IMG/VR virus record: IMGVR_UViG_3300044641_001398
Span: 1 to 34,006 of that record
Source: a virus
Strand: one strand, 5' to 3'
Length of the DNA stretch: 34,006 nt
The notes under the pieces are model-generated. The model was not told where the DNA came from, did no database searches, and was given only the letters and a program-made list of their open reading frames with translations. Shown here piece by piece: positions 1 through 34,006 of this stretch; position 1 is the stretch's first letter; each line of letters begins with the position of its first letter. A program made the translations under genes and the position numbers.

Positions 1-127
1 ATTTTATTCGTTCACCAATTGAACCCAATAAATGGGTTGCAAAATCGGACGTGTCGGAACCGAAATTTTCGCCATTCGTCAATTGGTTGAAAAATTTACG
101 ACTTGTTACTTGAATCACTTGTCCCAT
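1..127 (-). CDS. N-terminal fragment of the 827-residue tail/baseplate protein (duplicate of 31467-33950)
   Basis: This is the first 42 codons of the large tail protein, starting with MGQVIQVTSRKFF at 127 and running off the left edge. It is the same gene as the one ending at 31467, seen twice because the contig ends overlap. It differs from the right-hand copy only by one synonymous base. It should not be counted as a separate gene. Confidence 0.9.
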   Translation of the reverse strand, partial: MGQVIQVTSRKFFNQLTNGENFGSDTSDFATHLLGSIGERIK

Positions 128-183
128 TTTGTTGTTTTAAATAATTCAACAATTCGTTTCGCGCGTCCATTGCCTTGGCGATG
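1..183. repeat. Terminal direct repeat (circular contig overlap), left copy
   Basis: Bases 1-183 match 33824-34006 at 182 of 183 positions; the only difference is G at 56 against T at 33879. The genes run through the junction in frame, so this is best read as the overlap of a circular or circularly permuted genome of about 33,823 bp, not a functional terminal repeat. In the gene read here (minus strand) the difference is TCC versus TCA, both serine. Confidence 0.93.
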
Positions 184-359
184 TCGCCGTCTTTTATCGA
201 TGTGTTGATTTTGTTTTGCAAATTAACAAAAAATTCTTTGTCAACATCGGGAATCTTTGATAAATTTTCATCAATTGAATTTGTCGATTGTTTTGCGACT
301 TTTTGATATTTTTTTAAATCATTCTTAATTTGGTTCAAAAAACTATATTGTGCCTTCAT
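96..359 (-). CDS. Small helical protein between the hub-like and baseplate proteins
   Basis: I do not recognise the family of this 87-residue protein (MKAQYSFLNQIKND...). It is Lys/Asn/Asp-rich and predicted largely helical, with no membrane segment or signal peptide. I place the start at the ATG at 359, because the in-frame extension to 428 runs deep into the preceding gene and begins at a non-ATG codon. A purine-rich AGGGGGAC lies just upstream of this ATG, one of the few SD-like sites here. It overlaps the end of the preceding gene (stop at 343) by 17 bases and the next gene (start 127) by 32, so it is part of a tightly coupled tail operon. Its position between two tail-tip proteins suggests an assembly or structural role; this is inference from context. 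Confidence 0.7.
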   Translation of the reverse strand: MKAQYSFLNQIKNDLKKYQKVAKQSTNSIDENLSKIPDVDKEFFVNLQNKINTSIKDGDIAKAMDARNELLNYLKQQNGTSDSSNKS

Positions 360-2145
360 AATTGTCCCCCTCTTCGCGGAATGTTTCCGCCAAATTTTTA
401 GTGTATATCTGTTTGACTTTATAATCAATGATTGCGGTGTCCGATGAAATGGTCCAATTGATTTGTTTTATTTCAGCGGATGACCCGTTTGATGTTATAC
501 ATGACCCGTAATTTAACAAAGATAAAAAACCGCTAAATCCAAACGGGATTTTTCGTTCATTAAAAACACGGTATTGGTTGCCGTAATTGTTCCGAACAAA
601 CGATTTTCGGTTGTGATATGTGTTTTCAAGATATTTTGCCGACCAAATGTCGCGATGATTTGAAGGGATTGAACCATTCGAATATTTTATCAACTTAGGA
701 ATCTGAATCACGTCCGATGAAATTTTAATTGCCCCAACGCGATTTGTAATATAGGCCGACAATTGAGAATTTCCACCAAAAAAATTAATAACTGAATCCG
801 CAATTTGACACAATACATTCAAGGCCGTTTCAAAGGCCGTTAATCCGTCTTTTCTTGTTGGTAACGCGCACGGGATTCGTATTTCCTCAAAACCTTTGAT
901 TGTTTTCAACTTTACATTATTGACCAAAATCGCGTCCGTCGTTATTTCATAGGAATTCCCGCGGAAATTTGACAATGTCCAAAAATCATTCAAATCCAAC
1001 GAAAACGCAATCAATCGGTTTGCCTTTAATTCGTCGGTATTATATTGTTTTTGTTCATCCAAAACATCAACCAGGGTGAACCCCGATGTTGGAATCCAAA
1101 ACGCGTAATTGTTTACGGGTTCAACACAAACGGTTTCAACACCATTGATTGTTCGAATGGTCGTTTTTGCGTCAAAACATTTGTGAACGATTTGAAACAT
1201 TTCCGCGACCGTATATCCAAAATCGCCCGAATTAGGCAATCCTCGACCGATTGCACCTTGAAATTGGGCCAATGGTGAATTGAATTGTGACAAATCCAAA
1301 CGCCCAGGTTTTGACTTTGTTGGTAAATAAACGACATCCAAATCCGACAACGAAGATTGAAACCCAAAACCAAGGTGTTGACATGCTTTTGATAATAATG
1401 TTCTTAATGTTGTGCCTTTGTGGATTCGTGTCGGATTAAACAAATATGAAATCAATTCTTTTATTAATTGAATGATGTAAATGATTAATAAGGCCGCATA
1501 AATCAAATTCACAATCGCGATTGCAATGGCATAAATCAAGGCCCCAACGGGACCCGTAACACCCGCCGCCGTTAAACCTGAAATTGTTGCAATGTCAGCG
1601 GACAACCTTCGAATGGTGTCAGCCAATTCACGGGTCAACATAAATGTTGACAATGACAACATTGCAAATTCAAGGAATTCAAATTCCTTTTGTATAACAT
1701 AACGACAATCGATGAAATCACCCGCAACGAAAACCCCAATTGATTCCAAATAATTATACGTCAATCCCTCAATTCGTTCCGAAAATGAAACAACACCCGC
1801 AATTTTTTTGATTTTACATTTTACCTCAACGGGTGTTTCCTCAATAAATTCATCCGACAAATCCAAAAAACCGTCAAACGTGTCAAACGTATTTGTTGAA
1901 TTTAATAATTGAATTCGAAATGGAATTCCCTCAAAAATCCCAACGTTTCCCGTCAACCCCGCCGAAATCCAATTGCGAATCAAAACGGCTTCGGCATTTA
2001 CGAACGTCAAATCCGTGGATGTAATATTGGCTTCGGGTGAACCGTTTTCAAATGTTGCCAAAATGTTCACGTCCAACCATTCTTTTGGCGGATTCACCAA
2101 TTGACCATTGATGAAAAAATTGAATGTCGGATATAAATTAGCCAT
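343..2145 (-). CDS. Tail-associated protein following the tape measure (putative distal tail / baseplate hub component)
   Basis: A 600-residue protein encoded directly after the tape measure gene, with an 8-base overlap of start and stop. In siphophages the genes after the tape measure build the tail tip, so a distal-tail or hub role is likely. The N-terminal ~120 residues look beta-rich. Residues ~150-240 are markedly hydrophobic, with long Ile/Leu/Ala runs (ALIYAIAIAIVNLIYAALLI) flanked by Ala/Gly-rich helix. This is unusual for a virion protein and could be an amphipathic or membrane-penetrating region. The rest is mixed, with many aromatic residues. There is no recognisable enzymatic motif. 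The assignment rests on gene order rather than a motif, so tail-tip membership is fairly sure and the exact role is not. Confidence 0.7.
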   Translation of the reverse strand: MANLYPTFNFFINGQLVNPPKEWLDVNILATFENGSPEANITSTDLTFVNAEAVLIRNWISAGLTGNVGIFEGIPFRIQLLNSTNTFDTFDGFLDLSDEFIEETPVEVKCKIKKIAGVVSFSERIEGLTYNYLESIGVFVAGDFIDCRYVIQKEFEFLEFAMLSLSTFMLTRELADTIRRLSADIATISGLTAAGVTGPVGALIYAIAIAIVNLIYAALLIIYIIQLIKELISYLFNPTRIHKGTTLRTLLSKACQHLGFGFQSSLSDLDVVYLPTKSKPGRLDLSQFNSPLAQFQGAIGRGLPNSGDFGYTVAEMFQIVHKCFDAKTTIRTINGVETVCVEPVNNYAFWIPTSGFTLVDVLDEQKQYNTDELKANRLIAFSLDLNDFWTLSNFRGNSYEITTDAILVNNVKLKTIKGFEEIRIPCALPTRKDGLTAFETALNVLCQIADSVINFFGGNSQLSAYITNRVGAIKISSDVIQIPKLIKYSNGSIPSNHRDIWSAKYLENTYHNRKSFVRNNYGNQYRVFNERKIPFGFSGFLSLLNYGSCITSNGSSAEIKQINWTISSDTAIIDYKVKQIYTKNLAETFREEGDNYEGTI

Positions 2146-5100
2146 TTATATTTGGTTTTGAATAGTGTGTTTTAATTGAATTATTGCCCTTTTTTATTTC
2201 GGACACCAATTTATTTGATATTTGGTCAACATAAACAAATTGAACGGGTTTGTTTTCAACCGTTTTTATTAATTCGTCAACCTTGTTGATGATTTGTTCG
2301 TTTGTTTTCCAACTCATATCGATGGCGAATCGTTCGGCCATTTTCATATTGTTGACCGCATCGGATGAATGTAATTTAACCGATTCCGATTCCTTGACAA
2401 TTCGAACAACATCGTTATTTGTCAACCCCGCCAATTCTTTGTTTTGTTCGGCGGTCATCACGCGTTCGTTTGGGTGTAATATTGCAGAAAATCCGCCTTT
2501 ATTATCAAGGTTTCCGCCTTTTCCCGTGTTTTCGGTTCCCTCAAAAAATGTTGGCAATGATGAAATGAACGCCGTCAATGCCGTGATGTCGCGAATTGTT
2601 GATGATAATGGCGACGCATCGCGATTTTCAACGTGTCCCGTGTACGCTTTGAAAGCCGTGTTTGCTAATTCAATTCTTTGTTGTTTTTTCTGTTCTTGCA
2701 TTTTTTTACGTTCCAATTCGGCTTGTTTTCGTTCCTCGGCCGCCAATGATTGGTCCGCCTCTAAAACGCCACGTTCGGCAATTTGACGCAATTGGTCTTG
2801 ACGCGTTTTTGAATTCTCAATTTCCTTGTCTAAAATTTCCTCACGTCTTTTTGATTGTTCGATGAAAATTTTTGTCAATTCATCTGCCAATAATTGGGCC
2901 GCATCAATTAAATCTTTTGTTTGTTTTTTTTGCTTTTCCAACGCGTCTTTTGTTGCGTCCAGACCGTCTTTTATTGCCTTTGCCAACGCATCTTGTTTCT
3001 TTTTTGCGTCATCCAACGTTTTGTTTTGTTGGTCGCGCAATAATTTATCCAATTCCAATTGCTTGTCGGCAATTATTTTTTTATCCGCGGCCGAATCTTC
3101 TAACAATTTTATTTCGCGTTTCAATTTGTCAATGGCCAATTGTTCCAAGGCCTTTTGCAAATCATCTTCATCTTTTATTTTTCGCGTTGCTGAATCTTCT
3201 AATAATGTGAATTCAAATTCAATGTCATCCATTTTCTTTTGCAAATCAATGTCATCATATTTTTGACGAATTTTTCGCAATTTATCTTGGTGTTGTTCCT
3301 CTAATTGAATTTCAATTTTATCTTGTTGTTCGGTTTGTTCCTTTGTTAATTTTCCGATTTTATCATATTTTTCTTTTATTGATTCTTTTTCCCTTTCAAA
3401 CCTCAATCGTTCTTGTTCAATTTCACGTTGTTTTTCGTCATCAATATTTTCGGCCGTTAAATCTTCTAAATATCTTTTTAAATCTAATTCAATGCGTTTT
3501 ATTTCATCCGCCCGTCTTTGTGCGTCTGCAATTTGTGAATTATTTTTTTCTTTTGAAATATTCACCGATTCATCCGCGTTGTTTTTTTCATCAACCAATT
3601 GTTCATGATTCAAATCATCAATTGCATCTTTATAAAGTTTTCTTTGAATTTTTAATGTTGATATTTTTGAATCTTGTATATTTAATTCATTAATTACGGC
3701 CTTTTGTTGTTGTATATTGTCATATTTATAATCTTCATCATTTGATTTTCTATAATCCGCATCTAATTTTCTTAATTCCTCAATATTTTTTTTACGTCTT
3801 TCTGTAATTTCAACCAAATCACCGCTAATTTCATTTAATTTTTCTTGATATGCTTTTCTTAATTCACCTCTTTGATTCAATTTAATTAATTCTTTTTCCT
3901 CATTATTTGCCAAATCCAACGCCTTTTGATGTCTTTTTTTCATTGCATCAATTCGACTATCAAAAATTTTATTTTCTCCCTCTATTATTTTATCAAATGT
4001 TCCCGTTGATGTTTCAAATATTTCCTGGGCCGTTTCCGCTTCCGATGTAAAAAATCCCAATGCGTCCGCTAATTCATAAACCGCAACCGCAACCAAACCG
4101 ATGACATTGGCTTTCATTGATGCGTCCAATGTTTTGAATGATTTCGTTGCCCCGTCTGTATTTTTGGCAAACAATGACATTGCCGCACCATAAATTTCCG
4201 TTGCGCCTTTTCCAATTTTCATTGCGGTGTTGACCGCTAAAATTGTTCCTTTATAAACCAAAAAACCTTTTACAACCTTTGTCACAACCAGGATGATTGT
4301 GTCCAAATTTTGACGAATAAATTTAACGGTTTTCGCTAATTCACCCCCACCGCGACCGAATTCAATCATTGCCGTTTGCCATGCGTTTGATAACTTTTGC
4401 ATTTCCGCGGACAATGTTCCCGTTCGATTTGCCGCGTCTTCACCCGCGTTTGTGTAACCGTCAATATTGTTTGTTAATTCTAAAATTCGGTCCTTTTGTG
4501 ACAATACCGATTTTGCCGCACTAATATTTTCTTTTCCAAATATTTTTAACATTGCAACCTCATCGTTTTGCGCTTTGCTTAATTCGGTCAAACGTTGATT
4601 TAATGACAATGAATTGTCAGATAAAATATTGACATCAATTCCCGCACGTTCGAATGATTCTTGGGCCTCTTTTGGCAACCCTTTTGCCGCGCCCAATGCC
4701 AACAAAACATTTCTCAATTTAGTCCCCGCCTCGGAACCTTTTATCCCTTTTTCAGCCAATCCCTCAATTGCGGCCGCGGATTCTGAAATTGAAACATTGT
4801 AAGATTTTGCAACGGGTCCAAATTCTAACAATGCTTCGGTCACTTGCGGAATTTCCGCCGACCCAAATTTGGCGGAACCCGCCAACACATTGACGAATTT
4901 AGACGCCTGGTCCGCACCCGCGCCGAATTGATTCATCGCATCGGTCAAACGTGTTGCCGCATCGGGCAATTCCAATCCCGACGCATCCGATAAAATCAAC
5001 GCTTGGTCGGTCACCTCTTTTAATGCTTCGGAATTTTGTAACAATTCAGGTTTCGCCGACGCGATTAATTTTAACGCCTCTGCGTATTGTGTGGCGGACG

Positions 5101-5899
5101 CCGTTGAACCGTCCATTGTTTTGGTTTGTTCCAATGCCGTTTTTTCGAAAAACTTCATTTGTTCATCGGTTGCCCCCGTGATGACTTTTAAATCCGCCAT
5201 CGATTGACCGAATTGCGCGTTGATTGCGACCGCATTTTGTGCAACCATTAAGAATGAACCCGCGCCCAAAACGCCCAACAATTGTGTTCCAAATCCCTTG
5301 ATTGCGGAACCATAATTCCCGACGTTCCGTGTATATGAACCGACCGCCGCATCATGTTTTTTTAATTCTGTATTGTTGCGACGAATTTCATTTGTCAATC
5401 TTTGATAATCTTTAACACCCTCTTTTGTTGTTAAATCAAGGTTTTTTCGTGTCCGAATCAACGCATTGTTTTTTTCTTGCAATTGTTGAATCGTTTTTAT
5501 TTCCTTATTTTGAATATCAATCAACGCCTTTTCATTTTTGATTTGTTCGCGCGTTGCCTTGTTTTGTTCGTTGATTGATTGTTTTAATTTTTCATTTTGT
5601 TTCGCTTGTTCCGTTTTTGCGGAATTCAATTTATCTTCAAGTTGTCGTTCCTCACGTTTCAATTTCAACATTTGGTCAGTTGACTGATTGATTTTATCAA
5701 TCGCCTCTTTTATTTTACGCAATTCATCCAATCCCGAAATTTTCGAAAAGTCTTTTAAAACCTTTGCTTGTTCCTTTATTGCTTTTGCGGATGATTTTTC
5801 AATGTCGCGAATCAACACCAAAAATTGTTCGGCCTTTTGAATAGGTTCATCGAACAAATTTTGTTCGAACAAATCGGAATTTGAAAATTTCTTTGCCAT
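2138..5899 (-). CDS. Tail tape measure protein (TP901 core type)
   Basis: At 1253 residues this is the largest gene of the genome. The tape measure protein sets tail length and is threaded through the tube during assembly and DNA ejection. The N-terminal ~170 residues are charged coiled coil. Residues ~205-400 carry the Ala/Gly-rich core typical of the TP901/PhageMin_Tail family (IEGLAEKGIKGSEAGTKLRN). A hydrophobic stretch lies near 540-620, followed by a very long Lys/Glu/Gln coiled coil (~660-1090) and a small C-terminal domain. At the usual ~0.15 nm per residue it predicts a tail of roughly 190 nm, which is an inference. It sits 4 bases after the preceding gene and overlaps the next by 8. 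Confidence 0.93.
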   Translation of the reverse strand: MAKKFSNSDLFEQNLFDEPIQKAEQFLVLIRDIEKSSAKAIKEQAKVLKDFSKISGLDELRKIKEAIDKINQSTDQMLKLKREERQLEDKLNSAKTEQAKQNEKLKQSINEQNKATREQIKNEKALIDIQNKEIKTIQQLQEKNNALIRTRKNLDLTTKEGVKDYQRLTNEIRRNNTELKKHDAAVGSYTRNVGNYGSAIKGFGTQLLGVLGAGSFLMVAQNAVAINAQFGQSMADLKVITGATDEQMKFFEKTALEQTKTMDGSTASATQYAEALKLIASAKPELLQNSEALKEVTDQALILSDASGLELPDAATRLTDAMNQFGAGADQASKFVNVLAGSAKFGSAEIPQVTEALLEFGPVAKSYNVSISESAAAIEGLAEKGIKGSEAGTKLRNVLLALGAAKGLPKEAQESFERAGIDVNILSDNSLSLNQRLTELSKAQNDEVAMLKIFGKENISAAKSVLSQKDRILELTNNIDGYTNAGEDAANRTGTLSAEMQKLSNAWQTAMIEFGRGGGELAKTVKFIRQNLDTIILVVTKVVKGFLVYKGTILAVNTAMKIGKGATEIYGAAMSLFAKNTDGATKSFKTLDASMKANVIGLVAVAVYELADALGFFTSEAETAQEIFETSTGTFDKIIEGENKIFDSRIDAMKKRHQKALDLANNEEKELIKLNQRGELRKAYQEKLNEISGDLVEITERRKKNIEELRKLDADYRKSNDEDYKYDNIQQQKAVINELNIQDSKISTLKIQRKLYKDAIDDLNHEQLVDEKNNADESVNISKEKNNSQIADAQRRADEIKRIELDLKRYLEDLTAENIDDEKQREIEQERLRFEREKESIKEKYDKIGKLTKEQTEQQDKIEIQLEEQHQDKLRKIRQKYDDIDLQKKMDDIEFEFTLLEDSATRKIKDEDDLQKALEQLAIDKLKREIKLLEDSAADKKIIADKQLELDKLLRDQQNKTLDDAKKKQDALAKAIKDGLDATKDALEKQKKQTKDLIDAAQLLADELTKIFIEQSKRREEILDKEIENSKTRQDQLRQIAERGVLEADQSLAAEERKQAELERKKMQEQKKQQRIELANTAFKAYTGHVENRDASPLSSTIRDITALTAFISSLPTFFEGTENTGKGGNLDNKGGFSAILHPNERVMTAEQNKELAGLTNNDVVRIVKESESVKLHSSDAVNNMKMAERFAIDMSWKTNEQIINKVDELIKTVENKPVQFVYVDQISNKLVSEIKKGNNSIKTHYSKPNING

Positions 5900-5903
5900 T
5901 TAT

Positions 5904-6407
5904 TTAATTTTTTGAAATATTTTTATCACGTTGTTTTTTTGCGTCAACGTTCATCATGTTGACGTATGTATAAAACATTTTCACCGAACATTTAAACGGG
6001 TCCAATGCGATTTTTCGATGTTGTTCCAAATATGCCGTTGTCATTTCTAACGTTCCATTGTTTGACAATTCCATTTCCTGGCGATATTTTTTTTCCTCAA
6101 TGTTGATTGCCGCATTCATTGCCCAATCTTCACGTTCAACCATTTTTGCTTTTAATTTACAAATTTTGATTTCCCATTTCAACATTTTCAATGAATGTTC
6201 GGACAAACCGAACGCGTTCAAATATTGGTCAAACAAATTGTCCCAAATTTCAACCGCTTTTGAATAAATTTTTTTTGATAGTTTTGGCAAATCGAAATAA
6301 TCATCCATTAAAATAATGAATGCGGGGTTTCCCGTTTCCATTACTTTATTGAAATTCCAAATTGGACAAATTTCAATTGATTTGTAGAATTTTGTTTCTA
6401 ATTTCAC
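5904..6407 (-). CDS. Tail assembly gene upstream of the tape measure (possible chaperone)
   Basis: A 167-residue, helix-rich, charged protein located immediately before the tape measure gene, the usual place for tail assembly chaperones. The only start that keeps the conserved-looking N-terminus (IEICPIWNFNKVMETGNPAF) is a GTG at 6407, which overlaps the preceding gene by 35 bases; the next ATG is at 6341. I see no -1 slippery heptamer linking it to an upstream gene, so the classical frameshifted G/GT arrangement is not supported. Bacteroidota phages often have a protein with this Trp/Asn-Phe 'tag' near the N-terminus at this position, but I cannot name the family with certainty. Confidence 0.65.
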   Translation of the reverse strand: MKLETKFYKSIEICPIWNFNKVMETGNPAFIILMDDYFDLPKLSKKIYSKAVEIWDNLFDQYLNAFGLSEHSLKMLKWEIKICKLKAKMVEREDWAMNAAINIEEKKYRQEMELSNNGTLEMTTAYLEQHRKIALDPFKCSVKMFYTYVNMMNVDAKKQRDKNISKN

Positions 6408-6807
6408 GCGCCAAAATTTGTTGGTATTGATACATATTGATGCTATTTAAACCTAAAATGTCGACACCGTATCGGTCAAACAAATTTGTTTCCTCTTTTT
6501 GTCCGTCGGCATCTAAAATAAAACCGCCCGATGTAATTGTAATTTTGAACGATTTATAAAATGCGCCCGTGTCTTTTAATGTTGTTCGGTCGGACCTTTG
6601 ACCCTTTCGTCTTTTTATTGCCACGGTTGCGAATGTGTACGGTTCCAATTTTTGGCCCGTTGAATCTTCGCCCTGGTCATACAATTGTTCTTGATTTAAT
6701 TCAATGAAATATGATTTCATTCGTTCATCACTCATTATTTCAGCCATTAAACGGTCAACGTTCAATCGCTTAATAAAATTCTTTAAAAACAATTTAAGCG
6801 CATCCAT
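6373..6807 (-). CDS. Tail completion / virion morphogenesis-like protein
   Basis: A 144-residue protein. Residues ~40-90 contain GEDSTGQKLEPYT followed by a Lys/Arg-rich stretch and LKDTGAFYKSF. A 'basic stretch then L-x-x-TG-x-(L/F)' motif is typical of phage tail completion and neck proteins (HK97 gp10-like and the phage virion morphogenesis family). I infer a role at the head-tail joint or tail terminator. Its ATG at 6807 lies 5 bases after the T-tract of an intrinsic terminator, so it should be made mainly from read-through transcripts, at lower levels than the tube protein. It overlaps the next gene by 35 bases. Confidence 0.65.
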   Translation of the reverse strand: MDALKLFLKNFIKRLNVDRLMAEIMSDERMKSYFIELNQEQLYDQGEDSTGQKLEPYTFATVAIKRRKGQRSDRTTLKDTGAFYKSFKITITSGGFILDADGQKEETNLFDRYGVDILGLNSINMYQYQQILAREIRNKILQIN

Positions 6808-6811
6808 GATT

Positions 6812-6841
6812 AAAAAAAACCCCCCTAAAAAGAGGGGTTTT
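6812..6841 (-). terminator. Intrinsic terminator between tail tube group and tape measure group
   Basis: On the minus strand the sequence is AAAACCCC, a ten-base loop, GGGGTTTT, then further T for an unbroken run of eight. This is a strong Rho-independent terminator. The TAG stop codon of the 85-residue gene lies inside the loop. The next gene starts only 5 bases after the T-run. It probably acts as an attenuator, lowering expression of tape measure and tail-tip genes relative to the tube protein. Confidence 0.88.
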
Positions 6842-7082
6842 CATCATTTTCTTTTTTAACCTTTTTGAAAATTGATTTTTTTTCATTTGGTTCATCAATC
6901 TTTGTTTCGATTGGGCCGTCCGTTTTGATTATGCGTTCAACTTTTTGTCCCGTCAATTGTTCAAAAACTTGTTCCAATGTCAATCCTGGGGCGTGAATCA
7001 CGCCCTTGAATTGTTTTTTGAAATCTTCAAATTTCATCCCTTGCATTGCGGCAACGTTGAACGATGTATTTCCAATTTTCAT
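6825..7082 (-). CDS. Small protein downstream of the tail tube gene
   Basis: An 85-residue protein of unrecognised family. Residues 1-50 (MKIGNTSFNVAAMQGMKFED...) look like a compact domain; the C-terminus is a Lys/Glu/Asn-rich tail (KSIFKKVKKENDE). It lies 16 bases after the tube protein stop, and its stop codon is inside a terminator hairpin, so it is co-expressed at high level with the tube protein. The location fits a tail assembly chaperone G-like protein. A minus-strand run of eight A within the tail codons could be slippery, but I found no frame that would yield a sensible extension. Confidence 0.7.
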   Translation of the reverse strand: MKIGNTSFNVAAMQGMKFEDFKKQFKGVIHAPGLTLEQVFEQLTGQKVERIIKTDGPIETKIDEPNEKKSIFKKVKKENDENPSF

Positions 7083-7098
7083 TTTTAGTTAATTAAAA

Positions 7099-8043
7099 TT
7101 AAACAACGGTAAAAACAAGTTTTTCTAATCCAACGCCTGAATCATAACGGTCTTTTGCGATTGAAAATTGTAATTCATCGGAAACCGTTTGTGATGCGTA
7201 AGTTAATGTATAACGACCTGGAACCGTCACCGATTCAGTTGCGCCCGTTACCGTTACCGATGCCGAACCCGTTACGTTATAAGCCGCAAAGTTTGCAACT
7301 AATAATCCCGTGATTGGTTCCGTTTCAGTTGTTCCATTTGTTGCGAAAATATCAACAACCGTTGATGTTTGTCCGCATGAAATTTCCGTCCCGTAAACAT
7401 CAATTAAACCATAAATTTCGTCGCGACCCCAATCCATTTCAGAATTTGGGACCATTCTAAGGTTTTCGTCTTGTTCGGTTGATGCCCATTGAAATTTGAT
7501 TTTAATCATTTGAACCTCTGAATCCGTTGCAGCAACGAATTGAACATCCCAGGTGTCCTTATCAATTAAAATTGGATATAAATTCGTGTAAGGAATTGTC
7601 GTTTGACTTCTTTTTGACCCGATGACATTATCATCTTGGTCAATTAAAAATGCACCAATTGACGCGCATCCAAATGCAACAAGACGTTCCAACAATTGCG
7701 TGTCACCATTTGGAATGAAACCTTCAAAACTTCTAAATCCGTTGCGGACCTTTGCCATTTTTCCCGAATTGAACGTTTGCATTACGGGTTCTTCACGAAC
7801 CGTCACAATGTTTTCAAGGTCGTTTGATGATGGTAAAGGCAACCATCTTGACAATGGGGCCGTTCCAACGTTTAACCATGGTTCAACCGCTGAAAATGAT
7901 TTGATGAATGCAATTGATGCAAACGCGTCATTTCCACCCGCATTGATTGCGGACATTAAAATCAATTTTTTTGTCACCGCCATCGCCGTGGAACATCCCG
8001 ATGTTCCCGTGTTCGATAATGTTACATTACATGAACAACTCAT
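7099..8043 (-). CDS. Major tail tube protein with C-terminal Ig-like domain
   Basis: A 314-residue protein located before the tape measure block and ahead of a terminator, the expected place of a highly expressed tube protein. Residues ~1-215 are beta-rich with few charged runs. Residues ~225-305 (TEPITGLLVANFAAYNVTGS...TVPGRYTLTYASQ) look like an immunoglobulin-like or big-like beta-sandwich appended to the surface, common in siphophage tube proteins. The N-terminus is Cys-rich (MSCSCNVT...GCS), which is unusual for a cytoplasmically assembled virion protein. It has its own promoter-like -7 box at 8120-8127 and a leader of about 70 nt. The tube role is inferred from order, size and domain layout. 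Confidence 0.8.
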   Translation of the reverse strand: MSCSCNVTLSNTGTSGCSTAMAVTKKLILMSAINAGGNDAFASIAFIKSFSAVEPWLNVGTAPLSRWLPLPSSNDLENIVTVREEPVMQTFNSGKMAKVRNGFRSFEGFIPNGDTQLLERLVAFGCASIGAFLIDQDDNVIGSKRSQTTIPYTNLYPILIDKDTWDVQFVAATDSEVQMIKIKFQWASTEQDENLRMVPNSEMDWGRDEIYGLIDVYGTEISCGQTSTVVDIFATNGTTETEPITGLLVANFAAYNVTGSASVTVTGATESVTVPGRYTLTYASQTVSDELQFSIAKDRYDSGVGLEKLVFTVV

Positions 8044-8119
8044 AGTAAATAAAGTATTTAATTAAACAATTTTTTTAATTCTTTTGAGGTCTGCCAACCT
8101 TCATTTTCTGCCAATGCAA

Positions 8120-8127
8120 CAAATATA
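8120..8127 (-). promoter_or_regulatory. Promoter -7 box for the tail tube operon
   Basis: The minus strand reads TATATTTG, an exact match to the Bacteroidota -7 consensus TAnnTTTG. There is no clear TTTG at the expected -33 distance; instead a 20-bp site shared with the portal upstream region occupies 8140-8159. That may mean an activator replaces -33 recognition. The predicted start gives a leader of about 70 nt before ATG at 8043. Confidence 0.6.
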
Positions 8128-8139
8128 CAAAATTTGCAA

Positions 8140-8159
8140 TTGTAAACGTTTGTTGTCGA
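8140..8159. promoter_or_regulatory. Shared 20-bp late operator candidate, copy upstream of the tail tube gene
   Basis: The plus strand is TTGTAAACGTTTGTTGTCGA, the exact reverse complement of 15209-15228. The core AAACGTTT is a perfect palindrome. It lies 12 bases upstream of the TATATTTG box. Both copies sit in short intergenic gaps before late operons, so a protein-binding site is the simplest reading. Confidence 0.6.
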
Positions 8160-8172
8160 TTAATTTTATTCT

Positions 8173-8523
8173 TTAATTGATTTCGCAAGAATAACCCAAT
8201 TCGATGAATCTATTTTTCGCGTATTGTAATGCCACGTCAATGGATTGTGTTTCCGTTTCCAAAATTGTAAAATCAAATGATAATTGATTAATGTCAGTAA
8301 TTAAATCATTTGCGTTTTTATATGCGTAATAATCCATATACGTCTTAACGGAAACCGATATTGTGAACCCATCTTGTAAACATATTAGTGACGCGCGACC
8401 ATACACCGATTGCAATTCAATATCCGTTCCTTTGATGTGAATTTTTTTCGCATCCAAAGTAGTAACCGTTCCATCCTCATTTGTGACTTGTTGAGGAATC
8501 CCTTTGCTAATTATTAATCCCAT
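8173..8523 (-). CDS. Unknown protein between fibre-like and tail tube genes
   Basis: A 116-residue protein of unrecognised family. It looks alpha/beta with a central beta-rich section (DAKKIHIKGTDIELQSVYGRAS) and a C-terminal helix (ALQYAKNRFIELGYS). It starts 2 bases after the stop of the 503-residue fibre-like gene, so the two are translationally coupled. Position suggests a structural or neck role (for example tail terminator); this is inference only. Confidence 0.65.
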   Translation of the reverse strand: MGLIISKGIPQQVTNEDGTVTTLDAKKIHIKGTDIELQSVYGRASLICLQDGFTISVSVKTYMDYYAYKNANDLITDINQLSFDFTILETETQSIDVALQYAKNRFIELGYSCEIN

Positions 8524-8525
8524 AA

Positions 8526-10037
8526 TTAATCTATTCTTTTATATTTTAAAATCGAACCTTTCCACGTTCTTGAAGTTCTACCCGCTGCTGCTGCATTATT
8601 TGCAAATTGATATGATAAGGTAGCATTTGCTGACGCTTGAAACGAGTATATAATTTTTGTACTTGATAATAAATCTATATTTGCCGTTTGTGTACCTAAC
8701 ACTACACTTGTGCTTGTCGGTACGGTATTTGATGAATAAATATTTACTTGTGCCGCTCCCGTTGCCGTTGGTCCTATCATAAATCCCGTTCCTAACATTG
8801 TTCCCGCACTTACGAAAAATGCATTTTTATAATCGCCCGTTATATTGTTTGCAGAAATTACAATATCCATTTCAATCATATAATGACCACCCGCCACCAC
8901 CGAAAATTGTAAATCAGTATCGTCAGTTAATGTCGTACTATTTGTTACATCTTGGTTAGCGCTTTTTACAATCACGTTCCAACCTTCGGGGTTCAACACC
9001 GCATCGCCGACAAAAACAAAGTTACCATCCGAACACGCTGAATCGAATTCGGATTTCGTTCCCGACAAAGCGGAAATAACCGCCTTGTTTTCCCATAAAT
9101 CATTCGAGGCGGTATAAAATAAACCTTGGTTGTTTAATAATGGCGCGGTGATTTTCAAATCGTGTAATTCGGAAACCTCATAACCGTTTTGAACACGAAC
9201 ATACATTCGCCCCGCGCTTCCAGGACTTGCGGTTGTGCAAAATCCTAAATAAACCAAATGATTCGGGGCGGATGGTTTGACATTCGTAATTGTTCCCGCC
9301 GTTGCGCCCAAATAAATGGCATCGCCGTCGGCAAATGTTGACGTTGGCAATGTACTTAATCCGTCCAACAATCCGTTGACAATAATAAATCCCTTTTGAT
9401 TCGCCGCAATCGATGTTGACAAAACAAGACCAACCGTTTGCGCGGACGTTGCGTCCGTTAAATTTGAGGCAAGTTTAACCGTCAAACGGTCGCCCGTTCC
9501 GCTGAAAGCATAAACGGGTTGCCCCTTAGTGATTGTCACCGAATCGTCGTTCGTGACGTAAGCCAATAATGTATTGGGTGACGTTCCAATAACTTGAAAA
9601 ACATTTGCCGTTGAATTATAAACACAAAACATTTCCGCCCCGCTTTGAATATCGCCACCAATTAATTGACCGTCATTGTTTCGATATAACGGAATCGCCC
9701 CAAGTGAATTGATGTTCAATGTGCAAACCGTTGTATTTCCATTTGTGAACCTAATTAAATACGCATCACCGTCGGTGTATGAAATTACACCGCCAATCGT
9801 TGTTGTGAATGTATCGGTTCCCGATGTTGTTCCCTTTAATATTCCGCCGCCACCGCCACCGCCAACGGAAACCAATGGATTCCCCGACGTACCATCGCCC
9901 GTGATTGTAACACCATCAACATTGACGCCATTAAATTCGACAATCGGATTTGATGGGTCTGTATTGTCAATTGTTACAACCCCGTTTCCGTCATCTGTTA
10001 TTGTTTTGACGTAATTTTTTAAACGTGGATTGCTCAT
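8526..10037 (-). CDS. Fibre-like structural protein with poly-Gly linker and C1q/TNF-like C-terminus
   Basis: A 503-residue protein. Residues 1-57 form an Asn/Asp/Thr/Val-rich beta segment of the kind that anchors fibres, followed by an unbroken glycine linker at ~59-65. Repeated beta modules follow (~66-330, including DDSVTITKGQPVYAF). The C-terminal ~130 residues (~370-503) have alternating hydrophobic strands (GGHYMIEMDIVISANN...TLSYQFANNAA...WKGSILKYKRI) resembling C1q/TNF-like trimeric heads seen on phage fibres. It lies in the head/connector cluster, not with the tail-tip proteins, so it may be a capsid fibre or decoration protein. It probably binds receptor or glycans; that is inference. 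Confidence 0.7.
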   Translation of the reverse strand: MSNPRLKNYVKTITDDGNGVVTIDNTDPSNPIVEFNGVNVDGVTITGDGTSGNPLVSVGGGGGGGILKGTTSGTDTFTTTIGGVISYTDGDAYLIRFTNGNTTVCTLNINSLGAIPLYRNNDGQLIGGDIQSGAEMFCVYNSTANVFQVIGTSPNTLLAYVTNDDSVTITKGQPVYAFSGTGDRLTVKLASNLTDATSAQTVGLVLSTSIAANQKGFIIVNGLLDGLSTLPTSTFADGDAIYLGATAGTITNVKPSAPNHLVYLGFCTTASPGSAGRMYVRVQNGYEVSELHDLKITAPLLNNQGLFYTASNDLWENKAVISALSGTKSEFDSACSDGNFVFVGDAVLNPEGWNVIVKSANQDVTNSTTLTDDTDLQFSVVAGGHYMIEMDIVISANNITGDYKNAFFVSAGTMLGTGFMIGPTATGAAQVNIYSSNTVPTSTSVVLGTQTANIDLLSSTKIIYSFQASANATLSYQFANNAAAAGRTSRTWKGSILKYKRID

Positions 10038-10039
10038 GT

Positions 10040-10405
10040 TTAATTTATTGTAAATTTATTTTGTTCCGCGTGAATGACAAATGTTTCTTTTTCAAAAATT
10101 TCCCATTCTGTAAGTCCATTAATTAATTGACCGACAATTTCAGGAACAACCGTCAATTGAAAATTTGATGAATCCGAACGATAAATCACCCAAGTAAAAT
10201 TCCCAATTTGCGTTGCGTCTTTTAATGTCAAAATAACGTCGTTCGATGAACAATCAATTTCAAATCGACCATAATCACCCAACAACAACGCGTCCGCGCT
10301 TATTTGTTGCGGGATTTGATTATTTGCGTTTTGTTGGCCCGAAACCGCGGCGAATTGGTCATTGAATTTTTGACCCCCTTGAAATGCAAGTTTGACGCCG
10401 TTCAT
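10040..10405 (-). CDS. Small beta-rich structural protein, unknown
   Basis: A 121-residue protein, family not recognised. The N-terminal ~40 residues are Gln/Asn/Ala-rich; the remainder is a beta-sandwich-like sequence (GRFEIDCSSNDVILTLKDATQIGNFTWVIYR...). The second part resembles in style the first beta module of the adjacent fibre-like protein (short strands ending in LxLNxxxxIG), so it could be a partner or decoration subunit. It lies 2 bases upstream of that gene and 3 bases after the connector gene. Confidence 0.65.
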   Translation of the reverse strand: MNGVKLAFQGGQKFNDQFAAVSGQQNANNQIPQQISADALLLGDYGRFEIDCSSNDVILTLKDATQIGNFTWVIYRSDSSNFQLTVVPEIVGQLINGLTEWEIFEKETFVIHAEQNKFTIN

Positions 10406-10408
10406 AAT

Positions 10409-11140
10409 TTATATATTTCCAAATGAAACATTCATCGGTTCAACTTCAAATTCATCAAAGACAATCCAATCAACACGAACATTCGTGTCAGTGATGTCCG
10501 TTGCTGAATCAATTTCAAATGATGTGTCATCAATTAAATTTGCGATTGTATAATCGACATTTTCAATTGTCACCGTGTCGAGGTCTTTTAAAAATAGTGT
10601 TGACGGCAATGTCACCAAATAAGTGACACCCGATTGAAAAACAATTGATGACGCGGTTGTGTCATAACGTTCGAAATATTGAATGAAACGATTGGCCGAA
10701 ATAGCATCGACAACGCCATGGTTGAACGCATCGCGGCAAATCACCGAAATTTGTCCCATGATTGCAACGTTTGAATTCTCATTCGTGTTTGCAACCATTC
10801 CCGCAATTGTATTTTTATAGTTTGATTTACGAACATATTCGGTCCAAATAAAAAATTTCAATGCGCCTTTTAAACCTTCATAAATAACATATTTATCATT
10901 TGAATCTAAATAGGTTGTTCCGTCTAATAATGCAACGTATTTTGGTGATTGCGGAACATTATTGACATCCAGGTCCGCAAAAAATCGGGTCAATAAATCA
11001 TCACCAAGTATTTTTCGCAAATATTCATATTCATAACGGTCGATAAAACCTTGCAAATTTGCGGTTGTATATTGGTTTTTTGCAATTTGAACGGGTTCAT
11101 TTTCAAAATCCGTTGTTGTGATGAATTTGGCGGTCGGCAT
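10409..11140 (-). CDS. Head-tail connector (adaptor) protein, DUF6712-like
   Basis: A 243-residue protein located after the capsid gene. Residues ~30-60 (FIDRYEYEYLRKILGDDLLTRFF) match a signature seen in Bacteroidota phage connector proteins (a 'Y-E-x-x-Y-L-x-x-(I/L)-L-G' helix), followed by helical residues ~80-155. The C-terminal ~75 residues form a beta-rich extension (SGVTYLVTLPSTLFLKDLD...). Connectors form a ring beneath the portal. The assignment rests on the motif and order. Confidence 0.72.
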   Translation of the reverse strand: MPTAKFITTTDFENEPVQIAKNQYTTANLQGFIDRYEYEYLRKILGDDLLTRFFADLDVNNVPQSPKYVALLDGTTYLDSNDKYVIYEGLKGALKFFIWTEYVRKSNYKNTIAGMVANTNENSNVAIMGQISVICRDAFNHGVVDAISANRFIQYFERYDTTASSIVFQSGVTYLVTLPSTLFLKDLDTVTIENVDYTIANLIDDTSFEIDSATDITDTNVRVDWIVFDEFEVEPMNVSFGNI

Positions 11141-11150
11141 GTTTTATTTT

Positions 11151-11522
11151 TTATTTCGTTTCCAATCTGTTCGAAATGATTTTTGCTATTTTTCTTTTTT
11201 CTAAATCCAACGCGGCAATTTGTCCAACAAATGCCGTGTCACCTGGATTGATTCCCAATGATGTTTTTGTCAATGATGGGTGATTAAGATATTCAACAAC
11301 CGACATTTTTTTCAATTGGGTTTCTGAATATTTCGATTTTTTAGTATAATCAACCGCGACAACCTTTGTGTTTGTTTTTGGCGATTCTATTTCAACCATT
11401 GGTTCAACATTTTCGGTTGATTCAATTGATTCAACAACGTTTTCAATGTGTTTTTCAACCCCGTTTAAAATTGGTTTTTCAACCTTTATTGATTTGTTTT
11501 TGGGCGATTGACTTTTTGCCAT
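11151..11522 (-). CDS. Charged linker-like protein after the capsid gene
   Basis: A 123-residue protein of unknown family. I start it at the ATG at 11522 (MAKSQSPKNKSIKVEK); the in-frame ATG at 11588 would place the first 22 codons inside the capsid terminator hairpin, which is unlikely. Residues 1-75 are disordered and Lys/Glu/Ser/Val-rich; residues ~80-123 form a small helical domain (SETQLKKMSVVEYLNHPS...). Its location between capsid and connector suggests a minor head protein. Confidence 0.65.
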   Translation of the reverse strand: MAKSQSPKNKSIKVEKPILNGVEKHIENVVESIESTENVEPMVEIESPKTNTKVVAVDYTKKSKYSETQLKKMSVVEYLNHPSLTKTSLGINPGDTAFVGQIAALDLEKRKIAKIISNRLETK

Positions 11523-11556
11523 AAAAATGTTTTTGATTATTGATTTCTTTTCACCC

Positions 11557-11585
11557 AAAAACCCCGAACCATTTACGATTCGGGG
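11557..11585 (-). terminator. Intrinsic terminator after the major capsid gene
   Basis: The minus strand has CCCCGAATC, loop GTAAAT, GGTTCGGGG, then TTTTT. The stem is at least seven perfect pairs. It lies 23 bases after the capsid stop codon and would produce high levels of capsid mRNA with partial read-through into connector genes. Confidence 0.88.
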
Positions 11586-11607
11586 CAATTAGGAAAACAT
11601 GAAAATT

Positions 11608-12969
11608 TTAAACCGCCAATGCTGCGATGTCAGTTGCGAAATCACCTTTCACAAATGCGCCTTCATTATTTTCTGAAATATAAAGGTTTCCGCGTAATTC
11701 ACCGATGATTGTCACCAAGTTTTTAGTAAAGTCGTCATTTTCCCAACCAACCATGATGTTGATTCCCTCACGTTGATAGAAAATTGCTTTTGAAAAATCA
11801 CCGATAACATAATCACCCGCCGTTACACCTGGATTTTCAACAATACGAACACCGCCAATTGTCGCGCCACCCGCCGTTGAAAATGGGGGCATGATATAAT
11901 GACCGTCGGTTCCTTTTGTCAAGTCCATTGCCGCCGCGTCTGCGGGGTTCAAAATACAAATGTTTGGAACGAAATTCGCCAAAACGATTTGTGAAATTGC
12001 GGCACGAATAACGTCAAAATTATTTGGCGTTATAATTGTTCCCGCCAATGAACCCGCTGCAAATGTTGTTGCATGGTCCATTAAACCTTGCATGTTTGCA
12101 CCTGAATATAATTCCTCGTCCAACGTCAAGTTTAATTCAATCAATAATTCGTCATTGATAGCCGAACGCATGAATGAAATATCGTTCAACATTTCAGTTG
12201 AAACCTTAACTTTTGCCGCGATTTTCAACATGTCAAGTTTAACCTCAACAAAATCAAAATCGATTGATGGTTTTGTTGTCCCTTCAGCCGTATATGCCGC
12301 CGAACCGTCGCGATTTCTTTTGTCAACTAAATGAACGGTTTTTGCGGTTGTCGAACGACGACCGAAAAGATTCACTAAAAATGGACGTCTTGTTGCGATG
12401 TCGGTATAACCTGGAACCAATTCACCCGCCAACATTTCACGACCCGTGATGTTTCCAAATGTGATTGTTCCCGCCGCTTTTACATGTTCAGGATTTTCAT
12501 CCGAAACAACCGAAATAAACGTGTTCGAACGATTTTTTTGCGCTAACATTAAAGAATCTTTGATTTTTTCAACCGAATCATTTATAAATGATTTGAATGA
12601 CATCGGTTTTGATTCTTTTTTACTTTTTTCAAGTAACGCAATCGTTTCACCTTGTTTTTTAACGATTTCATTAAGGTCATCAAGACCCTTTTGATTCATT
12701 TTTTCGATGTCGGCTTTGATTTGTTCAACGTCCGATTTGCTCAATTTTAATTCAATCGCCTTTTCAATCAAATCTTGTTTTAATTTGATTTGTTCTTGAA
12801 TTTCTTTGAGTGATTCGGGTGTGATTGCCGCCGCCGCGCCCGTTGCGCTAATTAGGCCAATTGATTCCATTCCGAAACCGTTGACCGCTGCAAAACACGC
12901 GCAAATTATTGCGGTGAATGCCATAATTCCACGGAAAACATTCCATGAATTGTGATTTTGTTTTTTCAT
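11608..12969 (-). CDS. Major capsid protein, HK97 fold, with N-terminal delta domain
   Basis: A 453-residue protein. Residues ~50-118 are a coiled coil resembling the HK97 delta (scaffold) domain; residues from ~120 to the end resemble the HK97-type shell (ITGREMLAGELVPGYTD, KIAAKVKVSTEMLND, GGVRIVENPGVTAGDYVIGD). The S78 protease gene immediately upstream probably removes the scaffold. An odd feature is residues 11-31 (VFRGIMAFTAIICACFAAVNG), a membrane-like or signal-like hydrophobic segment before the delta domain. The start overlaps the protease stop by 4 bases (ATGA), indicating coupled translation. A terminator follows. Confidence 0.92.
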   Translation of the reverse strand: MKKQNHNSWNVFRGIMAFTAIICACFAAVNGFGMESIGLISATGAAAAITPESLKEIQEQIKLKQDLIEKAIELKLSKSDVEQIKADIEKMNQKGLDDLNEIVKKQGETIALLEKSKKESKPMSFKSFINDSVEKIKDSLMLAQKNRSNTFISVVSDENPEHVKAAGTITFGNITGREMLAGELVPGYTDIATRRPFLVNLFGRRSTTAKTVHLVDKRNRDGSAAYTAEGTTKPSIDFDFVEVKLDMLKIAAKVKVSTEMLNDISFMRSAINDELLIELNLTLDEELYSGANMQGLMDHATTFAAGSLAGTIITPNNFDVIRAAISQIVLANFVPNICILNPADAAAMDLTKGTDGHYIMPPFSTAGGATIGGVRIVENPGVTAGDYVIGDFSKAIFYQREGINIMVGWENDDFTKNLVTIIGELRGNLYISENNEGAFVKGDFATDIAALAV

Positions 12970-13775
12970 TTTGTGAAAATTTTTAATAGATTTTTTGATA
13001 ATTCATTGATTTGTTTTTGCTGCAAACCTTTATCGTTTGCCTCGTTTAATCTGTTCAATTCATCATTCGGCTTTTCAATTGGACGGGTGTCATTGGCAGA
13101 CGACGACGCGTTTTTGAAAAGTGAATCAATGTTTTGATATGCGGATATAATTTGAGCATGTTGAATTTGTAATTGCGAATGTGTTTCATCCGTCAATCCC
13201 GTTTGTTTGATAGCCGTAAAAATTGCGTCCATTTTCTTTTTAAGAAAATCCAACGCGTCTTGTTTTGATTCCGATTTGAAACCCATGAAAGGGGTCATAT
13301 CGTTTGCACCCCAGGCAACCGTTGAACCTTCATATAATTTTAATTCCTTTAATATGAAAACTTCGTCATCACCGTTTGTTGATTCGATAAATTCATAACG
13401 GATTGTTTTATAGCCGACGGAATGTTCGTTGTAAACACCCGCTTCGTAAAGTTTTAAGGTGTCAACACCAAGTCCCGTTGGGACAATTTTTGATTCAAAA
13501 TAAAGTCCGAAATTATCTTCACTCAATAAATATGGTTTTCCCAAAACTTTTTGTGTGTCATGTTGTAACAAATGCAAAATTTGATTTGTTCCATTTGGTC
13601 CGCGTTCGGCGATTGTTTTGGCGAATGCGCCTTTTTCAATTATGTCACCGTATGAATCGACATTCCCAAAATGGGCGAAATATCCCGTGACAATTCCCGA
13701 TTTGACGTCAACGTCTTTTAATTTGCCCGTCAATTCTTTATATTCAATTTCTTTGTTTATTCGTGTTTTGCTCAT
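12966..13775 (-). CDS. Prohead maturation protease (HK97 gp4-like, S78 family)
   Basis: A 269-residue protein from ATG 13775 (MSKTRINKEIEY); the ATG at 13802 would add nine residues and overlap portal by 23 bases. The N-terminal ~160 residues match the caudoviral prohead protease: GIVTGYFAHFGNVDSYGD near the start, the catalytic His in LLQHDTQKVLGKP (~72) and the His-Ser pair in NEHSVGY (~118-119). The C-terminal ~100 residues are a Gln/Lys/Asn-rich helical extension and may be a scaffold-like tail. It starts 4 bases after the portal stop and overlaps the capsid start by 4. It should cleave the capsid delta domain and itself. Confidence 0.9.
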   Translation of the reverse strand: MSKTRINKEIEYKELTGKLKDVDVKSGIVTGYFAHFGNVDSYGDIIEKGAFAKTIAERGPNGTNQILHLLQHDTQKVLGKPYLLSEDNFGLYFESKIVPTGLGVDTLKLYEAGVYNEHSVGYKTIRYEFIESTNGDDEVFILKELKLYEGSTVAWGANDMTPFMGFKSESKQDALDFLKKKMDAIFTAIKQTGLTDETHSQLQIQHAQIISAYQNIDSLFKNASSSANDTRPIEKPNDELNRLNEANDKGLQQKQINELSKNLLKIFTK

Positions 13776-13779
13776 AAAA

Positions 13780-15177
13780 TTATTGTTGAACGTTTGCGTC
13801 AATCTTGTCTTTATATTTTGATGGTAAAATCAATTTGTCGGCCACTTGGTCGGGGTCGTTTTTTGGTTGAATTATTTCATAATCCATTATTAAACGATAT
13901 TCATTTCGCGTTATGATTCCTTCTTCGACCTCTTTTGTTAATCGTTCGGATAAAATTTTCAAATCCGATTGCAAAGCGGGAATTGATTTTGTGTCGAAAT
14001 CAATATAATATTGGGGACCAAAATCACGAACAATGAATGTGTTCAATGTGTCGCGAAAATCACACATTTCAGGAATCACTGCATTCAAATAAAATGAACG
14101 TTCGGCCGTGATGACGTTGTCGCGTGTCGATGCATCTTGCGAATTCAGCATGACAACGGGAACGTTCCATATATTACATATTTGTTCACGGTCCATTTTC
14201 TGTGAATCAATTATTGCCAAATCCACGGGCGACAATCCCATGTTCACCCAATTTAATGACGCGGATGTTGCAATAACTCTTTTAAAGTTTTCAACCCCCG
14301 CCGTTCGTTTGTCGAATTTTTTTTGAATTGCGGATGCCTCATCGGGTGTTAAAAATCCACCATCTTCGCCCGTTGTCGGACCCTGGGACAACAATCCCGC
14401 CATTCCCATGTTTTCATAAGCATAGGCGGACGCCGCGTAACTTTTATTTGATTTATCAATCAATTTTTGTGATGATTCGATGGGCGAATAACCATAAACA
14501 AAATCTTGATATGTCATCGCGGGATTCCATGTTTTGGAATGATAAACCTCATCGGTTGTAAATTCCAAATTGAAATCTGAATCAATTATATATGTGACCT
14601 TATTTCGTTCTAAATAATTCGCGCCCTCATTCAAATTAACCGTCATAAAATGCGACGGCAAAATAAACATTTGGGATGTTGTTTTGAATCCCGACGGTTT
14701 CAATTTATACAAATAACGGTTTCCCGTCAAAAGTTTATATCCCAATGCTTCTTGAATAAACAATGGCCATGTTTGAATTCTGTTTGGGTTTTCCAACAAC
14801 GCGTTTAATTGCTTGTTGTTTGATTGAACCCAATATTTTGCCTTGGTTTTTATTGCGTTGTATGTGTCACCCGCCTTTTGATAGGCTTCATATTCGGTCT
14901 TTGCCTTCGTTCTGTTTGCGCCCTCTTTTAATTCATAGACGGTCCACGGCATTTGTGACGCGCGTTTGGTGATTAATCCGATGACTGAATAAACATCCGT
15001 ATTCATACGGTATGACATTTCAATCAACTTTTTTTGGTCCGCGGTCCCCGTTTGCCAACCTTTTAAAACGTCGAATAAACCCAAAGTAAGTTTATTTTGG
15101 TTTATTGGTCCAACGTTTTGATTCAATGCCTTTTGGGACGAATCAAAATAAAAGGGATTTCGTATTTTTAAAGCCAT
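13780..15177 (-). CDS. Portal protein
   Basis: A 465-residue protein of the HK97-type portal family: an N-terminal tail, MNTDVYSVIGLITKRASQMPW in the clip/wing region, LLTGNRYLYKL around 155-165, then DRTAG-like KKFDKRTAGVENFKRVIAT, and NVPVVMLNSQDASTRDN near the C-terminal stem. It forms the dodecameric ring for DNA entry and contacts the terminase and connector. It is the first gene after a 56-base gap holding a promoter and a shared 20-bp site, so it probably begins the head operon. It ends 4 bases before the protease start. Confidence 0.92.
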   Translation of the reverse strand: MALKIRNPFYFDSSQKALNQNVGPINQNKLTLGLFDVLKGWQTGTADQKKLIEMSYRMNTDVYSVIGLITKRASQMPWTVYELKEGANRTKAKTEYEAYQKAGDTYNAIKTKAKYWVQSNNKQLNALLENPNRIQTWPLFIQEALGYKLLTGNRYLYKLKPSGFKTTSQMFILPSHFMTVNLNEGANYLERNKVTYIIDSDFNLEFTTDEVYHSKTWNPAMTYQDFVYGYSPIESSQKLIDKSNKSYAASAYAYENMGMAGLLSQGPTTGEDGGFLTPDEASAIQKKFDKRTAGVENFKRVIATSASLNWVNMGLSPVDLAIIDSQKMDREQICNIWNVPVVMLNSQDASTRDNVITAERSFYLNAVIPEMCDFRDTLNTFIVRDFGPQYYIDFDTKSIPALQSDLKILSERLTKEVEEGIITRNEYRLIMDYEIIQPKNDPDQVADKLILPSKYKDKIDANVQQ

Positions 15178-15185
15178 GTTGGTGA

Positions 15186-15215
15186 CAAATATAATAATTT
15201 AGATTTATTCGACAA
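15186..15215 (-). promoter_or_regulatory. Promoter of the head operon
   Basis: The minus strand has a -7 box TATATTTG (15186-15193), exact to TAnnTTTG, and TTG at 15213-15215 with a 19-base spacer, the Bacteroidota arrangement. The start would lie a few bases before the portal ATG at 15177, giving a very short leader. The 20-bp site at 15209-15228 overlaps the -33 element, suggesting regulation at this promoter. Confidence 0.7.
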
Positions 15216-15228
15216 CAAACGTTTACAA
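15209..15228. promoter_or_regulatory. Shared 20-bp late operator candidate, copy upstream of portal
   Basis: The plus strand TCGACAACAAACGTTTACAA is identical to the minus strand of 8140-8159. It covers the -33 region of the portal promoter and has the palindromic core AAACGTTT. The match ends exactly at both borders, so it is a discrete site and not part of a longer repeat. Confidence 0.6.
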
Positions 15229-15233
15229 ATATT

Positions 15234-16694
15234 TTAGACAACAAAGAATTCACGGCGTGTTTTTCCGAATGTTTCAATAATTGAATAGGCCGTGACATCC
15301 ACTTGGTCATCATGTTTGCCGTTTGGAAATGTGATAATTTCTTGAAAAAACGATTCATTCCAACCGCCTTTTAAAACCTTGACACGTCCGCCGTGGATGT
15401 ATGGGGCGCATTCCTCAACGCGCGTGATTTTACCTTTTGCGACGTGTTTGTCATCTATAAATGTGACGTTTAAACCTTTTTTTGATAGCAACGATTTGAT
15501 TCCGTGTCCCGATGCCTTTTTTTCAACGTGAATCAACGTGTTTTGCGGCAATTGATGGGCCGTCATTAATGAACCGATTGATTCCACTAATTCATATAAT
15601 TCCAACCAAATTTGCTCACAATATATTAAAATAAGGTCATCACCTTTTTTTGTTGTGATTAAAATGGCCGTTGGGTCATTGATTGTTTTGTCGGTGAATG
15701 CCCCATCAATCCAAACATCGAATTTCAAACCCGTTCGGTCAACCTTTTCAATGATGTCAAACCAATTTCGTTTTATCATTTCACCTTCTTGGGGTGACGG
15801 TCTTTGTTGATACAATGACGAAAATGTCCGCGGTGATTTATCCCGAACGTCCTCAATTTTTTCCCGTGAATGCCAATGTTCCAACAATGCTTCGCCAATT
15901 TCGCGCGGGTCGTTGATGTCGTCCAAATCTTCGCGCAATGCGGGAATCTTAATCATTTCCCATTCATCACGTTCGGACGCTAATAACCGCCCCGCCAAGT
16001 CATCTTCATGCCAACGGGTGAACAACATCAATTGTTTTGAATTATTGTGAAAACGGGTTTTAAAAACGTCTTGATACCAATCCCAAACACGATTCCGAAT
16101 TGTCTGTGAATTGGCGTCGGCCCTATCTTTGTAGGGGTCATCAATGATTCCAATGTCAACGGATGTTCCCGTCAATGCCTGGCCAACACCGACCGTTTTG
16201 AAAAATCCCGAACCGCCAATGATTTCAAAGATTTCCGAATTTCGCAATTTACCTTGTCGGGCGTCGGTTGAAACGTTTTTTGAATTCAATAATGTGTTGG
16301 GAAATATTTTTCGGTATTGGTCTGAATCAATTATCAATTGTGTTTTGCGATTAAACCCCGATGACAATGTCGGCGAATATGACGCCAATGCGATTTTTGT
16401 GTCGCGGTTTTGTCCTAATATCCACGCGGGGAAAACCTGGGATGAAATGGTCGATTTAAAATGTTGCGGCGGGATGAAAATCATCAATTTTTTAACGTCG
16501 GGTGAATTGTAAAAATTCGTCAATCTTTTACAAATATATTCAATATGCCAAGGGATTGAACCATCGGGCAACAATCCGAACGGCGCAACCAAGGAAAAAA
16601 AATCATGAAGGTTTCGACGCGATAATTCGGCCAAAATATCTTCATGGGTGAATCCCTTTATTGCTTCATTTATCTTTTGAAAGTTTGTCGGCAA
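15234..16694 (-). CDS. terL: Terminase large subunit
   Basis: A 486-residue protein that pumps DNA into the prohead and cuts it. The N-terminal ATPase has a variant Walker A (PPQHFKST, ~75-82) and a Walker B (DIGIIDDP, ~180-187). The C-terminal RNase H-like nuclease shows the first acidic site in VWIDGAFTD (~328-336) and HDDQVD (~461-466). There is no in-frame ATG before the ATPase core: the only upstream start is TTG at 16694, which overlaps the TerS end by 29 bases. Translation is therefore probably coupled to TerS and starts at a rare codon. It ends 57 bases before the portal. Confidence 0.92.
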   Translation of the reverse strand: MPTNFQKINEAIKGFTHEDILAELSRRNLHDFFSLVAPFGLLPDGSIPWHIEYICKRLTNFYNSPDVKKLMIFIPPQHFKSTISSQVFPAWILGQNRDTKIALASYSPTLSSGFNRKTQLIIDSDQYRKIFPNTLLNSKNVSTDARQGKLRNSEIFEIIGGSGFFKTVGVGQALTGTSVDIGIIDDPYKDRADANSQTIRNRVWDWYQDVFKTRFHNNSKQLMLFTRWHEDDLAGRLLASERDEWEMIKIPALREDLDDINDPREIGEALLEHWHSREKIEDVRDKSPRTFSSLYQQRPSPQEGEMIKRNWFDIIEKVDRTGLKFDVWIDGAFTDKTINDPTAILITTKKGDDLILIYCEQIWLELYELVESIGSLMTAHQLPQNTLIHVEKKASGHGIKSLLSKKGLNVTFIDDKHVAKGKITRVEECAPYIHGGRVKVLKGGWNESFFQEIITFPNGKHDDQVDVTAYSIIETFGKTRREFFVV

Positions 16695-17211
16695 TTTCGC
16701 GCAATGTTTGTTCCGATAATTCGGTGATGATTGTATTTGAAACGTTTATTTTTTCGCCGCCCGATGTCAAGTCGGTGTTGTTCTTTAATCCCAAATCACT
16801 GGCAATGATTGCAGCATTGAAAAACCCCGCCGCGGCCCCCTCAAATTTTTGATTGAATATTGTTTCCTCAATCTGTTCGATAACGGCCAAAAATTCCGCC
16901 CTTTTTTCTTTTTGTTCTTTACTTTCATATTTGAAATTACGGAAATAAGAAAATGAACAATTAAGGTGAGAACATAACGCAATATGTGTAAATGGTCTTT
17001 TTATTGGTATTTCAACCAATTCAATTCGTGAACCGCCGCCCATTATTGAAACGGTCATCGGTTTAATTTCAATGAACGGATTTTCATCAACCCATTCAAA
17101 ATATTCACACGCCGCATCCCATAACATTCCAGGGTTTGCGAATAGGGTGTCGCGACCGTGTTTTGAACGGTTGTTCCAAAATTTATTCCCTTTTTCAAAT
17201 TTACCTTTCAT
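16666..17211 (-). CDS. terS: Terminase small subunit
   Basis: A 181-residue protein from ATG 17211 (MKGKFEKGNKFWNNRSKHGRD). The N-terminal Lys/Arg/Asn-rich segment with 'G-N-K-F-W-x-x-R-S-K-H-G-R' resembles small terminases of Bacteroidota phages, followed by helices (MLWDAACEYFEWVDENPF) and an aromatic helix that could be the DNA-recognising turn (HIALCSHLNCSFSYFRNFK). The C-terminal helix (SEQTLREIADKLSKDK) would contact TerL. It binds the packaging site and delivers DNA to TerL. A weak -7-like TATCTTCG lies just upstream of the ATG, so I do not claim a promoter. Confidence 0.87.
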   Translation of the reverse strand: MKGKFEKGNKFWNNRSKHGRDTLFANPGMLWDAACEYFEWVDENPFIEIKPMTVSIMGGGSRIELVEIPIKRPFTHIALCSHLNCSFSYFRNFKYESKEQKEKRAEFLAVIEQIEETIFNQKFEGAAAGFFNAAIIASDLGLKNNTDLTSGGEKINVSNTIITELSEQTLREIADKLSKDK

Positions 17212-17250
17212 GATACGAAGATACAAAAAAACTTGTTCCGTTTATTTACT

Positions 17251-17520
17251 TTACAAAAAACGTTCATTTTGAACCTGTTCAAATCGATAGTTTGGGAATG
17301 ATTCCAATTCCTCTTCCGTGACATCAAAATCACGTTTGACGAATGATTTTTGTTTGTTTTGTTTGTTTTCAATGACAACGGTCAACAATTGAATGTTTTT
17401 TATTGGTTGATTTGTGATTTTCGAAATTGTCGCGTCATCCCAACCGAATGTTTTCATTCGCGTGATTGTTGCGGCCAATGTCCAACTTGATTTTTTTTGA
17501 TATTCTGTTGTTTGCTTCAT
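17251..17520 (-). CDS. Small putative DNA-binding protein upstream of terminase
   Basis: An 89-residue protein of unrecognised family. Residues ~14-45 (LAATITRMKTFGWDDATISKITNQPIKNIQLL) have the spacing of a helix-turn-helix with 'DDATISKITNQPIKNIQ' as a possible recognition helix. The C-terminal half is basic then acidic. It overlaps the preceding gene by 4 bases (ATGA) and lies 39 bases before TerS. A role as late-gene activator or packaging accessory would fit its place at the early/late boundary, but that is only inference. Confidence 0.65.
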   Translation of the reverse strand: MKQTTEYQKKSSWTLAATITRMKTFGWDDATISKITNQPIKNIQLLTVVIENKQNKQKSFVKRDFDVTEEELESFPNYRFEQVQNERFL

Positions 17521-17741
17521 TTCTTTTCAGCGATTGCGAATCCGTATTTTCGGCCGTGTACGGATTTTTTTAAGGTCATCAACTTTTTATATTTGCGGAC
17601 CGTTTTTTTGACAAAATATTTTGCCGCCAATGATTTCCCAAATGGGATAAATTTCACCAACCATCCGAATCGGAATGATGCGATTTCATATTCGCATAAA
17701 AACCCGATTTCATTGTCTTTGCCATTTAATTTGTGTTCCAT
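17517..17741 (-). CDS. Small basic protein, unknown
   Basis: A 74-residue protein with a high Lys/Arg content in the C-terminal half (KKTVRKYKKLMTLKKSVHGRKYG) and aromatic residues in the first half. No motif was recognised. It overlaps the following gene by 4 bases, so they are coupled. It could bind nucleic acid; nothing more can be said. Confidence 0.6.
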   Translation of the reverse strand: MEHKLNGKDNEIGFLCEYEIASFRFGWLVKFIPFGKSLAAKYFVKKTVRKYKKLMTLKKSVHGRKYGFAIAEKK

Positions 17742-17759
17742 GTTGTTTGATTTATTTAT

Positions 17760-17990
17760 TTACCAATTATTAATATTTGTTATACAATAATTGCTACCAA
17801 CATACGCGGTCATCCAATCGCTTTGATTTAAAACGAATTCTTTGTTGTTGCCGCTACATTCATTTTTTATTACAACACTATAATTTTGCGCGTTGTCGGA
17901 TTGTATTGTCCCGCAATTGCATGGTTCGTCTTTTTTGCACGAAAAAGTTAATGCCGAAATTGCCGCGATTGTTAAAATTTTGTTTTTCAT
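17760..17990 (-). CDS. Phage-encoded lipoprotein with flavobacterial export-type signal
   Basis: A 76-residue protein. Residues 1-18 are a signal peptide (MKNKILTIAAISALTFSC) whose Cys fits the lipobox, followed by KKDE, resembling the lipoprotein export signal that sends lipoproteins to the cell surface in Flavobacteriia. The mature part (~58 residues) has four more Cys (CNCG, NECSG, NYC) that could form two disulfides. It is a single gene between the replication and packaging regions. Phage lipoproteins of this kind often block superinfection by binding the receptor; that role is inferred. No promoter was seen directly upstream. Confidence 0.8.
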   Translation of the reverse strand: MKNKILTIAAISALTFSCKKDEPCNCGTIQSDNAQNYSVVIKNECSGNNKEFVLNQSDWMTAYVGSNYCITNINNW

Positions 17991-18001
17991 TTTATTTAGG
18001 T

Positions 18002-18367
18002 TTATTGTTTAAAAAATATTTTCATTCCGTTGGCCGCCTTCAAAATTGATTTTGACCGTTGTTCCATTGATTCGATTTCATCTTGAATGTCTGTTTTTTC
18101 GTATGAAACGAAATAACCTTTCGATGTCCCGATGATTGGTTGAATTCCATTTGAACGGATAAAATTAACTAATTTCCGCAACCTTGCGCCGTTCATTTTC
18201 TTAATTATCTTTAATTTTTCGCGATTGGCATTGATGCCGTCAATGATTGTTTTCGTTTTCACCTGGTTTTTTTTGGTGTATTTTTCCATTGATTTGACAA
18301 TTATCGGAATCAATTTTTTTTCATCGGGTGACAAATCCGCGGTGATGGCTTCAAAATTTGTTATCAT
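18002..18367 (-). CDS. Winged-helix-like small protein
   Basis: A 121-residue protein. Residues ~15-90 look like a winged helix: helices, then NGARLRKLVNFIRSNG as a possible recognition helix, followed by a strand/turn/strand (QPIIGTSKGYFVSYE). The end (EIESMEQRSKSILKAANGMK) is a helix that could dimerise. The 'GYF-x-(S/A)' wing followed by a helix with 'S-x-x-x-R' is common among small phage winged-helix proteins. It overlaps the previous gene by 4 bases. It could regulate early or late genes. Confidence 0.7.
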   Translation of the reverse strand: MITNFEAITADLSPDEKKLIPIIVKSMEKYTKKNQVKTKTIIDGINANREKLKIIKKMNGARLRKLVNFIRSNGIQPIIGTSKGYFVSYEKTDIQDEIESMEQRSKSILKAANGMKIFFKQ

Positions 18368-18882
18368 TTTGCGTTGTTTAAAATATACAATGAATATTCG
18401 TCAATGATTTGGTTCAATGTGTATGTTTCGTTGTAAAATTCGCATTGCAAACGGGAACATTTTTTTTCCCAATCTTTGTTGGCAAATGTTAATTCATCAA
18501 CATGTGAAATGGATTCTCTTATCAACAATTCCAGGTGTTCAATTGCCTCTTTTAACTTTTGTTCATTTTCCAAATGGTTTTTATATTGTTTGTCACATGT
18601 GGTCCGCCAAATATTTTCCATTCCCTTTGCCGTTTCGACATCTTTTTTATAACCGTGAATTAAATCATTAATAAATTTGAGTTCTGAATTCAAATCTTTG
18701 ATTGTTTTATCTTGTTGGATGTCCCTGGCATTGAAAAAAACATCCATTTTGATAATTTTTTCGGATTGGGTTTTGATTTTCGATTTCTTTTTTGAATTTG
18801 CGACAATCAAACCAATTATGACAATGGTGAATGTCAATGTGATTGCCGACGTGATGAAAATAAATTCGTTGAATGTGTTCAT
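18364..18882 (-). CDS. Membrane-anchored coiled-coil protein
   Basis: A 172-residue protein with one N-terminal membrane helix (~8-30, FITSAITLTFTIVIIGLIVA), followed by basic residues (NSKKKSKIKT), so the rest is probably cytoplasmic. Residues ~35-160 are a predicted coiled coil rich in Lys/Glu/Leu. There is no similarity I recognise. Its ATG is preceded by AAAACCATCACC, one of the eight shared early-region leader elements, and a 4-base overlap links it to the next gene. It could be an anti-defence or superinfection protein or a membrane scaffold; unknown. Confidence 0.7.
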   Translation of the reverse strand: MNTFNEFIFITSAITLTFTIVIIGLIVANSKKKSKIKTQSEKIIKMDVFFNARDIQQDKTIKDLNSELKFINDLIHGYKKDVETAKGMENIWRTTCDKQYKNHLENEQKLKEAIEHLELLIRESISHVDELTFANKDWEKKCSRLQCEFYNETYTLNQIIDEYSLYILNNAK

Positions 18883-18900
18883 GGTGATGGTTTTATTTGT

Positions 18901-19080
18901 TTAATTTTTATTTTGTAAAGGATATAATCCGCTTAAAGTAGTGCATAATTTGAAACCGCTTATAAATAATACTAAACAATATTTATCCATAATTTGCAAA
19001 ATCTCGACAACTTCAATATCTAAATACTTTTTATTGTATTGGAATTTGTCGCCAACTTTAAAATTAATTATATTACTCAT
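18901..19080 (-). CDS. Small protein, 59 residues, unknown
   Basis: A short gene from ATG 19080 to TAA 18901. It starts MSNIINFKVGDKFQYN and ends GLYPLQNKN. The 'F-K-V-G-D-K-F' start resembles small SH3-like or KOW-like beta barrels. It lies 11 bases after the preceding gene and 18 bases before the next, and fills the gap exactly, which supports it as a real gene. The function is unknown. Confidence 0.65.
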   Translation of the reverse strand: MSNIINFKVGDKFQYNKKYLDIEVVEILQIMDKYCLVLFISGFKLCTTLSGLYPLQNKN

Positions 19081-19091
19081 ATTGTATATTA

Positions 19092-19259
19092 TTAATTTTT
19101 TCCTAATAATTCATTTTCGATTGCCTCAATAAATGAAAAATGCAAATCATATTCAGAAAATACATTTACCTCATTTTCCTCAATTGTAATTGAATAAACT
19201 TTGTAGTTTAAAAGTTTTTTTTGAAGGTCTGCGCTTAGTGTGTTAATTAAGTTTTTCAT
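19092..19259 (-). CDS. Small acidic protein with shared leader element
   Basis: A 55-residue protein (MKNLINTLSADLQKKLLNYK...). I start it at 19259 rather than the non-ATG 19283, because the eight residues in between are merely the translated leader element (AAAAAACCATCAC directly abutting the ATG). No family was recognised. A good promoter (TTTG-N18-GATATTTG) lies 21-51 bases upstream, so it may head the transcript that continues into 18901-17760. Confidence 0.7.
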   Translation of the reverse strand: MKNLINTLSADLQKKLLNYKVYSITIEENEVNVFSEYDLHFSFIEAIENELLGKN

Positions 19260-19280
19260 GTGATGGTTTTTTAATTTCAA

Positions 19281-19310
19281 CAAATATCGGATTTATTTTG
19301 ATTCAGCAAA
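19281..19310 (-). promoter_or_regulatory. Promoter upstream of the 55-residue early gene
   Basis: The minus strand has TTTG (19307-19310), an 18-base spacer and GATATTTG (19281-19288), one mismatch to TAnnTTTG. It lies in the short gap after the 50-residue membrane protein gene. The transcript would start about 10-15 bases before the shared leader element. Confidence 0.6.
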
Positions 19311-19328
19311 ACTTTTGTTGTGATTTTT

Positions 19329-19481
19329 TCAATCTTTTTTTTCAAAGTCTTGTTTTTCAGCCCATTTTTTTAATCCGCGGACCATTAAATAAATGAATTC
19401 AATGAAACAAAAGACGGGATAAAGGACCATTGCGATAAACAACCCCAGGAAATCAAAGTTGATAAAGAATTCAATTTTCAT
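19329..19481 (-). CDS. Tiny membrane protein, 50 residues
   Basis: A short gene from ATG 19481 to TGA 19329. It starts MKIEFFINFDFLGLF and is hydrophobic from ~5 to 33 (including FIAMVLYPVFCFIEFIYLMV), then basic and acidic (RGLKKWAEKQDFEKKD). It has one long or two short membrane segments. The ATG overlaps the TGA of the preceding replication-region gene (ATGA), good evidence of translation. Its role is unknown; small phage membrane proteins at such places include anti-defence or lysis-timing factors. Confidence 0.7.
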   Translation of the reverse strand: MKIEFFINFDFLGLFIAMVLYPVFCFIEFIYLMVRGLKKWAEKQDFEKKD

Positions 19482-20248
19482 ATAGTTTTCAATTCATTAC
19501 GTTTTTCATTCAAAAAGCCAAGTAAAAAAAAGCGGTTGCCGTTATATTCAACCGATTTGACGGTCCCCGACAAATTGCCCGTCGATTTATAAAGGTCATC
19601 GAATTCGCGCATCCACAATTGAATTTGGTCGGGTTCCGCCTTGATGCTAATTTGGGCCTTTGTTTCCTTTTCCTTTATTTCGTTGGCTTTACCAATCTTT
19701 TCCAACGTCTGTTTAATGGCCATAAATTCCAACCGACATTTTTCGTCATAACTTATTGGATTGAATATCGATTCAACAAAATCGTTGTTTTTCTTATTGC
19801 GTTCCGATTCGGCGGCCCTCAATTCAATGATTTCGCCGTCCAATTCAACGTCGAATTTGCCGAAAAATTCCATGATGACCATTCCATTCACCTGGCCGTA
19901 AATGGTCCCGAAATGTCCCGTTTTGATACGTTCGAAACAAAATCGAACGGTTTCGGGTTGATAGTTTGGATATTTAGTCAAAATTAACCTCACTACTTCA
20001 TTTTTTGCCCCGATTGGTATATCTTGACCTAAGAATGTCAGAAAGTCGTTTAAAATGGCTAAAACAACGTCAAACGCCACATGTTCGCCATAACGTCTTG
20101 ACGTTGAAATCAACGACGGTGTTTTTGTTTCAAGTATTGTTTTTACCGAAAGCGATGGCCAAGCGTTCGGCGATTTGTCGTTGTTCCTCTGCAAGTTTTC
20201 GGGCGATTGCGTCTTGTTTAGATTCGAAGGTAATTTGTTGTTTTCCAT
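19478..20248 (-). CDS. Replication-region protein, DUF6633-like
   Basis: A 256-residue protein. The middle (~70-145: GAKNEVVRLILTKYPNYQPETVRFCFERIKTGHFGTIYGQVNGMVIMEFFGKFD) resembles a family found in Bacteroidota prophages and plasmids next to replication genes; no ATPase or nuclease motif is seen. The C-terminal third is helical. The ATG at 20248 lies inside the preceding gene for 119 bases, and the first ~40 residues are polar and low complexity; a TTG at 20113 would avoid the overlap. It probably takes the place of a helicase loader or partner of the DUF1376 protein; that is inference from position. Confidence 0.7.
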   Translation of the reverse strand: MENNKLPSNLNKTQSPENLQRNNDKSPNAWPSLSVKTILETKTPSLISTSRRYGEHVAFDVVLAILNDFLTFLGQDIPIGAKNEVVRLILTKYPNYQPETVRFCFERIKTGHFGTIYGQVNGMVIMEFFGKFDVELDGEIIELRAAESERNKKNNDFVESIFNPISYDEKCRLEFMAIKQTLEKIGKANEIKEKETKAQISIKAEPDQIQLWMREFDDLYKSTGNLSGTVKSVEYNGNRFFLLGFLNEKRNELKTI

Positions 20249-20897
20249 TTGTTTGGGTGTTATTAGTTAACCATTCTGATTTAAAACCTTGCCATGAACG
20301 TGAAACGGCCTCGGTGATGCAATGTTCGGGTGTTAATCCCGATTTAATTATTTCTTTTTTAATTGATTCAAAGGCGGTTTCAGTATTTGCGGCCCGTTTT
20401 TGTTTTCGGACCGACATCCAATCGGTCGCAACATTTTCAGGGATTCCGAAATCAATCAACGCGCGTTTGAAATCAAATTTTTTATTTTCAATTCTATTTC
20501 TATTTTCATTTATATCTTCATTTTCATTTTCATCTTCTAAAGGCATTGCCGCGGCTTTGCCGTGGCTTTGTTTAATTTCCTCAATATTAGATTCTTTTCT
20601 TTTTTTCCATCCATCGATTGCCCGTTGACGTTGTTTTTCGCCATGCGATTCGCGCTTTTTTATTTCAATGTCCAAACGTTCGTTGAAATATAGTCCGTTT
20701 TCGTCTTTTTTAAATTTTGCCAAAACATCTGCCGCGGCATTGCCGCAACAAAGCCGAATCATTTTTTCGGTTAAATGACCTTTTTGATGTTGCAAACATA
20801 AAAGTGTTATGTATTGGCCCCGTTCATCCATTGTGAGGTCAGCAATTCCCGACAAAAAATCGGATGAATAAAATAAAAATGCGGGGTCTTTTGCCAT
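20130..20897 (-). CDS. Replication initiation protein, DUF1376 family
   Basis: A 255-residue protein from ATG 20897 (MAKDPAFLFYSSDFLSG); a GTG at 20933 is possible but would add residues unlike the family and begin in a hairpin. Residues 3-60 (PAFLFYSSDFLSGIADLTMDERGQYITLLCLQHQKGHL) are the DUF1376 signature found in phage replisome organisers. The central part is charged (ENENEDINENRNRIENKK), then a helical domain similar to C-terminal domains of DnaD/DnaT-like proteins (KRALIDFGIPENVATDWMSV...). It likely binds the origin and recruits host replicative helicase. It follows the 267-base intergenic region, a candidate origin. Confidence 0.82.
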   Translation of the reverse strand: MAKDPAFLFYSSDFLSGIADLTMDERGQYITLLCLQHQKGHLTEKMIRLCCGNAAADVLAKFKKDENGLYFNERLDIEIKKRESHGEKQRQRAIDGWKKRKESNIEEIKQSHGKAAAMPLEDENENEDINENRNRIENKKFDFKRALIDFGIPENVATDWMSVRKQKRAANTETAFESIKKEIIKSGLTPEHCITEAVSRSWQGFKSEWLTNNTQTNGKQQITFESKQDAIARKLAEEQRQIAERLAIAFGKNNT

Positions 20898-20932
20898 GGT
20901 AAAAAATTGCCCCTTGTCAAAATAGTCGAACA

Positions 20933-20951
20933 CTTATCGTTGGGCGATAAG
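20933..20951. promoter_or_regulatory. Perfect 7-bp hairpin/operator before the replication gene
   Basis: The plus strand reads CTTATCG, TTGGG, CGATAAG. There is no T-tract on the minus side, so it is not a terminator for the phage transcripts. It lies 36 bases before the DUF1376 ATG, where it could act as a regulator-binding site or an RNA hairpin in the leader. Confidence 0.6.
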
Positions 20952-21032
20952 ACCTATATTGATTTCGGGGCGTATTTTAAATGTGAATTGTTTTTCATAT
21001 ATCCTATGTTCGTTTCGGATTATGCAATATTA

Positions 21033-21143
21033 CTAAATTATTTTTAAAAAGCAAAACGCGCTTATTGGTCCGCCATTACTACCATCACGAAGTCGGCAAA
21101 CGTTCGGCGCGTTTTTTATCTTGAATGTGTGTGTCGTTGTCAT
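21033..21143 (-). CDS. Possible 36-residue peptide overlapping the structured RNA
   Basis: An ORF from ATG 21143 to TAG 21033 (MTTTHTFKIKNAPNVCRLRD...). Its ATG directly abuts the shared leader element GCAAACCATCAC and a strong promoter lies just upstream, so it may be translated. But the composition is unlike the other genes (Thr-rich start, Gly-Gly-Pro, CFLKII end), and the sequence forms nested stems. I favour a small RNA with a leader-like 5' end over a protein-coding gene. Confidence 0.35.
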   Translation of the reverse strand: MTTTHTFKIKNAPNVCRLRDGSNGGPISAFCFLKII

Positions 21144-21150
21144 GTGATGG
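21046..21150 (-). ncRNA. Candidate phage small RNA with nested stems and anti-leader loop
   Basis: Minus-strand RNA of about 105 nt; the 5' end is approximate, inferred from the promoter. Outer stem: AAAACGCGC (21115-21107) with GCGCGUUUU (21061-21053), nine perfect pairs. Inner stem: GUUUGCC (21101-21095) with GGCGGAC (21074-21068), seven pairs including two G-U. The 20-nt inner loop can close further with ACU/AGU, leaving UCGUGAUGGU in the apical loop. The outer stem is followed by GC and UUUUU (21050-21046), so it may also end the transcript. GUGAUGGU (21088-21081) is the exact complement of the ACCAUCAC found 0-2 bases before the start codons of several early genes. Role inferred: base-pairing regulation. 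No known RNA family is recognised. Confidence 0.6.
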
Positions 21151-21154
21151 TTTG

Positions 21155-21185
21155 CAAATATACTTTAAAACAAGTTTTTGTCAAA
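21155..21185 (-). promoter_or_regulatory. Strong promoter of the structured RNA / replication genes
   Basis: The minus strand has TTTG (21182-21185), a 19-base spacer and TATATTTG (21155-21162), an exact Bacteroidota consensus. The -33 element lies inside the end of the MBL-fold gene. The start would fall near 21150, within or just before the leader-like AAACCATCAC. Confidence 0.82.
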
Positions 21186-21887
21186 ATTAATTTTCATTCC
21201 ATTTGATGCCACGGTTGTATTTTTGCCCGTTTGTCGTTCAACTATTTTTTTGAATTCGCGTTCATCGGAATTTGAATCGGACAAATGAATCAAAACAATA
21301 TTGTTGACGGTTGAAATGTCGTTTGACAAAATCGTTTTTACGGTTTGATTGATTTCCATGTGTGAATTCAAAACACGGTCACGAACGAATTTGTTCCCGA
21401 ATTTCGCATCAATAATTTCATCCGAATAGTTTGATTCAATTACGATGTGATTAAGGTTTTTGAAATTGTATTTGCAGAAAACCGAATCCGTGATGAACAA
21501 AACGAATCCACAATCGGGGTGATGAATAAGGAATCCGAATGTTTCAACGTCATGTTCGACATCGAACGGCATGATTGTAAATTCACCGACAATGAATGTT
21601 TTTTTGTTTTGTATTGTTTTGAAATTGTTTGATGTATAATTGGCAAATTCGATTGTCGATTGGTTTGCGTAAACATCAATTGAATTCCTGGTGAATTCCT
21701 TGACGAATTTAAAATGGTCGCCGTGTTGATGTGTGACAATACAACCCGCGATTTTTTGGATTTCAAAATCAATTGATTTTTTTACGTCCATAAATGACAT
21801 TCCGCAATCGATAATCAACGCGGAATGTTTGGATTCTAAAATATAACAATTGCCTTTTGACCCCGTTCCAACAATGTGAAATTTCAT
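21165..21887 (-). CDS. Metallo-beta-lactamase-fold hydrolase (YycJ-like)
   Basis: A 240-residue protein. The N-terminus (MKFHIVGTGSKGNCYILES) and the metal motif THQHGDH (~52-58), a later DVEHDVETFGF and 'FITDS' (~132) for the bridging Asp, plus 'SHMEIN' (~175) and 'IHLSDSNS' near the end, match the WalJ/YycJ branch of MBL-fold nucleases. Such proteins include 5'-3' DNA exonucleases. Encoded directly after RecT and a Rad50-like ATPase, it may supply the exonuclease for recombination, since no RecE, lambda-exo or Mre11/SbcD is present. The ATG is preceded by AAAACCATCACAA, one of the shared leader elements. Confidence 0.82.
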   Translation of the reverse strand: MKFHIVGTGSKGNCYILESKHSALIIDCGMSFMDVKKSIDFEIQKIAGCIVTHQHGDHFKFVKEFTRNSIDVYANQSTIEFANYTSNNFKTIQNKKTFIVGEFTIMPFDVEHDVETFGFLIHHPDCGFVLFITDSVFCKYNFKNLNHIVIESNYSDEIIDAKFGNKFVRDRVLNSHMEINQTVKTILSNDISTVNNIVLIHLSDSNSDEREFKKIVERQTGKNTTVASNGMKINFDKNLF

Positions 21888-21920
21888 TTGTGATGGTTTT
21901 TGATAGTTTGAATTTAGTGA

Positions 21921-22787
21921 TTAAAACAATGGGTCAATTGGTTTTGATTCTTTTTTTTCATCAACCTTTGTTTCGGGTGTTTGTTCAACAACCTCAAATT
22001 CGATGGTTTCGGCCGCCTCTGTTTTTGAGGCGGTTTTTTCATCCCGTTTTTCTTTTGCTAAATCGGGCGATTCAGGTGAATCAAATTCATTATACATATC
22101 CGAATCGCTTGATGAATTTATTATCATTTTACACGCGCGGTTGATGGCGGTTTTTTTACACATTTCATCGGGAAAATTTTTGTGCGCGGGTGATGTTCCC
22201 TTTGTTGGACCTTGCATCCATGACGTTTGAATTTGTTTCATGGTCATCGGTTCAATGAATGATGTTTCGTCATTGAATTTTATCACGGCATAGGCCCCGA
22301 CAATTTCATTGATGTCGATGTTTTCCAATTTTTGTTGATGTGACACCAATTTTTTGAAACCTGAAATTGGGTCCGTTTGATAAACAAATTCGTCTTTTTT
22401 ATAAATAACGTTTGCGGTGATTGATTCAATTTTCGCGACACGTTTCGCGATGGCCATTGTTCCCGCGTAAGATTTTGACAACGTCAATTTTCCCGCGTAC
22501 GGTATAAAATAGCATTGTTTTTTCATTGGTGACAAACCTTGAATGACCATGTCAAACAATGTGTTGGCGATTGATTCTTTTGAACATGATTCCAAAACGG
22601 GTTTGTTGTCGCGGTCTTTTTGTTCAATCAAAATCAAATACGCGGATTTCAACGCGTTTTCAGGTGAATAATCATTCGGGATTTTTAATTCGCCGACGGA
22701 TTGCAATGAATTAACTTTTTGCAATACTTGTTCCGTGATTTCATTTTTTTTGGTTGCAACGGCAACGGGTGTTTTTGATTCACTCAT
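21921..22787 (-). CDS. recT: RecT-family single-strand annealing protein
   Basis: A 288-residue protein. Residues ~25-230 match RecT: NALKSAYLILIEQ, CSKESIANTLFDMVIQGLSPMKKQCYFIPYAGKL, SYAGTMAIAKRVA, NDETSFIEPMTMKQIQTSWMQG and FPDEMCKKTAINRACK. The C-terminal ~55 residues are an acidic disordered tail (KTASKTEAAETIEFEV...KPIDPLF) whose short C-terminal motif 'D-P-L-F' could bind host SSB or clamp. It anneals ssDNA in phage recombination and replication. The AAAAACCATCACT leader element precedes the ATG. It lies between the ATPase and MBL-nuclease genes. Confidence 0.93.
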   Translation of the reverse strand: MSESKTPVAVATKKNEITEQVLQKVNSLQSVGELKIPNDYSPENALKSAYLILIEQKDRDNKPVLESCSKESIANTLFDMVIQGLSPMKKQCYFIPYAGKLTLSKSYAGTMAIAKRVAKIESITANVIYKKDEFVYQTDPISGFKKLVSHQQKLENIDINEIVGAYAVIKFNDETSFIEPMTMKQIQTSWMQGPTKGTSPAHKNFPDEMCKKTAINRACKMIINSSSDSDMYNEFDSPESPDLAKEKRDEKTASKTEAAETIEFEVVEQTPETKVDEKKESKPIDPLF

Positions 22788-22826
22788 AGTGATGGTTTTT
22801 AAATTAGGGTTTGAATTTACGAATTA

Positions 22827-24764
22827 TTAATTGATTGACAAATATTTTTGACCAGGAATATTGATTAAGTTAATGATTTGCGATTTCGTTGGAAATATTT
22901 CCGAAACGATTGAACGGTCATCAATAAATATTGGCGCGACAACATCGAAATGTTGACACAATGCGTTGATAATATCCAACCCCGCATTTATTCGGCCCTC
23001 GGTATTCAATGATGAAAATGGAACGCCGTCCAATGTACATTCACACGTTTCACGTTCACCGCCGTTCAATTGTATTTCGAACATTTTCCATTTAACGTGA
23101 TTGAATTTCCCGTTGATTCTTTTTTCGATTTCCTCAATTTTCACTTTTTGAAATTTTTCCGCCACAAATTCCGAACGTTCTAATTTTGCGATTTGCGTGT
23201 TCATTGTTTTTTGTTGCGATTCCAATTCGGCAATTCTTTTTTCAATGATTGCGTTGTGTTGGTTGATTTGCAATAATGATTTTAATGAATCGATTTCGGT
23301 TTGTAATTGGGATTTTTGCGCCTTTAATATAGTGTTGTCAGGTTGAACGATTTCGGGAATGACAATTGATTTGATTTGATTTTCCAATTCAATGATTTCA
23401 TCCGTTTTAGTATAAACAGACAATGAATTTTCAATGATTGTTTTTTGGTTTTTTATTCCTGAAATTGTGATTTCAATGTTTTTGTTTTCGATTTGTATTT
23501 TATTGATTGATTCATTCAATGATTTGTTTTCGTCATCCAATGCCAAAATTCGGGCCTTGTTTGCGATTCCTTTGTTGTTTAACTTGAATGTTTTGTCAAC
23601 CTTGTTTTGATTGAAATTTTCATTCAATTCATTTTTCTTTTCGTCCGCGTTTTCTAATTGTCTTTTGCACGTTGGACAAATACATTGTTTTTCATCAAAC
23701 ACAAATTCGGATTCCTTGATTGCAAATATTTCGGACCTAAGTTTTGTTTGCTCAATGTTCAATGATTCGATTTCCTGGGTGTTTTTATTGATTGTAAATT
23801 GATGATTTTTGATTTGTGAATTGTTGGATTCAATAAACGATTGGTTTTTTCTTAATTCAATATTAAAAACGTTCAATGAATTTTGTTTTTCATTCATTTG
23901 GCCGTTGATTAAACCGTTCAATTTTGATTCCAATTCAAATTTTTGTTTTCTTATTTGGTTTGAATTATCAATTTCCGCCTGGATTGATTTCGTTGAATTT
24001 TCAATTTGTTCGTCAATGGTTTTGATTGCGATGTTTAATTCAGCGATTCGTTGATTGGTTTCATCATCGTTGATGGCCTCTTTTTTCCCTCTGTTCGATT
24101 CATCGATTCGCGCGGGAATCAAATCCAATTCATCTTTTATTTTCTTTTTTTGCGCGGTTAATTTCTTTTTAAAGTCAACCAATGATTCGCCCGATAATTG
24201 ATTCAATAATTCAATGAATTCAACCGAATCACCCGCAATTGATTCATTGGATATTTCACCCGCCATTTTCGACAAAATCGCGCGTTGTTCGTCCCATTTA
24301 AGCGAATTGAAATAAGTCGGTGACGTGATTAATTTCAAGATTTTTTCATCAATCATTGATTCAACCTTTTGTTTAAATTCGGATTGTGAAACGGGGATGT
24401 CATTATACATGAACAATGTTTCGTGTCCCGATAATTCAGCAACATCAAACCCGCGTTTTTTTACCCATTTTTCACGGTATGTTCGTGATAATTTCATGTC
24501 AAGGCCATCAACGCAAAAAACCGCCGTGACTGAATGGTCGTTTTTATTTAACGATTTGTCAACGGTGTTTTTGATTTCGAAATCTTTTTCGTCATGCGAA
24601 TTTTTTCCGACCAACAACCAATTGAACGCGTCGGCCGTTGTTGTTTTTCCCTGGCGATTGTCGCCCGAAATGTTTGATTCTGTTAATGGGTTGAATTCCG
24701 CTTTGAATTCGCGGACGCCTTTAAAATTGCAAATTTGCAATGATTTTAATGTGATGGTTGTCAT
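22827..24764 (-). CDS. Rad50/SbcC-like ATPase with zinc hook
   Basis: A 645-residue protein from ATG 24764 (MTTITLKSLQICNFKGVREF); the TTG extension upstream lies inside the promoter and is rejected. It has Walker A GDNRQGKTT (~34-42), a long coiled coil interrupted by a zinc hook CPTC (~363-366), then a second coil and a C-terminal ATPase lobe with the Walker-B-like APIFIDDRSIV and a final beta strand. No partner SbcD/Mre11 nuclease is encoded; the MBL-fold protein two genes on might be the nuclease. It likely processes DNA ends for RecT. The ATG is preceded by AAAACCATCACAC and a strong promoter. Confidence 0.9.
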   Translation of the reverse strand: MTTITLKSLQICNFKGVREFKAEFNPLTESNISGDNRQGKTTTADAFNWLLVGKNSHDEKDFEIKNTVDKSLNKNDHSVTAVFCVDGLDMKLSRTYREKWVKKRGFDVAELSGHETLFMYNDIPVSQSEFKQKVESMIDEKILKLITSPTYFNSLKWDEQRAILSKMAGEISNESIAGDSVEFIELLNQLSGESLVDFKKKLTAQKKKIKDELDLIPARIDESNRGKKEAINDDETNQRIAELNIAIKTIDEQIENSTKSIQAEIDNSNQIRKQKFELESKLNGLINGQMNEKQNSLNVFNIELRKNQSFIESNNSQIKNHQFTINKNTQEIESLNIEQTKLRSEIFAIKESEFVFDEKQCICPTCKRQLENADEKKNELNENFNQNKVDKTFKLNNKGIANKARILALDDENKSLNESINKIQIENKNIEITISGIKNQKTIIENSLSVYTKTDEIIELENQIKSIVIPEIVQPDNTILKAQKSQLQTEIDSLKSLLQINQHNAIIEKRIAELESQQKTMNTQIAKLERSEFVAEKFQKVKIEEIEKRINGKFNHVKWKMFEIQLNGGERETCECTLDGVPFSSLNTEGRINAGLDIINALCQHFDVVAPIFIDDRSIVSEIFPTKSQIINLINIPGQKYLSIN

Positions 24765-24785
24765 GTGTGATGGTTTTAATTTATG

Positions 24786-24816
24786 CAAAGATAATATTTT
24801 TGTTTATAACAACAAA
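24786..24816 (-). promoter_or_regulatory. Promoter of the recombination operon
   Basis: The minus strand has TTTG (24813-24816), a 19-base spacer and TATCTTTG (24786-24793), an exact Bacteroidota consensus. The leader is about 15-20 nt long and holds the shared AAAACCATCAC element before the ATPase ATG. Confidence 0.85.
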
Positions 24817-24827
24817 AGTTTATTGAA

Positions 24828-25022
24828 TTAATTATTTTTAGTTGAAAAATAAATGTCATTTATTAATTTGTCGAAATCGCCTTTTGAATTCAATTCGTTT
24901 CCGAATTGCAAAATTGCGATTGAATTGACTATTTCATAATTTAAAGATTGATTGATTCGTTTCACTTTGTTCAACCTGGAAATTGAATCAATTAATTCGG
25001 TTTTTGTGATTGCTTTGTTCAT
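24828..25022 (-). CDS. Small early protein, unknown
   Basis: A 64-residue helical protein (MNKAITKTELIDSISRLNKV...), Asn/Ile/Lys-rich, no motif recognised. The leader element has an extra C here (AAAAACCCATCACC). It ends upstream of the recombination promoter and starts 16 bases after the preceding gene. Confidence 0.65.
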   Translation of the reverse strand: MNKAITKTELIDSISRLNKVKRINQSLNYEIVNSIAILQFGNELNSKGDFDKLINDIYFSTKNN

Positions 25023-25038
25023 GGTGATGGGTTTTTAA

Positions 25039-25260
25039 TTAATAACGTGAATGTGATGTCCCCTTGGCGATGTAATAAGAACGATTCATTTCGGCCTGAA
25101 TATCTTCGACCGTCGCGTCTGTTTTAACGGTGACTTTAAAAAAAACATTGATGTCGCGATTGCAATGAATGATGGTGTGATTTTCATCCGCTGCAAAACT
25201 TTTTATTGTGATTCCGAAACCGTCCGCGGCCTCGAAAATTCTTTGATTTATTGTTTTCAT
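25039..25260 (-). CDS. Small early protein, unknown
   Basis: A 73-residue protein of alpha/beta pattern: MKTINQRIFEAADGFG then strands (ITIKSFAADENHTIIHC, VFFKVTVKTDA) and a final helix. No family was recognised. The ATG overlaps the TGA of the HTH gene by 4 bases. It lacks the leader element seen in other early genes. Possible host-takeover protein by position. Confidence 0.65.
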   Translation of the reverse strand: MKTINQRIFEAADGFGITIKSFAADENHTIIHCNRDINVFFKVTVKTDATVEDIQAEMNRSYYIAKGTSHSRY

Positions 25261-25514
25261 ATTTGTTTTAAATATTCATTTTTGTATGTGTTCAAATCAA
25301 TTCCGATAATGTCGCAAATTTTTATCGCCATGGAAAACGACGGGATTGCCGCGCTTGACCGTGTTGACCATAATGAAAGGGTTGATTTGATATTCCCGTC
25401 CATTCGATTGGTCCAAAGTAAACGACCAAAATCCGTTCGTTCCAATGCGGGTTTTCCGCTTGGTTTGTTTTTGTTGTAATCTGACAACATTTTGTCAAGT
25501 AATAAATAGGCCAT
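25257..25514 (-). CDS. Small HTH-like protein (possible early regulator)
   Basis: An 85-residue protein. Residues ~28-78 (DFGRLLWTNRMDGNIKSTLSLWSTRSSAAIPSFSMAIKICDIIGIDLNTY) resemble a diverged helix-turn-helix of the Cro/C1 type: a first helix, a Thr/Ser-rich turn, and a terminal helix typical of XRE proteins (AIKICDIIGID). It might regulate early or late promoters. It is coupled by ATGA to the following gene and lies 4 bases after the preceding one. Confidence 0.65.
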   Translation of the reverse strand: MAYLLLDKMLSDYNKNKPSGKPALERTDFGRLLWTNRMDGNIKSTLSLWSTRSSAAIPSFSMAIKICDIIGIDLNTYKNEYLKQI

Positions 25515-25518
25515 GATT

Positions 25519-25779
25519 TTATTTGTTTTTATAGTATTTTAGAAATTCGGGATTTTTAATGAAGGAATGAAAACCAAGGTCAAAAATATATTCATCATTT
25601 TTTATTTTTGAAATTACAAAAAACAAAAGACAACCATCATTTTCTTGATTGCCTTTTAATTCGACAACATCAACGATTTCACCTTTATTTTTTATCAATT
25701 CACGAAATTCATCCGAACGTTTTGTTGAAACAATAATTTCATTGATGAATTCATTTTCATTTGGCAATCTTTTAAACAT
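25519..25779 (-). CDS. Small early protein, unknown
   Basis: An 86-residue protein. I start it at ATG 25779 (MFKRLPNENEF), as the in-frame start at 25788 is TTG. It is charged and mixed alpha/beta, with a segment of hydrophobic strands (GCLLFFVISKI) and no clear membrane helix. No family was recognised. A 7-bp GC-rich hairpin (25794-25813) lies in the leader. Confidence 0.65.
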   Translation of the reverse strand: MFKRLPNENEFINEIIVSTKRSDEFRELIKNKGEIVDVVELKGNQENDGCLLFFVISKIKNDEYIFDLGFHSFIKNPEFLKYYKNK

Positions 25780-25793
25780 ATTAATCAAATTAG

Positions 25794-25813
25794 GCCCCGA
25801 TTTTATTCGGGGC
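25794..25813. terminator. GC-rich hairpin between two early genes (possible terminator/attenuator)
   Basis: The plus strand reads GCCCCGA, TTTTAT, TCGGGGC. On the minus strand it is followed only by CTAATTT; on the plus strand by a better T-rich run (GTTTATTTTTTATTTTT). It could act in both directions. On the minus strand it may work as an attenuator limiting read-through from the first early gene. Confidence 0.55.
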
Positions 25814-25831
25814 GTTTATTTTTTATTTTTA

Positions 25832-26077
25832 TTATTTTTTTCTTAATTCATCGAATTCAATTAAACTTTCGATTGTTGTGATGTTTTGTTCATTTGGTTT
25901 GAAACAAACCCAAAGTCCGTTGATTTTTAGCATAAAATCACCCGATTCATTTTCGAACGCCAAATCTTGCGTTGTGTAAGCGCTTATTTTTTGTTCATTT
26001 AAAAAAATAAAATGTGATGGCGCGTTCGTGTTATACTTAGCGAATCCGTTTTCTTCGATTTTTAATGTTGTTGTCAT
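25832..26077 (-). CDS. First early gene, unknown 81-residue protein
   Basis: An 81-residue, mostly beta protein (MTTTLKIEENGFAKYN...). No family was recognised. It is the first gene after the strong early promoter, with AAAAAAACCATCACA before the ATG, and a GC-rich hairpin follows it, so it should be among the most expressed early genes. First-expressed phage genes often attack host functions or defences; no evidence beyond position. Confidence 0.7.
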   Translation of the reverse strand: MTTTLKIEENGFAKYNTNAPSHFIFLNEQKISAYTTQDLAFENESGDFMLKINGLWVCFKPNEQNITTIESLIEFDELRKK

Positions 26078-26107
26078 TGTGATGGTTTTTTTAATTGTTT
26101 GACCTTA

Positions 26108-26138
26108 CAAACATACAATCATTTTTTGAATTGACAAA
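26108..26138 (-). promoter_or_regulatory. Main early promoter
   Basis: The minus strand has TTTG (26135-26138), a 19-base spacer and TATGTTTG (26108-26115), an exact Bacteroidota consensus. It lies in the 120-base gap between the end of the lysis genes and the first early gene. The start would be about 25 bases before ATG 26077. Confidence 0.85.
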
Positions 26139-26156
26139 ACAAAAGTTGAAAATAAT

Positions 26157-26181
26157 TCAACGAAATAAGTTAAATCGTTGA
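26157..26181 (-). terminator. AT-rich hairpin after the lysis genes (possible late terminator)
   Basis: The minus strand has TCAACGA, an 11-base loop, TCGTTGA and then ATTATTTTC. This 7-bp stem with a T-rich tail lies 16 bases after the last lysis gene stop, where a late terminator is expected. It is weaker than the GC-rich terminators elsewhere, and could also be an operator for the early promoter. Confidence 0.4.
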
Positions 26182-26197
26182 TTTTGAATAGTAAAAT

Positions 26198-26596
26198 TTA
26201 TTTGAAAATATATAATCCGACCGATGTCAAACCCAATAAAATGGTTGAACCGCGCCAAATCTTTGCCCGACGAATTTGTTTTTTGACCTCTTTTTCGGCT
26301 TTTAATCGGGTTTTTTGTTCATCTTGATACATTATCAAGGTCAATTCGTTTTTATGCTTTAAATCATCGATTGTTCCGTCTTGAATCTTAATGATTGAAT
26401 CTTGAAAAACAATTTGATTGTTCATCTTTTCCGAAATCAACTTGCATTCCTTTAATTCTAATAATTTTTTAATAATGATTTTTTGTTCAATGATGTTGAA
26501 ACATTTCAATGAATCTTTATTCTGACAATAAAGAATCGAATGCGACATCCAGGTCGCGCAAATTAGCAACGTCAACCGCTTTGTAAATTGTGACAT
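26198..26596 (-). CDS. Membrane/coiled-coil lysis protein, spanin-like partner
   Basis: A 132-residue protein. It begins with a signal-like or membrane segment (~7-24, RLTLLICATWMSHSILYCQ), then a charged coiled coil (~30-110), and ends with a C-terminal membrane helix (STILLGLTSVGLYIF). A lipobox is not clear (Tyr before Cys). It overlaps the preceding gene by 80 bases in another frame, as Rz/Rz1 pairs do. It is the last lysis gene; a spanin or lysis accessory is a good guess from layout. Confidence 0.65.
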   Translation of the reverse strand: MSQFTKRLTLLICATWMSHSILYCQNKDSLKCFNIIEQKIIIKKLLELKECKLISEKMNNQIVFQDSIIKIQDGTIDDLKHKNELTLIMYQDEQKTRLKAEKEVKKQIRRAKIWRGSTILLGLTSVGLYIFK

Positions 26597-26819
26597 ATTT
26601 TGTTTTGATTTTTTCTATTTCGCGGATTTCAATTTTGACATTCTTTTTTAGTGAATCAATCAAAATGGAATCTTTTCGGATGCGTTCATCCAATTTTTTT
26701 GTTGCGGCGTCGTAAATTAATTGATTCGGTTTTGAAACATTGGGTTGAAATAATACCGCCCCAATAATTCCGAACACAATTCCAATCAAAAAACCAATCA
26801 CCAGGAATTTATTTACCAT
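26517..26819 (-). CDS. Putative i-spanin (Rz-like)
   Basis: A 100-residue protein with an N-terminal membrane helix (FLVIGFLIGIVFGIIGAVLF, ~5-24) followed by a periplasmic coiled coil (~40-80) and a short acidic C-terminus. This is the layout of an inner-membrane spanin. It overlaps the downstream coiled-coil gene by 80 bases and the tiny membrane gene by 11. The whole group (26809-27651) is tightly overlapped, supporting a lysis cassette. The assignment is from topology and context. Confidence 0.65.
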   Translation of the reverse strand: MVNKFLVIGFLIGIVFGIIGAVLFQPNVSKPNQLIYDAATKKLDERIRKDSILIDSLKKNVKIEIREIEKIKTKYVTIYKAVDVANLRDLDVAFDSLLSE

Positions 26820-26901
26820 AAAAAATGTATAAAATCAACATTGTAGCAATTGCGCCCAATCCAAAGGCCAACAATTTTTCGGGGTCAAATCTTAATTTCA
26901 T
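26809..26901 (-). CDS. Tiny membrane protein, 30 residues
   Basis: A short gene from ATG 26901 to TAA 26809: MKLRFDPEKLLAFGLGAI and then ATMLILYIFYGK. There is one membrane helix with a basic N-terminus and a Lys at the end. It overlaps the holin-like gene by 17 bases and the spanin-like gene by 11, so it fits the chain of overlapping lysis genes. It may be an antiholin or pinholin-like factor. Confidence 0.65.
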   Translation of the reverse strand: MKLRFDPEKLLAFGLGAIATMLILYIFYGK

Positions 26902-27148
26902 TCTTTTTTTCTTTTTGAATTTGTGTAACGGTATAACCTGAATAAATCATCAATGCGCCCGTCACCTCTAAAAATTCCAACGGTTCAATTGTTGACATGT
27001 TCACGGACATAAAAATAATAAACGACAACAAAACAACACCGAAAAAACAAAATGATTCAAAACGTTTTTTGCTGAAATATGAATTTTCGGTTGATAGCAT
27101 GGCCCGAAATTCAATCCAAAATCCGCGATATTTTATTGAATTTTCCAT
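26885..27148 (-). CDS. Putative holin, two membrane segments
   Basis: An 87-residue protein with membrane segments at ~33-51 (SFCFFGVVLLSFIIFMSVN) and ~57-75 (LEFLEVTGALMIYSGYTVT), a basic region before the first and a charged tail (QIQKEKKNEIKI). This is the size and topology of a class II holin. It overlaps the endolysin by 16 bases, so they are coupled. The tail of the second helix carries the charged C-terminus typical of holins. Confidence 0.75.
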   Translation of the reverse strand: MENSIKYRGFWIEFRAMLSTENSYFSKKRFESFCFFGVVLLSFIIFMSVNMSTIEPLEFLEVTGALMIYSGYTVTQIQKEKKNEIKI

Positions 27149-27651
27149 GTTGAATGAATTGATTTTAATGTCACAATTGTGATTTCATCTTTTATTTTGG
27201 TCCGTGGATGCAAATCCAAATGCAACCATCCAGGTGTAAATGAATAGTGTTCAATGCAACGAACACCCAATCCAAACAAGGCAATTTTATTTTTTTCGGC
27301 CCATTCAAACATTTGTTTTCCGTTCATGGTTCCGATTTGGGAATCGATTCCGTCCGATTTACGAATGATTTTTCCCGATAAATTCTTTTCAAATTTATGG
27401 CGTGACCTTGACGCGCCCGTTGAGGTGTTCGGCATTCGGACACCGCGTTCATCAAATGGACCGCCATTAATCCAATTGTTCAATGTAACCGACAAACCCG
27501 TATTTGTTCGAATCCATTGCATTAAAACGGGGATTCGTTCATCTTGATAATCGGACAATTTCGCATCGCCTTTTTCAATTAAATCATGAATTTCTTTTGG
27601 GACATATTCGTCAACAAAAAAATTTTCCGAAACCTTTATTCTTGTTTTCAT
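27133..27651 (-). CDS. Endolysin, M15-like peptidase
   Basis: A 172-residue protein without a signal peptide, so export would need the holin. The motif GASRSRHKFEKNLSG (~79-93; His of S-R-H) and the C-terminal WLHLDLHPR (~141-149) are the metal-binding parts of D-Ala-D-Ala carboxypeptidase/VanY-like M15 peptidases (HxxxxxxD...HxD pattern). It would cleave peptidoglycan stem or cross-bridge peptides. It lies between a 44-residue gene (ATGA overlap) and the holin-like gene (16-base overlap). Confidence 0.82.
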   Translation of the reverse strand: MKTRIKVSENFFVDEYVPKEIHDLIEKGDAKLSDYQDERIPVLMQWIRTNTGLSVTLNNWINGGPFDERGVRMPNTSTGASRSRHKFEKNLSGKIIRKSDGIDSQIGTMNGKQMFEWAEKNKIALFGLGVRCIEHYSFTPGWLHLDLHPRTKIKDEITIVTLKSIHSTWKIQ

Positions 27652-27782
27652 GCGACGTGTTTTTGGCGTTTTTTTTCATCAACAATTTCAATGATTTCAT
27701 GCGACAATTCATTGATTCTTTTACACATTGCGTGAATGATTTTGTTGTGTTTTGGTTTTTTAAATTTAGTTTTTTCTCTCAT
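27648..27782 (-). CDS. Small basic protein, 44 residues, in the lysis cassette
   Basis: A short gene from ATG 27782 to TGA 27648. It starts MREKTKFKKPKHNKIIHAMC, then has a helix (KRINELSHEIIEIVDEKKRQK). It overlaps the upstream gene by 17 bases and the endolysin ATG by ATGA, good evidence of translation. No function was recognised; it could adjust endolysin timing. Confidence 0.65.
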   Translation of the reverse strand: MREKTKFKKPKHNKIIHAMCKRINELSHEIIEIVDEKKRQKHVA

Positions 27783-28020
27783 AACGAATTAATTCGATAA
27801 TTTTTTCCATTGATTTGCTAACACTATTCATTGAATCAAGCATTTCGCGTTGGTCTTCCCTTAATTGTTCCGAAAATTGCTTTTGTTCCTCTAATAGAAA
27901 TTTACTTAAATCATCGATTCGTCGGTCTTTTTTTTCAATGGCTTTCATAAAATACCAAATGAAAAAAATCAACGCGGCAATAAGCGGGGATTGTTCGGCT
28001 ATTTTTGAAAGTAATTCCAT
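27766..28020 (-). CDS. BhlA/UviB-like holin candidate
   Basis: An 84-residue protein with one N-terminal membrane helix (SPLIAALIFFIWYFMKAI, ~11-28) and a charged coiled coil (EKKDRRIDDLSKFLLEEQKQF...MEKIIELIRYERKN). This is the layout of the BhlA/UviB holin family of small phage lysis proteins. It is the first lysis gene after the tail genes, overlapping the preceding gene by one base. Together with the two-segment holin-like gene it suggests a holin/antiholin pair. Confidence 0.7.
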   Translation of the reverse strand: MELLSKIAEQSPLIAALIFFIWYFMKAIEKKDRRIDDLSKFLLEEQKQFSEQLREDQREMLDSMNSVSKSMEKIIELIRYERKN

Positions 28021-28253
28021 TACACCTCATAATTTTTTAATTCATTATTGACCCAGGCATCAATTTCATTATCATCCCAAGTTTTTAAATAAACAAATAA
28101 ATTTGGAAACGTGAAACCAAATCGTGTTCCGATTTCATCCACTAATAAAATTGAAACGACGCAATATTTTAATTGTATTTTGTCTGAAACATTAACAACG
28201 GTAACCGTTGGATTAATTATTTCAATATTAAAATCGGGAAATTTATAATTCAT
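28020..28253 (-). CDS. Small protein after the adhesin gene, unknown
   Basis: A 77-residue, mostly beta protein (MNYKFPDFNIEIINPTVTVV...), ending with a helix (NEIDAWVNNELKNYEV). No family was recognised. It lies 12 bases after the adhesin gene and its stop overlaps the BhlA-like start by one base. It could be a tail-fibre chaperone or a small structural protein. Confidence 0.65.
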   Translation of the reverse strand: MNYKFPDFNIEIINPTVTVVNVSDKIQLKYCVVSILLVDEIGTRFGFTFPNLFVYLKTWDDNEIDAWVNNELKNYEV

Positions 28254-28265
28254 ATTTTTATTTTT

Positions 28266-30101
28266 TTATAGTCCAAAATCTGAGGGAATCCATTTTCGAC
28301 ACATGATATACGATTGACTTGTTGATTTTCCCGTCCCCGCAAAAGTCGAATTTGATTGTAATGTGTAAGCATTTGCCGTAGTATTGGCAAATGTTGTTGA
28401 TGTCCAAATTCTATCCGTTGATGTCGTTACCGCAATGTTGAAAGGCGAATAATTCAATAAAGAATTTGTTGTAATTGAAAAATTACAAATAGAAACAAGT
28501 TGATTGATGTTTGGCAAAGCCCAATCGGTGAATCCGCCTTGTGTACTTGCATTTGCCCCATCAATTGCGCCGTTCCATTGGGTTGCGGTTGTTAATGCAA
28601 TATACCACATTAAACCCGTTGAATGGTCCAAAACAAATTTATTGGTGTATGTTTGACCGCCCAATTCATCCGTAAATCTTTGATTCGTTCCGAAAATATT
28701 CAAATCCGATAATGTAGAAAAACTTGCACCGATTCCCATTTGCAAATTTCCGTCGTCGCCTGACCTAAATTGTGTTATTTGGCCGCTTCGCGTTGGTTGC
28801 TGACGTTGTATTTGATTAATTTGCGTCGGTGTTAAATCATCGTTTAAATCTTGCGTTGTTAAATCTTGAATTAATGTACATGATAAATCAATCATTGAAA
28901 GATTTAATTCAACGTCACCGTTTGGCTGCGTCAAATTAATATTTGGTAAAACAAATATTGTTCCCGATGCAAATTGATTTGTATAACTTGCATCTGTATT
29001 TTCGACAAATGAATCCTCAATGTTCACTTGAACACCTGGGTCAACAATTCCTATTTGGTTGCCGTCTGAATTCACAATTGGAATGTCTAAATTTGTTTCA
29101 GCATTTAAATTAGTATAATTTATTCCATTGATATCAATAATAGAATCACCAATTATCACGTCAACACCTGGATTGACCGTTCCAATTTTATTTGAATTTA
29201 AATTCAGAATTGGAATATTGATTGTTGACGGGGCCGTTTCAGTTGAATATAATATTGAATTTATTGATATTTCAACATCACCGCCGCCCGTTGTTGAATA
29301 ACTGAATGACCCGCCCGACGGAATTGATTCCAAAAATACACCATCTTCAAAAATTGTCACGTCCGCGCAATTTTTAAAATCAATGTTATTATAACGACCA
29401 CAATGATTGATTGATTTTCGAATCGGAATTTGCAAACGTAATTCGACACCCGATAAATTATCGTCAAATAAATTGGTTGTCGTTCCTTTGTTTGTTACTT
29501 CTAAACCCCATTTTGTGTGACGAATTCGTTCCAATTCGCTGAATTCTCTATATTGAACAAATTGATTTGTTTTTAATTTATCAATAAAACTATTTGCGAT
29601 TGAATCCATCGCGTCAATGGTATATGTATAATGCTCATCGGTTGTAAAATCTTCGTAATTCGATGAATTCATAATAAAAATCGAACATGAAACATTGTCG
29701 CCAATTTGTAAATTTGGGTCCAAATTTTCACGCGTCGAATAGTTTTCCGCCAAATAAATCAACGGATATTTTCGCAATGAATTTGAAATTTGGTTCAATT
29801 CATTATTTGCCGCAATAAAACGACCGTGAATATAAAATGGATATGACGCTTTGAATTGTGTTCCAACGGGCGCAACCGATGCCGACACCGTGAATGATGG
29901 CGTCAATGTGTTGATTGCCGTGATTTGATATTCAACACCGCCAATCGATACCATTTTTCCAACCGTCAAATCCAATAAATCCGTCACAACAACAACATAA
30001 TTGGTTGTTGATGGCGTGTTGGTGATTGAAATGATTGATGCGCCTTGTCGAATTGAATCAACAATGTCACCGATAAAATCTATGAATTTAACGTCTGCCA
30101 T
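28266..30101 (-). CDS. Tail adhesin with DUF1566 C-type-lectin-like C-terminal domain
   Basis: A 611-residue protein. Residues 1-100 and 100-260 include tail-attachment beta sections; ~285-410 hold two clear repeats of ~55 residues (NIPILNLNSNKIGTVNPGVD and DIPIVNSDGNQIGIVDPGVQ) with a partial third. The C-terminal ~115 residues show the DUF1566 pattern: LDHSTGLMW, W-N-G-A-I, DWALPNINQLVSI, RIWTSTTFANTTANAYTL and YIMCRKW. DUF1566 domains are exposed adhesins related to C-type-lectin folds. Being the last large tail gene before lysis, it is the best candidate for the receptor-binding protein. No reverse transcriptase is present, so it is not a diversity-generating target. Confidence 0.82.
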   Translation of the reverse strand: MADVKFIDFIGDIVDSIRQGASIISITNTPSTTNYVVVVTDLLDLTVGKMVSIGGVEYQITAINTLTPSFTVSASVAPVGTQFKASYPFYIHGRFIAANNELNQISNSLRKYPLIYLAENYSTRENLDPNLQIGDNVSCSIFIMNSSNYEDFTTDEHYTYTIDAMDSIANSFIDKLKTNQFVQYREFSELERIRHTKWGLEVTNKGTTTNLFDDNLSGVELRLQIPIRKSINHCGRYNNIDFKNCADVTIFEDGVFLESIPSGGSFSYSTTGGGDVEISINSILYSTETAPSTINIPILNLNSNKIGTVNPGVDVIIGDSIIDINGINYTNLNAETNLDIPIVNSDGNQIGIVDPGVQVNIEDSFVENTDASYTNQFASGTIFVLPNINLTQPNGDVELNLSMIDLSCTLIQDLTTQDLNDDLTPTQINQIQRQQPTRSGQITQFRSGDDGNLQMGIGASFSTLSDLNIFGTNQRFTDELGGQTYTNKFVLDHSTGLMWYIALTTATQWNGAIDGANASTQGGFTDWALPNINQLVSICNFSITTNSLLNYSPFNIAVTTSTDRIWTSTTFANTTANAYTLQSNSTFAGTGKSTSQSYIMCRKWIPSDFGL

Positions 30102-30110
30102 TTTTTAATT

Positions 30111-30560
30111 TTAATAATATACGCGAATCTCTAACAACATCGAACCGTCTAAAATATCATTTGCGCCCGTACTTGATAAATCATCAACATATAAACGAAC
30201 AACGTTGTCACTAAGTCGCGCCGCTGACACCGTATAATCTACGGCCCCCGAAAGTAATGCAATTGTTTTATTTGCCGCAAATGCACCCGTTATTGTTAAA
30301 TCGTAACGCCCTGGGCCAACATAAGACCATGTAGGTGTTCCGCCAAAATCATTTTTAAATTCATTTGACGTTGGCGCGGATGTTCCCGTTTGCGATGGCG
30401 CGTTGTGATAAGATTTATAACCAAGTAAAATTGATTTGGTCACTTTTTTGGATAAATAATCACCTGGGACGCCTTGATATTCGGACGTTTCAAACAATTC
30501 ATATTCCGTTACCGCCGTAAATCGGGATGTTAAATCCGATAATTTTATTGTGTCCGCCAT
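30111..30560 (-). CDS. Small tail/baseplate protein, unknown
   Basis: A 149-residue protein. The start MADTIKLSDLTSRFTAVTEYELFETSEYQGVPGDYLSKKV is typical of short phage attachment domains; the remainder is beta-rich (GRYDLTITGAFAANKTIALL, DNVVRLYVDDL). It lies 9 bases before the adhesin gene and directly after the 302-residue gene, so it is probably a fibre base or adaptor. No named family. Confidence 0.65.
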   Translation of the reverse strand: MADTIKLSDLTSRFTAVTEYELFETSEYQGVPGDYLSKKVTKSILLGYKSYHNAPSQTGTSAPTSNEFKNDFGGTPTWSYVGPGRYDLTITGAFAANKTIALLSGAVDYTVSAARLSDNVVRLYVDDLSSTGANDILDGSMLLEIRVYY

Positions 30561-30561
30561 A

Positions 30562-31470
30562 TTAGTAAAAATTACGTTTAATTATATTTTGTCTTTTGTC
30601 TGTGAATTTGAATTTTGCCGTTCCGTGTTGATTTAATTCAAAAGTAGTGAATTCCTCGATTGAATCGGGATATAATTCCAAACGTCTGAATTGTTCAAAA
30701 TTACATGAACCGTTGTTTGTGACCAATATTCGATTTGCCAATAACCCGTCGTATGTGATTGCGTTCAATAAATTTGACGGCAACATTTTGGTTTCAAGGG
30801 TGTACAAATTGCGTATTTTATCTTGAATTTGCGTGATGTCACGCGCTGAATTTTGATAATTGTCCGTTTCAAATGTTGGTTTTTTATCACCGAAAAACCC
30901 TTCAATTCGGTAACTTTGATACCAATTCATGTTGGTATAATCAAACCCCGAATTCATAATATATCCATTTTGATACGTTTCAATGCGGACCGTTCCGTTT
31001 GCCCTAAATTCTGAATATTGAACACATTCATAAATCAATGAATCTTTATTAATGATGTCACCCAATGAATTGATTTCGGTTTTTATTTGATAATTTCCAA
31101 AACCATAATCATCAAAAACCAATTCCCATTCAAGTTTGTAACCTTTATAATCTGAATTTGATAAATCACCGAAATCGTAAAATGTCCCCAAATCGTTATT
31201 TATTAAGTCAACCAAAAATGAACCATTTTTCCACAACTTCATTGAAATTGTGTCGGTTGATGTAACGCGACGGAATAAAAATGATGTGATGTCGTTTTCC
31301 CACCATTCGCCGCCAACATTGGCGAAAACGCGTTGATAGGGTTCACATTTGCAAAGACACGCGCATTCATCAACACCAACGACCAACGATTCAATTGTTC
31401 GCGCGTTTATTTTTGACGCCAAAACACCTTGGTTCAATGGTGATGAATTTGTTCCAAATATATTTATCAT
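30562..31470 (-). CDS. Putative baseplate protein with alternating-Cys cluster
   Basis: A 302-residue protein. The N-terminus includes four alternating cysteines (CACLCKC at 36-42) that could bind a metal or pair with a partner; the rest is beta-rich with many aromatics (WELVFDDYGFGNYQIKTEIN). No family was recognised. It overlaps the preceding large gene by 4 bases (ATGA) and is 1 base from the next, so it belongs to the tail-tip operon. Confidence 0.65.
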   Translation of the reverse strand: MINIFGTNSSPLNQGVLASKINARTIESLVVGVDECACLCKCEPYQRVFANVGGEWWENDITSFLFRRVTSTDTISMKLWKNGSFLVDLINNDLGTFYDFGDLSNSDYKGYKLEWELVFDDYGFGNYQIKTEINSLGDIINKDSLIYECVQYSEFRANGTVRIETYQNGYIMNSGFDYTNMNWYQSYRIEGFFGDKKPTFETDNYQNSARDITQIQDKIRNLYTLETKMLPSNLLNAITYDGLLANRILVTNNGSCNFEQFRRLELYPDSIEEFTTFELNQHGTAKFKFTDKRQNIIKRNFY

Positions 31471-33950
31471 GGTATTGGTTGCTCTGTTAATTTAATCAAA
31501 CCTTGTTCCGTTATTCGCGGACGACTTAATCCGCCCTCGTCGGTCAAAACGGTATCGGAACCAGGTCCGCCGTATTGTGAACCGCCCAATCGCGCGGACA
31601 ATTTATAATTCGTTGATGGGTTCAATTGTGTGAAATCAATGATTCCCGTCACTTTGACATTCGACGCGGATTGTGTTATTTTTGCCGCCGTGAACCCCGA
31701 TTCGGGAATCAATAAATTGTTTAATAATTGATTTCGCGATGCGATTGATGATAATTCGAAAATTCCATTTTGACCCGCGTTCAATGTTTCCATTCGCAAA
31801 CACGCCCATGGAAAAAGTAAATAACCCGCCCCCGTTGCGGGTGTGAAAACCGCTTCGAATTTTGTGTTTTCATTCTGTAAAATCAAACCCGTTGAACCCG
31901 TTGAAATCAATTGATTGTTGGATTCACGGTATAAATTGATAACACATGACCATTCAGGTGTCAAATTGCCGTCCAATTCATAGTCATGAACATCATTTGC
32001 AGCAAAATGATAACGATATAATGTGTCAATACCAACCGTCCCGTTATTTATTATAATGTCATAAACAATTCGAACATCCCAATCGGGTGACAAATAATAA
32101 TTTGATGACTTGAAATTTTGATTGTTGTTTGGTTGCGTTGAATCGAAAAAATCCGACGGAACATTTGAATTTGCGATGAAATCTTCATAACGAATTTTCC
32201 ATGGTATATAAACATTATATTCCTGAAACGAACCAGGTGATGAATTTCCCATTTCAATGATTGCATTCAAATACGGGTCGCCCGTTTCCAATTGAAACCC
32301 CCTTGGTGTATTGATTGCAATTTGTTGAACACCGTTGATTGTTTGAACACCCGACAAATCGAATGAATATGAATCCAATTCAAACCAACGTTCATCTGCT
32401 GAATTATATCCAATCATTCGGCCCGTTATGCTTGTAATGTTTGCGTTTGGATATTGAATAAAGTTTAATGAACAAATTGCGTTCGACATGATTGCGTCTT
32501 CATTCCATGTCCTAATTGATGAAAATCCCGACGATGCGAATGGATTTTGTGGATGAATCCACAATTGTGATTTTCGTGAAAAACTCATCAATTGATAAAT
32601 ATCCGTGTATAAATCAAAATTGTTCACGTCAACAATTAAATTGACTTTATCGGAATTGACGGCCGTCAATCCCGCCGTTTCAACAATTACAGAAATGCAA
32701 AATTCACCCGATGCCGTCAACCTCAATTGTTCGGTCGCCGTTAATTCAAAATCAAATTCAACGTCGATTTGTGATGTTGAAATAAATGTTGCGGTTAAAT
32801 TGGTGATGTCACCATTTGCAACGGGTGTTGGTGATGTTGAATCACAAACAACACGTTTTTGATAAAACATGAAATTTTCGGCACCATCGGTTGCGATGGT
32901 GTTTGAATATTCGGATTGCGGACACAAATAAAAAACCGAAACAATTAATGCGGTTGTGTTATCAACGAAATTTGCCGCGCTTGTTTCTAATTCAAAACTG
33001 ACCTTGGTTTTTTGTGTTATCAATAAACCGTCCGCGCTAAGTAATGACGACGCGTTTGCATAATCTAAATTTGACGTCGAAAAATTATTTGTGAATCCGT
33101 TAAAATTTTCATTGTAATATGCCACCTCACCGAACAATAAATCATCCGTGAACGAATGAATTGTGTTCGGGTTTGAATTGGCCGTGTTTAAATCCGCCCG
33201 AAAAACATATTTCAACGATTGATTTTGTTGGAAATAGGTCGGGTCAATAATATTTTTAATATTGTTTTGTTCACCATCCAGGAAAAACGGGGTGATGACA
33301 AATTCATGTGTGAAATTGAATGTTTGCGTGTATGTTGTTGATGAAACCTTTGTCACGGTCACAACATCGTTAAAAAACCAACTTCGCGGTTGTCCCAATG
33401 GAATGGCCGAAATTGGTGAACCACTTAATCCATTGGCATAAAAGCCCATTGATGAATTGTCCAACATTGAAACAAAATCCGCGGGTTGACTATTTTCAAC
33501 AATACCATAAAATAATTTTATCGCCGTCAATGATGTGCGTCCCTTTATATTCAAATAACTGAAATTCCCAAATGTTCCCGTTTCCGTTCCGCCCGTGTAA
33601 ACAATTGTTGTATCATTTATGAATGTAATTGTTCCGCCATTAATGGCAACATAATTAGTGATTGCGGGGTCCTCATTATTGGCGTCAAATAAATCGCCAA
33701 TTCTGAAACCGTCATCTATAAATGAACCCGATGAACGCGTGATTGTATTTGTTGTGTTATCAACATTGAAAACATTGAACGGACTGGCTTTTGAATTCCA
33801 TGAAACAATAAATGTGATGTCGCATTTTATTCGTTCACCAATTGAACCCAATAAATGGGTTGCAAAATCGGACGTGTCTGAACCGAAATTTTCGCCATTC
33901 GTCAATTGGTTGAAAAATTTACGACTTGTTACTTGAATCACTTGTCCCAT
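31467..33950 (-). CDS. Large tail/baseplate protein, 827 residues
   Basis: An 827-residue, mostly beta protein with many Asn/Thr/Ser/Phe residues, little charge and no membrane segments. It has several ~100-residue sandwich-like segments (for example LTNGENFGSDTSDF at the start, TFISTSQIDVEFDFELTATEQL in the middle). No motif was recognised. Its start overlaps the small helical gene (stop at 33919, the same as 96) by 32 bases, and its end overlaps the 302-residue gene by 4. It is likely a central baseplate or tail-tip structural protein. One synonymous base differs between the two contig-end copies of its first codons. Confidence 0.75.
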   Translation of the reverse strand: MGQVIQVTSRKFFNQLTNGENFGSDTSDFATHLLGSIGERIKCDITFIVSWNSKASPFNVFNVDNTTNTITRSSGSFIDDGFRIGDLFDANNEDPAITNYVAINGGTITFINDTTIVYTGGTETGTFGNFSYLNIKGRTSLTAIKLFYGIVENSQPADFVSMLDNSSMGFYANGLSGSPISAIPLGQPRSWFFNDVVTVTKVSSTTYTQTFNFTHEFVITPFFLDGEQNNIKNIIDPTYFQQNQSLKYVFRADLNTANSNPNTIHSFTDDLLFGEVAYYNENFNGFTNNFSTSNLDYANASSLLSADGLLITQKTKVSFELETSAANFVDNTTALIVSVFYLCPQSEYSNTIATDGAENFMFYQKRVVCDSTSPTPVANGDITNLTATFISTSQIDVEFDFELTATEQLRLTASGEFCISVIVETAGLTAVNSDKVNLIVDVNNFDLYTDIYQLMSFSRKSQLWIHPQNPFASSGFSSIRTWNEDAIMSNAICSLNFIQYPNANITSITGRMIGYNSADERWFELDSYSFDLSGVQTINGVQQIAINTPRGFQLETGDPYLNAIIEMGNSSPGSFQEYNVYIPWKIRYEDFIANSNVPSDFFDSTQPNNNQNFKSSNYYLSPDWDVRIVYDIIINNGTVGIDTLYRYHFAANDVHDYELDGNLTPEWSCVINLYRESNNQLISTGSTGLILQNENTKFEAVFTPATGAGYLLFPWACLRMETLNAGQNGIFELSSIASRNQLLNNLLIPESGFTAAKITQSASNVKVTGIIDFTQLNPSTNYKLSARLGGSQYGGPGSDTVLTDEGGLSRPRITEQGLIKLTEQPIP

Positions 33951-34006
33951 TTTGTTGTTTTAAATAATTCAACAATTCGTTTCGCGCGTCCATTGCCTTG
34001 GCGATG
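33824..34006. repeat. Terminal direct repeat (circular contig overlap), right copy
   Basis: Same sequence as bases 1-183 with one mismatch (T at 33879, G at 56). It closes the circle. The circular reading places the tail-tip genes next to the tape measure and hub-like genes, as in other siphophages. Confidence 0.93.
33919..34006 (-). CDS. C-terminal fragment of the small helical protein (duplicate of 96-359)
   Basis: These bases repeat the last 28 codons and stop of the 87-residue gene at 96-359, cut by the right edge. It ends in NGTSDSSNKS and overlaps the next start (33950) by 32 bases. It should not be counted separately. Confidence 0.88.
   Translation of the reverse strand, partial: IAKAMDARNELLNYLKQQNGTSDSSNKS

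Follow-up and report, generated by a model that had tools for sequence, protein, structure and literature searches.

The gap in front of the replication-initiation gene of this phage carries a likely structured RNA, here called RNA-1, that is probably the folded 5′ region of the replication operon, a pseudoknotted leader or attenuator whose function we infer. The window, by which we mean the whole stretch of DNA analyzed, is an entire virus record of 34,006 bases that is coded almost entirely on the minus strand and is ~4.3% noncoding. Because promoters across the window follow the Bacteroidota consensus TTG-N19-TAnnTTTG and the closest terminases from isolates are those of Flavobacterium phages (43–45% identity), a Bacteroidota host appears likely. 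RNA-1 lies between a phrog_392 hydrolase gene and the O/DnaD-like replication gene, at the head of the replication module, within the widest intergenic noncoding gap of the window (20898–21164, 267 nt). The same gap contains a diverged 16-nt direct repeat at 20953 and 21003 (CCGAAA..ATAGG, minus strand), for which a link to an origin is possible. Elsewhere in the window, the only near-identical contig (L027) matches at 93% identity over positions 10559–17843, the head and terminase region, and ends just short of the early region.

The local anatomy of RNA-1 largely bears out a preliminary description made from the letters alone, which had proposed nested minus-strand stems behind a consensus promoter. 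The promoter P1 is an exact site (21184–21155), the outer stem AAAACGCGC/GCGCGTTTT forms 9 of 9 base pairs, and the inner stem GTTTGCC/GGCGGAC forms 7, two of them G-U. The 19-nt spacing of P1 is shared by the nearest other sites, the promoters at 26115 and 24793 that serve the leader genes 26077 and 24764, and 0.7 exact TTG-N19-TATATTTG sites per strand are expected in shuffled sequence. The apical loop presents GTGATGGT (21081–21088), which is, as had been claimed, the perfect complement of ACCATCAC, an element that recurs as a leader on early genes and that also stands at the start of RNA-1 as strand A; an 8-nt complement to any part of the 11-nt leader arises in ~1% of RNA-1 shuffles. The U-run said to follow the outer stem is real insofar as GCUUUUU does follow it, but some of the run lies within the stem. 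Folding of the 125-nt RNA-1 is ordinary (z = −0.91), and that of its 69-nt core is moderately unusual (z = −2.5). In Bacteroidota, transcription usually starts 4–5 nt from the −7 box (PMC6847099); the predicted 5′ end of RNA-1 therefore falls inside the leader (CCAUCAC or CAUCAC), and the full AAACCAUCAC is probably not carried. The earlier suggestion that the RNA could fold back on itself holds in that the leader-like 5′ strand and the loop can pair.

Table 1 Features of the RNA-1 and RNA-2 region, with window positions, and layout of the group-1 relatives
Feature	Position	Strand	Basis or remark
Promoter P1: TTG (−33), 19 nt, TATATTTG (−7), Bacteroidota type	21155..21184	-	Exact match
RNA-1 strand A, ACCATCAC, also early-gene leader	21144..21151	-	3 nt past −7 box, abutting ATG
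36-codon ORF, opened by ATG after A (0 nt spacing)	21033..21143	-	Weak coding signal
RNA-1 strand B, AAAACGCGC, outer stem 5′ side	21107..21115	-	Sequence, fold
RNA-1 inner stem 5′ side, GTTTGCC	21095..21101	-	Fold
RNA-1 strand A′, GTGATGGT, apical loop, exact complement of A	21081..21088	-	Sequence, architecture test
RNA-1 inner stem 3′ side, GGCGGAC	21068..21074	-	Fold
RNA-1 strand B′, GCGCGTTTT (21053–21061), and U-rich tail GCTTTTT (21046–21052)	21046..21061	-	Sequence, fold
Possible promoter P2 for RNA-2: TTG-N19-TAATATTG, one mismatch	21025..21054	-	Sequence
RNA-2 strand A, CGAACAT	21006..21012	-	Helix with GTGTTCG
RNA-2 strand B, GCCCC	20967..20971	-	Hairpin 20900–20978
RNA-2 small hairpin, CTTATCG-CCCAA-CGATAAG, abuts A′	20933..20951	-	Sequence, fold; group-1 alignment
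RNA-2 strand A′, GTGTTCG	20927..20933	-	Template test
RNA-2 strand B′, GGGGC, and AATTTTTT, few nt short of replication ATG 20897	20901..20913	-	Fold
Replication-initiation gene, O/DnaD-like (MAKDPAFLFYSSDF), downstream of RNA-1 and RNA-2	20130..20897	-	PHROGs primosomal protein / replication initiation O-like; relatives
Leader starts	18882, 19259, 21143, 21887, 22787, 24764, 25022 (CCCATCAC), 26077	-	0–2 nt to ATG
Group-1 layout, 5′ part: promoter, A (e.g. GCGTACCCT), ATGAAAAACATTTTAAA, B (TCCCACCATTAC), small hairpin			
Group-1 layout, 3′ part: A′ (AGGGTACGC), CCTTTG, B′ (GTAGTGGTGGG), TATTT, ATG of next gene			

The pairing between leader and loop is best understood from relatives of this RNA. 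Single-protein scans revealed no close relative of this region, and when genome contigs were scanned with the replication protein a single, weak relative emerged. Using a profile built on that downstream protein (A1), we obtained more than 500 relatives, of which 80 were kept. Many of these have RNAs of ~110 nt that sit, as in the window, upstream of the replication gene and share one order of elements: behind a promoter come strand A, hairpin strand B, a loop with A′, then B′, a U-rich tail and ATG. Other replication-gene relatives had no such RNA at the corresponding place. We distinguish two groups. In group 1, the helices A:A′ and B:B′ interleave in A-B-A′-B′ order and so constitute a pseudoknot, with a modest U-tract (TATTTAGTTTT); in group 2, the loop of a 5′ hairpin contains A, which kisses the loop of a terminator hairpin with a strong T-tract. 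Further versions of the layout occur in L163–168, L219, L221, L222, L224, L225, L237 and L273, with private A/A′ sequences in L219, L222, L224, L225, L237 and L273.

Scans with patterns of the conserved blocks returned at least 120 stretches each, and the matches listed provided 98 distinct group-1 and 76 group-2 sequences. Among these listed matches, an A:A′ helix of 8–10 bp was present in all 96 parsed group-1 sequences, built from more than 20 different A:A′ pairs, and an A:A′ helix was present in 75 of the 76 group-2 sequences. For 30 diverse group-1 sequences, A:A′ covariation was 0.464, compared with 0.180 after shuffling (0/500) and 0.05–0.07 when the strands were slid; 97% of cells pair, 13 pairs are altered on both sides, and 7 of the 9 A:A′ pairs are among those so altered. 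Three rows were scored as unpaired at several A:A′ pairs, their A strand being two columns off in the alignment. Group 2 behaved similarly (0.411 versus 0.159 shuffled, 0/500, 17 sequences). Shuffling does not remove relatedness and the slid control keeps it; both controls agree. In the relatives, the loop thus changes in concert with the 5′ strand of its own RNA, which does not support the preliminary description of the loop as a trans partner of many leaders.

We next asked how far RNA-1 follows this design. It has the A-B-A′-B′ order, with 8 bp in A:A′, 9 bp in B:B′ and GCTTTTT behind them, and its strand A is placed as in the relatives: the group-1 succession of promoter box (TAnnTT(T/C)G), A and ATG has spacings of 3 nt and 0 nt in RNA-1 and of ~4 nt and 0–2 nt in group 1. 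A layout template taken from the relatives, set up after both RNA-1 and the relatives had been seen, scored RNA-1 above all 10,000 of 10,000 dinucleotide shuffles and as the top-scoring stretch of the window, at 48 versus 47 for the best chance stretch elsewhere, which lies inside a coding region. By itself, in a search without positional limits, the A:A′ helix of RNA-1 reached p = 0.065. The group-1 covariance model, run with filters off, matched neither RNA-1 nor RNA-2, and we therefore speak of the same design and not of membership by descent. From architecture alone, then, we infer that the window element shares the A-B-A′-B′ design of the relatives, and the complementarity of leader and loop in the window is most probably a cis A:A′ helix.

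RNA-1 is set back from the replication ATG, and in between, immediately upstream of that ATG, is RNA-2, which may be another element of this design, although the support for it is weaker. Its hairpin (20900–20978) is strong (z = −4.0) and provides a terminator-type structure a few nucleotides before ATG 20897, the arrangement of an attenuator. The small hairpin right before A′ is a feature common to RNA-2 and the group-1 relatives, and GCCCC/GGGGC-T6-ATG is also present in L163–L168. The A:A′ helix of RNA-2 (7 bp; B:B′ 5 bp) gave p = 0.0055 with the template and a wider A start, versus p = 0.46 unconstrained.

In the relatives, the RNA is usually single-copy. The conserved block occurred once per record in nearly all of 36 records, the exceptions being G315 and G320. 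In G315, two group-1 copies (39–64 and 33650–33675) lie near opposite contig ends, pointing to an assembly-end repeat or to a genome terminus close to the RNA; the second match in G320, with 3 mismatches, is probably chance. Among the matches listed, the RNA headed a replication module in 166 of 170 cases: a replication-type gene is the next gene in 112 of them, occupies the second place in 48 and the third or fourth place in 6; here 'replication-type' refers to N-terminal motifs, the family check having been made on the window protein only. From B′ to the next ATG the distance was 8–20 nt (median 11) with T-rich tails, leaving no room for a further promoter. By eye, the genes intervening between RNA and replication gene included nuclease-like (HNH, GIY-YIG), possible methyltransferase and helicase-like genes (L203, L327, L381, L398, L477) as well as small proteins. 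Also by inspection, the replication-type proteins of L213, L392, L304, L404 and L416 have at least five different N-termini behind RNAs of one design, and in several the C-terminal part looks alike, as in domain swapping behind a fixed RNA.

Taking these observations together, we propose that transcription from P1 would yield an RNA whose first nucleotides are A (ACCAUCAC), and that A would pair with A′ (GUGAUGGU) in the loop of the B:B′ hairpin to give an A-B-A′-B′ pseudoknot; RNA-2, with its U6 tail, would be a second element of this kind right before the replication ATG. Hairpin and U-rich tail would end or stall transcription just ahead of the ATG, and how much transcription enters the replication genes would depend on whether A:A′ forms or A is held by a ribosome or protein. 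Because a terminator-type hairpin stands ~20 nt or less from the ATG, transcripts of the replication gene most likely pass through the hairpin, starting either at P1 or upstream. The simplest role would be control of read-through, exerted by A:A′, a helix that would form while B′ is still to be transcribed; it might help or hinder the terminator, and candidate sensors, if there is one at all, would be a phage protein or a ribosome at the ATG that follows A. Since A is also a start-codon leader, a ribosome binding at the 21143 ATG would be expected to compete with A:A′ in the window phage. RNAs of this design may switch replication genes on or off. A broader proposal, which we offer tentatively, is a widespread and undescribed class of phage RNAs in which a phage-private 5′ strand fastens the terminator-hairpin loop, through a pseudoknot or kissing loop, and so times the replication genes; as the window strand also leads seven early genes, it could in addition sense or titrate use of the leader.

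The reading advanced in the preliminary description, a small RNA acting in trans whose loop pairs with the ACCAUCAC leaders of many early mRNAs, now appears improbable. RNA-1 is probably a discrete, structured RNA served by a promoter of its own, but trans pairing with many early leaders found no support, although cross-pairing within this one phage is conceivable. The leader repeats themselves are well founded: the window has 9 copies of ACCATCAC where 0.87 would be expected, a count reached by 0 of 100 shuffles, and at eight minus-strand starts AAAACCATCAC or a close form lies before ATG at the distance first noted, 0–2 nt. The exact 8-nt complement would form a duplex of about −10.8 kcal/mol, and pairing prediction with the loop alone ranks all eight leader starts first, but whole-RNA duplex energies do not put the leader genes first, and a cis partner ~55 nt away competes. 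In the relatives, A′ pairs with the A of its own RNA, and this strand does not recur before other gene starts: 71 loci contained 1 extra A-ATG site, within chance. Exact promoters accompany three leader starts (26077, 24764 and 21143); starts 22787 and 21887 have none, and the leader is therefore tied to the start codon and not to the promoter. Early genes of a phage contig for which no protein shared with the window was detected (G006; L124, 35,000–46,275) carry the similar leaders AAAACCATCACC-ATG and AAAACATCACAATC-ATG, and there the same-strand complement of the leader sits inside ORFs, which fits a translation-start preference and not a set of sRNA targets. We take the similarity in G006 to reflect convergence or a host-driven element. 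Bacteroidota do without Shine-Dalgarno sequences; the nucleotides they prefer upstream of the start include A at −3 and −6 (PMC6847099). On the seven early genes besides RNA-1, the leader is thus probably a translation-start element or preference of these phages. Relatives of the neighboring hydrolase, terminase and RecT genes were checked for the leader and none carried the leader set; a DNA-pattern scan for the leader gave single matches that, apart from G006, were mostly chance. We also considered the leader as a general host element and rejected this because its occurrence in 51 of 297 Bacteroidota genomes only modestly exceeds the reversed-pattern control.

Among the remaining alternatives, it is rather unlikely, though still conceivable, that RNA-1 is a stand-alone noncoding RNA gene with promoter, pseudoknot and terminator, whose target, a protein or something else, is reached in trans and whose place beside the replication genes is coincidental. 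Its single copy, own promoter and terminator, the conserved sequence blocks outside the helices and the varying first downstream gene would all suit such a gene, but an independent gene would not be expected to head the replication module nearly always, 8–20 nt before an ATG, with no second promoter fitting between RNA and gene. We give little credence to a small gene, a 36-aa peptide being translated from the leader and ATG while the stems have no role. The 36-codon ORF, absent from the preliminary description, does open with an ATG at the usual spacing of the leader, and A is followed by an ATG in group 1 as well, with most sequences encoding MK(N/T)(I/F)LNP..TALP; yet its codon score is weak (1st percentile of window genes, 84th of off-frame sequence), it has no convincing family or database match, the peptides of the relatives differ and are sometimes frame-shifted, and compensatory changes preserve the helices. 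It is probably not a protein gene, and a leader peptide is possible yet not needed. A search for paralogy between the 36-aa ORF and the 81-aa leader-gene product found none. Least probable of all is a replication-origin mark whose transcript primes or activates replication: the largest noncoding gap between genes adjoins the initiator gene and holds the diverged repeat CCGAAA..ATAGG, but the RNA persists while the N-terminal parts of the replication proteins differ, and no iteron array was found.

The leader or attenuator reading, which we prefer, would have consequences beyond this phage. Bacteroidota promoters and translation starts are unusual, and to our knowledge few phage RNAs have been described in this phylum. 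Here, contigs of uncultured phages supply more than 150 distinct sequences with a covariation-supported RNA structure, without an Rfam counterpart in the loci tested or a convincing one in isolate phages, and it marks the start of the replication module even where the replication protein differs. If read-through is controlled, the structure would be a general RNA switch governing when phages of Bacteroidota begin to replicate. The cis helix is also a simple alternative to a trans-acting sRNA and is open to testing.

Rfam 15, at gathering and permissive thresholds, gave nothing relevant in the window (best sub-threshold E = 1.5), and no relevant match in L162–L164, L204, L205, L208, L214, L219, L222 and L224–L226, a set without the group-2 loci. 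Isolate phages gave no match to a group-1 RNA and, for a group-2 RNA, only weak matches of 34% cover in Aggregatibacter and Haemophilus phages, none convincing. A separate contig with a group-1 RNA, L209, also has an Rfam DUF805b RNA (RF02914, 42.8 bits) at 4068–4100.

Several known systems nevertheless invite comparison. The Bacteroidota structured RNAs of Weinberg et al. 2010 (Flavo-1, Bacteroidales-1 and others, PMC2864571) share the probable host phylum, but those listed in Rfam give no match here, and the available part of that source contained no phage replication leader among them. ToxI of type III toxin-antitoxin systems (PMC5772629) is likewise a small RNA pseudoknot met in phage biology, a resemblance only, as the window element has neither repeats nor a visible toxin gene. 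Phage c4 antisense RNA (RF01695) and other phage regulatory RNAs are similarly short, act by base pairing and control neighboring genes; unlike c4, pairing here is within one RNA, and neither the window nor the tested relatives match Rfam. Attenuators and pseudoknotted leaders resemble the window RNA in having a promoter, a folded leader, a terminator-type hairpin before the gene and long-range pairing to that hairpin. Plasmid rep leader attenuators are examples of this class. The HMP-PP/thiS riboswitch, with its terminator-embedded aptamer (PMC6478431), is another. In contrast to these, the window RNA has no known ligand or antisense RNA and its A:A′ helix shares no strand with the terminator; it stands before phage replication genes, and its A/A′ pair varies from phage to phage.
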